DNA of 64,000 nucleotides from positions 124,001 to 188,000 of the forward strand of contig NZ_JACYXM010000006.1 in NCBI RefSeq assembly GCF_014843005.1, written 5' to 3'. This DNA is from Rhodanobacter sp. DHG33 (GTDB lineage Bacteria > Pseudomonadota > Gammaproteobacteria > Xanthomonadales > Rhodanobacteraceae). Below, piece after piece: positions 1 to 64,000 of this stretch. Numbering within the stretch: position 1 is the first letter of the stretch; each line of letters starts with the position of its first letter. The notes beneath the pieces were generated by a model. The model was not told where the DNA came from, made no database searches, and saw nothing but the letters and a program-made list of their open reading frames with translations. A program made the position numbers and the translations under genes.

Positions 1-49
1 TTCTACCCGCTGACCGGCCTTCCATACGGCCATTCAAGGAATCCATGCC

Positions 50-535
50 ATGAGCGATATCTACGACTTCAACGCGCGCGACATCGACGGCAACGAGCGT
101 TCGCTCGCCGAATGGCGGGGCAAGACCCTGCTGATCGTCAACGTAGCTTCCAAATGCGGCTTCACCCCGCAGTACGCCGGGCTGGAAAAACTGTGGCGCG
201 AATGGCGCGAGCGCGGCCTGGCGGTGCTGGGCTTCCCCTGCGACCAGTTCGGTCACCAGGAGCCGGGCGACGAGGCGGAGATCCGCAATTTCTGCAGCAC
301 CAGCTATGAAGTGAGCTTCCCGCTGTTCGCCAAGATCGAGGTGAACGGCGCCGACGCGCACCCGCTGTACCAGTGGCTGAAGCACGAGGGCAAGGGCATC
401 CTCGGCAGCGAGGCGATCAAGTGGAACTTCACCAAGTTCCTCGTCGACGGCAACGGACAGGTGGTGAAGCGCTATGCGCCCACCGATACGCCGGAGAAGA
501 TCGGCAAGGAGCTGGAGCGCCAGCTGGGCGCGTGA
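50..535 (+). CDS. Glutathione peroxidase family (Cys type)
   Basis: Cytoplasmic thiol peroxidase of the Gpx/BtuE family, reducing hydroperoxides; Cys-type members commonly take electrons from thioredoxin or glutathione. The 161 residues are the usual family length. The catalytic tetrad is complete: peroxidatic Cys36 in CGFTPQY, Gln70 in FPCDQFGHQEPG, and Trp125-Asn126 in KWNFTKF. There is no selenocysteine and no signal peptide. The ATG at 50 follows an AAGGA at 36-40. The gene ends six bases before the convergent dacB, so each probably has its own promoter. The family call is firm; the reductant is not known. Confidence 0.95.
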   Translation: MSDIYDFNARDIDGNERSLAEWRGKTLLIVNVASKCGFTPQYAGLEKLWREWRERGLAVLGFPCDQFGHQEPGDEAEIRNFCSTSYEVSFPLFAKIEVNGADAHPLYQWLKHEGKGILGSEAIKWNFTKFLVDGNGQVVKRYAPTDTPEKIGKELERQLGA

Positions 536-541
536 GCGGGT

Positions 542-2092
542 TCAGCCGGCGCCGTGCCAGCCGGCCAGCAACTGCACGATGGCGTCGATGTCGCGGTTGG
601 CCGGCGGCTCGCCGCCATCGCCGCGGTCATAGTTGTTGAGCATGATCGCGAAGGCCAGCCGCTGGCCGTCCGGAGCGGTGACGTAGCCGGCGATGCAATG
701 CACATGGTTCATGCTGCCGGTCTTGGCGTGCACCTTGTCGGTGGCCAGGCCGTCGCGCATGCGCCATTCCAGCGTGCCGTCCACGCCGGCGACCGGCAGC
801 ATGTCCTGCAAGGCGCCTGCCCATGGCTGCGCGGCGATGTATTGCAGCAGCTGCGTCATCGCCGCGGGCGTCACCAGGTCGCCACGCGAAAGTCCGCTGC
901 CTTCCTCCATGACTACCGACGACGGCGCGATGCCGATGCGTTCCAGAAAGTCGTGCAGCGCGCGCAGTCCCCATGCTTCGCTGCTGAGGAAGCCGGTGTG
1001 CGCGCCGGGCTGGCTGGCCGCCGCGGCCTGCGCGCTGATGCCGTCGAGTTGCAGCAGGTTCTGCAGATAGAGGTTCTGCGAACGCTTGAGCCCCTGGGTC
1101 AGGATCTCGCTCACGGGCGGCGACAGCACCTCGGCCAGCACTTGTGCGTTGGCGCGCAAAGTGTCGTCGCGTTCCGGCCAGGTGAGCACGCGCAGTTCGC
1201 CGGTCAGGCGCACGCCATGCCGCGTCAGTGCGGCGCGCAATTCATTGCCGGCTTGCTGCGCGGGGTCGGGAATGGCCAGTTGGTAGGTTTGTGCAGGCGT
1301 ACCTACGGCCATGCTGCCGAAGGCGTGCAGCAGCGTGTCTCCGGGTGCGCGGTAGAGGTTGATGTCGCCGCGCGTGCGCGCCGGCGCGGTGGTCAGCGTG
1401 CTGGTCAGCGGCGGCGTGGCCACATCGGGGACGAAACCCAGTTGCGGCGGCAGGCCGGCGCGACCGGCAGGCGTCACGGTGAGCGCCACGGTGTTCTCGT
1501 GCACGCTCAGCGCGGAGGCCGGCGCGGCGAACCAGCCCAGCAGGTCGCTGGCTTCCCAGCCTTTGCCCAGCGACGGGCCGGAAAAGTACGTGGCGTCGGC
1601 AATCAGGTCGCCATGCACTTCATGGATGCCGCGTGCGGCCAGTTGCGCAGCAAGATTGTCAGCCCAATCGGGATTGGCGCCGGGCGTGCCCAGCGTGGGA
1701 TCGCCCATGCCGTACAGCAGCAGCGGGCCATCCAGTTTGCCGTGGCGGATGGCGGCGGCCGAAAGCAGGCGCGTGGGGATGCGCGATTGCGGATCCAGCG
1801 TCTGCAGCGTCAACGCTGCGGTGAACAGCTTGGCGGTGGAGGCCGGCACGAACAGCTTGCCGGACTGGTGCGCGTACAGCGTGCGGCCACTGTCCAGCGA
1901 CACCACGGCAATGCCCCAGTCGGCGGCGGCGTAGCGCGGCTGCTGGATGATCGCGTCGATCTGCGCTGCCAGTGGGCGAGAGCTCTGCGCCACAGCGGAG
2001 GCAGAGGCGGCGGCGAGCGCCGTTGCCGGCAGCACGGCGCACAGCAGGGTCAGCGGGCACAGCAGTGCGGCGATCCACGGGGCGGGTTTCAT
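542..2092 (-). CDS. dacB: D-alanyl-D-alanine carboxypeptidase/endopeptidase (PBP4 type)
   Basis: Periplasmic class C penicillin-binding protein of the PBP4/DacB family (peptidase S13), which trims pentapeptide stems and cuts 4-3 crosslinks in peptidoglycan. The 516 residues begin with a cleavable signal peptide (about 1-28, hydrophobic core ending ATALA). All three penicillin-binding motifs are present: Ser85-Thr-Ala-Lys88, Ser338-Gln-Asn340 and Lys457-Thr-Gly459, plus the family segment SGLSRGD at 399-405. The long insert between the first two motifs fits PBP4. It diverges from slyD, leaving about 90 bases for both promoters. Confidence 0.94.
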   Translation of the reverse strand: MKPAPWIAALLCPLTLLCAVLPATALAAASASAVAQSSRPLAAQIDAIIQQPRYAAADWGIAVVSLDSGRTLYAHQSGKLFVPASTAKLFTAALTLQTLDPQSRIPTRLLSAAAIRHGKLDGPLLLYGMGDPTLGTPGANPDWADNLAAQLAARGIHEVHGDLIADATYFSGPSLGKGWEASDLLGWFAAPASALSVHENTVALTVTPAGRAGLPPQLGFVPDVATPPLTSTLTTAPARTRGDINLYRAPGDTLLHAFGSMAVGTPAQTYQLAIPDPAQQAGNELRAALTRHGVRLTGELRVLTWPERDDTLRANAQVLAEVLSPPVSEILTQGLKRSQNLYLQNLLQLDGISAQAAAASQPGAHTGFLSSEAWGLRALHDFLERIGIAPSSVVMEEGSGLSRGDLVTPAAMTQLLQYIAAQPWAGALQDMLPVAGVDGTLEWRMRDGLATDKVHAKTGSMNHVHCIAGYVTAPDGQRLAFAIMLNNYDRGDGGEPPANRDIDAIVQLLAGWHGAG

Positions 2093-2181
2093 GCGCGGAG
2101 TATCGCAAAGTCCCCATCTGCTAGGCTTGCATGCTCATGCCGGCGCGAAACCGGCTCTTTCACCGATACCGGAACACCGTC

Positions 2182-2664
2182 ATGCAGATCGCCAAGAACT
2201 CCGCCGTCACCTTCCACTACACGCTCACCGACGATGACGGCCAGGTCGTCGACAGCTCCGCCGGCCGCGAGCCGCTGGCCTACCTGCATGGCCACGGCCA
2301 CATCGTGCCGGGCCTGGAGAAGCAGATGGAAGGGCGCCAGACCGGCGACAAGTTCGATGCCCACGTGGAGCCGGAGGAAGGCTACGGCGTGCGCCACGAG
2401 GAGCTGGTGCAGGAAGTGCCGCGCGAGGCGTTCCAGGGCGTGGCCGACATCCAGCCCGGCATGCAGTTCCAGGGCCACGGCCCGCAGGGCGTCATCAACG
2501 TCACCGTGACCAAGGTCGAGGGCGACAAGGTGCACATCGACGGCAACCATCCGCTGGCCGGCAAGCCGCTGCACTTCGCCATCGAAGTGACCGGCGTGCG
2601 CGATGCCAGCGAAGAAGAGCTGTCGCACGGCCACGTGCATGGCGCGGGTGGCCATCACCACTGA
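2182..2664 (+). CDS. slyD: FKBP-type peptidyl-prolyl isomerase, SlyD family
   Basis: SlyD-like cytoplasmic prolyl isomerase and chaperone; in E. coli its His-rich tail binds Ni2+ for hydrogenase maturation. The 160-residue protein has the FKBP core (VTFHYTLTDDDGQVVDSS near the start, LHGHGHIVPGLEKQMEG at about 35-50), an IF-type flap insertion, and ends in a short His-rich tail (HGHVHGAGGHHH). The tail is far shorter than in E. coli SlyD and lacks Cys, so metal storage is probably weaker. An upstream in-frame ATG at 2131 would add 17 residues unlike the family, so the ATG at 2182 is preferred. Confidence 0.92.
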   Translation: MQIAKNSAVTFHYTLTDDDGQVVDSSAGREPLAYLHGHGHIVPGLEKQMEGRQTGDKFDAHVEPEEGYGVRHEELVQEVPREAFQGVADIQPGMQFQGHGPQGVINVTVTKVEGDKVHIDGNHPLAGKPLHFAIEVTGVRDASEEELSHGHVHGAGGHHH

Positions 2665-2685
2665 CGCATCGCCATGCATGGACGC

Positions 2686-3858
2686 ATGAAGATCGCCATC
2701 GTGGGTTACGGCGCCGCCGGTCAGGCGGCGTCGTTGTTTCTGGCGCAGCAAGGGCACCGCCTGAGCGTATTCGAGCAGGCCGGCGCACCCGGGCCGGTGG
2801 GAGCGGGCTTCCTGCTGCAGCCCACCGGACTGGCGGTACTGGCCCGGCTCGGCTTGCACGAGCAGGCGCTGGCGCAAGGCCAGCGCATCGAGTCGCTGCA
2901 CGGCTGCAACACGCATGGTCGGCAGGTGATGGCCATGCGCTACGCCGACCATGCGCCGGATTGCTTCGGCCTGGGCCTGAGCCGCGGCGCCCTGTTTTCC
3001 CTGCTGCGCGATGCCTATGCCGATGCCGGCGGCATCCATGTCGGCACACGCATGGTCGGCGTGGATGCCGAAGCCGGCATGCTGTTCGACGAACATGGCG
3101 GCGGACATGGACCGTTCGACCTGATCGTGGCCGCCGATGGCGCAGGTTCGCGTCTGCGTGCCAGCCTGCCCGGGCTGGCCGCGCGCGACGTGGTCTACCC
3201 CTGGGGAGCGGTGTGGTGTCTGCTGCCCGCCGGAGATTGGGCGCATGCCGATACCCTGCAGCAGCGCTACGCCGGAGCGCGCGAGATGATCGGGCTGTTG
3301 CCGGTGGGGCGCCGTGTTGATCGCGACGGTCGCTGGCTGACCTTCTACTTCAGCCTGCCGGGCGAACAGGTGGACGCTTTCGATGCGGCGGCTCTCCGGC
3401 ACCTGCGCGAACGGGTGGCGGCGCTGTGGCCCGAGGCGTCGCCGTTGCTGGACGGCATCGACGCGCCGGAACAGCTGCATCGCTCGCGCTATCGCGACGT
3501 GGTGATGCGCGTGCCGCATCGTGGACGCGTAGTGTTCCTCGGCGATTCGGCGCATGCCATGAGCCCGCAGCTCGGCCAGGGCGTGAACATGGCGCTGCTG
3601 GATGCGCAGTCGCTGGCGGATGCATTGGTCGCGCACGACAACCTCGCATTGGCCCTGCGTGCGCATGTGCGCACGCGCCGCCGCCATTTGCAGGTGTACC
3701 AGTCCATGAGCCGCTGGCTCACGCCGCTGTTCCAGTCGAAGCACGACCGCCTGGCGCAATTGCGCGATTTCGCCTTCGGCCCGCTGGGCCGCTTTCCGCT
3801 GGCGCGCGGGCAGATGCTGCGCATCCTCACGGGCACCAAGCAGGGCTGGTGGCGTTAA
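2686..3858 (+). CDS. FAD-dependent aromatic-type monooxygenase
   Basis: Single-component flavin monooxygenase of the PHBH/UbiH-like superfamily. About 390 residues, with an N-terminal dinucleotide-binding GYGAAGQAAS immediately after the start and the second FAD motif GDSAHAMSPQLGQG at about 285-298. No signal or membrane segment. The substrate cannot be read from sequence; relatives hydroxylate phenolic or quinone-like compounds. The ATG at 2686 puts the Rossmann strand at the N-terminus; an in-frame ATG at 2674 would add four residues. It lies 9-21 bases after slyD, so the two may share a transcript. Its end overlaps the convergent acetyltransferase gene by four bases. Confidence 0.85.
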   Translation: MKIAIVGYGAAGQAASLFLAQQGHRLSVFEQAGAPGPVGAGFLLQPTGLAVLARLGLHEQALAQGQRIESLHGCNTHGRQVMAMRYADHAPDCFGLGLSRGALFSLLRDAYADAGGIHVGTRMVGVDAEAGMLFDEHGGGHGPFDLIVAADGAGSRLRASLPGLAARDVVYPWGAVWCLLPAGDWAHADTLQQRYAGAREMIGLLPVGRRVDRDGRWLTFYFSLPGEQVDAFDAAALRHLRERVAALWPEASPLLDGIDAPEQLHRSRYRDVVMRVPHRGRVVFLGDSAHAMSPQLGQGVNMALLDAQSLADALVAHDNLALALRAHVRTRRRHLQVYQSMSRWLTPLFQSKHDRLAQLRDFAFGPLGRFPLARGQMLRILTGTKQGWWR

Positions 3859-4316
3859 AGCATCTTGCGGTAGACGACGAAGCCCGATTTCTCGGCGACC
3901 TGGTCGTAGAGCCGCATCGCGGTGGCGTTGCTCTCATGGGTCTGCCAGTACACGCGCGGCGCGTGTGCCGATTGCGCGAGTGCGTAGACCCGCTCGATCA
4001 AGGCGCGTCCCACGCCAAGGCCGCGCGCGGCCGGTGCGGTGAAAAGATCCTGCAGGTAGCAGCTGGGCGCGATCTGGATCGTGCTGCGGTGGAACAGGTA
4101 GTGCGCCAGGCCGAGCAGCGCGCCGTCGCGTTCGGCCACCAGCGCATGCACGGGTTCGTCGGGATCATGGAAACGCGCCCAGGTGCTGCGGGTGATTTCT
4201 TCCGGCAGGGCGGTAGGGCCGCTGCGGCCGTAGAACGCGTTGTAGCCGTCCCACAAGGGTCGCCACGCGGCGTAGTCGTGGGTGGTCACGGGGCGAATCG
4301 ATGGCATGTCGCTCAT
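3855..4316 (-). CDS. GNAT family N-acetyltransferase
   Basis: Small (153-residue) acetyl-CoA-dependent N-acyltransferase. The acetyl-CoA pyrophosphate loop is visible as ARGLGVGRALI at about 97-107, preceded by the LQDLF strand and followed by the ESNATAMRLYDQ helix typical of the fold. The open frame continues far upstream on this strand but there it runs in a different frame through the phospholipase gene; the ATG at 4316 starts the homologous part. The substrate is unknown: similar genes modify small amines or protein N-termini. Confidence 0.88.
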   Translation of the reverse strand: MSDMPSIRPVTTHDYAAWRPLWDGYNAFYGRSGPTALPEEITRSTWARFHDPDEPVHALVAERDGALLGLAHYLFHRSTIQIAPSCYLQDLFTAPAARGLGVGRALIERVYALAQSAHAPRVYWQTHESNATAMRLYDQVAEKSGFVVYRKML

Positions 4317-4423
4317 GGCTGCTCGCGGTTGCGTGTTTTGTTGAGGAATGCGGCCAAGGATGGCTACCGTTTGATCTTCGCGCTCATCGATGGGCGCAAA
4401 AGCTACTGAGAGGATGCGATTGC

Positions 4424-5500
4424 TCAGTACCAATCGAGCAACGACACACCCACGCCAAAGTACGTGGCGTTGTGGTTGTAGTCGATCAGGCTTTCGCCAT
4501 AGCCCTTGAACAGCTCCATGTAGCCGCGCAGATTGCCGGCGATGGGGAAGCTCCAGGTGAAGCGCGCCGCACCGTGGTTGCTGTCGCCCAGGCTCAGCGA
4601 GTCGCGCAGCATCAGGCCGAATTCCTGCCCGTTCCATTCGTGGATGATCTGCACGTCGCCGCGGCCCATGTACCTGCTGATGTCCGGGTTGTCGTCGTCG
4701 CTGCGCGCTTCGGGGATGCGCCACCACGGGCGGAACATGATGACCCAGCCGGGGCGTTCGAAGCCGAAGTCGGCGATCACGCGGTTCCAGCTGCGCGACA
4801 GCGGGTTGCTGCGGCCGTTGGACTGGTGGTCGACGCCGATGCCGAACATGTGGCCGTTCCAGCCCAGCACCTGGTAGTTCGTGTCGAACGCCAGCAACGC
4901 TTCGGGCTCGTAGTCGGTCTCGCGGAAGGGGCGCGAGATCGCGGCGTTGTAGACCTGCCAGCGCGAGCTTTGCGTGTAGCCCACCCACAGGTCGCCCACG
5001 TCGCCGAACACGCCTTGCCACACTTTGGTCTTGAGGCTCAGCTGGAATTTGCCCTCGACGTTCTGCAACTGCTGCGACGTCTGCACGGTGTTGTCGGGAT
5101 TCGGGCTGGACGGCTTGTTGTTCTGGTTGCTGGTGGCGAACAGCGGCATCGCATACACCGGCTGGTAGCCGCGCAGGTTGAAGGTGCCGAGCTTGCTTTC
5201 CGGCGACAGCTCCCAGCGGCTGTCGAGCAGCGACAGCGGCGCCGACACCTCGGCAGTTCCGGTGTCGGCGGCCTGGCGGTCGTGCGCGAACACACCGGCG
5301 TTCGCCGCATCCGGCGGGTTGGCACGCTTCTGCGCGGCCGGTAATTGGTCGCGCCCGGTGGCGCGGTCGTAGCAGGCCAGCCGCTGCGCATCGCTTTCGA
5401 TCGCGGTGCAGGCGCGTATGTCCATCGGGTCGGGATTCTGCGCGTGGCAGACGCCGGCAGCGAAGGTACAGGCCAGCAGAAGAAGGCGAAGGTGCTTCAT
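4424..5500 (-). CDS. pldA: Outer-membrane phospholipase A (OMPLA)
   Basis: Outer-membrane beta-barrel phospholipase A1/A2, which hydrolyses phospholipids that reach the outer leaflet. 358 residues with a signal peptide (about 1-20, ending CHA). The OMPLA catalytic triad has the family spacing: His225 and Ser227 in VDHQSNGR, and Asn239 twelve residues after the serine in RSWNR. The mature N-terminus carries a roughly 80-residue extension (RACTAIESDAQRLACYDRA) not present in the E. coli enzyme. The chain ends with an aromatic residue, as barrels inserted by Bam do. The gene stands alone between the acetyltransferase and the next terminator. Confidence 0.93.
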   Translation of the reverse strand: MKHLRLLLLACTFAAGVCHAQNPDPMDIRACTAIESDAQRLACYDRATGRDQLPAAQKRANPPDAANAGVFAHDRQAADTGTAEVSAPLSLLDSRWELSPESKLGTFNLRGYQPVYAMPLFATSNQNNKPSSPNPDNTVQTSQQLQNVEGKFQLSLKTKVWQGVFGDVGDLWVGYTQSSRWQVYNAAISRPFRETDYEPEALLAFDTNYQVLGWNGHMFGIGVDHQSNGRSNPLSRSWNRVIADFGFERPGWVIMFRPWWRIPEARSDDDNPDISRYMGRGDVQIIHEWNGQEFGLMLRDSLSLGDSNHGAARFTWSFPIAGNLRGYMELFKGYGESLIDYNHNATYFGVGVSLLDWY

Positions 5501-5634
5501 GGCGACTCCGTCGCACGAATGTGCGTGAAGTCTAGGTCATGTGCGGTGATGGCTCCGCAATCGGCTATGGGGCATTGCCGGAAGTCGGCATCGCTGGCGC
5601 GAAGGCGCCGGGGCAGCAGCCGGGATATGGGGAC

Positions 5635-5670
5635 ACAAAAAAACCGGCCGCATTCCGATACGGCCGGTTC
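5635..5670 (-). terminator. Intrinsic terminator of the EF-hand-like gene
   Basis: A perfect 9-bp stem (AACCGGCCG at 5642-5650 with CGGCCGGTT at 5661-5669) and a 10-nt loop. On the minus strand it is followed by a run of seven Us (A-run 5637-5643). It lies 14 bases past the stop codon of the small gene at 5684-6007. Confidence 0.88.
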
Positions 5671-5683
5671 GATCTTCAACGCT

Positions 5684-6007
5684 TCACTGGGCCTGCTTCA
5701 CCCACGCCTCGTATTGCGCCTTGCTGACGCGTTCGGCGCCGTGGCTGGCGTTGAGGAAGTCGTTGGCCAGCGGCGGGTAGGCTTCTGCCTGTTCCTGGGT
5801 GATCGACTTGCTGCCGCCGGAGAGCTGGCTGAAGGGCGGCGGTGTCGTGACCTGCGGCGCCGGCGCCGGCATGCTGCGCACGGTGACGATGGGCGGCGGT
5901 GTCTGGCCGCTCTGGCTTTGGCCGCTGTTGTCTTGCGCGAAGGATGCCCCGGCGAAGATCAGGCTGCCGACGGCGAGTGTGGACAGCATTGCGTTGCGTG
6001 CTTTCAT
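5684..6007 (-). CDS. Small secreted protein with a degenerate EF-hand-like end
   Basis: 107 residues with a signal peptide ([20 protein letters not shown], cleavage near SFA-Q25). A Gln/Ser/Pro-rich linker is followed by a C-terminal pair of helices. The segment [20 protein letters not shown] then [11 protein letters not shown] resembles the EF-hand proteins common in this order, but the calcium loop lacks the DxDxDG acidic residues, so calcium binding is unlikely. The ATG at 6007 has a good GGAGGAACG Shine-Dalgarno. In-frame upstream codons would put charged residues ahead of the signal peptide. The function is unknown. Confidence 0.7.
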
Positions 6008-6262
6008 GATCGTTCCTCCATGCCAAAATGTTTGCGGAACAGTTGGGCCTTTGTGTTGTGCGTGTGCGCAATCCGTGGGGCTTGTGCAGGACGTTAGCAA
6101 AGGCCACCTAAATGTCATCGCAATATTCCTGTCGAGATGGTGTGAAAACGACATGCCGTTGAACGCAACTTCAGCCAGGCCGACTCCGCCGCGGGCGCGG
6201 TTCGGGGTGGCCGGTCAGAGAGCCGTCGCCGGCAGGGATGCGACGTCGCCCAGGGGGATTTT

Positions 6263-7477
6263 TTGAACCCGACGCAGGCGCGTGCCCTGCAATTGCATGC
6301 GCAGGGTCTGCTGCAGGCGCCGCGCCGCAAGCCGCGCCGCGGTGACGTGGTGGCGGCCATCGAGCGCATGCGCCTGCTGCAGATCGACTCCATCCACGTG
6401 GTTGCGCGCAGCCCGTACCTGGTACTGCATGCGCGCCTCGGCGATTACCCGATGGCGTGGCTGGACGAGTCGCTGGCCGACGGCCGCATCGCCGAATGCT
6501 GGGCGCACGAGGCCTGCTTCGTAGCCGCGCGCGATCTTGCCGAACACCGCGCCTGGCGCGAGCGCGGCAGCCACTGGGCGCAGCGGCATGCCGAGCGCAT
6601 GCATCGCGAACACAAGCCGGCGATGGACGCCTTGCTCGCGCGCATTCGCGAGAACGGGCCGGTGCTGGCTTCGGATTTTCCGCGCGAAGACCGCGGCGTT
6701 TCCGGCTGGTGGGAATGGAAGCCGGAGAAGCGCTGGCTGGAGGCATGGTTCGCGCTGGGCGACCTGATGATTCCGCGGCGCGAACGGTTCCAGCGCGTAT
6801 ACGATCTTGCCGAGCGCGTATTGGCCGGCCTCGACCCGCCGTATGCCGCCAGCGAACTCGATACCGGACAGCTGCGCCGGCACTTCATCCTCGACAGCGT
6901 GCGCGCGCTGGGTATCGCGCAGGCGCGCTGGATCGCCGACTATTTCCGCCTCAAGCCGGCAGTCACCGCGCAGGAACTGGCCCCCTTGCTGGCCGAGGGC
7001 GAATTGCTGGAAGTGGCGGTGCGCGGCTGGGATGCGCCGGGCTACGTGCATCGCGAGCACGCCGACGCGCTGGAGTCGGCACGCGGCAGTCGCCTGCGCG
7101 CCACGCATACCGCCCTGCTGTCGCCCTTCGATCCCCTGGTGTGGGACCGCGCCCGCGCGTTGGCGATGTTCGATTTCGATTACCGCATCGAATGCTACGT
7201 GCCCGCGCCGAAACGGCACTACGGCTATTACGTGCTGCCCATCCTGCATCGCGGTGCGCTGGTCGGTCGCCTGGATGCGAAGGCCCACCGTGCCGAGGGC
7301 GTGTTCGAGATCAAGGCGCTGTTCCTGGAGCCGGGAGTGGAGCCTTCGCCGCGTCTCGCCAGCGAGGTGGCCGCGGCCATCGCGCGCACCGCGAGCTGGC
7401 ATGGCACGCCAACGGTTCGACTGAGGCGTTGTCGGCCGGCGGCACTGGGGGCGATGCTGCGGGCTGGCTGGAAGTAG
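6263..7477 (+). CDS. ycaQ: YcaQ/AlkZ-type DNA glycosylase (winged-helix HTH_42)
   Basis: DNA glycosylase of the YcaQ (AlkX) family, whose E. coli member unhooks DNA interstrand crosslinks and excises bulky N7-alkylated purines. The 404 residues match the family. The catalytic QxD motif is seen as Gln40-Ile-Asp42 in LLQIDSIHVVARS. The family SGWWEWKPEKRWLEAW segment lies near 152-167, and the C-terminal part has repeated winged-helix features. Translation starts at TTG (6263) behind a strong AGGGGG at 6252-6257. The gene stands alone, facing away from the secreted-protein gene, with about 255 bases between them in which no clear operator was found. Confidence 0.88.
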   Translation: MNPTQARALQLHAQGLLQAPRRKPRRGDVVAAIERMRLLQIDSIHVVARSPYLVLHARLGDYPMAWLDESLADGRIAECWAHEACFVAARDLAEHRAWRERGSHWAQRHAERMHREHKPAMDALLARIRENGPVLASDFPREDRGVSGWWEWKPEKRWLEAWFALGDLMIPRRERFQRVYDLAERVLAGLDPPYAASELDTGQLRRHFILDSVRALGIAQARWIADYFRLKPAVTAQELAPLLAEGELLEVAVRGWDAPGYVHREHADALESARGSRLRATHTALLSPFDPLVWDRARALAMFDFDYRIECYVPAPKRHYGYYVLPILHRGALVGRLDAKAHRAEGVFEIKALFLEPGVEPSPRLASEVAAAIARTASWHGTPTVRLRRCRPAALGAMLRAGWK

Positions 7478-7529
7478 ATCCCGGGCGCCGCAGGGCTCGT
7501 TTGTTCTTTTTGGGAGCGGACCGGTCAGT

Positions 7530-7625
7530 GACGGAGCGGTCTGGCTTGCCTGCCGGCGGCCGAAGCCGCGCTGTCCCATGCGGAACAGCTAGGCAAGCAG
7601 AGGCCCTGTTCGGAAACGAGTAGCC
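7530..7625. repeat. Dispersed intergenic repeat (copy 1)
   Basis: Lies in the 153-base gap after ycaQ. It contains ACGGAGCGGT and CCTGCCGGCGGCCGA, also found at 35130-35165 and, inverted, at about 35825-35855. It can fold through GCTTGCC (about 7546) and GGCAAGC (about 7592). It has no coding potential and is best read as a REP-like extragenic element, possibly helping to end transcription from ycaQ. Confidence 0.6.
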
Positions 7626-7630
7626 TCCCC

Positions 7631-7987
7631 TCAACGCGTCCCTGCCGCCGCAGCTGGCCCATTACACGAACGCCCCTGCAGGCTCTGGCTCATCTGGCTG
7701 GCCAGCAGACGGCAACGCGCATCCAGGTAGGGGCGGCTCTGCGGGTTTTGCGCGGCTTGCAGCAAGGTGTCGTGCATGGCCTGGTAACGCGCCTGCAGCT
7801 GGTCCGCCGGAAAGATCCCCGCGGTGCGGTGGCAGGCCAGGTAGCTGGACAGGTAGGCGTCGCAGGAAGCTACGCCGGTGATGAGGGCCGGGGGCGCCGG
7901 GGGCGGGGCCGGACGTCGTGGCGGGGTGGTGGCGCAGCCGGCCAGCAGCAGGCCGGCGCACAGCGGAAGCAGCGGGCGGATGTTCAA
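7631..7987 (-). CDS. Small lipoprotein of unknown function
   Basis: 118-residue predicted lipoprotein: basic start, hydrophobic stretch and lipobox LLAGC (Cys17), then a Pro-rich tether (TTPPRRPAPPPAPP) and a helical domain with three further cysteines (ASCDAYLSSYLACHR and later DARCRLL), plus CNG near the end. The likely start is TTG at 7987 with GAGGA seven bases upstream; an ATG far upstream would bury the signal sequence behind about 60 charged residues. No family was recognised. It diverges from the first cold-shock gene. Confidence 0.65.
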   Translation of the reverse strand: MNIRPLLPLCAGLLLAGCATTPPRRPAPPPAPPALITGVASCDAYLSSYLACHRTAGIFPADQLQARYQAMHDTLLQAAQNPQSRPYLDARCRLLASQMSQSLQGRSCNGPAAAAGTR

Positions 7988-8157
7988 GCGGCGATCCTCG
8001 GCAGGGAGGGGGCGATTCTCGCATCGGACGGCCGGTGGCGAGAATCGGTTATCATTGCGGTACTGCGTTTGCCGGGGTCGCCAAGCACCGGTGACCCGAT
8101 GCCGCCGATCCGCGATCTGCCTCATCAGTTCACCCCGGGGTTGTTTTCCTTTGCACA

Positions 8158-8222
8158 CCAGTAAGCCGGCCACCGCAATGTCGCGGCGGTCGAGTCTCTT
8201 TTTTACCCATGTGGAGTGATTT
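8158..8222 (+). promoter_or_regulatory. Cold-shock mRNA leader of the first csp gene
   Basis: The untranslated leader carries CCAGTAAG (8158-8165), GTCTC (8194-8198) and the Shine-Dalgarno GGAGTGA (8213-8219). The second csp gene has the same three blocks in the same order, with exactly 14 bases between GTCTC and GGAGTGA in both. A GC-rich imperfect hairpin (about 8165-8190) precedes a pyrimidine run. csp leaders in other bacteria act as temperature-responsive RNA; that role here is inference. Confidence 0.5.
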
Positions 8223-8432
8223 ATGTCTGATCGTCAGATCGGTACCGTCAAGTGGTTCAACGACGCCAAGGGCTTCGGTTTCATCGCCCGTGACAACGGC
8301 CCGGACGTGTTCGTGCATTTCCGCGCGATCACCGGCAACGGCTTCAAGAGCCTGCAGGAAGGCCAGAAAGTGACGTTCAAGGTGGTGCAGGGCCAGAAGG
8401 GCCTGCAGGCCGACGAAGTCAGCGCCGCCTGA
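8223..8432 (+). CDS. Cold-shock protein, CspA family (first copy)
   Basis: 69-residue single cold-shock domain that binds single-stranded RNA/DNA and melts mRNA structure. RNP1 is KGFGFI and RNP2 is VFVHF, with the usual aromatic residues ([11 protein letters not shown]). It is nearly identical to the copy at 8838-9047, differing at about 9 of 69 positions, so the pair is a recent or strongly conserved duplication. It has its own leader and a strong terminator, so the copies are separate transcription units. Confidence 0.96.
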
Positions 8433-8452
8433 TTACCGGCCAGCGTCGAACG

Positions 8453-8480
8453 AAACCGGGCAGCGATGCCCGGTTTTTTT
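8453..8480 (+). terminator. Intrinsic terminator of the first csp gene
   Basis: 10-bp perfect stem (AAACCGGGCA, 8453-8462, with TGCCCGGTTT, 8467-8476), a GCGA loop and a seven-T run at 8474-8480, starting 20 bases past the stop codon. Confidence 0.93.
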
Positions 8481-8837
8481 GTGCCCGTCACCCAGGGTGG
8501 GCACATCCGGTGACTGCATTCGTCATGCCAAGAATCCCCTCCTGCGATTTTTTGCGCCTGCCGCTCTCGGCCAGCCCTGGGGGATCCTGCCGATGCGATA
8601 CCCCGGCGCGTTCCCGGCGATTTTCATGGCCGCGGCAGCCTTTTGAAATGCCACTTGACACCTCCCTCGCATTCGTGAAATTCCGCTATGCTTGGCTGAC
8701 TGCGTCTGCTTGGCCACGTGCGTGCCCGGTGTGGAACCACCCAGTTCCATGTCGCTACACCCGATCCCGGCATGCCCAGTAAGTCGTCGGCTCGAGGGGG
8801 GCCGGCTCGTCTCAAGATGTCTGGATCGGAGTGAGTC
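8481..8837 (+). promoter_or_regulatory. Region between the csp genes: promoter and leader of the second copy
   Basis: 357 bases without a gene after the first csp terminator. A consensus TTGACA lies at 8655-8660, but no good -10 element sits 16-18 bases downstream (TATGCT at 8687-8692 is 26 bases away), so the promoter is tentative. The leader repeats the blocks of the first copy: CCAGTAAG at 8776-8783, GTCTC at 8809-8813 and GGAGTGA at 8828-8834. Nothing else was recognised here. Confidence 0.45.
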
Positions 8838-9047
8838 ATGTCGGATCGTGAAACAGGTACCGTCAAGTGGTTCAACGACGCCAAGGGGTTCGGCTTCATC
8901 AGCCGTGAGAACGGCCCCGACGTGTTCGTGCATTTCCGTGCCATCACCGGCACGGGCTTCAAGAGCCTGCAGGAAGGCCAGAAGGTGAGCTTCAAGGTTG
9001 TGCAGGGCCAGAAGGGCCTGCAGGCCGAAGAAGTCGCCCCGGCTTGA
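8838..9047 (+). CDS. Cold-shock protein, CspA family (second copy)
   Basis: 69-residue cold-shock domain protein, a nucleic-acid chaperone with RNP1 KGFGFI and RNP2 VFVHF intact. It differs from the first copy mainly in conservative changes (for example ISREN for IARDN, and APA for SAA at the end). It has its own leader with shared motifs and its own terminator. Which copy is cold-induced cannot be told from sequence. Confidence 0.96.
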
Positions 9048-9065
9048 TCGCTGCCTTGCAAGCGG

Positions 9066-9093
9066 AAGGGGCCGGCGCAAGCCGGCCTTTTTC
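9066..9093 (+). terminator. Intrinsic terminator of the second csp gene
   Basis: GGCCGGC (9070-9076), loop GCAA, then GCCGGCC (9081-9087), extended by G-U and A-T pairs, and followed by TTTTTC. It begins about 20 bases past the stop codon. Confidence 0.88.
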
Positions 9094-9100
9094 TTTGGTT

Positions 9101-9340
9101 CTTGCGATCGCCCTTGGTCGCGAAAGCCGAACGTGCGGCCACCCGTGGCCGCACGCTTCGCGCCTGCGGTCGTCCCTGGTTGCGGGGATCAAACGGCCAG
9201 CTACCCATGGCTGGCTCTTGCCTTTGCGATCGTCCCTGATCGCGAGAATCAAACGGGCAGCCATCCATGGCTGGCTCTTGCCTTTGCGATCGTCCTTGAT
9301 CGCGAGAATCAAACGGGCAGCCATCCATGGCTGCACTCTT
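9101..9340. repeat. Four tandem copies of a 60-bp repeat
   Basis: Four head-to-tail units with an exact 60-base period. The last two full units (about 9221-9280 and 9281-9340) are almost identical, the unit before them has several changes, and the first is strongly diverged, so decay increases toward the csp side. Each later unit contains CGATCGTCC, AATCAAACGGGCAGCCATCC and the palindromic CCATGG. Because 60 is a multiple of three, several frames stay open and would encode 20-residue repeats, but no frame has a convincing start signal. Only about a dozen bases separate the array from the hydrolase ATG. Confidence 0.9.
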
Positions 9341-9345
9341 CGGCG

Positions 9346-10248
9346 ATGCTGAACGCCATTGCTGCCGCCGAACCCGCCGTGCTGCCGCTGGCGATGGCTG
9401 ACGGCGCGCGCGCCGAACTGCTTTGCGTGGCGCCGGATGGCGAGCCGCGCGACGCCGTCCTCTGGTTGCCGGCGATGGGCGTGCCGGCGCGGCATTACCT
9501 GCCGCTGGCCCATGCGCTGGCGGCCCACGGCGTGGCGGTGGCGCTGCACGAATGGCGCGGCATCGGCTCCAGCAGCCTGCGTGCCGGCCGCCGCTGCAAC
9601 TGGGGTTATCGCGAATTGCTGCAGTTCGATCTGCCCGCCGGCGCGGCTGCGATGCGCGCGCATTGGCCGCAGGCGCGCATGTGGCTGGGCGGTCACAGTC
9701 TCGGTGGCCAACTGGCTTGCCTGTACGCGGCGCTGCACCCGCAGGAGGCGGAAGGCATCGCGCTGGTCGCTAGCGGCGCGCCGTATTGGCGGCGATTCCG
9801 TCACGGCGCCTTGGTCGGCCTGGCTTATGCGCTGGCCCCGGCGCTTGCCGCGCTGTGCGGGCATCTGCCGGGGCGCCGCATCGGCTTCGGCGGCAACGAG
9901 GCGCGCGGCGTCGCCACCGACTGGGCGCGCAGCGGGCGCACCGGCCGCTACGCCGCGGCGGGCATGGACGAGGACTTCGAGCAGCGGCTGGCCGCATTGC
10001 AGCTGCCGATACTGGCGCAGCGCCTGCGCGACGACTGGCTGGGGCCGGCCGCTTCGCTGGACTGGCTGCTGGGAAAGATGCCGCATGCCTTGCGCCGGCA
10101 CGAACAGGTCACACCCGAGGATCTCGGCGGCCAGTTGGCCGATCATTTCAGCTGGATGAAAACACCCGGGCATATCGCCGCGCACATGGCCGAATGGATC
10201 GCCGCGAGCGACGCAGTGTCCACGGCATCGCCCCCTTCCGGCCCTTGA
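9346..10248 (+). CDS. Alpha/beta hydrolase (serine hydrolase)
   Basis: 300-residue soluble alpha/beta-hydrolase. The nucleophile elbow is GGHSLGGQ at about 123-130, preceded by the WLPAMGVPARHY oxyanion-side loop. It resembles the predicted alpha/beta hydrolases near COG4757, a group without a settled substrate. There is no signal peptide. The open frame extends upstream through the 60-bp repeats, but the ATG at 9346 gives the conserved N-terminus; the weak ribosome-binding site makes the start less sure. If the start is right, the repeat array forms its 5-prime leader. Confidence 0.8.
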   Translation: MLNAIAAAEPAVLPLAMADGARAELLCVAPDGEPRDAVLWLPAMGVPARHYLPLAHALAAHGVAVALHEWRGIGSSSLRAGRRCNWGYRELLQFDLPAGAAAMRAHWPQARMWLGGHSLGGQLACLYAALHPQEAEGIALVASGAPYWRRFRHGALVGLAYALAPALAALCGHLPGRRIGFGGNEARGVATDWARSGRTGRYAAAGMDEDFEQRLAALQLPILAQRLRDDWLGPAASLDWLLGKMPHALRRHEQVTPEDLGGQLADHFSWMKTPGHIAAHMAEWIAASDAVSTASPPSGP

Positions 10249-10303
10249 AGCGGCACCGGCGGGACGGCACTGTAGAAGCTTCCGTTCCTTCGCCGGTCCC
10301 CTG

Positions 10304-11362
10304 ATGAAATTGTTCGAATCCTTCACGCAGCGCAGCCTCGAACTGCGCAACCGCATCGTGGTATCGCCGATGTGCCAGTACTCGGCCACCGATGGCATAC
10401 CCGACCACTGGCATCTGGTGCACCTGGGCAGCCGCGCGGTGGGCGGCGCGGGTGCGGTGATTGCCGAAGCCACGGCTGTGTCGGCGCAAGGGCGCATCTC
10501 GCCGGGCGACACTGGGATATGGAACGACGCGCAAGTGGAGGCATGGCGCCCGATCACCGCCTTTATCGCCGCGCAGGGCGCGGTGCCCGGCGTGCAGCTG
10601 GCGCATGCGGGCCGCAAGGCCAGCGCGCTGCGGCCGTGGGAGGGCGGCGGCGCGCTCTCGACGGAACAGGGCGCGTGGACCACGGTTGCGCCGTCGGCCC
10701 TGCCGTTCGACGCGGGCTGGCATGTGCCGATGGCGCTGGATGCGGCGTCCATCCGCCAACTGCTCGCCGATTTCCGCGCGGCTGCGCAACGGGCGCTGGC
10801 CGCCGGCTTCAAGTTGATCGAGCTGCACGGCGCGCACGGCTACCTGTTGCACCAGTTCCTGTCGCCGCTCAGCAACCGGCGCGACGACGAATACGGCGGC
10901 AGCTTCGAAAACCGCACGCGACTGGTGCACGAGGCGATTGCCGCCGTGCGCGAGGTATGGCCCGAGCAACTGCCGCTGTGGTTGCGCATCTCGGCCACGG
11001 ACTGGGCGGAAGGCGGCTGGGATGTGGAGCAGAGCGTGCGCCTGGCGCGCGAAGTGAAATCGCTGGGCGTCGATCTGATCGACGTTTCCAGCGGCGGCCT
11101 GGTGCCGCACGTGAAGATTCCGCTGGGGCCGGGCTACCAGGTGCCGTTCGCCGCGCGCATCCGCCGCGAAGCTGGCATCGCCACCGGTGCGGTGGGCCTC
11201 ATCACCGAAGCTGGGCAGGCTGCCAACATCGTGGCGGATGGCGAGGCGGACGTGGTGCTGCTTGCCCGCGAAAGCCTGCGCGATCCCTACTTCCCGCGCC
11301 GCGCCGCGCAGGAACTGGGTGCGTCGGTGGCCGCGCCAGTGCAATATCAGCGTGCCTGGTGA
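10304..11362 (+). CDS. NADH:flavin oxidoreductase, Old Yellow Enzyme family (YqjM/XenA type)
   Basis: 352-residue FMN-dependent TIM-barrel ene-reductase that reduces activated C=C bonds of enones, quinones or nitro compounds with NAD(P)H. YqjM-type marks are visible: SPMCQYSATDG (the Cys that tunes FMN and the active-site Tyr) at about 22-32, QLAHAGRKAS at about 99-108, LHGAHGYLLHQFLSP at about 174-188, and the SNRRDDEYGGS loop that follows. It precedes the pirin gene by 13 bases and probably shares its transcript. The natural substrate is unknown. Confidence 0.93.
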   Translation: MKLFESFTQRSLELRNRIVVSPMCQYSATDGIPDHWHLVHLGSRAVGGAGAVIAEATAVSAQGRISPGDTGIWNDAQVEAWRPITAFIAAQGAVPGVQLAHAGRKASALRPWEGGGALSTEQGAWTTVAPSALPFDAGWHVPMALDAASIRQLLADFRAAAQRALAAGFKLIELHGAHGYLLHQFLSPLSNRRDDEYGGSFENRTRLVHEAIAAVREVWPEQLPLWLRISATDWAEGGWDVEQSVRLAREVKSLGVDLIDVSSGGLVPHVKIPLGPGYQVPFAARIRREAGIATGAVGLITEAGQAANIVADGEADVVLLARESLRDPYFPRRAAQELGASVAAPVQYQRAW

Positions 11363-11375
11363 GCGGAGTATTTCC

Positions 11376-12245
11376 ATGGATGCGCAACCGATCCTGATCG
11401 ACGGCCGCCTGCACGATCTCGGCGAAGGCTTCAGCGTGCGCCGGCTGCTGCCGGTGCTGGATGCGCGCCACGTGGGGCCGTTCGTGTTCTACGACCACAT
11501 GGGGCCGGCGGATTTCGCGCCGGGCCGGGGCATGGACGTGCGTCCGCACCCGCACATCGGCCTGGCCACCGTGACCTGGCTGTTCGACGGCAGTATCCGT
11601 CACCGCGACAGCCTGGGCAGCCTCGCCGACATCCAGCCCGGCGCGGTGAACTGGATGACCGCCGGCCGCGGCATCGTGCATTCCGAGCGCACGCCGCCGC
11701 AGGCGCGCGTCGAAGGCCAGCGCCTGCACGGCATCCAGGTATGGGTGGCGCTGCCGCGCGAGCACGCGGAAGTGGCGCCGGAGTTCCACCATCACGAAGC
11801 GGATGCACTGCCGCGCATCCGCCAATCGGGCGTCGAACTGGTGCTGATCGCCGGTACCGGCTGGGATGCGGCATCGCCGGTGAAGGTGTACGCACCGATG
11901 TTCTTCGCCGAAGCGCGGCTGGACGCGGGCGCCGAGCTGGCGTTGCCGTCCGAGCACGTCGAGCATGGCGTACACGTGATCGATGGCGAGTTGGCGTGGG
12001 GCGGCCTGACCGTGTCCGCGGGGCGGATGGCGGCGCAATCAGGCGACGCGCCCGCACTCAAAGCGACTCATGCCAGCCGCGTGATGCTGTTCGGCGGCGC
12101 GCCGCTGGATGGCGAGCGGCACCTGTGGTGGAACTTCGTGGCCGCCGACAACGCCCGCATCGAGCAGGCCAAGGCCGACTGGCGCGAAAAGCGTTTCCCC
12201 AAGGTGCCCGGCGACGAACTGGAATTCATTCCGCTGCCGGCTTGA
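11376..12245 (+). CDS. Pirin family protein (quercetinase-like cupin)
   Basis: 289-residue bicupin of the pirin family. All four metal ligands of the N-terminal cupin are present with pirin spacing: His58 and His60 in RPHPHIG, His102 and Glu104 in IVHSERTP. Bacterial pirins bind Fe2+, and some cleave quercetin; a regulatory role is also described in the family. The ATG at 11376 has GGAG 7-10 bases upstream. It lies between the flavin reductase and the Mpo1-like gene with 10-13-base gaps, so the three look like one operon. Confidence 0.92.
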   Translation: MDAQPILIDGRLHDLGEGFSVRRLLPVLDARHVGPFVFYDHMGPADFAPGRGMDVRPHPHIGLATVTWLFDGSIRHRDSLGSLADIQPGAVNWMTAGRGIVHSERTPPQARVEGQRLHGIQVWVALPREHAEVAPEFHHHEADALPRIRQSGVELVLIAGTGWDAASPVKVYAPMFFAEARLDAGAELALPSEHVEHGVHVIDGELAWGGLTVSAGRMAAQSGDAPALKATHASRVMLFGGAPLDGERHLWWNFVAADNARIEQAKADWREKRFPKVPGDELEFIPLPA

Positions 12246-12255
12246 GGAGAACGAG

Positions 12256-12558
12256 ATGGCCGAATTCGCCAGCTTCCGCGCGTTCTATCCCTACTACCTC
12301 GGCGAGCACGCCAACCGGTTGTGTCGGCGCTGGCATTTCGTCGGCAGTACGCTGGTGCTGCTGATTCTGCTGCTGGCATTCGCCAGCGGGCGGCTGGCGT
12401 GGCTGTGGCTGCTGCCGGTGGCCGGCTACGGCTGTGCGTGGATCGGCCACTTCGTCTACGAGAAGAACCGCCCGGCCACCTTCCGCCATCCGCTGTACAG
12501 CCTGATGGGCGACTGGGTGATGTATGCGCAGATGCTGCGCGGCAAGGTCAGTTTCTAG
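12256..12558 (+). CDS. Mpo1/DUF962-like small membrane protein
   Basis: 100 residues, two hydrophobic segments (about 28-44 and 49-64) flanked by the family histidines: YYLGEHANRLCRRWHFVG, WIGHFVYEKNRPATF and the RHPLYSLMGDW end. Yeast Mpo1 in this family is an Fe2+-dependent dioxygenase of 2-hydroxy fatty acids; bacterial members are mostly uncharacterised. The start has GAGGAG just upstream, 10 bases past the pirin stop. Its 3-prime end overlaps the convergent cytochrome gene by four bases. Confidence 0.85.
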   Translation: MAEFASFRAFYPYYLGEHANRLCRRWHFVGSTLVLLILLLAFASGRLAWLWLLPVAGYGCAWIGHFVYEKNRPATFRHPLYSLMGDWVMYAQMLRGKVSF

Positions 12559-12944
12559 CGGTATTTCTGGTGGCAGTCCTGGCAGGCCTCGCCGACCGGT
12601 TTCAGGGCCGCGGCCAGCGCCGCGCAGCTGGCCGGGGCGGATGCGACGGCCTGCTGCAGGCTGGCCTGCAGCTTGTTCGCGGCGTCGGCAAAGCCCTGGT
12701 CGGCGATGCCGAAGGTGGGGACGATGTCGGTGGCGGTGGACTGCAGGCGCAGCAGGTGCGGCTGGATCTTCGCGGCGTCGCATGCCTGCGATTTCATCGC
12801 CTGCTTCAGCTCGCTCGTGTGGTAGCTCATGGTGTGCATCACCGCCTTGGGCATGGGATTGCGCGCGGCGAGGGTGCTCATGACCTGGGCGGTACCGATC
12901 ACGCCGATGACCAGGCCAAGCAGGATCAACAGGGCTGCACGCAT
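12555..12944 (-). CDS. Cytochrome c-prime-like protein
   Basis: 129-residue haem protein anchored or exported by an N-terminal hydrophobic segment (about 3-22). The single haem-binding CxxCH lies almost at the C-terminus (ACQDCHQKYR), as in four-helix cytochromes c-prime and c-556. Two other cysteines (QACDAAK, PASCAAL) are present. Class II cytochromes bind NO or act as periplasmic electron carriers; the partner here is unknown. It is a lone gene, with no nearby oxidase or haem-handling genes. Confidence 0.85.
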   Translation of the reverse strand: MRAALLILLGLVIGVIGTAQVMSTLAARNPMPKAVMHTMSYHTSELKQAMKSQACDAAKIQPHLLRLQSTATDIVPTFGIADQGFADAANKLQASLQQAVASAPASCAALAAALKPVGEACQDCHQKYR

Positions 12945-13025
12945 CGTGGCAATTCCTCAGGGTGGATGCGGCGAGCATAACGCGGCCGGCGATAGAATCG
13001 CCCGTCCCGGAACAAGGCTGCATCC

Positions 13026-13820
13026 ATGAGCGACACAGAATTCCCCCATGAACGCTTCGCCGGCGTCGAGCGCCTGTACGGCATCGGCAGCGTGGCGAAA
13101 CTGGCGCGGCGCCACGTCTGCGTGGTGGGCGTGGGCGGCGTGGGGTCGTGGGCGGCCGAGGCACTGGCGCGCAGCGGGGTGGGGCGGCTCACCCTGATCG
13201 ATGCCGACGAAGTGTGCGTGTCCAACACCAACCGCCAGATGCACGCGCTGGACGGCGAGTTCGGCAAGCCCAAGGTGGGCGTGATGGCAGCGCGGCTGCA
13301 TGCGATCAACCCGGCCCTGCGCCTGGAGGGCATCGAGCGCTTCCTCACCACCTCCACGCTGGACGAACTGCTGGACCGCGGCTATGACGCGGTGCTGGAT
13401 GCCTGCGACGCCTTCCGCGTGAAACTGGAGATGATCGCGTGGTGCCGCCGCCGCAAGCTGCCCATCGTCAGCGTGGGTTCGGCGGGCGGACGTACCGATC
13501 CCACCCAGATCCGCGTACGCGACCTCTCGCGTACCGAACACGACGCGATGTTCAGCCTGATCCGCAAAAAGCTCCGCACGGACTTCAATTTTCCGCGTAA
13601 CCCGGATCGCTACTTCGGCGTGTCGGCGGTTTATTCGCTGCAGAACGTGCAATACCCGCAGCCCGACGGCAGCGTGTGCGGCAACCGGCCGCCCGGCGGC
13701 GACGCACTCAACCTCGCCTGCGGCGGCGGGCTGGGTGCGGCCACGCATGTCACCGGCGCATTCGCGTTCGCGGCGGTGGGCAAGGTGATGGAGAAGCTGC
13801 TGGCGGAACGCGAGGACTGA
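13026..13820 (+). CDS. tcdA: tRNA threonylcarbamoyladenosine dehydratase
   Basis: 264-residue E1-like (ThiF/MoeB) enzyme of the TcdA/CsdL family. It uses ATP to cyclise t6A37 of ANN-decoding tRNAs to ct6A. The ATP-binding VVGVGGVGSWAAEALARSG lies at about 34-52, followed by the acidic DADEVCVSNTNRQ segment. The family-typical PDGSVCGNRP is near 217-226. Its length matches the E. coli enzyme. The N-terminus (ERFAGVERLYG) matches the family, which supports the ATG at 13026. Confidence 0.94.
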   Translation: MSDTEFPHERFAGVERLYGIGSVAKLARRHVCVVGVGGVGSWAAEALARSGVGRLTLIDADEVCVSNTNRQMHALDGEFGKPKVGVMAARLHAINPALRLEGIERFLTTSTLDELLDRGYDAVLDACDAFRVKLEMIAWCRRRKLPIVSVGSAGGRTDPTQIRVRDLSRTEHDAMFSLIRKKLRTDFNFPRNPDRYFGVSAVYSLQNVQYPQPDGSVCGNRPPGGDALNLACGGGLGAATHVTGAFAFAAVGKVMEKLLAERED

Positions 13821-13929
13821 TCCGCCGGAGGCTTTTCGCCAGACACGAGGTGACCGCCTCGCCGAGGTGACGACGCAGGTCACCCCGCTTCATGGAATAC
13901 TCCGACCACGGTCACTGCGGATTCTCCCC

Positions 13930-14277
13930 ATGCCCCACCACGGCAGCTGTCACTGCGGACGCATCGCGTTCGAGGTCGAAGGCGAGTTCGATGCGGCGAT
14001 GGAGTGCAATTGCTCCCACTGCAGCCGCAAGGGTTACCTGCTGTGGTTCGTACCGCGCGAGCAGCTGCGCGTGAGCACGCCGGAGGCGGACATGGCCAGC
14101 TACCGCTTCAACAGGCATGTGATCGACCATCGTTTCTGTCCGCAGTGCGGCTGCGCGCCGTTCGGCCTGGGCATCGGCCCGGACGGCAAGCCGATGGCGG
14201 CGATCAACGTGCGTTGTCTTGAAGGCGTGGAGCTGGATTCGCTCAAGCGGGTGCCGTTCGACGGCCGGAAAATCTGA
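13930..14277 (+). CDS. GFA-family (CENP-V/GFA domain) zinc protein
   Basis: 115-residue protein with the GFA fold. The zinc-binding cysteines are CHCGR (about 8-12), CNCSHC (about 32-37) and CPQCGC (about 77-82). The family was named after a glutathione-dependent formaldehyde-activating enzyme, but most members have no proven activity, so no reaction is assigned. The upstream 108 bases after tcdA hold no other gene. It converges on the next acetyltransferase gene. Confidence 0.88.
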   Translation: MPHHGSCHCGRIAFEVEGEFDAAMECNCSHCSRKGYLLWFVPREQLRVSTPEADMASYRFNRHVIDHRFCPQCGCAPFGLGIGPDGKPMAAINVRCLEGVELDSLKRVPFDGRKI

Positions 14278-14289
14278 CGCCCGTATCCT

Positions 14290-14763
14290 TCAGCGCATGG
14301 GCTTGGCCAGCCGCAACAGGTCCACGCCGAAGCCTGCCGCCTCGTACAGTTTCAGCGCTCGCTCGTTGCCGGGAAATACTGCCAGCGTCACCAGCTGGCA
14401 GTGATGCTCCCGCGCCCATTGCTCCGCGTGCGCCAGCAACGCCTTGCCCACGCCACGACCCTCGTGTTCGGGCACCACGGCGAGGTCGGAGACGTGACAG
14501 TTGCTGCGGCCGGTGAAGAAATCCTCGGTGCGCTGCAAATGGATGAAGCCCACGCGCGTGCCGTCGGTATCCTCGGCCACGAACAGGTGGCTGTTCACGG
14601 GCTGGTCTTCCAGGTGCCGCAGCAGTTCGTCGCGGATGCCTTCGATGCATTCGTGCCGCCGTCGCCATGTCGGCAGCGGGAAGTCCACGAAGCGCGGCAC
14701 CAGGGCCAGGATGAAGTCGTCGTCGTCTTCGGCCAGACGGATCAGCAGGGGCGTATCGCTCAT
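14290..14763 (-). CDS. GNAT family N-acetyltransferase
   Basis: 157-residue acetyl-CoA-dependent acyltransferase. It shows the central VSDLAVVPEHEGRGVGKALL segment (about 91-110) containing the pyrophosphate-binding loop, and the LYEAAGF end typical of the fold. An acidic N-terminal stretch (LAEDDDDFILALV) is unusual but within family variation. The substrate is unknown. It diverges from the RNB ribonuclease gene, leaving about 120 bases for both promoters. Confidence 0.88.
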   Translation of the reverse strand: MSDTPLLIRLAEDDDDFILALVPRFVDFPLPTWRRRHECIEGIRDELLRHLEDQPVNSHLFVAEDTDGTRVGFIHLQRTEDFFTGRSNCHVSDLAVVPEHEGRGVGKALLAHAEQWAREHHCQLVTLAVFPGNERALKLYEAAGFGVDLLRLAKPMR

Positions 14764-14886
14764 GAGTCGTAACGTGTGCAGAGACGTACGCTGGTTCTAC
14801 ACCCGCACGGCGCGCGACGGAAGTGCGCCATGCCGACACATGTCACGGCTATAGTGCGGCGTTCGTGCTTTCGACAGGATCGATCC

Positions 14887-16341
14887 ATGCCCTCGACCCG
14901 CATCCGCCTGCAGACCGGCGACGACACCACGCTCACGCAGGGCGAGGCGGCGATTCAGCAGGAAATGAAATTGCCGCAGGCATTTCCGCCCGAAGTCGAA
15001 GCCGAGGCGAAGCAGGCGGCTGCGCAGCCGAACCTGCCGGCACTGGACCGCACCGACATCCCGCTGGTGACGATCGACCCGCCCGGTTCGATGGACCTGG
15101 ACCAGGCGCTGCACTTCGAACGCCGCGAGGGCGCCGGCTACCGCGTGCATTACGCCATCGCCGACGTGGCCGCGTTCGTGGCGCCGGGCGGTGCGCTGGA
15201 TGCCGAGGCGCATCGCCGCGGCGAAACGCTGTACGGCGCCGATTCGCGCATTCCGCTGCATCCGCCGGTGTTGTCCGAGGGCGCGGCCTCGTTGCTGCCG
15301 GACCAGTTGCGGCCTGCGCTGCTGTGGACGATCGACCTCGATGCGAGCGGCGAGATCGTCGCCATCGACGTGCGCCGCGCGCGCGTGAAGAGCCGGGCGC
15401 GGCTGGACTATGTCGGCGTGCAGCAGCAGCTCGACGCCGGCACCGCCGATCCGCTGTGGACGCTGTTGCGCGAGGTGGGCGAGCTGCGCAAGCAGCGCGA
15501 ACAGGCGCGCGGCGGCGTCAGCCTGGCGTTGCCCGAGCAGGAGATCGACATGGTGGATGGCCAGTGGCAACTGAGCTACCGCGTCAATCATCCGGACGAG
15601 GACTGGAACGCGCAGATCTCGCTGCTCACCGGCATGGCCGCGGCACAGCTGATGGCGAAGGGCAAGATAGGCATCCTGCGCACGCTGCCGCCACCGCAGC
15701 CGCAGGACATCGCTCGGCTCAAGCGTACGGCGCAGGCGCTGGCCATCGCGTGGCCGGACGGGCAGAACTATCCCGATTTCATCCGCACGCTCGATCCCTC
15801 CAAGGACACCCATGTCGCGATGCTCACCGCGTGCACCACCGTGCTGCGCGGTGCCGGCTACGCGGCCTTCGACGGCGAGTTGCCGGCGCAGCCCCTGCAA
15901 TCCGCGCTGGCGGCGCAATACAGCCATGCCACGGCGCCGCTGCGCCGGCTGGTGGACCGCTACGTGGGCGAGGTATGCGTCGCGCTGTGCGCGAACCAGC
16001 CCGTGCCGGAATGGGCGCGCAGTGCGCTGCCTGCGTTGCCGGACCTGATGGCCGAAGCGGACCGCCGCGCCAAGCACTACGAGCGCCAGGTGATCGACCT
16101 GGTCGAGGCGATGCTGCTGTCGCAACGCGTGGGCGAGACCTTCCGGGGTACTATCGTCGAAGTCACCGGAGCCAACGGCCACGGTGCCGTTGCTTCGCGA
16201 AGCGGCCTGGTGATGCTGCGCGACCCGGCGATCGAGGCCTCGGTCAGCTCGGCGGCTCCGCTGCCCCTGGGGCAGGAAGTGGCGGTACGCCTGGTCGAGG
16301 CCGATCCGCTGAAGCGGGTGGTGCGCTTCGAGGTGGCATGA
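14887..16341 (+). CDS. RNB-domain ribonuclease (RNase II superfamily, compact form)
   Basis: 484-residue 3-prime exoribonuclease-like protein built around one RNB catalytic domain. Metal-binding aspartates are Asp64, Asp70 and Asp72 in IDPPGSMDLDQAL; the fourth Asp of E. coli RNase II is Gln73 here. The arginine-bearing YSHATAPLRRLVDRY motif is conserved near 340-354. It lacks the two N-terminal cold-shock domains, and only a short C-terminal beta segment stands where S1 would be. This compact architecture recurs in Xanthomonadales and actinobacteria. Activity is likely but the substrate is unknown. Confidence 0.87.
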   Translation: MPSTRIRLQTGDDTTLTQGEAAIQQEMKLPQAFPPEVEAEAKQAAAQPNLPALDRTDIPLVTIDPPGSMDLDQALHFERREGAGYRVHYAIADVAAFVAPGGALDAEAHRRGETLYGADSRIPLHPPVLSEGAASLLPDQLRPALLWTIDLDASGEIVAIDVRRARVKSRARLDYVGVQQQLDAGTADPLWTLLREVGELRKQREQARGGVSLALPEQEIDMVDGQWQLSYRVNHPDEDWNAQISLLTGMAAAQLMAKGKIGILRTLPPPQPQDIARLKRTAQALAIAWPDGQNYPDFIRTLDPSKDTHVAMLTACTTVLRGAGYAAFDGELPAQPLQSALAAQYSHATAPLRRLVDRYVGEVCVALCANQPVPEWARSALPALPDLMAEADRRAKHYERQVIDLVEAMLLSQRVGETFRGTIVEVTGANGHGAVASRSGLVMLRDPAIEASVSSAAPLPLGQEVAVRLVEADPLKRVVRFEVA

Positions 16342-16470
16342 ACCTTTCGAGACACTGGACGGGCACGTGATGCGGTAAGGCGGAGAAGCAAGGCCAATCA
16401 ATACCGTGCCGACCTGCATCATGAGGATGCCTGTCGGCTATGGCGGTAGCCGAGAAAGGGGGACGCGCGT

Positions 16471-19400
16471 GTGAACGGGCGGGGTACTGCATGTGTGGCT
16501 TGGCTGCTCTGCGGCATGGCGGCAAACGCGGCCGTGCCGGCGTCGGCGGCATCTGTCCCTGCGCCTACTCACATCCGCGTGGCCAGCAGCAACGACTACC
16601 CGCCGTTCCTGTTCCTGGACGCCGACGGCAAACCGCAAGGCTACGAAGTCGACATGTGGCGACTGTTCCAGGCCCATACCGGCATCAAGGTCGATCTTGA
16701 GCCGACGAGCTGGAACGGTGCCCTGCAGAACATGCAAGCCGACCGTGCGGACGTGATCGACATGCTCTACCGCGCACCTTCGCGCGAGACGCAGTACGAC
16801 TTTTCCGAGCCTTATGCCGATCTGCCGGTCGGCATCTATGTGGACCGGCGCATCGCCGGGGTGCGCGACATAGACACGTTGCGCGGGTTTCCCGTGGGGG
16901 TGGAGCGCGGCGACGTCTGCGCGGAACGGTTGCGTTCGCAGGGTCTCACCAACCTTCACGAGTTCGATGGCTATGAGGATATCGTCAAGGCCGCGGCCCT
17001 GGGGAATCTGCGCATCTTCTGCATGGACGAGTACCCGGCGGATTTCTACCTGTATCGCTACTCGGCCATCGACCGTTTCTACCAGGCCTTCGTGATCTAT
17101 ACCGGGCAGGCGCATCGCGCCGTGCGCAAGGGCGACACGGCCATGCTGCAGGTGGTGGAGCGCGGCATGGCGGAGATCACGCCGCACGAACGCGAGGCCC
17201 TGCGCGAGCGCTGGCTCGAGCATCCGCTTTTGCTGGGCGGCTACCTGCGCACCGTCGGCATCGTGCTGATGGCGGTGCTGGCGTTGGTCTCCCTGATGGC
17301 GCTGTGGGTATCGACGTTGCGACGCAGGGTGGCGGCGCGTACGTCCGAATTGCTGGCGGAGCAGGGCAAGCTGCGCGCGATCTTCGATGCCAGTCCGGAC
17401 GCGATGTGGGTGAAGGACCGCGCGGACATCTACCGTGACGGCAACGACCGTGTCGCTACCCTGTTCCGTGCCGGATGCGAAGCGCCGCAGGGTCGCCACG
17501 GCGACGAGCTGTTCGATCCCGCATTCGCGGCCAGGGTGCGCGCGCTTGACGCGGAAGCGGTGCACCGGATTCAGCACGTCGGCGACCTGTTGTCGCTGCG
17601 GGACGCTGCCGGTGGCGAGCGGCGGCTGGAGGTCATCAGCGTGCCGCTGCTCTCGTCGCAAGGCGAAGTGAGCGGCGTGCTGAGCACGGCGCGCGATGTC
17701 ACCGAGCGGCTGCGCGCCGAGGCGCAGCTGCGGTTATGGGCGCATGCGTTCGAGAACGCCGCCTTCAGCATGTACCTCTGCGATGCGCGCAGCCGGCGTG
17801 TGATCGCCGTCAACCCGGCTTTTGCCGCGGAACGCGGCTACAAGGTGGAAGAGATGGTGGGCATGCCGGTGGATGCGCTGTATCCGGCCGACCTGGTGGC
17901 CGAGCGTGCGGCGGCGCGCAGGGAGGTGGACCGCCACGAACATGCCGTATGGGAAAGCGAGCACGTGACGCGCGATGGCCGGCGCTTCCCCGTGCGGGTG
18001 GACTGCTCGGTATTCCACGACGCCGACGGTCGCGCGCAGCACGTGCTGGTCTATGCGCAGGACATCAGCGAACGCAGAAGGCTGGAGGGCGAGCTGCGTC
18101 TTGCCGCCGTGGCTTTCCAGACGCAGGAGGCGCTGATGGTGACGGATGCGGAGCGCACCATCCTGCGGGTCAATCAGGCCTTCGTCGCGCTCACCGGTTA
18201 CGGCCCCGAGGAGGTGGTCGGTAGGCGTTCCACGGTGCTGCGCTCGCGGCATCACGCACCCGACGTCTACGAGAATCTCTGGAGCGCGGCGCGGCGCGAC
18301 GGCTCATGGGTGGGCGAGGCGTGGATCCAACCGAAACAGGGGCCGCTCAAGGTGGTCCGCACTTCCATCTCGGCTGTGACGGGCAGCAACGGACAGATCA
18401 GCCACTTCGTCTGTTCGATGGTGGATTTCACCGGCGAACGCGAGGCGCACGCCAGCATCGATCGCATGACGTATTTCGATCCGCTCACCGATCTGTCCAA
18501 CCGGCACTTCCTGCTCGGCCGGCTGCAGCACTTGCTGGACGAGGGGGAGGCGCACGGCGTCGCCTTGCTGATGTTCGACCTCGACCACTTCAAGCGGATC
18601 AACGATCTGCGCGGGCATGCCGCAGGCGACCGCCTGCTCGTGCGGATGGCGCAACGCCTGCGCGGCCTGCTGGGCGACGAATGTGTGCTGAGCCGTTTTG
18701 GCGGTGGCACGTTCGCGCTGCTGTTGCCGGGGAGCGACGGCGGACCAACGGAGCGGGCCGCGCGGGTGCTGGATTATGCCGAGCGCGTGCGCCAGTCCTT
18801 GCAGAGGCCGTTCCAACTGGACGACGGCGTGCCGGCAGGCATGACCGTCAGCATCGGTTGGGCCGAGGTGGCACCGGGCTGCGATTCCTCGGAGACGGTG
18901 CTCAAGCAGGCCGAGCTCGCGATGTATGCCGCCAAGGCCGCGGGGCGCGACCGGGTGTGCGGTTTCGAACCGGCCATGCAGGACGAGTTGGCGCAGCGCG
19001 AAGCACTGATGGGCGACCTGCGCCGCGCCATCGCCGAGAAGGTGATGGACCTGCATGTGCAGGCACAGGTGGATCGGCGCGGCCGCGTGGTCGGTGCGGA
19101 GATGCTGCTGCGCTGGACGCGTCCCGATGGTCGCCAGGTGTCTCCGGAGGAATTCATTCCGGTGATCGAGGAAAACGGCCTGATCCTGCCGCTGGGCGAA
19201 TGGGTGCTGCGGCAAGCCTGTGCGTGTCTGGTGGATTGGTCCGGGCACTCCGCAACGCGCGTGCTCGGGCTGGCCGTCAACATGAGCGCCCGGCAGTTCG
19301 CCCAACCCGGCTTCGTGGAGGAGGTGCGTCAGGCCTTGTCCGTCACCGGCGCCGATCCGGCGATGCTGACGCTGGAAATCACCGAGACGGCGATCCTCGA

Positions 19401-19773
19401 CGACCTAGACGAAGCCGCCGGAAAGCTGGCGCAGCTGCGCGCGCTGGGCATCCGCATCTCGCTGGACGATTTTGGTACGGGCTACTCTTCGCTGGCCTAT
19501 CTCTCGCACCTGCCGCTGGACCAGCTCAAGATCGACCAGTCCTTCGTCGCACGGCTGCCGGACGACGCCAACGATGCGATGGTGGCGCGCACCATTATCG
19601 GCATGGGACGCGGCCTGGGCCTGCAGGTGGTGGCCGAGGGTGTGGAGACCGAGGCGCAGCAGAATTTCCTGATGGCTGAAGGCTGCGAGGTCTTCCAGGG
19701 ATATCTGATTTCGCGGCCGATGCCGCTGCAGATGTTCGAACGCATACTGCAGGAGCGGCCGAACGGCATGTGA
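16471..19773 (+). CDS. Periplasmic-sensor PAS-GGDEF-EAL protein (probable c-di-GMP phosphodiesterase)
   Basis: 1100-residue inner-membrane signalling protein. In order: signal region (1-27), periplasmic type-3 solute-binding domain (about 32-245, IRVASSNDYPPF to the end), a TM helix (about 257-280), three PAS-like domains (about 290-660), GGDEF (about 665-835) and EAL (about 845-1095). The GGDEF signature is degenerate (Gly744-Gly-Gly-Thr-Phe748), so cyclase activity is unlikely. The EAL domain keeps Glu877 (EML), LEITET, DDFGTGYSS, KIDQSF and VVAEGVET, so it should hydrolyse c-di-GMP. The amino-acid-like SBP domain suggests ligand control. GTG start with AAAGGGGGA upstream. Confidence 0.92.
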   Translation: MNGRGTACVAWLLCGMAANAAVPASAASVPAPTHIRVASSNDYPPFLFLDADGKPQGYEVDMWRLFQAHTGIKVDLEPTSWNGALQNMQADRADVIDMLYRAPSRETQYDFSEPYADLPVGIYVDRRIAGVRDIDTLRGFPVGVERGDVCAERLRSQGLTNLHEFDGYEDIVKAAALGNLRIFCMDEYPADFYLYRYSAIDRFYQAFVIYTGQAHRAVRKGDTAMLQVVERGMAEITPHEREALRERWLEHPLLLGGYLRTVGIVLMAVLALVSLMALWVSTLRRRVAARTSELLAEQGKLRAIFDASPDAMWVKDRADIYRDGNDRVATLFRAGCEAPQGRHGDELFDPAFAARVRALDAEAVHRIQHVGDLLSLRDAAGGERRLEVISVPLLSSQGEVSGVLSTARDVTERLRAEAQLRLWAHAFENAAFSMYLCDARSRRVIAVNPAFAAERGYKVEEMVGMPVDALYPADLVAERAAARREVDRHEHAVWESEHVTRDGRRFPVRVDCSVFHDADGRAQHVLVYAQDISERRRLEGELRLAAVAFQTQEALMVTDAERTILRVNQAFVALTGYGPEEVVGRRSTVLRSRHHAPDVYENLWSAARRDGSWVGEAWIQPKQGPLKVVRTSISAVTGSNGQISHFVCSMVDFTGEREAHASIDRMTYFDPLTDLSNRHFLLGRLQHLLDEGEAHGVALLMFDLDHFKRINDLRGHAAGDRLLVRMAQRLRGLLGDECVLSRFGGGTFALLLPGSDGGPTERAARVLDYAERVRQSLQRPFQLDDGVPAGMTVSIGWAEVAPGCDSSETVLKQAELAMYAAKAAGRDRVCGFEPAMQDELAQREALMGDLRRAIAEKVMDLHVQAQVDRRGRVVGAEMLLRWTRPDGRQVSPEEFIPVIEENGLILPLGEWVLRQACACLVDWSGHSATRVLGLAVNMSARQFAQPGFVEEVRQALSVTGADPAMLTLEITETAILDDLDEAAGKLAQLRALGIRISLDDFGTGYSSLAYLSHLPLDQLKIDQSFVARLPDDANDAMVARTIIGMGRGLGLQVVAEGVETEAQQNFLMAEGCEVFQGYLISRPMPLQMFERILQERPNGM

Positions 19774-19790
19774 GTCGACGGCATGCTGCG

Positions 19791-19818
19791 AAAACGCCCG
19801 GGTTCCCCCGGGCGTTTT
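19791..19818. terminator. Bidirectional intrinsic terminator
   Basis: 12-bp perfect stem AAAACGCCCGGG (19791-19802) with CCCGGGCGTTTT (19807-19818) and a TTCC loop, between the convergent EAL-protein gene and the OmpA-like gene. Short U-runs occur in both directions, so it probably serves both. Confidence 0.88.
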
Positions 19819-19839
19819 GCGTTGCGTGGATGCGGGATG

Positions 19840-20442
19840 TCAGGACGTGGCCGTTGTCGCCGATGCATTCGCGCCGGCGGAATCCACCGTCAGCGACACG
19901 CGACGGTTGTCCGTGCCGCGGTCGTGGGTGGCGCCCTTCGCCACCTGGCGGTTGGTGTCGCTGCCGTAGCTCACCGCGCGCAACTGGTCGGCGTTCACGC
20001 CGCTCTGCACGAGGAAGTCGCGCACGGCTTCGGCGCGTTTCATGCCGAGTCGCCGATTGTAGGCATGCGAGCCGGCCGGATCGGCGAAACCTTCCACGGT
20101 GATGAGCACGTTCGGGTGGTACTTGCTGATGGTCGCGGCGAAATTCTGCAACGCCGGTTTGTCCTGATCGTCGAGCGTGGCGCTGTTGAACGCGAAGTGC
20201 GCCACCGTGTCCACGCTGACACGGCCCTGCATGGCGGTGATCTGCGTGTCGTACTTCGAGAACTGCGCCTGCATCTGTTGCCGCAGTGCGTCGATCTGGC
20301 TCTGCTGATCCTGCTGCTTCTGCTGAAGCTGCTGGATGGCGGCGCTGAAATCCTGTTTCTTCACGTAGTTCGAGCAACCTGCCAGGCCGATGGTCAGGAG
20401 GCTCGCCGCCAGCACGGCGATTCGGGGGGAGGGAGTGTGCAT
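19840..20442 (-). CDS. OmpA-family lipoprotein
   Basis: 200-residue outer-membrane lipoprotein. The lipobox is IGLAGC (Cys23), then a Gln-rich coiled coil (about 28-62, QQLQQKQQDQQSQIDALRQQ) and an OmpA C-terminal peptidoglycan-binding domain (about 80-185) with EGFADPAGSHAYNRRLGMKR. It probably tethers the outer membrane to peptidoglycan, in the Pal/YiaD style but without a Tol cluster nearby. The ATG at 20442 has AAGGAGA upstream; an ATG 63 bases earlier would add a basic stretch before the signal peptide. A Thr/Ala-rich tail ends the chain. Confidence 0.92.
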   Translation of the reverse strand: MHTPSPRIAVLAASLLTIGLAGCSNYVKKQDFSAAIQQLQQKQQDQQSQIDALRQQMQAQFSKYDTQITAMQGRVSVDTVAHFAFNSATLDDQDKPALQNFAATISKYHPNVLITVEGFADPAGSHAYNRRLGMKRAEAVRDFLVQSGVNADQLRAVSYGSDTNRQVAKGATHDRGTDNRRVSLTVDSAGANASATTATS

Positions 20443-20620
20443 CGAGTGTCTCCTTGGTGCGTGCCTGCATCGCGTACGTTTGCGTGCAAGTCGTTTAGGA
20501 AGCATGTCGTGTGCTGTCCATCGACCCTAACCGATGTGATGCGTGCCTGCGCGTTGTTCAGTTCCGCTGCTGCGCCGAGGTTCAGGTTTGTGTACGCATG
20601 GCGAATCGCGTGTCGCGATG

Positions 20621-21625
20621 TCATGGCGGCGCTGTGCGTATGGCTGTTGAAAAATCGTCGCCCGGCTTGCTTGCGCGTGCCCGTTCGGTGATGCGCGCAC
20701 GCGCATTCCATTGCGCCAGCGTGAGGCGATGATCGAGCGCGCCGATCTTGTAGAGATAGCCGGGCAGATAACCGGTGAGCAGCAGGCGTACATCCATCGG
20801 CAAGCCTGGATCGAGGTGCCGCGCCATGCGGTACACCACCGTGACGCAGTTCGAAGTGACGGTGTTGTAGAAGGCTGGCGCGGTCGCCAGCCGGTTGGCG
20901 GTATTCACGTACGAAAGAAACAGTCCCCGCATCGTGCCGCGGTCGATGGCGAGCGGGTAGAGGTAGTCGTCCTCGCCGCGCACATTGGTGCGCACACGTA
21001 TCAGGTCGCTCTCCGGCGCGGCGACCAGCGTCGTTTCGAAATCCTTGAAGAAGCCGCCGATGGAGGAGAACTCCTGCCCGCGGCGCTTGCGTATTTCCAC
21101 CGAGAACACGAGGTGGCGGCCGTCGTCGAAACCGAACGAGACCATCGCGTGCGCGATGGCATCGCTGCCCCAGTGCGACAGCACGGCATCGGCGGAGACA
21201 AGGTGGTCGAGATCGTAGCTTTGCGTCTCCCAGCGGATGTCGTAGTCGCTGTCGCTGCGCCATGCGAAGTCGCGCACGTTGTGCAGGACCACCGTGTCGC
21301 CGTGCACTTCGCCGGTGAGCTGCCGGGAAACGTCGTCGGCCCAGTCCCGATGGTTGCTGGGTTCGATGGTGGACCACCAGGCCAGCAGCAGCGCGTACAT
21401 CCCGACGTAGCCGAGCAAGGGGCGCCATGTGCGGCGGCGGATCGCCAGCGCGAAGAAGGCCAGCGCCAGCGCGCACCACAACCCGGCGCCCAGCACGCGC
21501 ATGGCGTCGCCGCCGGGCAGCCGGTACCACAGCGCGAGGGTGCCCCAGGCGAGGGAGAGAAGGGCAACCAGCGCGCAAAACAGCCACGCCAGCAGGCGTC
21601 CCACGGTGCGCAACAGTTTCGCCAT
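20621..21625 (-). CDS. DUF4105 (Lnb-type N-terminal domain) membrane protein
   Basis: About 334 residues. Three closely spaced hydrophobic helices come first (about 8-28, 38-58 and 66-85), then a periplasmic DUF4105 domain. The family marks HWGSDAIAHAMVSFGF, the acidic FDDGRHLVFSVE and FYNTVTSNCVTVVYRMARH are visible; the His and Cys form the NlpC/P60-like site proposed for this family. Relatives were linked to lipoprotein N-acyl transfer in Gram-positives (Lnb), but the role in proteobacteria is open. An in-frame ATG at 21691 would add 22 residues; the start is not settled. Divergent from the lipase gene. Confidence 0.82.
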   Translation of the reverse strand: MAKLLRTVGRLLAWLFCALVALLSLAWGTLALWYRLPGGDAMRVLGAGLWCALALAFFALAIRRRTWRPLLGYVGMYALLLAWWSTIEPSNHRDWADDVSRQLTGEVHGDTVVLHNVRDFAWRSDSDYDIRWETQSYDLDHLVSADAVLSHWGSDAIAHAMVSFGFDDGRHLVFSVEIRKRRGQEFSSIGGFFKDFETTLVAAPESDLIRVRTNVRGEDDYLYPLAIDRGTMRGLFLSYVNTANRLATAPAFYNTVTSNCVTVVYRMARHLDPGLPMDVRLLLTGYLPGYLYKIGALDHRLTLAQWNARARITERARASKPGDDFSTAIRTAPP

Positions 21626-21730
21626 CGGTATCGTCCATGCTTTGTCCGGTACGGCCAGCGTGCCGCGATGCGCGCGCCAAGACAACGGCATCTACAATCA
21701 CGGCGGATTCCACGACGGAGGCGGCAGGGA

Positions 21731-23617
21731 ATGCAGGGCGACCCGATCAGGCAGCTGTGGCGGTGCGCCGCCGTGATATCGCTGCTGTGCCTCAATGCCT
21801 GCGCCATGGTGGACGTGAGCCGCCTCAAGCCCGGCGACGTCGTGAGCGAGCGGCGCGCCGACGTGATCGGCAGCAAGCAGTTCAGCGACGGCACCGTGCA
21901 GACGCTGAACGTGTTGGCGCTGACGCCGAAGCAATGCGCGCAATCCTTCGATACCTGCGCGGGCATCGTCGAACACGCCAGCGGACTCGACGAAGAACGG
22001 CGGCTTTCCTCGCTGTCCGAACTGTGGCTGGGGCGCGCGCTGCGCGGCGACCATCAGCCCGTGATGGATGACGCCACCCTGGATGCCTATCTGCAGAGCG
22101 CGCGCTACGCCTACGCCTATCTGTTCTACACGCAGCGCACACCTGCCGATCGCGTGTTCGATCAGCGCCAGGCCAAGGTGATCGCCTTCTACGACTATGC
22201 GGTGGAGCGCGTGGTGCAGCGCTGGTTCGAGGAGTTGCCCAGGCTCGGTGCGGGCTGGACACACACGGATCTGGCAGGCTGGTCGGTACTGCGGCCGGAT
22301 ACCGATCTGGGCCTGCATGCCACGCCGGCGGAACTGCTGCCCGCTTCGTCGCTGCGCTTCAAGGGCCTGCGCAACGTCTATCAGCGCGATGGTTTCGGCT
22401 CGGACTTCGTGGCGGTGACGCAGAAGCCGGCATCGGATACGCCCGCCGTGCCCTGGCGCGATCCGCGCTACGTGGCGATGACCGGCGTGCTGGTGTTCGG
22501 CGGCAACACGCTGGATGAAGTCCTGGACACGCGGCAGGTGCAGCTGCTGGCGCGCGACCCGTATCGCGATGCGGACATGAGCATCGCCGGGCGCAGCGTG
22601 CCGCTGGGCGCCAATTTCACCGCGCCCTACGGTTTGTGGCTGGCGCGTTCGGGTTTCGCGATGCAGTCGATCCGTTCGCTGCTGGGACGGCAGGGCGGCC
22701 TGGACTCGCCGCGCGTGCTGCTGATGCAGCCCTACGATCCGAACCGGCGCACCGTGGTGATGCTGCACGGCCTCGCCAGCAGCCCCGAGGCCTGGGTGAA
22801 TGTGGCGAATGAGGTGCTGGGCGACGAGGAGCTGCGCCGGCATTACCAGGTGTGGCAGGTCTACTACCCGACCAACGCGCCCATCGCGGTGAACCTGATG
22901 CAGATCCGCCGTGCGCTGGACGAGACGATCCGCCACTTCGATCCCCAGGGTACCGCGCGCGCCACGCAGCACATGATGCTGGTGGGGCACAGCATGGGCG
23001 GGGTGATCGCGCGACTGCTGGTGTCATCCAGCGGCGACAGGCTGTGGAGCCTGGTGCCGCAAGGGAAAAGCCTTTCAGCCGCCCAGCGCGCGAAGCTGCG
23101 CCAGCAACTGGCGCCCTACCTGCAGTTCTCGCCGATGCCGCAGGTGGATTCGGCGGTGTTCCTCGCCGCGCCGCATCGCGGCACGCCGATGGCGCGGCAC
23201 CGCATCGCGCGCTGGGTGGCCGAACTGATCCGGCTGCCGTTCGGCGTGCTCAAGGAAGTGACCGGCATTTCGGATCTGCTGCAGCAGGGCGACGGCGGCA
23301 AGGGCGCGCCGCTGCACGTGTCGAACAGCGTGGACAACCTCAGCGACACCGATCCCTTCATCGTCGCCAGCGAGAATCTGCCGATCTCGCCCGCGGTGCA
23401 TTACCACTCCATCATCGGTCTGTACAAGGCGAACGGACCGCTGGCACAGAGCAGCGATGGCGTGGTGCCTTATGCCAGCGCGCATCTCGCCGGCGCGGAT
23501 TCCGAAGTGGTGATTCCTTCCTGGCACAGCGTGCAGGAGACGCCCGCGGCGATCCTGGAGGTGCGCCGGATCATGCGGCTGCATCTGCAGCGGGCGGACG
23601 GCGACAATCGCCAATGA
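21731..23617 (+). CDS. Large lipoprotein alpha/beta hydrolase (lipase-like)
   Basis: 628-residue predicted lipoprotein: signal with lipobox CLNAC (Cys24), a roughly 330-residue N-terminal helical region (repeated Tyr/Ala motif SARYAYAYLFYTQRT), and a C-terminal alpha/beta-hydrolase domain. The nucleophile is Ser421 in GHSMGGV; the HGLASSPEAWVN oxyanion segment is at about 345-356; the late SWHSVQ probably supplies the catalytic histidine. It resembles esterase/lipase-like proteins (LipB/PGAP1 fold) of Xanthomonadales. The ATG at 21731 has GGAGGCGGCAGGGA upstream. The substrate is unknown. Confidence 0.87.
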   Translation: MQGDPIRQLWRCAAVISLLCLNACAMVDVSRLKPGDVVSERRADVIGSKQFSDGTVQTLNVLALTPKQCAQSFDTCAGIVEHASGLDEERRLSSLSELWLGRALRGDHQPVMDDATLDAYLQSARYAYAYLFYTQRTPADRVFDQRQAKVIAFYDYAVERVVQRWFEELPRLGAGWTHTDLAGWSVLRPDTDLGLHATPAELLPASSLRFKGLRNVYQRDGFGSDFVAVTQKPASDTPAVPWRDPRYVAMTGVLVFGGNTLDEVLDTRQVQLLARDPYRDADMSIAGRSVPLGANFTAPYGLWLARSGFAMQSIRSLLGRQGGLDSPRVLLMQPYDPNRRTVVMLHGLASSPEAWVNVANEVLGDEELRRHYQVWQVYYPTNAPIAVNLMQIRRALDETIRHFDPQGTARATQHMMLVGHSMGGVIARLLVSSSGDRLWSLVPQGKSLSAAQRAKLRQQLAPYLQFSPMPQVDSAVFLAAPHRGTPMARHRIARWVAELIRLPFGVLKEVTGISDLLQQGDGGKGAPLHVSNSVDNLSDTDPFIVASENLPISPAVHYHSIIGLYKANGPLAQSSDGVVPYASAHLAGADSEVVIPSWHSVQETPAAILEVRRIMRLHLQRADGDNRQ

Positions 23618-23623
23618 CTTGGC

Positions 23624-23653
23624 TCGTCATTCCGGCCTGCACCGGAATGACGA
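23624..23653. repeat. Palindromic CGTCATTCCGG repeat
   Basis: 12-bp perfect stem TCGTCATTCCGG / CCGGAATGACGA with a CCTGCA loop, seven bases after the lipase stop. The same core occurs in the larger inverted repeat at 35517-35608. REP-like element that may also stop transcription of the lipase gene. Confidence 0.8.
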
Positions 23654-23684
23654 AAAGAAGCCATCGCATACAAGACGCGATGGC
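23651..23684 (-). terminator. Intrinsic terminator of the acyl-CoA dehydrogenase gene
   Basis: On the minus strand GCCATCGC and GCGATGGC (77-84 and 60-67 past 23600) form an 8-bp stem, followed by UUCUUUUCG. It begins nine bases beyond the dehydrogenase stop and overlaps the end of the palindromic repeat. Confidence 0.75.
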
Positions 23685-23692
23685 CGTTTCCA

Positions 23693-25468
23693 TCAAGCAA
23701 TATCAGCGATCGTCGCCACGCCCGCGGTCATCGCCGCCTTGTGCGTCAGCGTGCGCGGCAGGATGCGGGCGAAGTAGAACGCGGCGGTGTCGCGCTTGGC
23801 CTGCTTGAACGCCTCGGACTGCGCGCCCGCCTCGGCGGCGGCCACGGCGCGCACCCAGAAATAGGCCAATGTGGCGTAGCCCGAGTACCACAGGTAATCG
23901 GTGGCGGCGGCGCCGAGCTCTTCCGGGTTGGCCTGCACGCGCTGCGCGAGCGAGAGGGTGAGTTCGCCCCATTCCTTCGCCAGCGCGCCCAGCGGTGCGA
24001 TCAGCGCAGCGAGCTTCGCGTCGCCCGCATGCGCCTTGCAGAACGCGCCGATCTCGGCGAGGAAGTGCTTGAAGCCCACGCCCTGCAGCTGGAGGATCTT
24101 GCGGCCCAGCAGGTCGGCGGCCTGGATGCCGGTGGTGCCTTCGTACAGCGTGATGATGCGCGCGTCGCGCACGAACTGCTCCATCCCGTTCTCGCCGATG
24201 TAGCCGTGGCCGCCGTACACCTGCAGCGCTTCCTTGGTGCACTCCTGCGCGAGTTCGGTCACCACGCCCTTGGCGATGGGGATGAGGAAGGCCACCAGTT
24301 CGCTGGCCTGCTTGCGCTCGGCCTCGCTCTCGCTGCGCGATTCGATGTCGGTCTGCAGCGCGGTGTAGTAGAGCAGGGCGCGCGAGCCTTCCACGAAGGC
24401 GCGCTGGGTCAGTAGCATGCGGCGCACGTCGGGCTGCACCAGCAGGTTGTCGGCGGCCTTGTCGGGGAACTTCGCGCCGGACAGCGCGCGGCCCTGCAGG
24501 CGCTCGCGCGCGTAGTTCAGGCTGTTCTGCCACGCGCGCTCGGCGAGCGCGAGGCCCTGCACGCCCACCGAAAGGCGCGCGGCATTCATCATGGTGAACA
24601 TCGCGGCCAGGCCCTTGTGCGGCTGGCCGATCAGGTAGCCCTCGGCACCGTCGAAGTTCATCACGCAGGTGGCCGAGCCCTTCAAGCCCATCTTGTGCTC
24701 GATGGCGCCGGCGTAGGCCTTGTTGCGTTCGCCCGGCGAGCCGTCGGCGTTCACCTTGAACTTCGGCACGATGAACATCGAGATGCCGCGGCTGCCGGCT
24801 GGCGCGTCGGGCAGGCGCGCCAGCACCAGGTGCACGATGTTCTCGGCCATGTCGTGCTCGCCGGCGCTGATGAAGATCTTGGTGCCGCTGATCGCGTAGC
24901 TGCCGTCGGCGTTCGGTTCGGCGCGCGTCTTCAGCAGGCCGAGGTCGGAGCCGGCCTGCGGCTCGGTGAGGCACATCGTGCCGGTCCAGCGGCCTTCCAC
25001 GATGGGCATCATGTAGGTCTTCTGCTGCTCGGCCGTGCCGTGCAGCTCCATCGCGTGGCAGGCGCCTTCGCTCAGCAGCGGGTACAGGCTCCACGACAGG
25101 TTGCCGGACTGGAACAGCTCGGTGGTGCTGGTTCCGATGACGTTGGGCAATGCCTGGCCGCCGAACTCCTCCTTCGCGGTGAGGCCGGCCCAGCCGCCTT
25201 CGGAGAAGGCCTTGAAGGCCTCTTTGAAACCTTTCGGCGTGGTCACCGCGTGGGTGGCCTTGTCGTAATGGCAGCCCTCGGCGTCGCCCGAGGCGTTGGT
25301 GGGCGCCAGCACCTGTTCGGAGAGCTTGCCGGCTTCTTCCAGCACCGCGTCCAGCAGGTCGCGGCTGTGTTCCGCGCCACCCTGCAGCTTGGTGAGGATG
25401 GCCTCGGCGCCGAGCAGGTCGAAGAGGGCGAAGCGCTGGTCGTCCAGCGGAGCCTTGTAGATCGTCAT
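23693..25468 (-). CDS. Acyl-CoA dehydrogenase with C-terminal acetyl-type domain
   Basis: 591-residue FAD enzyme of beta-oxidation, oxidising acyl-CoA to trans-2-enoyl-CoA. The order is an N-terminal helical domain, the middle beta domain with MCLTEPQAGSDLG at about 160-172, and a C-terminal helical domain with YGGHGYIGENGMEQ and the catalytic-base segment YEGTTGIQAADLLGRK near 430-445, then the extra C-terminal domain seen in the long (about 590-residue) family. The ATG at 25468 follows GAGAGAA; the frame stays open upstream through the lipoprotein gene but in a different reading. Chain-length preference is unknown. Confidence 0.94.
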   Translation of the reverse strand: MTIYKAPLDDQRFALFDLLGAEAILTKLQGGAEHSRDLLDAVLEEAGKLSEQVLAPTNASGDAEGCHYDKATHAVTTPKGFKEAFKAFSEGGWAGLTAKEEFGGQALPNVIGTSTTELFQSGNLSWSLYPLLSEGACHAMELHGTAEQQKTYMMPIVEGRWTGTMCLTEPQAGSDLGLLKTRAEPNADGSYAISGTKIFISAGEHDMAENIVHLVLARLPDAPAGSRGISMFIVPKFKVNADGSPGERNKAYAGAIEHKMGLKGSATCVMNFDGAEGYLIGQPHKGLAAMFTMMNAARLSVGVQGLALAERAWQNSLNYARERLQGRALSGAKFPDKAADNLLVQPDVRRMLLTQRAFVEGSRALLYYTALQTDIESRSESEAERKQASELVAFLIPIAKGVVTELAQECTKEALQVYGGHGYIGENGMEQFVRDARIITLYEGTTGIQAADLLGRKILQLQGVGFKHFLAEIGAFCKAHAGDAKLAALIAPLGALAKEWGELTLSLAQRVQANPEELGAAATDYLWYSGYATLAYFWVRAVAAAEAGAQSEAFKQAKRDTAAFYFARILPRTLTHKAAMTAGVATIADIA

Positions 25469-25488
25469 GGTCGTTCTCTCGGAAGGAA

Positions 25489-25986
25489 TCAGCGGAAAGT
25501 GTTGGCGATGCCCGGCACCGGCGACAGGAAATCGTTGTGCTGGAAGGGGAAGTCCTGCGGGTTCTTGTCGTCCGGATGGTCGACCAGGTCCGGCTGGGCG
25601 TGGATCGTGCCCTGGATGGCGTAGGCCAGCGAGCCGCCGCTGCCCTTGGCGGCGACGGCGGCGAGCGCGCTGCCCATCGCGGGCGTGGGCAGCACGTCGA
25701 CGGCGATCACATCGCCGGCGAAGGAGGGGATGTCGCGGTCGAACGAGGCATGCAGGCGCACCGGCGTCTCGCTGGCCACCTGCAGCGAGCCTTCGATGGC
25801 ACTGAAATCCATGCCGCCGTAGCTGTTGTTCTGGATGCGCACGGTGAGCCGCCACATGCCGCTCGGCAGCACCTGCATCTGCTGCACGGCGAGCGAGGGT
25901 GGGAACACGCTCTTGCGCTGCGGGCCGCACGCCGCCAGGCCGACGGCGAGGGCGGCGAGTGCGAAGCAGCGGATCAGTCGCGTCAT
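25489..25986 (-). CDS. Lipoprotein with LEA14-like beta domain
   Basis: 165-residue predicted lipoprotein: signal with lipobox LAAC (Cys20) and a beta-rich domain resembling the LEA-2/WHy fold (VRIQNNSYGGMDFSAIEGSL at about 50-69). The C-terminus is Pro/Asp/Phe-rich. It lies 20 bases upstream of the dehydrogenase start on the same strand, so the two may be cotranscribed. No enzymatic motif is visible; LEA-2-like proteins are thought to help in stress tolerance, which is only a suggestion here. Confidence 0.7.
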   Translation of the reverse strand: MTRLIRCFALAALAVGLAACGPQRKSVFPPSLAVQQMQVLPSGMWRLTVRIQNNSYGGMDFSAIEGSLQVASETPVRLHASFDRDIPSFAGDVIAVDVLPTPAMGSALAAVAAKGSGGSLAYAIQGTIHAQPDLVDHPDDKNPQDFPFQHNDFLSPVPGIANTFR

Positions 25987-26135
25987 GGCCGTGACCTCGG
26001 TGGCTACGATCTCAAACGATTGTTTGAATCTTGACCCGGGCCGCCGCGCACGTCAATGGATGGGAGCCTGGACGGTTCCCACATCGGCGGACTCACGGCA
26101 TCATGCGGAGTTCCTCCACCACATCCGCACGCCAC

Positions 26136-26603
26136 ATGACCCGTCGCATCGCCGCCCGTCGCTCCCCCATCCACGGCAATGGCGTGTTCGCCGTCGAGCC
26201 CATCCGGAAAGGCGAGGAGATCATCCAGTACAAGGGCACGCTGATGACCCATGCCGAGGCCGACGACATGTACGGCGACGGCGGCGAAACCGGCCACACC
26301 TTCCTGTTCACCCTCAACGACGACTACATCATCGACGCCAACCGCAAGGGCAACGACGCGCGCTGGATCAACCACAGCTGCGCGCCCAACTGCCGCGCCG
26401 TGGTGGAGGAAAGCGCCGGCGGCGACCCGCGCAAGGATCGGGTGCTGATCGAGGCCATCCGCAACATCAAGCCGGGCGAAGAGCTCACCTACGACTACGG
26501 CATCACGCTGGAAGTGCCGCATACGGCGCGCCTGAAGAAGCTGTGGAAGTGTCTGTGCGGGTCGCCGGATTGCACGGGGACGCTGCTCAAGCCGAAGCGC
26601 TGA
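26136..26603 (+). CDS. SET-domain protein-lysine methyltransferase
   Basis: 155-residue protein that is little more than a SET domain plus post-SET. The marks are SPIHGNGVFAVEPI at about 10-23, the NHSCAPNCRA pseudoknot motif near 82-91, GEELTYDYG near 118-126, and a post-SET CLCGSPDCTG with three cysteines that, with NHSC, can hold a zinc. The S-adenosylmethionine-dependent lysine methyltransferase fold is certain; the target is unknown. Bacterial members are widespread and not confined to host-associated effectors. An in-frame ATG at 26103 would add 11 residues. Confidence 0.88.
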   Translation: MTRRIAARRSPIHGNGVFAVEPIRKGEEIIQYKGTLMTHAEADDMYGDGGETGHTFLFTLNDDYIIDANRKGNDARWINHSCAPNCRAVVEESAGGDPRKDRVLIEAIRNIKPGEELTYDYGITLEVPHTARLKKLWKCLCGSPDCTGTLLKPKR

Positions 26604-26683
26604 TCGGCCTGTCTGGCATCCGCGTATCCGCTTCCGGCGAATGAGTTTTCACGGCGCCTGGATCGCACGATCGGTGCACCGTC

Positions 26684-28723
26684 CTATTCCTCCTCCGCTT
26701 TCGGCCGCCATGCCTCGCTGAGCTGCTTCTGCACCGGCATCGGCACTGGCTCGTAGTGGCTCAGGTCCAGGCTGTAGCGGCCGCGGCCGCCGGTCATGGC
26801 CTTGAGTTCGGTGGGGTAGTCGGTGAGTTCGGCCAGCGGGGCCTGGGCGCGGATCATCAGTTCGCCGCCGCGGCTGCTGTCGGTGCCCAGGATGCGGGCG
26901 CGCTTGCCGGCGAGGCCGCCGGTGACGTCGCCCACGTCGACTTCGGGGATCGAGATTTCCACGTCCATGATGGGTTCGAGCACGATGGGCCGCGCCTTGC
27001 CCACGGCATCGAGAAAGGCTTTCTTGCCGGCGCTGACGAAGGCCACCTCCTTGGAGTCGACCGGGTGGTACTTGCCGTCGTACACGGTCACGCGCAGATC
27101 CTGCAGCGGGTAGCCGGCCACCGCGCCGCGCTCCATCGCCTGCCGCACGCCTTTCTCGATGGCGGGGAGGAAGGTGCCCGGGATCACGCCGCCTTTCACC
27201 GCGTCCACGAATTCGAAGCCGGCGCCGCGCTCCAGCGGCTCCACGCGCAAAAACACCTCGCCGAACTGGCCGGCGCCGCCGGTCTGCTTCTTGTGGCGGT
27301 GATGGCCTTCCGCCAGCGCGGCGATGGTTTCGCGATAGGCGATGCGCGGCGGATGGGTGGCCGCCTCCGCGCCGTAGCGTTCGCGCATGCGCTCCAGCGT
27401 GACCTTGAGATGCAGTTCGGAAAGTCCGCGCAGCACGGTCTCGTTGAGTTCCTTGTGGTGCTCCATGCGCAGGCAGGGGTCTTCCTCGGCCAGCCGTGCC
27501 AATGCATTTGCGAGCTTCTGTTCCTGGCCCTTGTGCTTAGGTTCCAGCGCGAGGCCGAACATCGGCTGCGGGAAGCGCATGGGCGCGAGATGGATGCGGT
27601 CGTCGTCGTGCGAGTCGTGCAGCACGGCGTCGTAGTGGATCTCCTCCACCTTGGCCACCGCGGCGATGTCGCCGGGGATGGCCTGCTCGATCTCCACGTG
27701 GTTCCTGGCATTGAGCCGGAACAGGTGGCCCACCCGGAACGGCTTGCGGCCGTCGTCCACGAACAGCTGCGCGTCGCGCCGCAGCGTGCCCTGCCACACG
27801 CGGAAGATGCCGAGCTTGCCCACGAAGGGATCGTTGACGATCTTGAACACGTCGGCGATCACGTGCTGCTTGGGGTCGGCGTTCACCGTGATCGCCTCAT
27901 GCTCGCCGTTGAGGAAAGGCGGCGGGTTGCCTTCCGCGGGATTCGGCAGCAGGCGGTCCGCGAGATCCAGCAGCTCCGTCACGCCCGCGCCGCTGCGCGC
28001 GCTGACGAAGCAGATCGGCACCAGGTGGCCTTCGCGCAGGCACTGCTCGAAGGCGTCGTGCAGCTGTTGCCGGTTCAGCGCGGCCTCGCCGTTGTCGAGG
28101 TAGGCGCCCATGGTCGCCTCGTTGATCTCCACCACCTGGTCGAGGATGTGCTGGTGCGCGCTGGCCAGCGAGGAGAAATCGGTGGCTCCCTCGGCGTGGA
28201 AGAAGCAGTCCAGCACCTGTTTGCCGCCCTGTGCGGGCAGGTTCACCGGCAGGCATTCGGGGCCGAATTCTTCGCGCAGCGCTTCCACCAGCGCACCCAG
28301 ATGGGCGACGACGGCGTCGATCTTGTTGACCACCAGCACGCGCGCGAGGCCGCGCATGCGGGCGTGTTCCATCATGCGGCGGGTGCCGTGCTCGATGCCG
28401 TTGACGGCGTTCACGACCACCATCACGGTTTCCACCGCGGCGAACGCCGAGAGCGTGCCGCCGCGGAAATCGTCGTAGCCGGCGGTGTCGATCAGGTTGA
28501 TGTGGCAGTTGCCGCGGTCGATGCCGGCGACGCAACTGTCGATGGAGTGGCCGCGCGCCTTTTCCTGCGCGTCGGTGTCGGACTGCGTGGTGCCGCGCTC
28601 CACCGAACCTTGCGCCTGGATCACGCCGCCGGCGTGCAGCAGGGCTTCGAACAGCGAGGTCTTGCCGGCGCCGGCATGGCCGGCGAGCGCGATGTTGCGG
28701 ATGCTTTCCGTGTTGTACGACAC
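26684..28723 (-). CDS. Elongation factor G paralogue (EF-G2-like)
   Basis: 679-residue translational GTPase. G1 GHAGAGKTS (about 15-23), G3 DTAGYDDF (about 79-86), G4 NKID and G5 SARSG are intact, followed by domains II-V (GGAGQFGEVFLRVEPL, the domain IV region, DVGDVTGGLAGKRARILG). It lacks the usual first residues of the canonical EF-G and is about 20 residues shorter, which fits the FusA2-type paralogue. Its role in translocation or ribosome recycling is not settled. GTG start with GGAGG upstream. The gene is not in a str operon, which supports a paralogue. Confidence 0.88.
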   Translation of the reverse strand: MSYNTESIRNIALAGHAGAGKTSLFEALLHAGGVIQAQGSVERGTTQSDTDAQEKARGHSIDSCVAGIDRGNCHINLIDTAGYDDFRGGTLSAFAAVETVMVVVNAVNGIEHGTRRMMEHARMRGLARVLVVNKIDAVVAHLGALVEALREEFGPECLPVNLPAQGGKQVLDCFFHAEGATDFSSLASAHQHILDQVVEINEATMGAYLDNGEAALNRQQLHDAFEQCLREGHLVPICFVSARSGAGVTELLDLADRLLPNPAEGNPPPFLNGEHEAITVNADPKQHVIADVFKIVNDPFVGKLGIFRVWQGTLRRDAQLFVDDGRKPFRVGHLFRLNARNHVEIEQAIPGDIAAVAKVEEIHYDAVLHDSHDDDRIHLAPMRFPQPMFGLALEPKHKGQEQKLANALARLAEEDPCLRMEHHKELNETVLRGLSELHLKVTLERMRERYGAEAATHPPRIAYRETIAALAEGHHRHKKQTGGAGQFGEVFLRVEPLERGAGFEFVDAVKGGVIPGTFLPAIEKGVRQAMERGAVAGYPLQDLRVTVYDGKYHPVDSKEVAFVSAGKKAFLDAVGKARPIVLEPIMDVEISIPEVDVGDVTGGLAGKRARILGTDSSRGGELMIRAQAPLAELTDYPTELKAMTGGRGRYSLDLSHYEPVPMPVQKQLSEAWRPKAEEE

Positions 28724-28947
28724 GATGCGACCCTCCTCTCGGGCCTGCCTGGAGATACCGGCAAGCTCTTTGGGCGCAGCCTCGTTCGGCGTAACGGCGC
28801 CGCACGGAAGCCGCGCGTGGCGACTGGCGGGCCGTCATGGTCGTCCGGGCGCGGACGCGGGGGCGGTCATGGCGGGGTGAGTTCGTGGATGGTAAGTCGC
28901 GGCGGGGTTAGGCGTGCGTCAAGGGACGCGGGAACCGCCGCGGCCGG

Positions 28948-30009
28948 TTGCGGTCTCTAGGGCCGGTTCAAGCAGCGCTCCGCATACTTCCTGCCGTTTC
29001 CGGCACCAAGGCCCTTCCCATCGCCACCCCACCGCAGGCCGACATCCCCGCCACGCCACCGCCCGGCCACGACCGGGACGGCACGCGTGCGCTCGACCTT
29101 GCGACCGTGGCGCGCCTGCGCCAGCTGCGCTGGCGCGAGCCGCCGCCCGGCCGGCGCCTGGCGTGGCTGGTGCTGCTCGTCGTGGCGCTGCTGCACCTCG
29201 TGTTCGCGGTGATGACCTGGTACGCGATGCATCCGCAGGAACCCGTGCCCGCCGAGCAATCCACGACGAGCGCCAGCGACGTGCTCGAGGTGCGCTTCAT
29301 TTCCGCCGCCCATGCGCCGGCCGCTAAGCCCGTGCCGCCCCTGGCCCTGCCGCCACCGCCGGCTCGCGCGCCCGTCCGCGCGACGGCGAAGCGCGTCGCC
29401 GAACCCGCGTCGAAGAATGCATCGAGCGAACCGCCGCCCGCGCCGGCACCGGCGGCCAGCGTGGCGCCGCCACGCCTGTTCGACAGCAGCGGTGCGGCCA
29501 TCCTGCCGGCGGCCGCCAGCAGCGCAGCGGCGCCCGAGTACGTGCAGCACATGCCGCAGGGCGACACGCGGATCATGCAGCACACCAGTCCGGTGAAGTA
29601 CAAACCGACTCCCTTCGACAAGGACTGGGGCCACGGCAGCAACGCGGTCGACGATGCGTTGCAGAAGGCGGTGGACAAGACCACCGTGAAGCACACCTTC
29701 GACCTGGGACATGGCATCCACATCCATTGCGGTGTTTCGCTGGTGGGTCTGGGCGGGGGCTGCGGCGGCGATCCGCCTTCGCCGCCGCCGCCCAAGGATG
29801 GCGACGTGCGCATGAACATGGCGCCCGCCAAGCCGCTGGCGCCCAACCCGCATGCCCCGCCGCCGCCGCCTTTGTCCAAGTGCATCGCGCTGTACCGTGC
29901 CGGCCAGCCGCTCGCCGAGGGCTGCCCCAGCGACACGCCGCTTCGCGCCGTGGACGAGGAGGTGCGCGAGCAGCGCGAAAAGCAGGCCAAACAGGCGGCG
30001 GGTCACTGA
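28948..30009 (+). CDS. TonB-like anchored protein with novel C-terminal module (A)
   Basis: About 353 residues. A Pro-rich cytoplasmic tail is followed by a single TM helix (about 72-92), a 100-residue Pro/Ala-rich periplasmic linker and a C-terminal module (about 196-328). The short LEVRFISAAHAP after the TM recalls TonB, but no TonB C-terminal domain is seen. The module has KTTVKHTFDLGHGIHIHCGV and ends near KCIALYR plus EGCPS. It shares this module with the next gene. The TTG at 28948 has no clear ribosome-binding site, so the start is uncertain. The function is unknown. Confidence 0.6.
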   Translation: MRSLGPVQAALRILPAVSGTKALPIATPPQADIPATPPPGHDRDGTRALDLATVARLRQLRWREPPPGRRLAWLVLLVVALLHLVFAVMTWYAMHPQEPVPAEQSTTSASDVLEVRFISAAHAPAAKPVPPLALPPPPARAPVRATAKRVAEPASKNASSEPPPAPAPAASVAPPRLFDSSGAAILPAAASSAAAPEYVQHMPQGDTRIMQHTSPVKYKPTPFDKDWGHGSNAVDDALQKAVDKTTVKHTFDLGHGIHIHCGVSLVGLGGGCGGDPPSPPPPKDGDVRMNMAPAKPLAPNPHAPPPPPLSKCIALYRAGQPLAEGCPSDTPLRAVDEEVREQREKQAKQAAGH

Positions 30010-30039
30010 CACGAGGCTGCCGCCCGCTAAACTCGTGCC

Positions 30040-32010
30040 ATGCCGCTGCCTACGGATCCGAACACGCCTCGACCATCTGCCCAGCGGCCGGCTCAGGTAC
30101 TGCTGAATTCGCCGCTCGCCGCTTCCTCGCGCATGCTCGGCCTGCGCGCGTCGCGGCGGCCTAGGCCGCGCCTGGCGTGGCGGCGTGTGACGGCGCTCGT
30201 CTGCAGCCTGCTGATCCACATCCTGTTCCTGCTCGGCTTCACTTTCGTGGAGGATTGGGAGGTGCCGCCGGGTCCGGACACGCCGGCGAAGCTGCAGGCA
30301 CACTTCATCGAATTGCCCGACCTCGCGCCCCCGCCGCCGCCGAAAGGCGAGCCGCCGCGCCAGGTCGGCCCGGTGCACCAGGGCCATGCTGCGCCCCGTG
30401 CCGGCGCGCAGCACACCGCGAACGCCGCCGCGCATCGCGCGCCGCACGCACCGCATGCACCTGCAGTCGCCGCGAAAGCCGTGGCTGTTGCGCCGGCGAA
30501 AGTGGCGGCGGCGCCGATACCGCCGCCCAGCGTGCCGCGGCCGGCGCCCACGCCGAAGTTGCAGCCGGTGCCGGTGGCGAACCAGCCGCCGCCGGTGAAC
30601 CTGTCCAAGCCCACCTTGCAGCCGCCGGTGCCGCCCCGGTTCCAGCCACAGCCCGTGCGTCCGCCGCAGGTCGAAGGCAACCAGCCGATGCTGCCGCCGC
30701 CTTCGCTGGCACTCCCGGCCGTGCCGCCGCAATCGCAACCCGCGGTCACACCACCCACCATGGCGCTGGATCGCGTGGCGCCGGATTCGCAGGCACCCGC
30801 CATCGCGCAACCGGCGCATGTAGACCTGCCTGCCGCGCCGCCCGCTCCCGACTTGCAGGCCGTGCCGCTGCCGGCCCAGGTCGCGCCGCAGGTGAGCTTG
30901 CAGACCTCGCTGGACGCACCCGCGCCGGATGCGCCCAGTCATCTGTCCAAGGTGCAGGCTCCCGCGCCCATCGAAGCTCAGGAGCAGCCGCTCGCCGCGA
31001 TCCCGCAATCGGCATCCGCGACACCCAGCATCGCGCCGTCGCCGAAGGCCACCGTCGAGATCACCAGCGACCAGTCGGCGACCACGATCGGCAAGCTCGC
31101 GCCGGTGGCCTTGCCGCCGGGAGAAAGCACGCCGGCGTCGAGCCAGGCATCGGCGACGGCATCGTCGACCGCCACGGACAACGCAGCGAGCGAAGAGGCC
31201 ACGGGGAAAACAAGCGAAAGCGCGGCATCGGGCGTCAGCACCGCACCCAACGCCACGCCGGAGGGCAGCGACAACGCGCATCCCGGCGAACCGCAGGGCA
31301 CGACCAGCGCCAGCGACATGGCTGCCGTGCACGGCAACGGTCCGACCACATCGCATGGCCTGGGCCACGCCACTTCGGGCAATCCCGGCAAGGGGCAGGG
31401 CGCTTTGCCGGGCACGCAGCCCGGTGCCGGCATCGCTGGCGCTGGGGCGGCATCGGCCAGCCAGGCAACGCCGAACAAGGTGCCCGAGTTCATCCAGCTC
31501 AAGCCCTCGGGCGACACTGCGGTGATGCGCCACAACGTCAACAGCGTGAAGTACCAGGCCACGCGCTTCGACCCGTACTGGACGCCGCCGGGCGAAAGCA
31601 CGGTGGACACCGCGCTGCGCCACGCGGCGGAAAAGACCACGGTGCAGCACACCTTCCACCTGCCGCTGGGCATCCGCATCAAGTGCTCGGTGACGCCGCT
31701 GATTCCCGTGTCGCTGCTGGGTTGCGGCAACGCCGACCAGCCGCCGCCGGCGGTGGCGCAGAAATCCTACGACCGGCTCAATTTACCTAGCCTTCCCGGC
31801 GGCAGCGTGCCCAGCGTGTCGCCCGCGGCCTCGGCTACCGCGGCGGCGCCGGCGCACGTCGCGTTGAACAACGATGCGCAGTGCGCGGCCGCGCGCATTG
31901 CCGGTGGCCCGATGCCGCCAGGGTGCCCGCCGACCGAGCCGGTGGTGAAGGGGTACGTGCCCGCGGCTTCGGCGAGTTCATGGGTACCGGCCAGCGATCA
32001 GTTCCATTGA
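30040..32010 (+). CDS. TonB-like anchored protein with novel C-terminal module (B)
   Basis: 656-residue paralogue of the preceding protein, 30 bases downstream and probably cotranscribed. A basic N-terminus, one TM helix (about 50-69), then roughly 400 residues of Pro/Ala/Ser/Gln-rich linker and a C-terminal module (about 481-640). Shared with protein A are a VKY/FD/W stretch, KTTVQHTFHLPLGIRIKCSV, a GC ahead of a PPP segment, and a Cys near the end followed by PPGCPP. The linker could span the periplasm. No ExbB/ExbD genes are nearby. No recognised family and no function assigned. Confidence 0.68.
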   Translation: MPLPTDPNTPRPSAQRPAQVLLNSPLAASSRMLGLRASRRPRPRLAWRRVTALVCSLLIHILFLLGFTFVEDWEVPPGPDTPAKLQAHFIELPDLAPPPPPKGEPPRQVGPVHQGHAAPRAGAQHTANAAAHRAPHAPHAPAVAAKAVAVAPAKVAAAPIPPPSVPRPAPTPKLQPVPVANQPPPVNLSKPTLQPPVPPRFQPQPVRPPQVEGNQPMLPPPSLALPAVPPQSQPAVTPPTMALDRVAPDSQAPAIAQPAHVDLPAAPPAPDLQAVPLPAQVAPQVSLQTSLDAPAPDAPSHLSKVQAPAPIEAQEQPLAAIPQSASATPSIAPSPKATVEITSDQSATTIGKLAPVALPPGESTPASSQASATASSTATDNAASEEATGKTSESAASGVSTAPNATPEGSDNAHPGEPQGTTSASDMAAVHGNGPTTSHGLGHATSGNPGKGQGALPGTQPGAGIAGAGAASASQATPNKVPEFIQLKPSGDTAVMRHNVNSVKYQATRFDPYWTPPGESTVDTALRHAAEKTTVQHTFHLPLGIRIKCSVTPLIPVSLLGCGNADQPPPAVAQKSYDRLNLPSLPGGSVPSVSPAASATAAAPAHVALNNDAQCAAARIAGGPMPPGCPPTEPVVKGYVPAASASSWVPASDQFH

Positions 32011-32049
32011 GTTGATCGGCAGACAGGTGGCGCTGCTTTCCAGCGCTTC

Positions 32050-32074
32050 GCCCGCCTCGGCGAGTCGGGCTTTT
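32050..32074 (+). terminator. Probable terminator of the TonB-like pair
   Basis: GCCCG-C-CTCG-G-CGAG-T-CGGGC (32050-32070) makes a two-part stem with one mismatch, followed by TTTT, 39 bases after the stop codon. The remaining 140 bases before the convergent gene hold no recognisable signal. Confidence 0.6.
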
Positions 32075-32214
32075 CGCATGCCGTGAGTAACCCGGCGGCT
32101 TCGATTGCCGCCGGTACCCGGAACCGCTGCAGTCCTAGCCAGGAGCGCAAGCAACGGCTTCGCGGACAGACGAGATCCGCAAGCACGGGAAGGGCGGCAG
32201 GTTTTCGGAGCCGG

Positions 32215-34491
32215 TTACTGCAACCGCTGGAACTCCCGCAGCAGCGGCAAGCGCCGCACGCGCACCGCGCTCACGCGGAACACCGCATTGGCCAAGGCCG
32301 GCGCCGCCGTTGGCATGCCGAGGAAGCTGGCGCCTGCGGGCGGAAGGCCGTCGTTGGGGACGATGATGGTCTCCACGGCATTCGGCAGCTGGGCCATGCC
32401 GGCGATCGGATAACTCTTCCAGTCGCGCTGCTGCACCTTGCCGTCCTTCGTGGTGATGGCGAGGTTGAGTGCGATGGAGAGCGCATCCAGCGTGGCGCCG
32501 GCGACCTGGCCTTCGAGGCCGAGCGGGTTGATGACGCGGCCCACGTCCACCGCGCAGACGACGCGCACGATGCTGAGCTTGTCGTTCTGCAGCGAGGTCT
32601 CGACGGCATGCGCCACGTAGGCGCCGTCCATGCTCCAGCAGGCGATGCCGAGGCCGTTGACGCTGTGCAGCCAGTTCTTCCAGCCGATACGGTCGGCGAC
32701 CAGCTGCAGCACGTTGCGCAGGCGCGCAGTGTCCAGCGCGCCGCCGTCCTTCAGCGGAATGCTGCGCGGGTCGCCGAGCAGGCGCAGGCGCGTCTGCAGC
32801 GGATCTTCGCGCAGCTGGTGCGCGATTTCGTCGACGAAGCTTTCCGCCGCGAAGGCGTTGGCGAGGTGCGGCATGGCGCGATGCGGGCCGCGCGGCAGGG
32901 AGGATTCCTGCGCATACCAGTCGCTGCGGAAGTTGGGTACGAGACCGGCGGGCAGCTGGTCCACCGAAACTTCCGAATGCCACAGCCGGTCGGCAGGCAC
33001 GCCGCGGCCGGCGAGCGCGGAGGCGCTGGCGATGCGCTGGTTCCAGCCGACCACGTTGCGCTTGCGGTCCAGCACCGCACTGATCCGGTGCACACTGGCG
33101 GGGCGGTAGTAGTCGTGGGTGAAGTCTTCGCCGCGCGTCCACAGCAGGCGCACGGGCTTGTTCGCTTCCTTCGCCAGCAGCACGGCTTCGGCCACGTAGT
33201 CGTGGTCGAGGCGGCGTCCGTAACCGCCGCCCACGCGCGGCACGCGGATTTCGATCTTGTCGGGCGTGAGGCCGGTGAGCCGCTGCACCACGGCGCAGGC
33301 CTGCTGCGGCGCCTGGGTGGGCACGACGAGGCTGGCCCGGTCCTTTTCGATGTGCGCGAGGCAGTTCATCGGCTCGGCGCAGGCGTGCGCGAGCCAGGGC
33401 TGGTAATAGGTCGCGTCCACGCGCACGGCCGCATGCTTGGCGGTTTTTTCCACATCGCCGTCGTCGCGTACGCGGGTCGTGGGCGTGGCAGAGGATTTGT
33501 CGTCGAGCAGGTCAGCGGCCTGTTGTTCCAGGGCGGCGGTGCTTTCCGTGGCGCTGGCACCGGGCTTCCATTCCACCTTGAGCTGGTCGCGGCCTTGCAG
33601 CGCGGCCCAGGTGTTTTCGGCCAGCACGGCCACCGCGGGGGCGATCACGGTGAGGCCGGGCTGCATGGTGTGCTCGGGCCGGAGCGGTATCACCTTGACC
33701 ACGCCCTTCACGGCGAGCGCAGGTGCGGGATCGAGGCTGGCCAGCGCGCCGTCCGGCCAAGGGCAGTGCAGCAGCACGGCGACCAGCGCCTCGGCCTCGT
33801 TGTGGTCGACGGCGTATTTCGCGCGGCCGGTGACGATGGCATGCGCATCCACGTCGCCTACCGGCTTGCCGATGAGGGTGTACTGCTCCGGCGACTTCGG
33901 TGTGGGCGGCTGCTGCGGCAGGTCGATCTTGCTGGCGTCGGCCACCAGGCTGCCGTAGGTGACGCGGCGGCCGTCCGGCGCGATCACGGTGCCGGCTTCG
34001 CAGCGCAGGCGGTCGGCGGCGATGCCGAGCCGGCGCGCGGCCGCCTGCGTGAGCAGCCAGCGCGCCAGCGCGCCGGCCTGGCGCAGGTCGGCCCAGGCGG
34101 CGGGGATGGAGTCGCCGGTACCGCCGCGCTGGCGGCCGTAGCTCCAGTGCGTCTTGTTGTTGTCGCCGGCGTCGACGCCAAGGCCGAGATGCACCACGCT
34201 GACGCGGTTCCAGTCGGCGTCCAGTTCGTCGGCGACGATCATCGGCAGCGAGGTGGCGACGCCGGTGCCGGTGTCGGGATCGCGCGCGCCGATCAGCACA
34301 TTGCCGTCGGAATCGATGCGCACATAGGCGCCGAGCTCGTGGAAATCGTTGCCAAGCCATTCCGGCGGCAGCGGCGGTTCGGTCGCCTCGGCGAAGCGCA
34401 CGCCAACCACCAGCGCACCCGCGGTGCCGGCGAGGATCTGCAGGAAGCGCCGCCGCGAGAGGCGGATGCCATTCGTCGCAGGAGTGCTCAT
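32215..34491 (-). CDS. Molybdopterin subunit of an IorB-like hydroxylase, catalytic Glu absent
   Basis: 758-residue large subunit of the xanthine oxidase/isoquinoline 1-oxidoreductase beta family, with a twin-arginine signal (SRRRFLQIL at 11-19) for export of the folded complex. Family marks are the DPDTGTG region and GGGYGRRLDHDY. The C-terminal motif that carries the catalytic glutamate in relatives (GVGEPGTPP) reads ASFLGMPTA here: in a gapless alignment of PP-x-G-x-x-E-P-G-x-P the Glu is Phe. The ATG at 34491 overlaps the preceding stop as ATGA, so translation is coupled to the iron-sulfur subunit. Confidence 0.88.
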   Translation of the reverse strand: MSTPATNGIRLSRRRFLQILAGTAGALVVGVRFAEATEPPLPPEWLGNDFHELGAYVRIDSDGNVLIGARDPDTGTGVATSLPMIVADELDADWNRVSVVHLGLGVDAGDNNKTHWSYGRQRGGTGDSIPAAWADLRQAGALARWLLTQAAARRLGIAADRLRCEAGTVIAPDGRRVTYGSLVADASKIDLPQQPPTPKSPEQYTLIGKPVGDVDAHAIVTGRAKYAVDHNEAEALVAVLLHCPWPDGALASLDPAPALAVKGVVKVIPLRPEHTMQPGLTVIAPAVAVLAENTWAALQGRDQLKVEWKPGASATESTAALEQQAADLLDDKSSATPTTRVRDDGDVEKTAKHAAVRVDATYYQPWLAHACAEPMNCLAHIEKDRASLVVPTQAPQQACAVVQRLTGLTPDKIEIRVPRVGGGYGRRLDHDYVAEAVLLAKEANKPVRLLWTRGEDFTHDYYRPASVHRISAVLDRKRNVVGWNQRIASASALAGRGVPADRLWHSEVSVDQLPAGLVPNFRSDWYAQESSLPRGPHRAMPHLANAFAAESFVDEIAHQLREDPLQTRLRLLGDPRSIPLKDGGALDTARLRNVLQLVADRIGWKNWLHSVNGLGIACWSMDGAYVAHAVETSLQNDKLSIVRVVCAVDVGRVINPLGLEGQVAGATLDALSIALNLAITTKDGKVQQRDWKSYPIAGMAQLPNAVETIIVPNDGLPPAGASFLGMPTAAPALANAVFRVSAVRVRRLPLLREFQRLQ

Positions 34492-35024
34492 GCCTGACCT
34501 GCCTTGCCGGCGGCCGCACGCTTGATCGCGGCACGCACCCGCGTCTGGCTGCCGCAGCGGCAGCTGTTGGGCAACTGGTCGATATCGACGTCGCCGGGTT
34601 GCGGCTTGCGCTTGAGCAGGTCGAAGCTGGCCATCAGCCAGCCGGGGGTGCAGTAGCCGCAGCCGATCGCATCCTCGTCGATGAAGGCTTGCTGCAGCGG
34701 ATGCAGGCTGCCGTCTTCCGCGGTGAGGCCTTCCACCGTGGTGATGCTCTTGCCGGCGAGCTTGGCCATGGGCTGGGTGATCGCGGAAACGGGCTTGCCG
34801 TTCACCAGCACCAGATCGGCGCCGTTCTCGCCATGCGTGCCGCCGTATTTGGTGCCGGTGAGCCACAGTACGTCGCGCAGGTACCACAGCAGCGGCATCT
34901 GCGGATCGCCCGTGTGCACGAAGCGCTCGCCGTTGATCTCGACCGCGATGCCGCCGCGTGCCGGCTCGGACACGATGCCGTTGTCCGGAATGGGCGGCAC
35001 ATCGTGGGCTTGGGCTGGCGCCAT
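34488..35024 (-). CDS. 2Fe-2S subunit of the same hydroxylase, N-terminal cluster lost
   Basis: 178-residue small subunit of the IorA/CoxS type, which normally carries two [2Fe-2S] clusters passing electrons from molybdopterin. The C-terminal helical half keeps all four cysteines (IGCGYCTPGW and SCRCGSQTR). The N-terminal plant-ferredoxin half keeps its fold sequence (LLWYLRD, LTGTKYG) but every cluster cysteine is replaced: the family motif C-x4-C-x2-C and the later C read G, N, D and I (KYGGTHGENGADLVLVNG, then VSAI). The ATG at 35024 has GGAGGAGA upstream. It is the first gene of the pair. Confidence 0.86.
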   Translation of the reverse strand: MAPAQAHDVPPIPDNGIVSEPARGGIAVEINGERFVHTGDPQMPLLWYLRDVLWLTGTKYGGTHGENGADLVLVNGKPVSAITQPMAKLAGKSITTVEGLTAEDGSLHPLQQAFIDEDAIGCGYCTPGWLMASFDLLKRKPQPGDVDIDQLPNSCRCGSQTRVRAAIKRAAAGKAGQA

Positions 35025-35129
35025 GCGGGATCTCCTCCAAACGTATCCCGTGCATTGTTGCATTGTGGCGGGTGGCTTAGGAATGCGGGGTCTGAACGGC
35101 TGGCGCTTGGCTTCGTGAACTTGTCGCAA

Positions 35130-35201
35130 GCAACGGAGCGGTTTCGTCCGCCTGCCGGCGGCCGAGCTACTTTCTCTTTGCGTGCTCAAAGAGAAAGTAG
35201 C
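35130..35201. repeat. REP-like element with 15-bp perfect stem (copy 2)
   Basis: A shared block (ACGGAGCGGTTTCG, CCTGCCGGCGGCCGA) runs into the hairpin GCTACTTTCTCTTTG (35166-35180), loop CGTGCT, CAAAGAGAAAGTAGC (35187-35201). Inverted relative of the element at 35786-35855. Confidence 0.85.
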
Positions 35202-35425
35202 CAAAGAGAAAGAGCACCCCGATGCGTCGCTCTCCGGGCATCCTGCCCTGCGAGTGCGTGAGGCGTGGCCGGGCTTTTCGGCCGGGCTTCCTGCCCGGTC
35301 GAAAAGGCATCGCCCTCCCTGGCGATGCCCGCTGCGCGGCCTGATCGTCCCCGCCTCACCGCCGCATAGGGGCTCCGAAGAGCAGCGCGCTCCCAGCGCG
35401 CAGAAGCCACGGCCAGAGCAGAATC

Positions 35426-35493
35426 AAACCAAACCAAACCAGAGCCAAGCTAAAGCAGAGAGCAGAGAGCAGAGAGCAGAGCCAAGCTAAAGC
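35426..35493. repeat. Nested short direct repeats
   Basis: Three copies of AAACC (35426-35440), then AGAGCCAAGCTAAAGC (35441-35456), three perfect copies of AGAGAGC (35457-35477), and the same 16-mer again (35478-35493). The exact 16-bp direct repeat bracketing a 21-bp tandem array looks like slippage. Confidence 0.9.
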
Positions 35494-35516
35494 GGGGCGA
35501 GGTACTAACGTCTCTG

Positions 35517-35608
35517 CTCGTCATCCCGGCGCAGGCCGGGATCCAATAGCAACCACGCCTGTTCGAGCATCACGGTTACTGGATTCCGGCCTGCGCTGGA
35601 ATGACGAG
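35517..35608. repeat. 28-bp imperfect inverted repeat (CTCGTCATTCCGG type)
   Basis: CTCGTCATCCCGGCGCAGGC and its continuation (35517-35544) and its inverted partner (35581-35608) match with about four differences around a 36-base centre. The ends share the core of the palindrome at 23624-23653. REP/MITE-like element without an ORF. Confidence 0.88.
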
Positions 35609-35785
35609 CAAGACATGCAGAGCGAAGCGCCCTAGGGTCTTGCCCTCAGTTCTCAGATGTTTCCCTCAGTTCCCAGATACGGCGTGGTGTGGCCGCTGTG
35701 CAGGACGTGTCGCCGAACGTAGTTCCAACGTCCTCGACACCGCCCGCTTGTAGTTCCGGCGGATTGAGCCAGGCCATTTCTCTGG

Positions 35786-35855
35786 GTTACTTCTCTTTGG
35801 GCCAGCAAAGAGAAGTAACTCGGGCGCCGGCAGGCGACCGAAACCGCTCTGTCCC
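35786..35855. repeat. REP-like element with 14-bp perfect stem (copy 3, inverted)
   Basis: GTTACTTCTCTTTG (35786-35799), loop GGCCAG, CAAAGAGAAGTAAC (35806-35819), then GCCGGCAGG and CGAAACCGCTCTG, which are the reverse complement of the block seen at 35130-35165. With copy 2 it forms a pair of inverted elements about 650 bases apart. Confidence 0.85.
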
Positions 35856-35948
35856 TTGCACCAAACACTCAAACAAAGCCCAACTGAATCAAGTCGCGAA
35901 ACTCGGCGCTCGCCACTCCCTCAACTCCCAGCAGCAAGACCCCACCAC

Positions 35949-35982
35949 AAAAAACGACGGCCGCTTGCGCGGCCGCCGTCGA
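35949..35982 (-). terminator. Intrinsic terminator of the S53 protease gene
   Basis: CGACGGCCGC (35955-35964), loop TTGC, GCGGCC then GTCG with a three-base bulge. On the minus strand it is followed by six Us (A-run 35949-35954). It lies 20 bases past the protease stop. Confidence 0.8.
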
Positions 35983-36002
35983 GACACCTTCGTGGCGAAA
36001 CC

Positions 36003-37901
36003 TCAGCGTCCGCCGAGGAACAGGTTGAGGTTGGCCACGTTGAGCGTGCCGATGCCCGCGCCCGGCGTGTAGTTCGGCGCACCGTAGTAGAACCAGTTGT
36101 CGCCGGCGTTCACGCTGTTGAAAGCCGACCACTTGCCGTAGCCGAAGATGTTCTGCAGCAGATACACCTGCGGGTTCCAGAAGCCCACGCGATGCCCCGT
36201 GCTCTGCGTCAGCAGCGCGCTGATGCCGTTGAGCTGCGGCGCCACGAAGCTGGTGCCGCCTTCGGAGATCACGCCGCCGTCGGCGCTGGACACCACGACA
36301 TAGCCGGTTTCGGGATCGGCGTTGAGCGAGATGTCCGGCACGTTGCGGCCGTTGAAGTTGGCAGGCAGCTTCAGCAGGGTGGTGGGGCCGGCGCTGGGGT
36401 CGTTGTAGACCAGCGACTGCTTCTTCTGGCTGCGCTGGGTGCCCCGGGTGAACCACTGGTAGAACGGCTGCTGCCAGTACACGCTCACGCCGCCACCGCC
36501 GCCGCTGGAGAACAGCTCGGCGCGGGGAATTCCGAAGAACTCCAGGTAGTCCCAGCCCCAGACGCTTTCCTGATTGATCGACAGCGTGGCGCCGGTCGAG
36601 CTGGTGAACGTCACCGGCGTGGTGGTGCCGCCTGCGGCGGTGATGTACGGATCGGAGGCGGGCGAGTCCACGGTCAGCGGCGCGCTGAACTGCCCCGGGC
36701 CGGTGCCCGTGCCCAGGCCGCGCACGGTGTCGTAGGCGCCGGAGTCGCCGGTGGCGGCGAATACCGACTGCCCCTGCACCGCAGCTTCCAGCAGCAACTG
36801 GTGGAACGCGCGCAGGTCGCCCACGTCGGTGGTGTCGCTGACGCTGGCGCCGTTCACGTTCAGTGCGGCGAAGTTGTAGATCTCCGGCGAGCCCCAGCTG
36901 GTGGAGATGCTGTCGGCCTTGTTGTCGGACACCGCCTGCGCGAGGGCGTCGATGAAGCCGTTGCCGGCGTTGGGTGCGTCGTAGACGAGGATGTTGGCGT
37001 TGGGCGCAATGCCGCCGGCCTGTTCCACGTCCAGCGAGGTTTCGCCGCTGCCGCCGTCGATGGCGCCGCCGCCGTCCACGTGCACCTGGGTGATGCGGTT
37101 CGCCTTGGTGGTGAGGCCGATGGCGTCCCAGTAGGCCTGCGCGTCGGCCGGGTAGAAGTTGGACAGGGTAACGATGGCCACCGTCGCGCCCTTGCCGGTG
37201 ATGCCGTGCTGGTACAGCGGGTTGATGTTGTAGAAGTTGGCCACGTCGCCCACGGTGTAGTTGCCCGGCTGGCCGGTGGCCGTGGGGTTGCCGCCGCTGG
37301 TGCTCTGGCCGAGTGCCTTCAGCGTGAGCGCCTGCTGTGCCGCCGGCAGCTGCGGCGCGCGGATGCGATGCGACAGGAACTGCCGCTCATTGCTCAGGCC
37401 GCTGGCGAAGACCACGGTGTCGGCCAGCGCGCCAGGCATCTGCGGCGTCTTCGACGGGCGATGGAAATGCCGGCCGCTGCGCTTCGACACATAGTCGTGG
37501 ATGGGCGCCTGGAACAGCGTGCCGAACTGGGCCAGCGTGCCGCTGGTCTGGATCGCCACGTGGCTGTCCAGCACCTTGCCGCTGAGGCCGTGCTGCTGCA
37601 GATAAGCCAGTACGCGCGCGACGTCCGCATCGCTGGCGCCGTATTTGCTGGCGAAGTCGCTGGTGCTGAGGAATTGCTGGTAGTGCGCGCTGCCGGGGGT
37701 GACGGTCTGACGGATGTAGTCCTGCAATGCCGCTTCGTTGCGCAGTTTCAACATCAGCGTGACATGCACGGTCTGGCTCGAAGTGGCCATGCCCATGTCG
37801 GTGCTGGGCCGCTCGTCGGCGGCCAGCGCGGTGCTCCCGACGCCTGCGAGCAGCAGGGCGAGGCAACCGGCGAGGGATTTGCGTTGCAGCTTCACGAACA
37901 T
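36003..37901 (-). CDS. Secreted S53 (sedolisin/kumamolisin) protease
   Basis: 632-residue secreted serine-carboxyl protease. Signal peptide 1-28, activation pro-domain (about 42-200), then the catalytic domain. The catalytic set is complete: Glu287 and Asp291 in GETSLDVEQ, oxyanion Asp386 in ATGDSGAY, and Ser551 in GGTSFVAPQ. Sedolisins work best at acid pH. The start at 37901 has CCAGGAGGAAG; an upstream ATG would add 27 charged residues before the signal. The Ca2+ loop near the C-terminus is not obvious, but the protein ends soon after. Lone gene, divergent from fumarase. Confidence 0.93.
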   Translation of the reverse strand: MFVKLQRKSLAGCLALLLAGVGSTALAADERPSTDMGMATSSQTVHVTLMLKLRNEAALQDYIRQTVTPGSAHYQQFLSTSDFASKYGASDADVARVLAYLQQHGLSGKVLDSHVAIQTSGTLAQFGTLFQAPIHDYVSKRSGRHFHRPSKTPQMPGALADTVVFASGLSNERQFLSHRIRAPQLPAAQQALTLKALGQSTSGGNPTATGQPGNYTVGDVANFYNINPLYQHGITGKGATVAIVTLSNFYPADAQAYWDAIGLTTKANRITQVHVDGGGAIDGGSGETSLDVEQAGGIAPNANILVYDAPNAGNGFIDALAQAVSDNKADSISTSWGSPEIYNFAALNVNGASVSDTTDVGDLRAFHQLLLEAAVQGQSVFAATGDSGAYDTVRGLGTGTGPGQFSAPLTVDSPASDPYITAAGGTTTPVTFTSSTGATLSINQESVWGWDYLEFFGIPRAELFSSGGGGGVSVYWQQPFYQWFTRGTQRSQKKQSLVYNDPSAGPTTLLKLPANFNGRNVPDISLNADPETGYVVVSSADGGVISEGGTSFVAPQLNGISALLTQSTGHRVGFWNPQVYLLQNIFGYGKWSAFNSVNAGDNWFYYGAPNYTPGAGIGTLNVANLNLFLGGR

Positions 37902-38388
37902 TGCGCTTCCTCCTGGTGGCAAATAATCCGGGCGTGCACGGGCGACGGCGCGTCGTCGCGACGCCCTGTGGTCGATCCACATGGCATGACGTCGAACAAT
38001 GACTTGAGGAATTCCCCAGCGACGCCGTCTGTCACCCCCTGACGACCGGCGTTGCGCCGCCCATGGAGCCTACCGCGATGTTGGGTGCGGCGGGTAGTGC
38101 TTTGGATGTCCGGCGGCACCACGGGTTTTGAATAAGGTTATGCCCGGGCGCCGGCCTGTCGGCGTCTACGGGAGAACGCTGGCGTCCCAGGTTTGGAACG
38201 AGGAAATCGAAGGCCATCAAGGGCTTCGATTTACGCCCGAGGCGAACGGTTGAATTCGGGCGGCGGCTCTGCCGGAAGCCCTGCGATGGCCGTGCGGCTT
38301 GGGGCGCATGCGCGAGCTGCGGCACAATAGGCGACTGGCTTCGCCGGTTACGCCGCCGCAAGCCCCTTTCCCCATCGAAGCCATCGCC
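37902..38388. promoter_or_regulatory. Divergent intergenic region between protease and fumarase
   Basis: 487 bases with no credible gene. A weak sigma-70-like pair TTGGGG (38299-38304) and CACAAT (38323-38328), 18 bases apart, could drive fumarase, whose ATG is 60 bases further on. An imperfect hairpin (AATCGAAG and CTTCGATT, about 38209-38232) lies within. No operator was recognised for the protease side. Confidence 0.4.
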
Positions 38389-39906
38389 ATGACCGCCATC
38401 AAGCAAGCCGACCTGATCCAGTCCGTCGCCGACGCGCTGCAGTACATCAGCTATTACCACCCCGTCGACTACATCAAGAACCTCGCCGCCGCGTACGAGC
38501 GCGAGGAGTCGCCGGCGGCGAAGGACGCGATGGCGCAGATCCTGATCAACTCGCGCATGGCCGCCGAGGGCCACCGTCCGCTGTGCCAGGACACGGGCAT
38601 CGTCACCGTGTTCCTCAAGGTAGGCATGAACGTGCGCTGGGACGACGCCACGATGTCGCTGGAGGACATGGTCAACGAAGGCGTGCGCCGCGCCTACAAC
38701 GACCCCGACAACAAGCTGCGCGCCAGCGTGCTGGCCGATCCGGCGGGCAAGCGCAGCAACACTAAGGACAACACGCCGGCCGTCATCAACGTCTCCATCG
38801 TGCCGGGCGACACCGTGGACGTGATCGTCGCGGCCAAGGGCGGCGGTTCCGAAGCCAAGAGCAAGTTCGTGATGCTCAACCCGTCCGACTCCATCGTGGA
38901 CTGGGTGCTCAAGACCGTGCCGACCATGGGCGCGGGCTGGTGCCCGCCGGGCATGCTGGGCATCGGCATCGGCGGCACCGCCGAGAAGGCGATGCTGCTG
39001 GCGAAGGAGTCGCTGATGGAGCACATCGACATCCAGGAGCTGATCGCCCGCGGCCCGCAGAACCGCGCCGAGGAACTGCGCATCGAGTTGTACGAGAAGG
39101 TCAACGCGCTGGGCATCGGCGCGCAGGGCCTGGGTGGCCTCACCACCGTGCTCGACATCAAGGTCAAGGATTACCCCACCCACGCGGCCAACCTGCCGGT
39201 GGCGATGATCCCCAACTGCGCCGCCACCCGCCACGCGCACTTCACGCTGGACGGCTCCGGTCCGGTCGCACTCGATCCGCCCTCGCTGGAAGACTGGCCC
39301 AAGCTCACCTACAGCCCGCAGAACGCGCGCCGCGTGAACCTCGACACGGTGACCCGCGAAGAAGTCGCCACCTGGAAGCCGGGCGAAGTGCTGCTGCTCA
39401 ACGGCAAGCTGCTCACCGGCCGCGACGCCGCGCACAAGCGCATGGTCGACATGCTCAACAAGGGCGAGCCGCTGCCGGTGGATTTCACCGGTCGCTTCAT
39501 CTACTACGTGGGCCCGGTCGATCCGGTGCGCGACGAAGTGGTCGGCCCTGCCGGTCCCACCACCGCCACCCGCATGGACAAGTTCACCGAGCAGGTGCTG
39601 GCGCAGACCGGCCTGCTCGGCATGGTCGGCAAGGCCGAGCGCGGCCCGGGCGCCATCGAGGCGATCAAGAAGCACCGCTCGGTGTACCTGATGGCCGTGG
39701 GCGGCGCTGCCTACCTGGTGTCCAAGGCAATCAAGGCCTCGCGCGTGGTCGGCTTCGCCGATCTCGGCATGGAGGCGATCTACGAGTTCGAGGTGCAGGA
39801 CATGCCCGTCACCGTAGCCGTGGATTCCGCCGGTACGTCCGTGCACCAGACCGGGCCGAAGGAGTGGCAGGCGCGGATCGGCAAGATTCCGGTGGTGGTC
39901 GCGTAA
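38389..39906 (+). CDS. fumA: Class I fumarate hydratase (4Fe-4S)
   Basis: 505-residue homodimeric 4Fe-4S fumarase, converting fumarate to L-malate in the TCA cycle. The three cluster cysteines are visible: LCQDTGIVT (about 66-74), GAGWCPPGMLG (about 182-192) and IPNCAATRHAHF (about 275-286). The length matches E. coli FumA/FumB, although some close relatives are about 550. An in-frame TTG lies upstream, but the ATG at 38389 gives the usual N-terminus. Class I enzymes are oxygen- and superoxide-sensitive. It is followed by a REP-like hairpin, which probably ends the transcript. Confidence 0.95.
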   Translation: MTAIKQADLIQSVADALQYISYYHPVDYIKNLAAAYEREESPAAKDAMAQILINSRMAAEGHRPLCQDTGIVTVFLKVGMNVRWDDATMSLEDMVNEGVRRAYNDPDNKLRASVLADPAGKRSNTKDNTPAVINVSIVPGDTVDVIVAAKGGGSEAKSKFVMLNPSDSIVDWVLKTVPTMGAGWCPPGMLGIGIGGTAEKAMLLAKESLMEHIDIQELIARGPQNRAEELRIELYEKVNALGIGAQGLGGLTTVLDIKVKDYPTHAANLPVAMIPNCAATRHAHFTLDGSGPVALDPPSLEDWPKLTYSPQNARRVNLDTVTREEVATWKPGEVLLLNGKLLTGRDAAHKRMVDMLNKGEPLPVDFTGRFIYYVGPVDPVRDEVVGPAGPTTATRMDKFTEQVLAQTGLLGMVGKAERGPGAIEAIKKHRSVYLMAVGGAAYLVSKAIKASRVVGFADLGMEAIYEFEVQDMPVTVAVDSAGTSVHQTGPKEWQARIGKIPVVVA

Positions 39907-39927
39907 CGCCAACGCACGCCTTCGCTT

Positions 39928-40062
39928 CCTCTCCCCGGCGGGGAGAGGATCGAGGCGAGGGGCGGGTGCTCGCGAGAACATCCCATCGAAGCAGGTGCTC
40001 CATCAAAGCTTCTCGCCAGATGGGCTCCTCACCTCAGCCCTCTCCCCGCCGGCGAGAGGGAA
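39928..40062. repeat. Pair of inverted CTCTCCCC...GGGGAGAG REP-like elements
   Basis: CCTCTCCCC (39928-39936), loop GGC, GGGGAGAGG (39940-39948), then GAGGGGCGGGTGCTCGCG. A second inverted copy follows at about 40027-40062. The pair lies between fumarase and the convergent FUSC gene and supplies the last codons of the latter. The tail GGGTGCTCGCG recurs at 44258-44270. Confidence 0.88.
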
Positions 40063-41418
40063 CGAGTCACGCAGCGCCTTCAACGCATCGAGCAGGCGCT
40101 CCGGTTCCCGCAGCGCCTGCCGCGCCGCACCCACCGCGCGTCGTACCTGCCCTGGCGTGGCCCCTCGTTCGATCAGGGCCAGCGCGGGTGCGCGGCAAGC
40201 GAACAGCGTATCGATCCAGTCCGCCTGCTCGCGCATGCCCAGCAGACGCGCCGCGCGAAACGTCGGCGCCAGCGACCGCACGTCATCCAGCGCACGCACG
40301 AAGGCTGCGGCACTGCGTGGTTCGATCGTCGGATCCAACGCCTCGCTCAGCGCTGCCAGCGCATCGGCCAGGCGCCGGCGCAGCGCATCGGTGGAACGCA
40401 CCGGCAGCACCAGCCATGCCGTGGTCACGCCGATCGCCGCACCCACCGCGATGGCGGCGAGGCGCAGCGTCATCGCCGATGCCGCAGGCAGCCCGGCGTA
40501 GTTCTGCAGCAAGGCCAGTGCCACGGTGACGAACAGCGCCCACCACGCATAGTTGAACTGGCGCAGCCAGGTGCCCAGGAACAGCGCGAGCAGGATCAGC
40601 CCCGCGTTGCCGTGCGTGCCGACCGGTGCGGCCAGCACGGCCGCGGCGATGCAGCCGCCCGCAGCGCCGACCAGCCGCAGCACGCTCTTGTACGCCACCT
40701 CCATGTGGCCGCGGTTGCCGCTGTGCACGATGAAGGCGGTCAGCACCACCCACGGCCAATGCTCGCCGAAACACGCATGGCCGACGCCGAAGGCCAGCGC
40801 CAATGCCACGGCCATCTGCACGGCCATGCGCGTTGTGGCGGAGGGGCGTGCCTGGCTGGCGGAAGGACGTGGCGGCACAGCGACGTGGCGCACATGGGCA
40901 TCGGCGAGCCAGCCGAGGCGCCGTCCCAGGACGTCCAGCAGCGATACCCAGGCCAGCGCGAACAGGGCCACCAGGATCGGCACCAGGGCGGCAGGCAGGG
41001 GGCCGTGCTGTGCGCCGGACAAATGCGGCACGGTGAGCACGGTCACGAAGGGCAAGGCGATCAGCCGGCTGGCGCGTCGCGCCAGTTCGCCGAACTGGCG
41101 CAGCCACACCGACGACGACACGCCTACGGTGAAGGCCGCCGCACCCACCCAGGGCGCGTGCAGCAGCAGCCAGCCCACCCCGGTCGCGGCCAGGCCCACC
41201 GCGGGCAGGGCGATGGCCGCTTCCAGCCGACCGCGACGGTCGCGATCGAGCCGGCTGCGGGCGAGCGAAAGGCTAAGCACCACGGCCAGCACGGCGCTGC
41301 CGGGGCCGGGGGCCAGCCATTGCGCGCAGGCCAGCGTGAGCAGCGCGGCCGCCATCGAGACGATCGCTTCGGGCAAGGCCCGCAGCGCATTGGGCAGGAC
41401 GGAAGACGCGGCGGTCAT
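40003..41418 (-). CDS. FUSC-family inner-membrane protein
   Basis: 471-residue integral membrane protein of the FUSC/aromatic-acid-exporter-like superfamily (YccS/AaeB group). Two blocks of closely spaced hydrophobic helices (about 10-150 and 195-340) are separated and followed by cytoplasmic regions; a conserved FUSC segment near 215-235 reads WPWVVLTAFIVHSGNRGHM. AaeB-type proteins need an AaeA partner, absent here, so efflux is only inferred. The last 19 residues (FPLAGGERAEVRSPSGEKL) are encoded by the REP-like element and are not part of the family. Divergent from the lysC-lysA gene. Confidence 0.85.
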   Translation of the reverse strand: MTAASSVLPNALRALPEAIVSMAAALLTLACAQWLAPGPGSAVLAVVLSLSLARSRLDRDRRGRLEAAIALPAVGLAATGVGWLLLHAPWVGAAAFTVGVSSSVWLRQFGELARRASRLIALPFVTVLTVPHLSGAQHGPLPAALVPILVALFALAWVSLLDVLGRRLGWLADAHVRHVAVPPRPSASQARPSATTRMAVQMAVALALAFGVGHACFGEHWPWVVLTAFIVHSGNRGHMEVAYKSVLRLVGAAGGCIAAAVLAAPVGTHGNAGLILLALFLGTWLRQFNYAWWALFVTVALALLQNYAGLPAASAMTLRLAAIAVGAAIGVTTAWLVLPVRSTDALRRRLADALAALSEALDPTIEPRSAAAFVRALDDVRSLAPTFRAARLLGMREQADWIDTLFACRAPALALIERGATPGQVRRAVGAARQALREPERLLDALKALRDSFPLAGGERAEVRSPSGEKL

Positions 41419-41491
41419 GCGCGGTCGGGCTCCATGGCGGTGGTGCGCAGTCTAGCAGCGCCCGTCCGCGCCTCCATCCGTCCATGGAAGT

Positions 41492-41507
41492 GGACGTCTG
41501 GACGTCC
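41492..41507 (+). promoter_or_regulatory. MetJ-like tandem 8-mer upstream of aspartokinase gene
   Basis: Two adjacent 8-mers GGACGTCT and GGACGTCC, spaced as MetJ operators are (consensus AGACGTCT repeated), matching 7/8 and 6/8. The 16 bases also form a near-palindrome. It lies 90 bases upstream of the GTG of the fused lysC-lysA gene and also upstream of the divergent FUSC gene. Whether this organism has MetJ cannot be seen here. Confidence 0.35.
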
Positions 41508-41596
41508 AAACGCCGGCGTATGAATCCACGGTTGCAATCGCGTTGCCGCAGCGCAACACTGGGGGGATTGTTTCCCCCAACCACAGCAAGAGACCC

Positions 41597-44212
41597 GTGA
41601 ACCCCAACGCCCCTGCGCCGCTGCCTGCGGACGCCCCCTGGATCGTGATGAAGTTCGGCGGCACCAGTGTCGCCACCCTGCCGCGCTGGCAGAACATCCA
41701 TGAGCTGGTCGCCAGCCGCCGCGCCGAAGGCGCGCGCGTGCTGGTGGTCGTGTCCGCGCTCACCGGCATCACCGACGCGCTGAAACAGCTGTGCAGCGAG
41801 GGCGACCAGGGCAAACGCAAGGCGGCGGCCAGCGCCATCGCGCAACGCCACTACGATCTGCTCGGCCACATGCAGCTCCAGTTGCCGGCCACGCTGGGCG
41901 AACGCCTGGACGAGCTGGCCGCGCTGGCGGTGGAAGGCCCGTCGCGGCAGGGCGAACTGGCCTGGGCAGCCCTGGTGCAGGCGCATGGCGAGCTGATGTC
42001 GAGCGCGCTGGGCGCGGCCTTCCTCAGCCACAGCGGCCTGCCCACGCAGTGGGTGGACGCGCGCGACTGCCTCGCCGCCGTCGCGCTGCCCAACCAGAAC
42101 GAGCGCACCAAGCTGCTCTCGGCAATGGTCGAGGCACGGCCCGATCCGGCCTTGAACGTGCGCCTCGCCGCGCAGGGCGAAGTGTTCATCACGCAGGGCT
42201 TCATCGCGCGCGAGAGCGAAGGCCGCACGGTGCTGCTGGGCCGCGGCGGTTCGGACACCTCGGCCTCGTACTTCGGCGCGCTGCTCAAGGCGGCGCGCGT
42301 GGAGATCTGGACCGACGTGGCCGGCATGTTCACCGCCAACCCGCGCCAGGTGCCGGGCGCGCGCCTGCTGCAGAAGCTGGATTACGAGGAGGCGCAGGAA
42401 ATCGCCTCCACCGGCGCCAAGGTGCTGCACCCACGCTGCCTGTCGCCGCTGCGCGAGCCGCGCGTGCCGCTGCTGGTGAAGGACACCAACCGTCCCGAGC
42501 TGGAGGGCACGGTGATCGGCCCGCAGGTGCGCGAACACGCGCCGTCGGTGAAGGCGATCAGCGCGCGCAAGGGCATCACCCTGGTATCGATGGAATCGGT
42601 GGGCATGTGGCAGCAGGTCGGCTTCCTCGCCGACGTGTTCGCGCACTTCAAGCAGCACGGCCTGTCGGTGGATCTGATCGGTTCGGCCGAGACCAACGTC
42701 ACCGTGTCGCTCGATCCCACCGAGAACCTGCTCGACTCCGACGCCATCGCCGCACTGGCGGCCGACCTGGCCAAGGTATGCCGGGTCAAGGTGATCGCGC
42801 CCTGCGCGGCGATTACCCTGGTCGGCCGCGGCATGCGCTCGATGCTGCACACGCTGTCCAGCGTGCTGGCCGAGTTCGACCAGCTGCGCGTGCACCTGAT
42901 CTCGCAGTCGTCCAACAACCTCAACCTCACCTTCGTGGTGGACGAGGACGTGGTGGATACCCTGCTGCCGCATCTGCACGAGCTGCTGATCGCCGCCGGC
43001 GCGCTGCGCACCGACGACAGCGTGTTGTTCGGCTCGAGCTGGCAGCAGCTGTACGGCAGCGGCGAAGCGGCGGTTTCGCAGGCATGGTGGCGCGAGCCGG
43101 CCGAGCGCGGGCGGCTTCTCGACATCGCCGCCGAGGCCACGCCGCGCTACGTGTATCACCTGCCCACGGTGCGCCAGCAGGCGCGCGAGCTGAAATCGCT
43201 GGCGGCGGTGGATCGCCTGCACTATGCGGTGAAGGCGAACACCCACCCGGCGATCCTGCGCGCGCTGGCCGCGGAAGGCTTCGCCTTCGAGTGCGTGTCG
43301 CCCGGCGAGCTGGAGTCGGTATCGGCGGCGGTGCCCGCCGACGTGCCGCTGCTGTTCACGCCCAACTTCGCCTCGCGTTCGGATTTCGAGCGCGGACTGG
43401 CTACGCGCGCCACGATCACGCTGGATGCGCTGCATCCGGTGGAACACTGGGGCGAACTTTTCCGCGGCCGCGAGATCGTGCTGCGGGTGGACCTCGGTCG
43501 CGGCCTGGGCCATCACGAAAAGGTGCGCACCGGCGGCAGCGGCAGCAAGTTCGGCCTGCCGGTGGAGCAACTCGACACCTTCCTGCGCCACGCCGACGCG
43601 CATGGCGTGGTGGTGCGCGGCCTGCATGCGCACCTCGGCTCGGGCGTGCTCGACGCTAAACACTGGGGCGAGGTCTACAGCCAGCTCGCCAGCCTCGCCG
43701 AGCGCATCGGCAGCATCGCCTTCCTCAATATCGGCGGCGGCCTGGGCGTGCCCTCGCACCCGGGCGAGGCGAAGCTGGACATCGCAGCGCTGGACAAAGT
43801 GCTGCGCGAGGTCAAGGCCGCCTATCCGCACTACCAGCTGTGGATGGAGCCGGGCCGCTACCTGGTGGCCGACGCCGGCGTGCTGCTGGCGCGCGTCACG
43901 CAGACCAAGGGCAAGGGCAGCTGGCGCTACCTCGGCGTGGACACCGGCATGAACAGCCTGATCCGCCCCGCGCTGTACGACGCCTGGCACGAGATCGCCA
44001 ACCTCAGCCGCCTGGACGAGCCCGCCGACGCGCTGTTCCAGGTGGTCGGCCCGATATGCGAAAGCGGCGACGTGCTGGGCAGCGACCGCCGCTTGCCCGA
44101 GCCGCAGGAAGGCGACGTGGTCCTGATCGCCCAGACCGGCGCCTACGGCAAGGTGATGTCCTCGCCCTACAACCTGCGAGGCGAAACCGAGGAAGTCGTG
44201 CTGGACAGCTGA
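41597..44212 (+). CDS. lysAC: Bifunctional aspartokinase / diaminopimelate decarboxylase
   Basis: 871-residue fusion covering the first and last steps of lysine synthesis: ATP-dependent phosphorylation of aspartate and decarboxylation of meso-diaminopimelate to lysine. The N-terminal kinase (about 15-300) has Lys19-Phe-Gly-Gly-Thr-Ser24, then two ACT domains (about 320-470). The PLP barrel starts near 510, with Schiff-base Lys546 in YAVKANTHPA and Cys821 in CESGDVLG at the dimer site. The same fusion is known in Xanthomonas. The GTG at 41597 is preferred to an upstream in-frame TTG at 41543; the ribosome site is weak. Feedback control is through the ACT domains. Confidence 0.93.
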   Translation: MNPNAPAPLPADAPWIVMKFGGTSVATLPRWQNIHELVASRRAEGARVLVVVSALTGITDALKQLCSEGDQGKRKAAASAIAQRHYDLLGHMQLQLPATLGERLDELAALAVEGPSRQGELAWAALVQAHGELMSSALGAAFLSHSGLPTQWVDARDCLAAVALPNQNERTKLLSAMVEARPDPALNVRLAAQGEVFITQGFIARESEGRTVLLGRGGSDTSASYFGALLKAARVEIWTDVAGMFTANPRQVPGARLLQKLDYEEAQEIASTGAKVLHPRCLSPLREPRVPLLVKDTNRPELEGTVIGPQVREHAPSVKAISARKGITLVSMESVGMWQQVGFLADVFAHFKQHGLSVDLIGSAETNVTVSLDPTENLLDSDAIAALAADLAKVCRVKVIAPCAAITLVGRGMRSMLHTLSSVLAEFDQLRVHLISQSSNNLNLTFVVDEDVVDTLLPHLHELLIAAGALRTDDSVLFGSSWQQLYGSGEAAVSQAWWREPAERGRLLDIAAEATPRYVYHLPTVRQQARELKSLAAVDRLHYAVKANTHPAILRALAAEGFAFECVSPGELESVSAAVPADVPLLFTPNFASRSDFERGLATRATITLDALHPVEHWGELFRGREIVLRVDLGRGLGHHEKVRTGGSGSKFGLPVEQLDTFLRHADAHGVVVRGLHAHLGSGVLDAKHWGEVYSQLASLAERIGSIAFLNIGGGLGVPSHPGEAKLDIAALDKVLREVKAAYPHYQLWMEPGRYLVADAGVLLARVTQTKGKGSWRYLGVDTGMNSLIRPALYDAWHEIANLSRLDEPADALFQVVGPICESGDVLGSDRRLPEPQEGDVVLIAQTGAYGKVMSSPYNLRGETEEVVLDS

Positions 44213-44223
44213 CGCTACCTCCT

Positions 44224-44275
44224 CCCTCTCCCCTCCGGGGAGAGGGTTGGGGTGAGGGGTGGGTGCTCGCGGGTA
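44224..44275. repeat. REP-like element (CCCTCTCCCC / GGGGAGAGGG), copy B
   Basis: 10-bp perfect stem CCCTCTCCCC (44224-44233), loop TCC, GGGGAGAGGG (44237-44246), then TTGGGGTGAGGGGTGGG and TGCTCGCGGG. It sits just after the lysC-lysA stop and just before the DUF559 remnant; copy C, inverted, lies on the other side. Confidence 0.9.
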
Positions 44276-44303
44276 GCTATCCAACGAAGCGGAGGTTTCA
44301 AGG

Positions 44304-44701
44304 ATGAAACGCTTGCGCGTGGATCGGGCACGACGCCTGAGAGTCAGCCAAACCGAAGCCGAACAAAAACTTTGGCACCACCTGCGCAACCGCAACCTGC
44401 AAGGTTGGAAATTCCGCCGCCAGCAGGAGATCGACGCTATATCGCCGACTTCGCCTGTCCGGATGCGGGCCTGATCGTGGAATTGGACGGCAGCCAGCAT
44501 GGCGAACAGGTGATTTATGACGAAACTCGCACGCACAAGTTGGAAACCATGGGCTACCGCATGCTGCGTTTCTGGGACAATGACGTACTGACAAATATTG
44601 AGGGCGTGCTTGAGGCGATTCTGGTGGCCTTGGCAAGCCCGGCCCCTCACCCCAACCCTCTCCCCGGAGGGGAGAGGGGGCAGGGCTCGCGGGAGACTTA
44701 A
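44304..44701 (+). pseudogene. Frameshifted DUF559 endonuclease-domain gene
   Basis: A small PD-(D/E)XK-like DUF559 nuclease broken by a one-base loss. From the ATG at 44304 (GGAGG 10-15 bases upstream) frame one gives MKRLRVDRARRLR, LWHHLRNR and FRRQQEID, then leaves the family at about 44440. The rest continues in the next frame: YIADFACPDAGLIVELDGSQ, YDETRTHKLE and GYRMLRFWDNDVL. Restoring one G in GACGCTATATCGCC (GACGGC...) joins them. The catalytic core is conserved, so decay is recent or this is a sequencing error. The tail (PNPLPGGERGQG) reads into a REP-like element. Confidence 0.88.
44641..44690. repeat. REP-like element, copy C (inverted relative to copy B)
   Basis: CCCTCTCCCC (44656-44665), loop GGA, GGGGAGAGGG (44669-44678), preceded by GGCCCCTCACCCCAA, the reverse complement of the TTGGGGTGAGGGG arm of copy B. 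Together B and C bracket the DUF559 remnant as an inverted pair. It overlaps the end of that gene and lies 16 bases before murL. Confidence 0.9.
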
Positions 44702-44705
44702 GAGA

Positions 44706-46082
44706 ATGACGACGATCAACAATCCCCGCCTGACCCAGGTGTTCCGCTTCCTGCACGCAAGCTACGCCGACGGCGTGGCCGAGCTGGCGTATGCCTTCGA
44801 CGACGGCGAGCCCATGGTGGAGCGCATCCGCTTCCCGCATGCGCCTGCGCTTCCGGACGGGCACAAGGCCGCGTTCGATGCCGCGCTGAAGCTGCTTCAC
44901 CTGATCGCCGGTGTCAGCTATTACAAGGCCGGCGTGCCACCGAAGATCGAAGTGGCCGACGGCCCATTGGACGACGCCACCGCCGACCTGCTCGACGCAC
45001 TCTATCTGCACGGCCTGGCCGAATTCGCCTATCGCAATGGGCTGGACCTGCGCGGGCGCATTGCGTTTCCGCGTCTTGGCGCAGAAACGAAGTCGGCAAG
45101 CCCCGGTAATGGCGCCGACCGGCCCACAGCAAAAGCACTGGGCCTGCCGCACCGCACGCTGGTTCCCATCGGTGGCGGCAAGGATTCCCTCGTCGCGGTG
45201 GAGGCCATCAAGTCCATCGGTGGCGAAGCCACGGCCGTGTGGGTGGGCAACTCTGCGCTGATCGCTGCCTGTGCCGAGCGCACCGGTCTGCCCACGCTCA
45301 ATATCCAGCGCGAGCTGGCGCCGGCGCTGTTCGAGCTCAACCAGCGCGGTGCGTGGAACGGGCACATCCCGGTGACCGCGGTGAACTCGGCCATCCTCGC
45401 CGTGGCCGCGATCCTCTACGGCTTCGACTCCATCGCCTTCGCCAACGAACGTTCCGCCTCCGCCGCCACGCTGGAATACGAAGGCCAGCAGGTGAACCAT
45501 CAGTGGAGCAAGGGCTACGCCTTCGAACAATTGCTGAGCGACTGGCTGCACACGCACGTGGCCGCCGACCTCGACTACTGCTCGCTGCTGCGTCCGTATT
45601 CCGAGCTGGCGATCACGCGCGCGTTCGCCAAGCTCACGCCGTACTTCGATGCGTTCTCCAGTTGCAACCGCAACTTCAAGATCCTCGGCCCCAAGCCGGC
45701 GGACCGTTGGTGCGGGCAATGCCCGAAGTGCCATTTCGTGTTCCTCGCGCTGGCACCGTTCCTGCCCAAGCCGCGCCTGCTCGCGATCTTCGGCCGCAAC
45801 CTGCTGGATGACGAGGCGCAGGCGGCGGGCTTCGATGCGCTGCTGGAATACCAGGACCACAAGCCGTTCGAATGCGTGGGCGAGGGCGCCGAGGCGCGCG
45901 CGGCCATGTACGCGCTGAGCCAGCGCCCCGAGTGGCAGGAGGATGCGCTGGTGGCGCGCTTCCGCAGCGAAATCCTGCCGCAGCTCGACGTGGCGCAACT
46001 CGCGCTGGAACCGTGGCTCGAACCTTCCGCCGAACATCGCGTGCCGGCGCGCCTGCGGGCGGCGCTGCAGGCCATTGCCTGA
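44706..46082 (+). CDS. murL: UDP-MurNAc-L-Ala-L-Glu epimerase
   Basis: 458-residue MurL, which epimerises the terminal L-glutamate of UDP-MurNAc-L-Ala-L-Glu to D-Glu using ATP, as shown in Xanthomonas oryzae. The ATP-pyrophosphatase-like loop is Pro154-Ile-Gly-Gly-Gly-Lys-Asp-Ser161. A late CGQCPKC (about 336-342) supplies a possible metal site. The order murL then murD2 is the same as in Xanthomonas. The start lies a few bases past the DUF559 remnant; the TGA/ATG overlap with murD2 couples translation. This route replaces racemase MurI. Confidence 0.92.
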   Translation: MTTINNPRLTQVFRFLHASYADGVAELAYAFDDGEPMVERIRFPHAPALPDGHKAAFDAALKLLHLIAGVSYYKAGVPPKIEVADGPLDDATADLLDALYLHGLAEFAYRNGLDLRGRIAFPRLGAETKSASPGNGADRPTAKALGLPHRTLVPIGGGKDSLVAVEAIKSIGGEATAVWVGNSALIAACAERTGLPTLNIQRELAPALFELNQRGAWNGHIPVTAVNSAILAVAAILYGFDSIAFANERSASAATLEYEGQQVNHQWSKGYAFEQLLSDWLHTHVAADLDYCSLLRPYSELAITRAFAKLTPYFDAFSSCNRNFKILGPKPADRWCGQCPKCHFVFLALAPFLPKPRLLAIFGRNLLDDEAQAAGFDALLEYQDHKPFECVGEGAEARAAMYALSQRPEWQEDALVARFRSEILPQLDVAQLALEPWLEPSAEHRVPARLRAALQAIA

Positions 46083-47437
46083 TGCGCATCGCCGACCTGG
46101 CGGCCAAGCGCGTCGCGGTGTGGGGCTTCGGCCGCGAGGGCCGCGCTGCGATCCGCGCCATCCGTGCGCAGCTACCCCAGTTGCCGCTGGCTCTGTATTG
46201 CAGTGAGAGCGAGGCCGATGCGGCGCGCGCGTTCGACGCCACGCTCACCGTCTATGGCCAGGAGCCGGGTTCGGTTGCCCTGTGCGCCTACGACGTGGTG
46301 GTGAAGTCGCCTGGCATTTCTGCCTACAAGCCCGCGGTGACCACCGCGCAGGCGCAGGGCACGACCTTCACTTCGGGCACCGCGCTGTGGTTTGCAGAGA
46401 ACCCGGGGGCGCGTGTGATCGCCGTCACCGGCACCAAGGGCAAGAGCACCACGACTGCCTTCATCGCACACCTCGCACGTGCGCTGGGTGTGCGTACGGC
46501 GCTGGCCGGCAATATCGGCCTGCCGCTGCTGGAGCTGCAGGGGCAGTCCGCCGACCTGTGGGCCATCGAGCTTTCCAGCTTCCAGACCGGCGAAGCGGGC
46601 GCGCTGGAACTGGGCGTGGTCACCAGTCTGTACGAGGAACACCTCGACTGGCACGGTTCGCGCGAACGCTATGTGGCCGACAAGCTCAAGCTTGCGGACG
46701 TATCGCGTACCCTGCTGGTCAATGGGCAACAGGCGCACCTGCTGGAGCGCACCGCCGCGCATCCGCACCGCCTCCTGTTCGGCACGCTTGAGGGTTGGCA
46801 CGTAGCCGATGGCGCGATCCGTCGCGGCGAGCAGGCCGTGTTCGACATCCACGCGATGGCCGCGCCCGGCTTGCACAACGCGCTCAACGCCTGCGCGGCA
46901 TTGGCTGCGCTGGAAACGCTGGGCTACGACGCGGTCAAGGCCGCGCCTGCCTTGGCGGATTTCCGCCCGCTGCCGCATCGCCTGCAGCCGCTGGGCATGC
47001 ACGACGGCCTGGCGTGGATCAACGATTCCATCAGCACCACGCCGCTGGCCACGCTGGCCGCGCTGGACAGCCTCGCCGGACGAGAGGTCACGGTGATCGT
47101 GGGTGGCCATGACCGCGGGCTGGACTGGTCGGACTTCGTGCGCGCTGCCAAAGACCGCACCGACCTGCGCATCGTGACGCAGGGCGCCAACGGCCCGCGC
47201 ATCGCGCAGGCGCTGCGCGCCGCCAAGGCTGTGGTACCGCTGGGCGAGGCCGAAGATTTCGCCGACGCAGTGACGATGGCGCGCACCGTCACGCCAGCGG
47301 GTGGCGTGGTGCTGCTGTCGCCGGGCGCGCCCAGCTTCGACCAGTTCAAGGACTATGCCGAGCGCGGGCGCCGTTTCGCGGAGCTGGCCGGCTTCGCCGT
47401 CGAAACCATCGGCATCGATGGGCTTGGCATCCGCTGA
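46082..47437 (+). CDS. murD2: UDP-MurNAc-L-Ala--L-Glu ligase (MurD2)
   Basis: 451-residue Mur ligase, adding L-glutamate (rather than D-glutamate) to UDP-MurNAc-L-Ala in the MurD2/MurL route. The order is an N-terminal UDP-binding domain (VAVWGFGREGRAAI at about 11-24), central ATP domain with GTKGKSTTTAF at about 117-127, and C-terminal domain (from about 305) with the VIVGGHDRGLDWSDF segment of MurD. The gene overlaps murL by one base and precedes a methyltransferase by four, so the three are one operon. L-Glu specificity is inferred from the adjacent murL. Confidence 0.9.
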   Translation: MRIADLAAKRVAVWGFGREGRAAIRAIRAQLPQLPLALYCSESEADAARAFDATLTVYGQEPGSVALCAYDVVVKSPGISAYKPAVTTAQAQGTTFTSGTALWFAENPGARVIAVTGTKGKSTTTAFIAHLARALGVRTALAGNIGLPLLELQGQSADLWAIELSSFQTGEAGALELGVVTSLYEEHLDWHGSRERYVADKLKLADVSRTLLVNGQQAHLLERTAAHPHRLLFGTLEGWHVADGAIRRGEQAVFDIHAMAAPGLHNALNACAALAALETLGYDAVKAAPALADFRPLPHRLQPLGMHDGLAWINDSISTTPLATLAALDSLAGREVTVIVGGHDRGLDWSDFVRAAKDRTDLRIVTQGANGPRIAQALRAAKAVVPLGEAEDFADAVTMARTVTPAGGVVLLSPGAPSFDQFKDYAERGRRFAELAGFAVETIGIDGLGIR

Positions 47438-47441
47438 GACG

Positions 47442-48077
47442 ATGGTGGCGTGTCTGCTGTGCGGCGCGGCGACCGGCGCGCCGTGGCGCGAAACCACGGG
47501 CGTCTACCGGCATTGCCCATCGTGCGATCTCGTGAGCCGCGATCCGTCGACGTGGCTGGATGCCGCGGCGGAGCGTGCCTACTACGGCACGCACGACAAC
47601 CGCATCGACGACCCGGGTTATCGCCGTTTCCTCGCGCAGCTCGCCGAACCCTTGATGGCGCTGCTGGAGCCTGGGGCGCAGGGCCTCGATTACGGTTGCG
47701 GTGCGGCGCCTGCGCTCGCATCGATGATGGACGAAGCGGGGTTTTCCACGGCCGGCTATGACCCGTTCTTCGCTCCCGACGAGGCGCTGCTCGCCGCGCG
47801 TTACGGCTTTGTCACCTGCACGGAAGTGCTGGAGCACATGCACGCGCCGCTGCGCGATCTCGCGCGTATCGATGCGGTGCTCGTCGCGGGCGGTGTGGTC
47901 GGATTGATGACCGAGCTGCGGCCGCCGATGGCGGAGTTTTCGCGCTGGCATTACCACCGCGATCCCACGCATGTGGGGTTTCATTCCGAGACGTCGCTGG
48001 GATGGATGGCGCGACGGTTCGGTTGGACGTCGATTCGCTTGGATCGGCGCGTGAGTTTGTGGCGGAAGCTGCGGTGA
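47442..48077 (+). CDS. Zinc-ribbon class I SAM-dependent methyltransferase
   Basis: 211 residues. An N-terminal zinc ribbon (CLLCG at 4-8 and CPSC at about 24-27) precedes a Rossmann methyltransferase domain with the SAM-binding LDYGCGAAPALASMM at about 81-95 and the TCTEVLEHMHAP segment at about 126-137. Such proteins are a mixed group modifying small molecules, proteins or sugars. The four-base gap to murD2 suggests cotranscription and thus a possible link to the cell wall, but the substrate cannot be read from sequence. Followed by a REP-like element. Confidence 0.85.
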   Translation: MVACLLCGAATGAPWRETTGVYRHCPSCDLVSRDPSTWLDAAAERAYYGTHDNRIDDPGYRRFLAQLAEPLMALLEPGAQGLDYGCGAAPALASMMDEAGFSTAGYDPFFAPDEALLAARYGFVTCTEVLEHMHAPLRDLARIDAVLVAGGVVGLMTELRPPMAEFSRWHYHRDPTHVGFHSETSLGWMARRFGWTSIRLDRRVSLWRKLR

Positions 48078-48082
48078 GCCGC

Positions 48083-48140
48083 TTTCTCCCTCTCTACCTT
48101 CGCGGAAAGGGAGATGAGGGGCAACTGCTCGCGCAAGCCT
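48083..48140. repeat. REP-like element, divergent copy D
   Basis: TTTCTCCCT... and AGGGAGA arms with a long loop (about 48083-48113), then TGAGGGGCAACTGCTCGCG, matching the tail of copies A and B (GAGGGG..GGTGCTCGCG). It lies in the 106-base gap between the methyltransferase and the convergent sulfotransferase. Confidence 0.7.
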
Positions 48141-48183
48141 TTATTTCCGCAATGATGCGGCCCTTCGCAACTTCAGAGCGCCC

Positions 48184-49782
48184 TCAATTCTGTGTTGTCG
48201 CGGAAGTGTCGATGCCCGCCTCGTTCAACAGCTCTTCCAGCGGGCCGAGCCACGGCCGGAATTTTTCCCAGCGCCCCACGGCACGGCGGTGCATGCCTTC
48301 GCGCACCTGGGCGGTGCTGGCGGTGGCCACGGCGGAGGGGTTGTTCTGGAAGGCCAGGCAGGCGTCGTGCCACTCCAGCTCGCAGTGGGCGAGCAGTTTG
48401 CGGGTGGTGGCCTCCTGTTCGGCGACCAGGGTTTCGTAGTCCACCTGCAGGATGCGGCCGGGCAGCACGGCGTTCCAGTGCGCCATCATGCGGTCGAACT
48501 GGATGTAGAAGCGGCCGATGTCGAGCAGGTCGAAGCTGTAGCCGTGGAAGGCGGAGTTTTCCGCGAAGGCTTCGCGGAAATTGCTGAGGCAGGTGTCGAG
48601 CGGATGGCGGCGCAGGCAGACGATCTTCGCTTTCGGCAGCGCCTTGGCGATCAGGCCGAGGTTGAGGAAGTTGTGCGGCAGTTTGTCGATGAAGTGCGGT
48701 TTGAGCGCAGTCTGCGGCCGGGTGGCGTCCACGTAGCGCAGGCCGAGCTGGTGCCAGTCGTAGCGGTGCGATTGCGCGATCAGTTCCGGGGTGAGCTTCG
48801 CCGGCGTGCCGGTGGGAGCGAGGCGGCAGAGCTGGGTGCCGAAGTCCATCAGTTCGCCGGCGGAATGCACGTCCGGGTGGCTGGACAGGATGCGCTCCAC
48901 CAGCGTGGTGCCGGAGCGCGGCATGCCCACCACGAAGATGGGCTCGTCGCTGCCGTAGCCCTTGTCGGTGCTCACGGTGGTGGGGAACGCCGCGATCAGC
49001 GCATCGACCATCGCGCGGTCCTGTTCGGGCCGGTAGTCCACCCGCGTGCGCGCGGCGGCCTTGCCCAGCCGCATGTGCTCGAAGGCGGCGGCGTAGTCGC
49101 CGAGATCCTCGCATTCCTTGGCCAGCGCACTGTGCAGATGGGTCTGCGCGTCGACATCGCCGGCATGCGCGGCCAGCAGCGCGCGCAGGGCCTCGACATG
49201 GTTGTTGTCCGGCGTCTGCCGGCGCAGGCGCGAGCGCAGTCCGTAGGCCGGCCAGTAGGTCGGCATGCGCGCCACGCAGGCATCGAAATGCGTTTCGGCG
49301 GCGGCGAGGTTGCCGGTGAAGGTGGCGGTCACGGCGGCGTTGAAGCGGACGACGGCGTGATCCGGCAGCGCGGCCACGGCGCGGCGGAACATAGTGTTGG
49401 CGCGCTCGAAGGCGTTGCATTGCATGTAGACGCCGCCCAGCACGTCCAGCGTCAGCGGATCGGCCGGGGTCAGCGCGTAGGCGATGTTGGCGACCTGCAG
49501 CGCATGGCCGTAGCGGCACGATATCGCCAGCGCCCGCGCGAAGTAGGTGGCGTACTCGGCGTTTTCGGTTTCGATCGCCACGGCACGGTTGAGGTGCTCC
49601 AGGGCGCGACTCAGTTGCTGGGTGTCCAGGCATGCCAACCCGGCGAGATGGTGCGCCTCGGCGCAATTGGCATCCAGGCGCGTCGCCTGCACGGCGAGCT
49701 GGCCGGCCTGCGCATGGTCGCCGCGGGCGCGGGCGTGCTTTGCTTCATCCAGCAGCGTGCGGATTTCGTTGGCGTGGGTCAT
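48184..49782 (-). CDS. TPR-containing sulfotransferase
   Basis: 532-residue fusion of about five tetratricopeptide repeats (10-175, for example AEAHHLAGLACLDTQQLSRA) with a PAPS-dependent sulfotransferase domain (about 275-500). The 5-prime phosphosulfate loop is VGMPRSGTTLVERIL at 285-299, and IVCLRRHPLDTCLSNF lies near the 3-prime phosphate site. TPR-sulfotransferases are abundant in Xanthomonadales and are thought to modify carbohydrates or Tyr-containing peptides; the acceptor here is unknown. No signal or TM is visible, so it works in the cytoplasm. No sulfate-activation genes are in the window. Confidence 0.88.
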   Translation of the reverse strand: MTHANEIRTLLDEAKHARARGDHAQAGQLAVQATRLDANCAEAHHLAGLACLDTQQLSRALEHLNRAVAIETENAEYATYFARALAISCRYGHALQVANIAYALTPADPLTLDVLGGVYMQCNAFERANTMFRRAVAALPDHAVVRFNAAVTATFTGNLAAAETHFDACVARMPTYWPAYGLRSRLRRQTPDNNHVEALRALLAAHAGDVDAQTHLHSALAKECEDLGDYAAAFEHMRLGKAAARTRVDYRPEQDRAMVDALIAAFPTTVSTDKGYGSDEPIFVVGMPRSGTTLVERILSSHPDVHSAGELMDFGTQLCRLAPTGTPAKLTPELIAQSHRYDWHQLGLRYVDATRPQTALKPHFIDKLPHNFLNLGLIAKALPKAKIVCLRRHPLDTCLSNFREAFAENSAFHGYSFDLLDIGRFYIQFDRMMAHWNAVLPGRILQVDYETLVAEQEATTRKLLAHCELEWHDACLAFQNNPSAVATASTAQVREGMHRRAVGRWEKFRPWLGPLEELLNEAGIDTSATTQN

Positions 49783-49803
49783 GGCTGTCGGGTAGGGGAA
49801 ACG

Positions 49804-49832
49804 ACGATGCCCCGGCAGGACCGGGGCATCGT
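49804..49832 (-). terminator. Hairpin terminator of the DUF4019 gene
   Basis: 12-bp perfect stem ACGATGCCCCGG (49804-49815) with CCGGGGCATCGT (49821-49832) and a CAGGA loop, 22 bases past the stop. Only a short U stretch follows, so it may be weak. Confidence 0.65.
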
Positions 49833-49854
49833 GGAGGATACCTAGGACGGAAAC

Positions 49855-50355
49855 TCAGCGCAGCGTGTAACCCGACACGCGCCAGGTCTTGTCGCTGTCG
49901 AGATGGAACGAGATCAGCTCGCGCACGGGCTGTTTCTCGTTGGCGAACTGGGTGGCGAAGCTCACGTTGATGTAGATGCCGGCGGGCGCGCGGCCATCCG
50001 TGGATTGGCTGCGGGAAATGGCCGCCAGCTTGCGCGAGACCAGCTTGCCCACCTGCGCGCGGTCGGCGGCGATCTGTTTGACGAAGCTGTCGCGGGCCAC
50101 TACCTGCTTGGTGCCGCTGGAAGCGCCATCCCACACCTGGCCGGCCTGGCCCTGGTCGATCATCTGGGCGACCCTCGCCGCGCCCTGCGCCATGGCTTCG
50201 TTCTGCTGCTTGATCGCAGCGAGCTGCTGCGGCGTCAGCGCCGGAGCGGCCTGGTTCGCCTGGCCTGCAGCAGGCGTGGCGGCGGGTTGCGACTGGGCCA
50301 GCAGTGCCGCGGGAGCGGCCAGCAGGGCGGCGGACAGGGCGATTTGCTTGAACAT
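49855..50355 (-). CDS. Secreted DUF4019 protein
   Basis: 166-residue exported protein: signal peptide (MFKQIALSAALLAAPAALLA, 1-20), a Gln/Ala-rich spacer, and a DUF4019 domain from about 55 (DGASSGTKQVVARDSFVKQI, then RAPAGIYINVSFATQF and SFHLDSDKTWRVSGYTL). DUF4019 is a compact alpha/beta domain in periplasmic proteins with no known role. The gene stands alone, with hairpins downstream and the M13 peptidase gene upstream on the same strand. Confidence 0.78.
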   Translation of the reverse strand: MFKQIALSAALLAAPAALLAQSQPAATPAAGQANQAAPALTPQQLAAIKQQNEAMAQGAARVAQMIDQGQAGQVWDGASSGTKQVVARDSFVKQIAADRAQVGKLVSRKLAAISRSQSTDGRAPAGIYINVSFATQFANEKQPVRELISFHLDSDKTWRVSGYTLR

Positions 50356-50410
50356 GGGCAGCTACTCCTTGTGCTGATATCGGTATGCCATTCGGCCGGA
50401 TTATCGCACG

Positions 50411-50486
50411 GCCCCGATGGCTGGCGTCATGCGGCCATCGGGGCTCGCGATCCCGGGTTGCGCCGGCCGGTCCCGCCGGCCGGCGC
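50411..50486 (-). terminator. Two hairpins downstream of the M13 peptidase
   Basis: CCGGCCGGCGC (50476-50486) with GCGCCGGCCGG (50460-50470) and GCCATCGGGGC (50434-50444) with GCCCCGATGGC (50411-50421) form two 11-bp perfect stems just beyond the peptidase stop on the minus strand. No U-run follows; they could stop transcription or protect the 3-prime end. Confidence 0.6.
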
Positions 50487-50492
50487 AGGGGC

Positions 50493-52559
50493 TTACCAGA
50501 TCTTCACCCGCTGGTCCGGCGCGAGGTACAGCTTCTGGCCGGGCTGCACGTTGAACGCCGGGTACCAGGCGTCGAGGTTGCGCACGGTGAGGGCGCGGAA
50601 CTCGGCGGGTGCGTGCACGTCCGTGGCGAGGCGCTGGCGCTGCGCGGCATCGCGGATCTTCGAACGCCAGGCCTGGCCGAAGGCGAGGAAGAAGCGTTGG
50701 TCGCCGCTGAGGCCGTCGATCACCGGCGCGGGCTTGCCGCCCAGCGACTTGTGGTACGCGAGGTAGGCGATGGTGAGGCCGGAGACGTCGGCGATGTTCT
50801 CGCCCAGGGTCTGCTCGCCGCTCACGTGCAGGCCGGGCAGGGCCTCGTACTGGTCGAACTGCTTGACCAGTTGCGCGGTGGCGCTCTTGAAATGCGCCTC
50901 GTCGGCCGGCGTCCACCAGTTCTCCATCCTGCCCTGCGCATCGAAATCGGCGCCGGTGTTGTCGAAGCTGTGGCTGATCTCGTGGCCGATGATGGCGCCG
51001 ATGGCGCCGTAGTTGGCGGCGGCGTCGGCCTTGGGATCGAAGAACGGCGCCTGCAGGATCGCGGCGGGGAAGTTCAGTGCGTTCTGCAGCGGCAGGTTCA
51101 CCGCGTTCACCGTCTGCGGCGTCATCCACCACTCGCCGCGATCCACCGGCTGGCCCAGCTTGGCGAGCTGGTGTTCGTACTCGTGCCGCACCGCGCGCAG
51201 GTGGTTGCCCAGCGGATCGTCGGCGTCGATCTTCAGCGCGGAGTAGTCGCGCCAATGTTCGGGGTAGCCCACGCCCACCTTCAGCGTGACCAGTTTTTCC
51301 TTGGCCTTGGCGCGCGTGGCCGGGGTCATCCAGCTCAGCGTGTCGAGGCGTTCGTCGAAGGCTGCGATCAGGTTCTTCACCAGCTGCTGCACTTCGGTCT
51401 TGGACGAGGCCGGGAAGTACTTCTGCACGTAGAGCTGGCCCACCGCATCGCCGAGGTCGGTGTTGGTGGCGCCCACCGCGAGCTTCCAGCGCGGCTGCTG
51501 TTGCGGCGTGCCCTGCAGGGTCTGGCCGTAGAAGCCGAAGTGGAGGTCGTCGTAGGCCTTGGGCAGCAGCGGTGCGGCGGCATCGAGGGTGTGGAAGGTG
51601 AGCAGGGTCTTCCATGCGTCCAGCGGTTCGCTGGCGACCAGTGCGGCGAGACCGGTGGCGGCGCTGGGTTGCCACACGTCGATCTGCTTCTGGCCGTCCA
51701 GGTGCGCGGCCTTGAAATAGGCAGACCAGTCCAGGCCCGGCGCCTTCTGCGCGAAGTCGGCCATGCTCCACAGGTTGTTCGCCTTGTGCACGTCCTGGCT
51801 GTCGATCAGGCTTTCCTGCGCCTTGGCGATCTTCGTTTCGAGATCGACGACGGTGTTTGCCTTCGCATCCGCATCGGCGATGCCGGCCTGCTTCAGCAGC
51901 GCCGCCACGTAGTCGTGGTACTTGCCGCGGAACGCCACCATGTGCGGATCGTTCGATAGGTAATAGTCGCGGCTGGGCATGGCCAGGCCGCCCTGCAGCA
52001 GGTAGGCGACGGTGTGGCCGGGGTCTTCCAGCCCCTGCGTCACGAACAGGCCGAACAGGTTTTCGGTGTGGAAGTTGGTGGCGTTGACCGGATCGACGTC
52101 GGCGCGCAGACGACCGCCCAGCACGCGGGCGAGGTCGCCCTTGCTGGCGATGGCGTCGATGGCGGACAGCGCTGGCTTCAGCGGAGCGAGGCCGTGCTTC
52201 GCGATGGCGGCCTCGTCCATGTAGGCGGCGTAGTAGTCGGCGATCTTGCGCGCATTGCTGCCTGCGGCGGGATGGCTGTCGCCGGCGTTCTTGATGAGGT
52301 CGGCGGTGTGCTTTTCGGTGGCTTCGAAGATCTTCAGGAAGGTGCCGACGCTGGAGCGGTCGGCAGGAATCTGCGCGGTTTTCAGCCAGGCGCCATTGGC
52401 GTAGTCGAAGAACTCATCGCCAGGCTTCACCGAGTGGTCGATGCCGGCGAGGTCGAGGCCGATATCGGCGTTGGACGGCGCAGGCGTCGCTGCGATGGCG
52501 GAGGTACCGCAAAGCGCGGTGGCGATCGCCGCGGCCAGGATCCATCGATTGCGTTGCAT
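50493..52559 (-). CDS. M13 family zinc metallopeptidase (PepO/neprilysin type)
   Basis: 688-residue secreted endopeptidase: signal peptide (about 1-23, ending SAIA) and then the long neprilysin-like chain. Zinc ligands are His526 and His530 of IIGHEISHSFDNTG, and Glu587 in GENIADVSG; Asp591 follows as in the family, and NAVNLPLQNALNFPAAILQ is the substrate-binding NAxY-like region. It lacks the final CxxW of animal neprilysins, ending in KIW. The start at 52559 has GAGGTGG upstream; a frame-compatible ATG 33 bases further would spoil the signal. Lone gene. Confidence 0.94.
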   Translation of the reverse strand: MQRNRWILAAAIATALCGTSAIAATPAPSNADIGLDLAGIDHSVKPGDEFFDYANGAWLKTAQIPADRSSVGTFLKIFEATEKHTADLIKNAGDSHPAAGSNARKIADYYAAYMDEAAIAKHGLAPLKPALSAIDAIASKGDLARVLGGRLRADVDPVNATNFHTENLFGLFVTQGLEDPGHTVAYLLQGGLAMPSRDYYLSNDPHMVAFRGKYHDYVAALLKQAGIADADAKANTVVDLETKIAKAQESLIDSQDVHKANNLWSMADFAQKAPGLDWSAYFKAAHLDGQKQIDVWQPSAATGLAALVASEPLDAWKTLLTFHTLDAAAPLLPKAYDDLHFGFYGQTLQGTPQQQPRWKLAVGATNTDLGDAVGQLYVQKYFPASSKTEVQQLVKNLIAAFDERLDTLSWMTPATRAKAKEKLVTLKVGVGYPEHWRDYSALKIDADDPLGNHLRAVRHEYEHQLAKLGQPVDRGEWWMTPQTVNAVNLPLQNALNFPAAILQAPFFDPKADAAANYGAIGAIIGHEISHSFDNTGADFDAQGRMENWWTPADEAHFKSATAQLVKQFDQYEALPGLHVSGEQTLGENIADVSGLTIAYLAYHKSLGGKPAPVIDGLSGDQRFFLAFGQAWRSKIRDAAQRQRLATDVHAPAEFRALTVRNLDAWYPAFNVQPGQKLYLAPDQRVKIW

Positions 52560-52640
52560 GGGTGCCACCTCGCTGTCTTGGGAGGCGAGCACGATAGCGC
52601 CAAGCGGGCGGCGCTGCAGGTGTCGGAAGGCATTGCGGCC

Positions 52641-52670
52641 GCTACGCCGCCACGGTCGCGGCGGCGTAGC
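52641..52670 (-). terminator. Hairpin downstream of the DUF3300 gene
   Basis: 11-bp perfect stem GCTACGCCGCC (52641-52651) with GGCGGCGTAGC (52660-52670) and an 8-base loop, 11 bases past the stop on the minus strand. No U-run follows. Confidence 0.55.
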
Positions 52671-52680
52671 GAAGGTAGCG

Positions 52681-54408
52681 TCAATGCTGGTTGTCGTCGT
52701 GCTTCTTGGGCGCGGGCTTGGGCGCTTCGTGATGGGTGGGCGCCGGACGAGCGGCGGGGCGCTGCGGTTCCGGGCGCGCCTGCGGTTGCGGGGCGGGGCG
52801 TTCCGGCGCGCGTTCCATGGGCTGTGGCGCCGGACGTTCGGCCGGCCGTTGCTGTGCAGGTTGTGCCGGTCGTTCCTGCGCGGGCTGCATCGGCCGTTGC
52901 ACGGGGCGCTCCTGCGCAGGCCGCTGGACGGGGCGTTCCGGCGTAGGCTGCGCCGGCCGTTCCATGGGGCGTGGTGCGGCGGCGTGTGCGGGTTCGGTAC
53001 GCGGCATTTCGCGCGCGGCTGCGGCTTCGGGGCGGGGCTGCTGCGCGGGGCGGGCGATTCCGCGCGGCGCCTCGTTCGCGGCGGGACGTGCCGCCGGTTG
53101 GGCGGCCGTGCGGGCCTGTTCGAAGCGGGCGGGTTCGGCGCCGCGCACCGGCGTGCCGAAATGCGGCGTGGTCATCGCCTGCGTGGCCGGCCTCTGACCG
53201 GCCGCGGCTGCGCGTTCGTTCACCACGTTGTTGTTGACTGTGCGATTGTTGGTGGTGTTGTTGGTATAGCGATTGTTGTTGTTGACCTGGTTGTTGTTCG
53301 TGGTGTTGTTGACCGTGCGGTTGTTGCTGTTGACGTAGTTGACCGTGCGGCTGTTGTTGATGTTGTTGGTGACGTAGCGGTTGACCACGGTGGTGGAACG
53401 CGAGACGTACACCGAGTTGTTGTGCACCACCGCCGGACGCTGCCAACCGCCGCCGCCCGCATAGCCGCCTTCACCGCCGTGACGGCCCCAGTTCATGCCC
53501 CAGCTGTTCCAGCCCCAGCCGGGATTCGGGCCCGGGCCACCGCCGTCGTGGTGATGGTCGAGCAGCGCAGCCACCACCACGCCCACGCCGAAGCCGATGG
53601 CGCCGGCCGCCACCATCTGGCCGGTGCTGTAGCCGCTCGGCTGGACATAGGTGTAGCCGGGATAGGTGGCCACCGGTTGGCCATACACGGTTTCCGGGTC
53701 GTATTGCGGCACGTAGACCGTATCGGGTTGCGCGGGCTGGAGCAGGATGGTCTGCTGCGGCGCCGGCACGACGGACGGCCCGGAGTACACGGGCTCTGCA
53801 TCGTCACCGCCTTGCACGACCTGGTCGCTGACCGTGCTGCCGGCAGGCTGGCTCACCACCTGCATCTGCGACGAGCTGCGCAGGCTGCCGTTGCTCTGCG
53901 CACGCTGGCGCATCACCTGGATGGCGTTCATCACGTCCGTGGGATCGTTGACGTAGGCCTCGCCCAGCGAGGTCGTCCACTGGATGTTCTGCGCCATCTG
54001 GTCGAGCACGGACGGGAATTGCGTCAGGCCCTTCACGCTGGGGTCCCAGGGTTGCGGATTGACCATGTTGGCCAACGGCGTCCCGGTCACGTGGGGATTC
54101 TGCTGCAGCATGTTGTCGGCAGCGGTGATCTGGTCCGGGTAGGTCGAGCCGGCCAGCACCTGCGCCACCAGCTTGTCGGGGAACAGCGCGATGGGCGCGA
54201 CCAGCTGATACAGCTGATCGGCCGTGGGCGGCGTATAGGGCGGCGCCTGCTGCGCACTTGCGCTGGTGCCGGCCGGTGCGGGCGCCGTACCGGATGCAGC
54301 GGGATTCGCGGCTGGCGTGTCGGCTGCCTTGTTGCAGCCGGCCAGCATCACGACGCCGGCGCAGAGCAATGCGCATGCGGTATTTCGGGTCAGGGTACGG
54401 TCGGTCAT
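52681..54408 (-). CDS. DUF3300 lipoprotein with Asn-rich and Pro/Arg-rich tails
   Basis: 575-residue predicted lipoprotein (lipobox MLAGC near 21-25). The DUF3300 domain (about 55-260) has YTPPTADQLYQLVAPIALFP and PDTVYVPQYDPETVYGQPVA. A hydrophobic, Gly-rich stretch (about 262-285) and a HHHDGGG patch follow. The next 80 residues are an Asn-rich array (VNSNNRTVNNTTNNN), and the last 170 are Pro/Arg/Gln-rich (RPAQPTPERPVQRPAQERP). These low-complexity parts suggest a surface or matrix role, but this is inference. Promoter with palindromic operator upstream. Confidence 0.82.
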   Translation of the reverse strand: MTDRTLTRNTACALLCAGVVMLAGCNKAADTPAANPAASGTAPAPAGTSASAQQAPPYTPPTADQLYQLVAPIALFPDKLVAQVLAGSTYPDQITAADNMLQQNPHVTGTPLANMVNPQPWDPSVKGLTQFPSVLDQMAQNIQWTTSLGEAYVNDPTDVMNAIQVMRQRAQSNGSLRSSSQMQVVSQPAGSTVSDQVVQGGDDAEPVYSGPSVVPAPQQTILLQPAQPDTVYVPQYDPETVYGQPVATYPGYTYVQPSGYSTGQMVAAGAIGFGVGVVVAALLDHHHDGGGPGPNPGWGWNSWGMNWGRHGGEGGYAGGGGWQRPAVVHNNSVYVSRSTTVVNRYVTNNINNSRTVNYVNSNNRTVNNTTNNNQVNNNNRYTNNTTNNRTVNNNVVNERAAAAGQRPATQAMTTPHFGTPVRGAEPARFEQARTAAQPAARPAANEAPRGIARPAQQPRPEAAAAREMPRTEPAHAAAPRPMERPAQPTPERPVQRPAQERPVQRPMQPAQERPAQPAQQRPAERPAPQPMERAPERPAPQPQARPEPQRPAARPAPTHHEAPKPAPKKHDDNQH

Positions 54409-54473
54409 CGGAAGCACTCCATGAGAGACGACGGTGAAACGGGCGCCGCGCGATGCGGCGGCGATGCCGGTCG

Positions 54474-54500
54474 ATTATCGTCACACGCAGCGTGTGACAA
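54474..54500 (-). promoter_or_regulatory. Promoter with 19-bp palindromic operator for the DUF3300 gene
   Basis: On the minus strand TTGTCA (54500-54495) and GATAAT (54479-54474) are 15 bases apart, about 66 bases before the ATG. The palindrome GTCACACGC-A-GCGTGTGAC (54480-54498, perfect 9-bp arms) covers the spacer and overlaps the -35. The halves have TCACA...TGTGA order, opposite to a CRP/Clp site. The regulator is unknown. Confidence 0.5.
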
Positions 54501-54574
54501 CCGTCGTCGCCGACGCACTGGTCATGCGCGATTCGGGCAGCGGGTCGGTTGCGCGGAATTTCTTGCGCGCACGT

Positions 54575-57500
54575 TCAGCGCTCGTAGCGGTAATTGAAGC
54601 TCGCCCGGTTGAAGTCGGTGGCGCTTTGCGCTTCGAAATTCCAGCGATGGCTGAGCCGGTAGCGCAGCGTGATGACCTGGCCGGGTTCGAAAAGACCTAC
54701 GCCGTAACTGAGGTAGAGCCGCGGCGACAGATACTTGCCCACGGTGAAGGCGGAGTTGCCGCCCAGCGCCTCGTTGCTGGAGACGCCGATGTCGTCCACG
54801 CCGATCTTCGATCCGATGCTCTTGGCCAGCAGATTGCCCGCCGCGGAACCCAGCGCCTGCGCGGCGGCGCCCAGCATGTCGCCTTCGCCGCCCTTCACCT
54901 GCGACAGCGGCTTGCCCGTGATCAGGTAGGAAAGCGCGTCGGATTGCTCCATCAGCGGATTGGAGAACACGGTGAGCACCGGGCGTTGCGCGGTGCCAGA
55001 AATCTGCAGGCCTACTTCCTGCCCTTCGTCGATGGTGGCGTTGGGGTTGAGCTTGCGGACCGCACGGATGTCCAGTCCGGGATTGTCGATGGGCGTGCTG
55101 GCGAACAGCAGCTTGCCGCTCTGGATCGCCAGATTCTGGCCGTAGGCCTTGTACGTGCCGCTCACCGTGACCTGGCCCTGCCCGGTGGTGGCACGGCCGG
55201 GACGCTCGTTGACCGTGAGCACGCCGCCGAGGCGCCCATCGAGCCCCATGCCGGCCAGATGCGTCTTGCGGCCGAGATCCACCTTCACCGTGGCGGTGAA
55301 CGGCAAGGCGCTGCCAGGCTCGGGCTGCGGGCGATCCACCACCACCACGTCGGGCGACGCCTTGCTGGCGCCTGCGCCGGGCAGCTTGTCGAGGTTCACG
55401 TCGGCGCTGTCCATCAGCACCGAGCCGCTGAGGCCCAGTCCCTGCGCGCTGCGTTGCAGGCGCAGGTCGGGCGCGATCACGACCTTGGCTGCGGGAATGT
55501 CGGCCGCGGTGAACTGATTGCCCTTGATCGCGATGTCGGTGGCGATGTCGCCGCCGATGCCGGCCACACCATTCACCGCCAGCGTGCCTGCACCGGACTG
55601 CACGCTGCCGTCCACCCGCAGGCTGTGCGCGTCGATGGCGCGTACCGTCATCCGGCCCTGCGCGAGTTTCAGCCCCGCTGCCGGCACTTCGGCAGCGAAG
55701 TCGCCCAGCGTGGCGTCGCCGCTGACGGCCGGTTGTGCCAGCGTGCCGCCAAGGCGGAAGCTGCCGCTGGCCTGGCCATGCACGTTCGCCAGCGAGCTGC
55801 CGAACAGTTCGATGAAGGCGAGGCTGTTCAGGCGCAGGTCGATCTGTCCGCCCAGCGACTGCTGCTTGCCGGACACGCTCACCTGGCCGTCCAGGCGCCC
55901 GCCGTGATCGAGCCCGGCGCGCACGGTGAAATCCTGGCTGCTGGCGCCGAGGTTGGCGTTCAATGCAAAGCCGTCGTAGCTCAGCAGCGGCGCGTCGGTA
56001 TGCTCGGTGTAGGTGACGCTGCCGCGTGCGGAGCTGACGTTGGCATGTCCGCTGAGCGCACCGGCGGCGCTGCGATGCAGCTGGCCGTCGCCTTGCAGGT
56101 TGCCGTCCACGCGCACCGGCAGGTCGGCTTCGCCTGCGGCATTGAGCAGCAGGGCCAATGGCAGCGCGCGCAACTGGTAGCTGGCGTCGAGGTTGCCGCC
56201 CTTGTCCTGCTTCGCGCTGACGCACAGCTGGGGATCGCCTGCCGTGAGGCACAGCTCGGACAGGCTGGCGGCGCCGTCGCGCCAGGCGAGCGCGCTGGAC
56301 TGCTGCAGGCGCCATCCGGGCAGGCCCTGCGGATCGAGGTTCAGCGCGGACAGCGTGCCGCTCCATGCATCGTTCTTCAGCGCGCCATGCAGGGCCAGCG
56401 CGCCGGAGATCTGGCTGCCGTTCGCCTCCAGCGCCAGCCGATGGTCGCCCTGGCTGCCTTCGGCCAGCAGGTGGACGCGCTGGAACACCAGGCCGCCGGC
56501 GTGCGCACCGCTGGCGGTGAGTTCCAGCTTGCCCGCGGGATGGCTGATGTCGGGAATGCCGGCGATGAGCTGCAGCGTATCCACGCGCTGCTGCTGCCAC
56601 GCCAACGCGTTGCCGTTCAGATGGCCGTTGACGGAAAGCTTCGGCAGCAGGCCGCGGATGGCAAAGCGGCCGTTCAGACGGCCGCCGGCGTCGGGCAGCC
56701 AGTCGCCGAGCGAGGCAATCGCGAGGGTGAGGTCGGCGTCGTTGCTCTGGCCTGGCTTGGCGTCGAGCTGCACCGTGCTGCCAGCGGACGACAGCTTCAA
56801 CGTGCCGTCGATCACCTGGTTAGGCGACAGATGCAATTTCCCATCGCCGCCGATGGTGCGGTCGCGCAGGCGTCCGGCGAGTTGCCTGAGTTCCACCGTG
56901 GCATCGGGGCCGGCCTTTGCCAGTGTGCCCTGGCTGGCGAGCGTGAAATCCAGTGCGCCGTTCCAGCCCGCGAACAACTGGCCGGGATCGAAGCGGCTGG
57001 CCTTGGCATCGAGCCGCCAGCCAAGCACGGGCTGCAGTTGCAGCGTGCCTTGCGCCTGCAACTGGCCCTGTGCCTGCTGCAAGGTGAGCGGGTGCAGGGA
57101 GATCGCCTGCGGCGTCCCGTCGATATTCAAGACCAGATGCGCGGGCTTGCCGAGCGGCCCGACGGTGACGTCTCCGGCGGCATGGAAATTTTCGGCGTTG
57201 CCGTTGGCGTCCAGCCTGCCAGTGCTGGCCAGCGGCTGGCCGACCAGTTCGGCGGGCAGTTGCACGCCGTTCCACTGGATGGTCAGTTGGCCGCCCACGG
57301 GTTTCGCATCGAGCTGCAGCGTGCCGCTGGCGGCAAGCGTTCCCTTGATCTGCGGCGAGGCCAGCGCGAGTTGCTGCAGCGCCAGCGTCTTGCCGTCGTC
57401 GCTGATGCTCGCGCGCAAGGGTTGCAGCAGGACGCGGTACTGGTTGAGGTCCAGCGTGCCGGCGAGTTCGCCGCCATGGCGGTCGCCATGGCCTTGCACG

Positions 57501-58318
57501 GCCAGTGCCACGGAGGTCAGCGCGCTGTCGCCGAGCAGCGGCGTGGGATCGAAGCGTGGCGCATCGAGCGTGGCCTTCCATGCGTACCTGGCGTTCTGCA
57601 TCAGGTCGAGGTGCAGGCGGGCCGCCATTGGCTGCGTGAGTTGCAGGTCCAGCAGCACCTGCTTGCCGTCGCCGTTGGCGGTGACCTGGCCGGCATAGCG
57701 GGTATCGCCCACCTGCCATGCGAACCCGGCCTTGCCGCTGCCGCGCTGCCCGCTGGCGAGGGCAAGCCGGCCTTCGAGGTCGACATGTCCATCCGGCGCG
57801 CGCAGCTTCAGGGTGTCGAGGGCGATGCCTGCCTTTGTCCAGCTCCCCGCCAGATCGAGGCTGTCGGAGGCGAACACGGGCTGGCCCGCCTGGCTCACGC
57901 GCACCGTGCCGATGTGCGCGCGATCCAGCCGCAGGTCGATGGGCGGCTTGAGCGAAAAGCTGCTGGAGCTTTCGTTGTCGTCGCTGCTTTTCGGCAGCGC
58001 CACCGTCACGTCTTCGAGGTCGAGCTCGCTGACGTGCACGCGGCCGGCCAGCAGCGGCCAGAAGCGCAGGTCGAGATGCGCCTGCGCCACGTCGACCCGC
58101 GTGCCCTTGCCGTCGTCGTAGCGCAGGCCGTCCAGTTGCAACGGACCGAGCAGTGCGCCTTGCGCCTGCTTCCATTGCAGTGCGCCGTGCGTGGCCGATT
58201 GAGCGCGCGCCAAAGCGAAGCGCAGCCCAGCACCAGTGGCCAGCAGCCACCACAGTGCGGTAGCCGTCACCAGCAGCAGGACAGCGAAGGCGATGGCGAT
58301 GCGCTTCAGCCACTTCAT
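54575..58318 (-). CDS. tamB: Translocation and assembly module protein TamB
   Basis: 1247-residue periplasm-spanning TamB, with one N-terminal TM helix (about 5-25) and a very long beta-repeat chain (AsmA/TamB-like) of about 1100 residues, plus the conserved C-terminal DUF490 barrel segment ending RWNFEAQSATDFNRASFNYR. It works with TamA in inserting some outer-membrane proteins, and the family also carries phospholipids between membranes. The C-terminal domain GVDDIGVSSNEALGGN and the final aromatic-rich strand are intact. It lies downstream of tamA with a 214-base gap. Confidence 0.93.
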   Translation of the reverse strand: MKWLKRIAIAFAVLLLVTATALWWLLATGAGLRFALARAQSATHGALQWKQAQGALLGPLQLDGLRYDDGKGTRVDVAQAHLDLRFWPLLAGRVHVSELDLEDVTVALPKSSDDNESSSSFSLKPPIDLRLDRAHIGTVRVSQAGQPVFASDSLDLAGSWTKAGIALDTLKLRAPDGHVDLEGRLALASGQRGSGKAGFAWQVGDTRYAGQVTANGDGKQVLLDLQLTQPMAARLHLDLMQNARYAWKATLDAPRFDPTPLLGDSALTSVALAVQGHGDRHGGELAGTLDLNQYRVLLQPLRASISDDGKTLALQQLALASPQIKGTLAASGTLQLDAKPVGGQLTIQWNGVQLPAELVGQPLASTGRLDANGNAENFHAAGDVTVGPLGKPAHLVLNIDGTPQAISLHPLTLQQAQGQLQAQGTLQLQPVLGWRLDAKASRFDPGQLFAGWNGALDFTLASQGTLAKAGPDATVELRQLAGRLRDRTIGGDGKLHLSPNQVIDGTLKLSSAGSTVQLDAKPGQSNDADLTLAIASLGDWLPDAGGRLNGRFAIRGLLPKLSVNGHLNGNALAWQQQRVDTLQLIAGIPDISHPAGKLELTASGAHAGGLVFQRVHLLAEGSQGDHRLALEANGSQISGALALHGALKNDAWSGTLSALNLDPQGLPGWRLQQSSALAWRDGAASLSELCLTAGDPQLCVSAKQDKGGNLDASYQLRALPLALLLNAAGEADLPVRVDGNLQGDGQLHRSAAGALSGHANVSSARGSVTYTEHTDAPLLSYDGFALNANLGASSQDFTVRAGLDHGGRLDGQVSVSGKQQSLGGQIDLRLNSLAFIELFGSSLANVHGQASGSFRLGGTLAQPAVSGDATLGDFAAEVPAAGLKLAQGRMTVRAIDAHSLRVDGSVQSGAGTLAVNGVAGIGGDIATDIAIKGNQFTAADIPAAKVVIAPDLRLQRSAQGLGLSGSVLMDSADVNLDKLPGAGASKASPDVVVVDRPQPEPGSALPFTATVKVDLGRKTHLAGMGLDGRLGGVLTVNERPGRATTGQGQVTVSGTYKAYGQNLAIQSGKLLFASTPIDNPGLDIRAVRKLNPNATIDEGQEVGLQISGTAQRPVLTVFSNPLMEQSDALSYLITGKPLSQVKGGEGDMLGAAAQALGSAAGNLLAKSIGSKIGVDDIGVSSNEALGGNSAFTVGKYLSPRLYLSYGVGLFEPGQVITLRYRLSHRWNFEAQSATDFNRASFNYRYER

Positions 58319-58393
58319 GATGTTGTCTTCTGCCTCCGGGTTGCTTCGGTCGCCGCGCGTTTGTGGATTGCAGAACCAAGCCCTTTGCCTATG

Positions 58394-58536
58394 TCGAAGA
58401 CGGGCTGTCCTGCCCGTCTTCGACTCGCCGAGTCCGCTGCGCAGACTTGGCTCCGCGCATCGTCCACTGTGTGGCCGATGCGCGTGCGATCCATCCGTGG
58501 ATCGCTTGTGAGCAGTCGCCTGCGACGGCTGCTCAC
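58394..58536 (-). promoter_or_regulatory. Hairpin-rich tamA-tamB intergenic segment
   Basis: In minus-strand order from tamA: a long hairpin overlapping the stop codon (CTGCTCAC / GTGAGCAG, 58508-58536, with an inner TCGC/GCGA), GCGATCCA / TGGATCGC (58486-58505), GCGCATCG / CGATGCGC (58456-58483), and a 12-bp perfect stem (TCGAAGACGGGC / GCCCGTCTTCGA, 58394-58423). No U-run follows any of them. They may stabilise the tamA 3-prime end or lower tamB output. Confidence 0.6.
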
Positions 58537-60296
58537 AGGTCCGGTCCGATCACCAGGTGCAGCACCACGCCATGGCGCTGCGAGTCGTTGATCGGCGTGC
58601 CGATGTCCACCCGGATCATGCCCACCGGCGAGCGCCAGCGCACGCCGACGCCGGTGCCGAGCTTGGGCTGGAAATCGACCGCGTCGAAGGCGTTGCCGGC
58701 GTCGATGAAGGTGGCGATGCCCCAGTTGCGGGTGAAGTAGTGCTCCACTTCGGCGCTGGCCACCAGCAGGTTGCTGCCGCCGATCACGCGGCCGTAGCTG
58801 TTCTCGGGGCCGATGGACTGGAAGCCGTAGCCGCGCACTGAGCGGTCACCACCGGCGAAGAAGCGCAACTGCGGCGGCAGCGCGGCGAAATCATCGGTCC
58901 AGGTCTTGCCGGCGCTGCCGCGCAGGATCAGCCGGTTGCGCTGCTTTGCGCCGAACGCGTGTATCCATTTCGCGTCGGCGGTGAGCTGGCTGAAGCTGGC
59001 GGAGGAGAGCAGGTCGCCCGCCGTGCTGCGCGCCGCGAAGTTCAGCGACCAGCCGTCGTGGACGAAATCGACGTTGTCGGCCTGCTTGCGCGACAGCGAG
59101 GCCTCGGCGAACAGCAGCGTGCTGTTGCCGTGCTCGATGCCGGGCGTGTCGTCGGGCTCGTCGCTGCGCTTGCCCACGGTGAAGGTGCCGGACAGCGCGT
59201 GCAGGCCCACGGTGCGCGTCCAGCCGTGCCACAGCTGCGTCTCGTTGGCGACCAGTTCCAGCGTGCGCGACTGCGAGGTGTCGGTGTTGGCGTCGCGGTA
59301 GTTGGCGCCGAAGTTGAGGCTGCGCTGGTTGTCGCCGGGTAGCGGTATGGAATACAGCGTGGACAGCATTTTCAGCCGCTGCGCCAGCACCAGTTCGTTC
59401 TTCCATTTGTGGCCGCTGCGGTTGACCCAGCGGCGCTCCAGGCCGCCGCGCACGCCGAGGCCGGTGTCGGTGCCGATGAAGGGGCCGCCGGTGTAGATGG
59501 TGCGCTTCGCCGGTGCGAGTTCCACCTCGATGTCGACCCGGCCGTCCGCTTTCTCGTCGATCTGCGGCAGCACGTTGACCACGGCGAAGTAGTCCGCGCC
59601 GTTCAAGGCCTGCTGCAATTGCAACAGCTGATTCTGATCGAAGTAATCGCCGGACTTGAACGGCACGTAGCGTTCGAGAAAGCCGTCCTTGAACTGCGAG
59701 CCCTCGAAATGCACGGTGCCATAGCGGTAGCGCTGGCCCGCCTGCCAGGCCAGCCGGATCGCCGCGCTGCGCTGCGCCGTGTCCACCTCGACGCGATGCG
59801 TCACCAGCTTCGCGTCGAGGAAGCCGCTCGCGGTCAGCGCAGCCGACAGCGCATCGCGCGCGGCGTCGTAGCTGGCGTGGTCCAGTTGCTTGCCGCGCAT
59901 GCGCGTCAGCGCGTTGCGCGCATGGCGGATGGAGGGCAGCGCGAGCGCGTCGGCGTCGAGCTGCACGTCCACCGAGGCGACCTTCACCGGTTCGCCCACG
60001 CGAACGTCCAGCGTCACTTTCCAGTCCTTGCCGACCTGCTGCAGTTGCGGCGTGACGTCCGCGTCGTAGTAACCATAAGGCTCCAGCGCCGTCTTCGCTT
60101 GCGCGGGGGCCTGTGCGTATAGGCGACGCATCTGCGCTTCGCTGACGTCGCGCTGCGCGTATTGCGACAGCCCCACCGACGCCGCAATGGCCTGCTGCAG
60201 CGGTTCGTCCACGCCGCGCACCACCAGTTGCACGCCGGCTTGCGCGAATGTCGCGAACAGCAGCAGCGGCAGGGCGAGCAGGGTGGCGCGGCGCAT
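58533..60296 (-). CDS. tamA: Outer-membrane assembly factor TamA
   Basis: 587-residue Omp85/BamA-family protein of the TAM complex: signal peptide (about 1-20), three POTRA domains (about 22-270) and a C-terminal 16-strand barrel with the Omp85 motif (FFAGGDRSVRGYGFQSIGP near 480-498). The final barrel strand ends with VVLHLVIGPDL, so the last residue is Leu rather than Phe. It pairs with TamB, the next gene. The start at 60296 gives a proper signal peptide; the ribosome site is distant. The 220 bases before it hold the upp terminator and no other gene. Confidence 0.93.
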   Translation of the reverse strand: MRRATLLALPLLLFATFAQAGVQLVVRGVDEPLQQAIAASVGLSQYAQRDVSEAQMRRLYAQAPAQAKTALEPYGYYDADVTPQLQQVGKDWKVTLDVRVGEPVKVASVDVQLDADALALPSIRHARNALTRMRGKQLDHASYDAARDALSAALTASGFLDAKLVTHRVEVDTAQRSAAIRLAWQAGQRYRYGTVHFEGSQFKDGFLERYVPFKSGDYFDQNQLLQLQQALNGADYFAVVNVLPQIDEKADGRVDIEVELAPAKRTIYTGGPFIGTDTGLGVRGGLERRWVNRSGHKWKNELVLAQRLKMLSTLYSIPLPGDNQRSLNFGANYRDANTDTSQSRTLELVANETQLWHGWTRTVGLHALSGTFTVGKRSDEPDDTPGIEHGNSTLLFAEASLSRKQADNVDFVHDGWSLNFAARSTAGDLLSSASFSQLTADAKWIHAFGAKQRNRLILRGSAGKTWTDDFAALPPQLRFFAGGDRSVRGYGFQSIGPENSYGRVIGGSNLLVASAEVEHYFTRNWGIATFIDAGNAFDAVDFQPKLGTGVGVRWRSPVGMIRVDIGTPINDSQRHGVVLHLVIGPDL

Positions 60297-60457
60297 GCGT
60301 CGGGATCCGTCCTCAAACGTTCGTGGTTGAGGAAGCTTAGCGAAGTGAGGTGAAAGACGGGTTTTTTTGCGATCGCCGATCTTGGCGGCCATCGTCTTTA
60401 GCGTCGCCGCCAGCGCGATGTCAGAAGCCGTTCTGGACGAATTCCGGGTACGCCGAA

Positions 60458-60488
60458 AACAGGAACGCCGCGCGTGGCGCGGCGTTCC
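60458..60488 (-). terminator. Intrinsic terminator of upp
   Basis: 12-bp perfect stem GGAACGCCGCGC (60462-60473) with GCGCGGCGTTCC (60477-60488). On the minus strand it is followed by UGUUUUCGG, 28 bases past the upp stop. Confidence 0.85.
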
Positions 60489-60516
60489 CTTTGCGGGCAT
60501 TCGAACGGATCCGCAT

Positions 60517-61155
60517 TCAGCCCGGCAGTTGCTTGGTGCCGAAGATCTTGTCGCCCGCATCGCCCAGGCCGGGCAGGATGTAGCCCTGTCCGTTGAGCCG
60601 CTCGTCGATGGCGGCGGTGTAGATCTCGATGTCGGGGTGGGCGGCCTCGATGCGCTTCAGGCCTTCCGGCGCGGCGACCAGGAACAGGCCTTTGATGCGC
60701 GTGCACCCGGCGGCCTTGAGCATGTCCACGGTGGCGACCAGGGTGCCGGCGGTGGCGAGCATGGGGTCGACGATCAGTGCGATGCGTTCGTCCATGCGGC
60801 CGGTGAGTTTCTCGTAGTAGGCGATGGGCTTGAGCGTCTGCTCGTCGCGCTGCAGGCCCACCACGCTGACCTTGGCCGCAGGGATCAGGTCGAGCACGCC
60901 GGGCAGCATGCCGAGGCCCGCGCGCAGGATGGGCACGATGGTGATCTTGGCGCCCTTGATCCGCTGCACGGTCAGCGGCCCGGCCCAGCCGTCGATATGT
61001 TCCTCGACGGTTTCCAGGTCCTTGGTGGCCTCGTAGGTGAGCAGGGCGGCGACTTCGCCGGCCAGCTCGCGGAATTCCTTGGTGCTGATCCCGGCGCGGC
61101 GCATCAGGCCGAGCTTGTGCTGGATGAGCGGGTGGCGGACTTCGACGGTTTTCAT
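60517..61155 (-). CDS. upp: Uracil phosphoribosyltransferase
   Basis: 212-residue salvage enzyme making UMP from uracil and PRPP. The PRPP-binding loop is [19 protein letters not shown] (about 130-148), and the uracil-specific [16 protein letters not shown] lies at the end (about 192-207). The length is typical. The ATG at 61155 matches the family N-terminus ([16 protein letters not shown]); a longer frame upstream adds a basic stretch absent from relatives. A dedicated uracil permease (uraA) is not next door. Single-gene unit with a clear terminator. Confidence 0.97.
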
Positions 61156-61276
61156 CGGCCAAGCATAGCGGCGGGAATCACCGCGACAAGCGCCTAGCCG
61201 GGGCAGCGTAGGAATCCGGGCAAACCGGGCGCAGCGTGCCGGGAGCAACGCCGTCGCGGATGGTTTTCCGCGAAGC

Positions 61277-61310
61277 CAAAAGAACGGGCACCGCCTTGCG
61301 GCGGTGCCCG
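61277..61310 (-). terminator. Intrinsic terminator of the PsiF-like gene
   Basis: 11-bp perfect stem CGGGCACCGCC (61285-61295), loop TTGC, GGCGGTGCCCG (61300-61310). On the minus strand UUCUUUUGG follows. It begins 18 bases past the stop. Confidence 0.87.
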
Positions 61311-61327
61311 GTGTACGGCGATCGGGC

Positions 61328-61693
61328 TCAGTGCGCGGGGGCAGGAGCCGCGGAGGCGTCGCCCTTGAGGCAGGTGCTCATGAAGGACTTGCGGTCGGCG
61401 CCCTTGAGCGCCTTGGTCTTGGCGTCGGCGTTGCAGGTCTTCATCTTTTCCTGCTGCGTGGTCTTGGCGGCCGGCGCGGCGGCGGCGCTTTCGCCCTTGA
61501 GGCAGGAGCTCATGAAGGTTTTGCGGTCGGCGCCGGTCTTGCCGGTAGCCTGCTTGTTGCAGTCGCTCATGCGCTGTTGCTGCGGAGTGAGGGTCTTGCC
61601 AGTGGCGGCGGCTTGCGGCGTGGCGGCGAACGCGACGGTGGTGGCGAAGGCGAGGGCGGCGCAGGCGGCGATCTGGCTGAAACGCAACGTCAT
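61328..61693 (-). CDS. psiF: PsiF-repeat secreted protein
   Basis: 121-residue exported protein: signal peptide (about 1-23, ending AFA), then two PsiF-type repeats, each with two cysteines: [19 protein letters not shown] with SSCLKGE, and [20 protein letters not shown] with STCLKGD. An Ala/Pro-rich linker joins them. PsiF of E. coli is phosphate-starvation induced and of unknown function; a Pho box was not seen here. GGGAGGAA precedes the ATG. Confidence 0.85.
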
Positions 61694-61792
61694 GATGGTT
61701 CCTCCCGAGGTGACCGGCGGCTGCCGGCGTGCGCAGTCTATCGCTGCGGAGGGCGCATCGATGCTGAACGACGGAAGGTTGGCGTAGGCCGG

Positions 61793-61821
61793 GCGCCCGC
61801 CGCACGGTCGGCGGCGGGCGC
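61793..61821 (-). terminator. Hairpin after the class III aminotransferase
   Basis: 10-bp perfect stem GCGCCCGCCG (61793-61802) with CGGCGGGCGC (61812-61821), starting 19 bases past the stop on the minus strand, with no U-run. It also lies upstream of the PsiF-like gene, so read-through may matter. Confidence 0.45.
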
Positions 61822-61839
61822 GGGCGTGTGTGGCGCCGG

Positions 61840-63336
61840 TCAGGCGGCCTTGCTTTCGCTCTTGCGCGGGCCTTCCAGCAGGGCGTGGCGCACGTGCGAC
61901 ACCACCAGGTCCACCTCGGCGCTGGTGACGTTGAAGTGCGGGGTGAAGCGCAGCGAATTGACGCCGCCGTGGATCACGCCGATGCCGCGCTCGCGCAGGT
62001 ATTCCTCGGTGGAGCCGGCGCCGTAGCACTTGAACTGCGGGGCCAGCTCGCAGGAGAACAGCAGGCCGGTGCCCTGCACCTTGGTGATCAGACCGCCCAG
62101 TTCGTCCTTCAGCGCATTGAGCTTGTCCACGAACTCCTTGCCGCGCTCGCGGATGTTGGCGCGCACCTCGTCGGTGAGCTCGCCCAGCGTGGCCAGCGCC
62201 ACGTCCAGCGCGCGCGGGTTGGCGGTCATGGTGTTGCCGTAGATGCCCTTGCGGTACAGGTTGCCGGCACGCTCGCTCACGGCCAGCACCGACAGCGGGT
62301 ACTGGCCGGCATTGAGCGCCTTGGAGAAAGTCTCCATGTCCGGCGCGGGCAGCTTCTCGAAACCGGGGTAGTCGGTGAGCGAGAGCACGCCGTGCGCGCG
62401 CAGGCCGGCCTGGATCGAGTCGACCAGCAGCAGGGTGCCGTGCGCTTCGGTGAGCTTGCGCGCGGCGGCGTAGAACTCCGGCGTCACCGCGCGGCCCGGG
62501 TCGCCTTCGCCCATCACCGGCTCGAGGAACATCGCTTCGATGAACCAGCCGTGCTTGTCGGCGTCGGCGAACGCGGCCTCGAGCTGGGCCACGTTGTACG
62601 GCTCGACCGTCAGCAAGGTGTCCTCGTGGCGATAGCTGGCGAGGTGCTGCTGGTAGGTCTTGCGCGAGGAATCGGAATACAGCGCCGGTTTGTCGGTGCG
62701 GCCGTGGAAGGCGCCCTTCACCGCGAGGCGCTTGATGGTGCGGCCGGCATAGCGGCCACCGGCGTCGGTCATCAGCTTGGCGTTGACGTCGGCGATGCGG
62801 CAGGCCAGCGACACCGATTCCGAACCGGAGTTGAGGCACAGGTAGTGCGCGTAGGGATTGCCGCCGCGGTGGTGGCCCAGCTCGCGGTTCAGCGCCTGCA
62901 CCAGACGCAGCTGAGCAATGCTGGGCGTCATCACGTTGGCCATCACCTGCGGGCGGGCCAGCGCGGCTTCGATGGCCGGGTGGTTGTGGCCGAAGCCCAG
63001 CATGCCGTAGCCGCCGTTGTCGTGCACCACCGCGCCCTTCAGCGTGACGACCCAAGGACCGCGCGCAGCGGCCGGCAGATACGGGTTGATCGCATCGTCG
63101 GGATAGAAGTTGACGAAGCCGGCCTGCGCCTGCGCCAGCTGCGCGGACTCGTCCAGCTTCAGGAAATCTCCAAGGTCGGCGCGCAGTTCGCGGTGGCGCG
63201 CCACGGCGGCGGCCACGGCCTCGGCCAGCATGGAGTCGGTCGCGGCCATGCGCTCGATACTGGCGTCATCCAGACCGGTGGTGCGCGGCTTGCCGCCGAA
63301 TTCGCGCAGTTCGCGCAGCTGATCGATCAAACCCAT
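61840..63336 (-). CDS. Class III PLP-dependent aminotransferase
   Basis: 498-residue PLP enzyme of the omega-aminotransferase/ornithine aminotransferase class. It has the NSGSESVSLACRIADV phosphate-cup region at about 170-185, the AFHGRTDKP segment, the EPVMGEGDPGR segment, and Lys near ETFSKALNAGQYPLSV as the Schiff-base lysine. An N-terminal extension of about 80 residues before the fold is longer than in ArgD or GabT. The substrate is undetermined: lysine 6-aminotransferase-like or another amine donor. Lone gene, divergent from the ABC transporter gene; 282 bases separate them. Confidence 0.88.
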   Translation of the reverse strand: MGLIDQLRELREFGGKPRTTGLDDASIERMAATDSMLAEAVAAAVARHRELRADLGDFLKLDESAQLAQAQAGFVNFYPDDAINPYLPAAARGPWVVTLKGAVVHDNGGYGMLGFGHNHPAIEAALARPQVMANVMTPSIAQLRLVQALNRELGHHRGGNPYAHYLCLNSGSESVSLACRIADVNAKLMTDAGGRYAGRTIKRLAVKGAFHGRTDKPALYSDSSRKTYQQHLASYRHEDTLLTVEPYNVAQLEAAFADADKHGWFIEAMFLEPVMGEGDPGRAVTPEFYAAARKLTEAHGTLLLVDSIQAGLRAHGVLSLTDYPGFEKLPAPDMETFSKALNAGQYPLSVLAVSERAGNLYRKGIYGNTMTANPRALDVALATLGELTDEVRANIRERGKEFVDKLNALKDELGGLITKVQGTGLLFSCELAPQFKCYGAGSTEEYLRERGIGVIHGGVNSLRFTPHFNVTSAEVDLVVSHVRHALLEGPRKSESKAA

Positions 63337-63618
63337 GGTGCTCTCCTCGAAAATCCGCCGGCGCCTCGCACCCAGCGCAAAGCAGGCCGACGTGTGGTTA
63401 CGTGGCGCGGCGGGGTGAGCCGGCTTGGCGGCAGCGCGCGTCCACGAATCCTAAGGATAACCCGCGGGGCAGGTGGCCCGGTACCCCCTGACTGCGGCAA
63501 AACGCCTTGCACTGCAACACTTTGCGGGCGGGTGACGCCTGTCACACGCGATGGCTGACGGCCACGACTGGGGCCGCGGTGGCACGCTGCCTAGGCTGTG
63601 CAGCACGGAGGAAACCCC

Positions 63619-64000
63619 ATGAACGACACTATCGTTGCCTGTCTTGCCGCTGCCGCGAAACGCTATGGCTCCCTTGTCGCGCTGGACGGCGTGGATCTTG
63701 CCGTGCGGCGCGGCGAACTGCTGGCCCTGCTCGGTCCCAACGGCGCCGGCAAGAGCACCAGCATCAGCCTGCTGCTGGGGCTGATCCGCCCCGATGCCGG
63801 CCGTGCCGAACTGTTCGGCCTGGACCCGCAGCGCATCGAGGCGCGCCGCCGCATCGGCGTGATGCTGCAGTCGGCCAACCTGCCGCCCACCCTGCGCGTC
63901 GGCGAGCTGCTGCGCCTCACCATGAGCTACTACCCGAACCCGCGCGATTTCGACGAAACCGCTGCGCTGGCCGGCATCGCCGATCTGTTGAAGCGGCCCT
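63619..64000 (+). CDS. ABC transporter ATP-binding protein (partial, cut by window end)
   Basis: The first 127 residues of an ATP-binding subunit. Walker A is GPNGAGKST at about 41-49, the Q-loop is MLQSANLPPTLRV, and the DRA-type multidrug/ABC-2 exporter pattern (AAAKRYGSLVALDGVDLAVR) follows. The Walker B and signature motifs lie past the window end, so the role and the partner permease are unknown. GGAGG lies just upstream of the ATG at 63619. The gene runs off the edge and is not truncated in the genome, as far as can be seen. Confidence 0.85.
   Translation, partial: MNDTIVACLAAAAKRYGSLVALDGVDLAVRRGELLALLGPNGAGKSTSISLLLGLIRPDAGRAELFGLDPQRIEARRRIGVMLQSANLPPTLRVGELLRLTMSYYPNPRDFDETAALAGIADLLKRP

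Follow-up and report, generated by a model that had tools for sequence, protein, structure and literature searches.

The two genes at 32215..35024 of the window, the whole 64,000-nucleotide stretch of Rhodanobacter sp. DHG33 DNA analysed here, very probably derive from a periplasmic molybdenum hydroxylase of the IorAB type and encode a Moco-free, exported version of it, with one [2Fe-2S] site and a reused pocket. Both lie on the minus strand, as do all features below. The small subunit gene (IorA-like, 178 aa; 34488..35024) overlaps the large subunit gene (IorB-like, 758 aa; 32215..34491) by an ATGA at 34488–34491, and the large-subunit N terminus reads as a Tat motif (LSRRRFLQ, 34438..34461). 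The small–large gene order and the Tat motif on the large subunit are features of the periplasmic IorAB-type subgroup; overlap, Tat signal and intact frames are all as the original prediction gave them. No NCBIfam model scores above its own cut-off against the pair, and a genome search matches the large subunit to one locus only. The neighbours in the 64-kb window (fumarase, EF-G, a FUSC protein and a pro-kumamolisin protein) give no operon, partner or function clue, and we found no literature on isoquinoline 1-oxidoreductase in Rhodanobacter.

Modelled by AlphaFold as single chains (36 aligned sequences per chain), the large subunit is predicted to resemble 8gy3_C (TM 0.83) and the small subunit 5y6q_A (TM 0.82). 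Judged by these models and by domain homology, the pair has the xanthine oxidase (XO) family, or molybdenum hydroxylase, fold. Family traits absent from it are the catalytic Glu, the distal (ferredoxin-type) [2Fe-2S] ligand set and two pterin-contact Gln residues; its own host genome lacks the known Moco pathway and an XdhC-type maturation factor.

The pair is retained in 119 of 120 genomes from 14 genus groups within Rhodanobacteraceae, the family to which the window belongs; we refer to these as the clade. The small subunit is readable at all but one of these 119 loci. Its ferredoxin-type [2Fe-2S] loop (residues 59–84; 34773..34850) aligns G62, N67, D70 and I82 with the four plant-ferredoxin-type Cys columns, the very replacements first claimed for it. 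None of the 118 readable clade sequences has any of these Cys, and all have Asp at the third ligand place. The other cluster's ligand set is intact, again as claimed: C122 and C125 in the first half of the FeSI-type (proximal) site (residues 117–130; 34635..34676), C155 and C157 in the second (residues 153–165; 34530..34568), the four being complete in 118/118, with W129 equally invariant. Directly before the CGYC, G121 replaces a pterin-contact Gln (118/118).

In the large subunit, the GASF loop (residues 717–737; 32281..32343) carries S722 and F723 in place of the Gly-Glu of the catalytic GxGE motif. In chain C of 8GY3, the residue opposite F723 is the Glu of GLGEPG; in PaoC (5G5G/5G5H) it is residue 692, the catalytic Glu of that enzyme. 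This agrees with the Phe originally noted here. Of the 116 readable clade sequences (three of the 119 loci being unread), 115 have Phe in this column, one has Leu and none has Glu. Within DPDTGTG (residues 71–77; 34261..34281), T76 replaces the pterin-contact Gln of MGQG, the clade having Thr in 114 and Ser in 3 of 117 readable sequences. The pterin-site loop GGGYGRRL (residues 421–428; 33208..33231) is kept with a Phe-to-Tyr change (Y424), model confidence being low at 422–425, and Q393, R538 and Q662, which we take to be three other pterin-site positions, are seemingly kept. New conserved, clade-specific Glu residues occur at 507 and 562. Clade members with a match beginning close to the N terminus number 117, and every one of them has the Tat motif in the form RRxF[LIMVF]. 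From these residues, the old chemistry of the pair would appear unable to run. The two further losses (G121 and T76) and the absent Moco pathway had been overlooked in the original prediction.

Had the missing Glu and Cys moved elsewhere in the pocket, or had most relatives shared the changed residues, the pair would look ordinary. The clade-specific residues of the small subunit include no new Cys and those of the large subunit a single one, C377 (118/118 in the clade, 28/28 rows of the sister lineages g17 and g21 and of g20, 5/34 canonical), and one Cys makes no four-Cys site. The new Glu at 507 and 562, like C377, might lie in the pocket. Outside the clade, the 53 relatives compared (L018–L020, L051–L100) all keep the four ferredoxin-type Cys, so the changed residues are not those of most relatives. 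The sister lineages order the events. Both g17 and g21 already have the Glu and pterin-Gln changes together with all four Cys, and in g20 these changes are mostly present, with Glu still found at 1 of 5 loci. Both losses are found in the same proteins, as originally described, but they did not arise at the same time: the cluster was lost later than the catalytic Glu, in a single change. Among 398 genomes drawn from the order, family members included, no clade members were seen outside the family, where the best small-subunit identity is 54%; no plasmid-borne close relative was found at ≥60% identity. Since the residues recur in 119 clade genomes, an assembly artefact is ruled out.

Profile searches of the window's own genome (99.99% complete) find none of MoaA, MoeA, MoaE and XdhC. 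No sulfite-oxidase-type enzyme was found in it, and NuoG is its sole DMSO-reductase-family match; the Moco-enzyme classes searched were DMSO-reductase-type, sulfite-oxidase-type and XO-family. As its own genome has no known Moco pathway, the pair is most likely no molybdenum enzyme, which speaks against the original view of it as a pair of molybdenum hydroxylase subunits that may use a different electron route. Across the clade, MoaA and MoeA are both missing in 39 of 119 genomes, single-contig assemblies among them (G013, G031, G094, G107, G110, G201 and G207), and both present in 80. These calls are HMM searches for known markers, which a wholly novel route could escape. An unknown or replaced Moco synthesis in the pathway-negative genomes is nevertheless highly improbable. 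New Moco components are one reading of 'orphan molybdoproteins' in PMC6147048, but the markers are concordant (MoaE in 0/23 pathway-negative and 13/13 pathway-positive genomes), and the enzymes that such a route might serve are missing too: PF00384 has exactly one match in 42/42 negatives against two or more in 38/38 positives, and no sulfite-oxidase-type or DMSO-reductase-type enzyme, beyond one NuoG-like match, occurs in any of the 42.

The 80 genomes with both markers favour a different view, the one nearest to the original prediction, in which the pair is still a Moco protein of altered chemistry, used where the pathway exists and idle elsewhere, or supplied with imported Moco. With Q393, R538 and Q662 seemingly kept, cofactor binding is possible in those genomes, and the retained pterin-site residues would fit, as would the conserved E507 and E562. 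We consider this unlikely. Mapped on the gene tree, the clade needs at least 19 changes of Moco-pathway state, with the pair kept. Where a clade genome has no large-subunit match besides the pair, XdhC is found in 0/57, against 57/62 with further matches (the clade-wide scan for the pair scored at most four candidates per genome, so its match numbers are lower bounds; the XdhC scan scored at most 24). The same residues are under like constraint with or without the pathway, the g23 large-subunit dN/dS being 0.245 with it and 0.270 without. We know of no Moco import by bacteria. Loss of the Glu itself is not significantly associated with loss of the Moco genes in a phylogeny-aware pair test (median p 0.5; six Glu changes); the Fisher test (p = 0.0015; 0/26 canonical genomes vs 42/163 others, all ≥90% complete) ignores relatedness and is hence no proof. 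Two canonical-residue genomes, G162 and G230, lack both markers, each being <90% complete and each having XdhC.

The pair is under purifying selection in groups of Moco-negative genomes, with large-subunit dN/dS medians of 0.07–0.27 in five such groups vs 0.19–0.25 in canonical groups. That the genes are decaying finds some support in one broken clade copy (G014, a frame change near large-subunit residues 155–164) and in small-subunit dN/dS values as high as 0.69–0.70 in some pairs. Against this, medians sit well below 1, retention is near complete (119/120), and the FeSI Cys and the Tat motif are never lost where readable. We thus give decay next to no credence and, on dN/dS, conservation and retention, rule out a decaying pseudogene, in line with the original prediction. 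Constraint is also uneven. The FeSI Cys stretches have an entropy of 0.21 bits in the clade. Of the five loops of the former pocket, four lie at 0.13–0.39 bits vs 0.76 for residues 45–750; the fifth, 532–545, is not conserved (0.88 bits). The former ferredoxin loop reaches 0.97 bits vs 0.58 in canonical relatives, the ferredoxin-like domain as a whole not being relaxed (0.80 vs 0.83). Pocket loops of canonical relatives are likewise tighter than average.

What fills the pocket divides the remaining readings. The pair could be a structural pseudoenzyme, in which bulky side chains (perhaps F723, W129, Y424 and W619) occupy the pocket and the cluster only stabilizes the fold, the whole serving to scaffold, chaperone or inhibit some other exported protein. 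Among the invariant replacements peculiar to the clade, several are indeed aromatic (the pocket-facing place of W619 being presumed). Precedents are NuoG cluster N7, which serves stability and not electron transfer (PMC5123574), and the Moco-free XO-family variant G1269R, which retains its fold (PMC6487702). Yet the flanking genes of the window include no evident partner, and the four conserved pocket loops exceed the rest of the large subunit in conservation, so that a mere filler role is hardly expected; we regard this reading as possible but doubtful.

We favour a Moco-free protein with a reused pocket, which probably has a new job without molybdenum. The folded heterodimer would load its single [2Fe-2S] cluster and be exported by Tat, and the remodelled former Moco pocket would bind a small ligand, a partner or another cofactor beside that cluster. 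The complex might then be a binding protein that carries out one-electron redox reactions or senses redox state; the binding-protein alternative offered originally may hold. Tentatively, and with the odds against it, the molybdenum site could have become a new active or sensing site, rebuilt around a non-pterin ligand or cofactor in the GASF/DPDTGTG/GGGYGRR pocket by the single [2Fe-2S] cluster, a chemistry that would be new to the XO family.

A survey (PMC6147048) lists, in its accessible text, 305 bacteria with molybdoenzyme homologues but an incomplete Moco pathway, and asks whether Mo-independent forms exist, reporting there no sequence feature for them. In the clade, such a signature consists of GASF, TGTG, a G preceding CGYC and the absence of the ferredoxin Cys. 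The losses can also be ordered relative to one another, and the pathway has been lost or gained repeatedly with the pair kept; the question thereby becomes testable. If true, the annotation of XO-family proteins would be affected: more distant relatives, outside the clade, are annotated 'xanthine dehydrogenase family protein molybdopterin-binding subunit', so Moco-free proteins may be counted as molybdoenzymes.

With IorA/IorB and the Gluconobacter membrane-bound aldehyde dehydrogenase (8GY3), the pair shares the predicted fold, the large-subunit Tat motif and the proximal [2Fe-2S] Cys set; unlike them, it is without ferredoxin-type ligands, catalytic Glu and the two pterin-contact Gln, in a host without a known Moco pathway. 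Persistence of an XO-family fold without Moco is also seen in human aldehyde oxidase G1269R (6Q6Q) and in 1FFU, titled as a CO dehydrogenase lacking the Mo-pyranopterin moiety, but in both cases a functional enzyme is seen in an inactive form, whereas the clade's loss has been fixed by evolution. The Gly changed in G1269R adjoins the catalytic Glu (PMC6487702, which also names Gln113 of hAOX1); that Gly is Ser in the clade. Like the orphans of PMC6147048, for which Mo-independent forms are proposed, the pair is homologous to the XO family although its host genome has no Moco synthesis; the survey, as accessible, gives no sequence features, whereas the clade yields both a signature and the relative order in which features were lost. 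A further likeness, judged from residues and genome content, is to NuoG of complex I, whose molybdoenzyme fold has lost Moco and kept adjoining Fe-S ligands, and which PMC5123574 calls a unique example within its own enzyme family. NuoG belongs to another superfamily and forms part of a well-known machine, whereas the pair stands alone with a Tat motif. By this analogy, a working mode like that of NuoG would apply, and the pair may best be read as its xanthine-oxidase-family counterpart.

The IorA-like small-subunit gene (34488–35024, minus strand) overlaps that of the IorB-like large subunit (32215–34491, minus strand), which carries a Tat motif, both features as the original prediction had described. 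Pfam matches the small subunit solely in its C-terminal [2Fe-2S] binding domain (Fer2_2, residues 96–168) and the large subunit in both MoCoBD domains; none of the NCBIfam models searched with the two subunits was over cut-off. Among solved structures, the large subunit has its best match in a Gluconobacter aldehyde dehydrogenase (8GY3). Alignment bears out the predicted loss of the catalytic Glu, with F723 in the column of a Glu in 8GY3 (Glu 692 in PaoC), and shows two further losses: T76 occupies the column of the Gln of MGQH and G121 that of the Gln preceding CGYC (both 8GY3). AlphaFold models both chains confidently (mean pLDDT 88.3 and 85.9), and both models match xanthine oxidase (XO)-family chains. 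Beyond the first 47 residues, the sole segment below 50 pLDDT is loop 422–425 (GGYG, the pterin site), where low model confidence may reflect a missing cofactor or a small alignment.

The small subunit is present in 15/15 genomes of the genus group. A scan of named genomes found at least 30 loci with the pair at 67–87% identity (Rhodanobacter, Dyella, Frateuria and two more broadly named MAGs), after which relatives, among the matches listed (80 loci at most), share 49% identity or less. Across the family sample, 228 of 233 genomes have a large-subunit match; we read one locus per genome in 225, leaving out G128, G141, G146, G152, G198, G210, G217 and G221. The substitutions, whose frequency among relatives the original prediction had proposed counting, span a whole clade, here called the crown and delimited by the lost ferredoxin Cys (14 genus groups, 120 genomes, a match in 119; the exception, G198, is 89% complete). 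Not one of the four ferredoxin Cys survives in the 118 readable crown small subunits, the third being Asp in every case, and all four are kept in 53/53 aligned relatives outside the clade. Of 116 readable large subunits, 115 carry Phe at the Glu place and one carries Leu; at the MGQG Gln place, 114 of 117 carry Thr and the other three Ser; and the Gln place preceding CGYC is Gly in 118/118 crown members. The remaining four cluster Cys (FeSI) are complete in 118/118 small subunits.

Two crown loci show irregularities. In L253 (genome G014), a frame change near residues 155–164, which may be genuine or a sequencing error, splits the large subunit. Directly downstream of the pair in G002, L106:438–779 gives a second partial match to the large-subunit C terminus (residues 646–757, 57% identity), perhaps a partial duplication.

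The chromosomal place of the pair is broadly conserved, with a fumarase gene in the flanking sequence fetched for 25 of the 30 named loci. Two proline-rich open frames (28948–30009 and 30040–32010, both plus strand) have no Pfam or NCBIfam match, and stretches resembling them adjoin the pair in 16/30 fetched clade loci. Upstream of the pair lies a protein with a pro-kumamolisin activation domain (36003–37982, minus strand), with a relative in 16/30 of these loci.

The original prediction had asked whether the two losses co-occur; they appear instead to be separate in time. A quickly built tree of 112 rows, from which the trait columns had been excluded, leaves forks unresolved, contains some long branches and has no branch that separates off the outgroup. 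In it the crown is a single clade (SH-aLRT 100), sister to genus groups g17 and g21, with g20 outside all three. Both g17 (22 loci) and g21 (one locus) keep the four Cys, with Val at the Glu place and Glu at the MGQG Gln place; g20 keeps the Cys in the four readable of its five loci, and has Ile, Thr or Gly, and once Glu, at the Glu place. Since these sister lineages retain the Cys but already have an altered Glu place, the sequences and tree indicate that the active-site change preceded cluster loss, which was a single later change.

A further lineage, the GAED members of g18 (G140, G143, G145, G148, G149 and G150), keeps the four ferredoxin Cys. MoaA and MoeA, markers of the Moco pathway, are absent from 6/6 of these genomes (four at least 94% complete, two 76–77%), whereas MoeA is present in 4/4 and MoaA in 3/4 of the g18 genomes that retain canonical GAGE. 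By these sequences, the GAED lineage lost its Glu on its own account and would be another such case in nature besides the crown. Separately, several loci of this subfamily in g4, g5 and g24 (among L151–L155, L283 and L290–L302) have their own non-canonical Glu motifs, for example IDPAWA, ALAMHS and VDFATA, and the FeSI Cys columns are changed in two g4 loci; these may reflect independent decay, repurposing or misalignment.

Family-wide, MoaA occurs in 176 and MoeA in 177 of 233 genomes; both are absent from 53, including the window's own genome (99.99% complete), and from 39/119 crown genomes (33/107 at 90% completeness or above). MoaE agrees in every genome tried (0/23 negatives versus 13/13 positives). 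We searched for other Moco enzymes with PF00384 and PF00174 in 38 positives and 42 negatives, crown and others (of 44 MoaA-negative genomes with a completeness of 90% or above, all but G020 and G026, which have MoeA). Exactly one PF00384 match occurs in 42/42 negatives, against two or more in 38/38 positives; in the window's own genome it is NuoG (TIGR01973), and like scores suggest the same for the other negatives. PF00174 is over cut-off in 0/42 negatives versus 23/38 positives; one negative, G168, has a match below cut-off. Maturation in the XO family usually requires XdhC-family chaperones (PMC2997495). Where the pair is a crown genome's sole large-subunit match, XdhC is absent (57/57, 20 of them with both pathway markers); where there are further matches, it is present in 57/62. 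Among the five that lack it, G180, G192 and G193 are below 90% complete, G014 has the split large subunit and G002 the partial second copy. The Moco pathway therefore tracks other enzymes, not the pair.

The pair is still under selection. Median dN/dS of the large subunit (Nei–Gojobori, pairwise and so non-independent, 0.05<dS<1.5) without the pathway is 0.151 in g12 (no members with the pathway), 0.071 in g9 (one pair), 0.226 in g1 and 0.270 in g23, compared with 0.245 in g23 with the pathway and 0.193–0.253 in canonical groups; small-subunit values are 0.10–0.33 in the same crown groups versus 0.23–0.29 in canonical groups, with single pairs up to 0.69. By column entropy, the former ferredoxin loop is relaxed (0.97 bits versus 0.58 in canonical relatives), whereas the whole ferredoxin-like domain is not (0.80 versus 0.83). 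The crown FeSI Cys stretches (0.21 bits) and four former pterin/Mo pocket loops (GASF 0.27, DPDTGTG 0.39, GGGYGRR 0.13, TQ 0.38) are tight against 0.76 bits for the whole large subunit; the fifth loop, 532–545, is not (0.88). In canonical relatives three of these loops (GASF, DPDTGTG and GGGYGRR) likewise lie below the average, by a smaller margin (0.56–0.66 versus 1.06), and the TQ loop is looser (1.37 versus 1.06). This pattern points to a pocket in use, rather than abandoned.

We consider it likely that the pair is Moco-free. Its likeliest role, which we hold with less confidence, would be that of a Moco-free redox or redox-sensing binding protein: the complex would be exported, carry a single [2Fe-2S] cluster and bind something in its former pocket. 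Among the matches listed in the open-access literature, we found no paper describing an XO-family lineage that is Moco-free by nature; the role of Glu1261 is given in PMC3624778. A survey lists 292 + 13 bacteria that have Moco-dependent molybdoenzymes without a complete pathway, proposing new Moco components or Mo-independent forms; the available portion of its text does not report sequence features of such proteins (PMC6147048). NuoG is described as a unique example in its family of lost Moco with the equivalent Fe/S cluster conserved (PMC5123574). Moco-free XO-type proteins have been solved (6Q6Q, PMC6487702; 1FFU, going by its PDB title), and the XO-type fold therefore stands without need for Moco.
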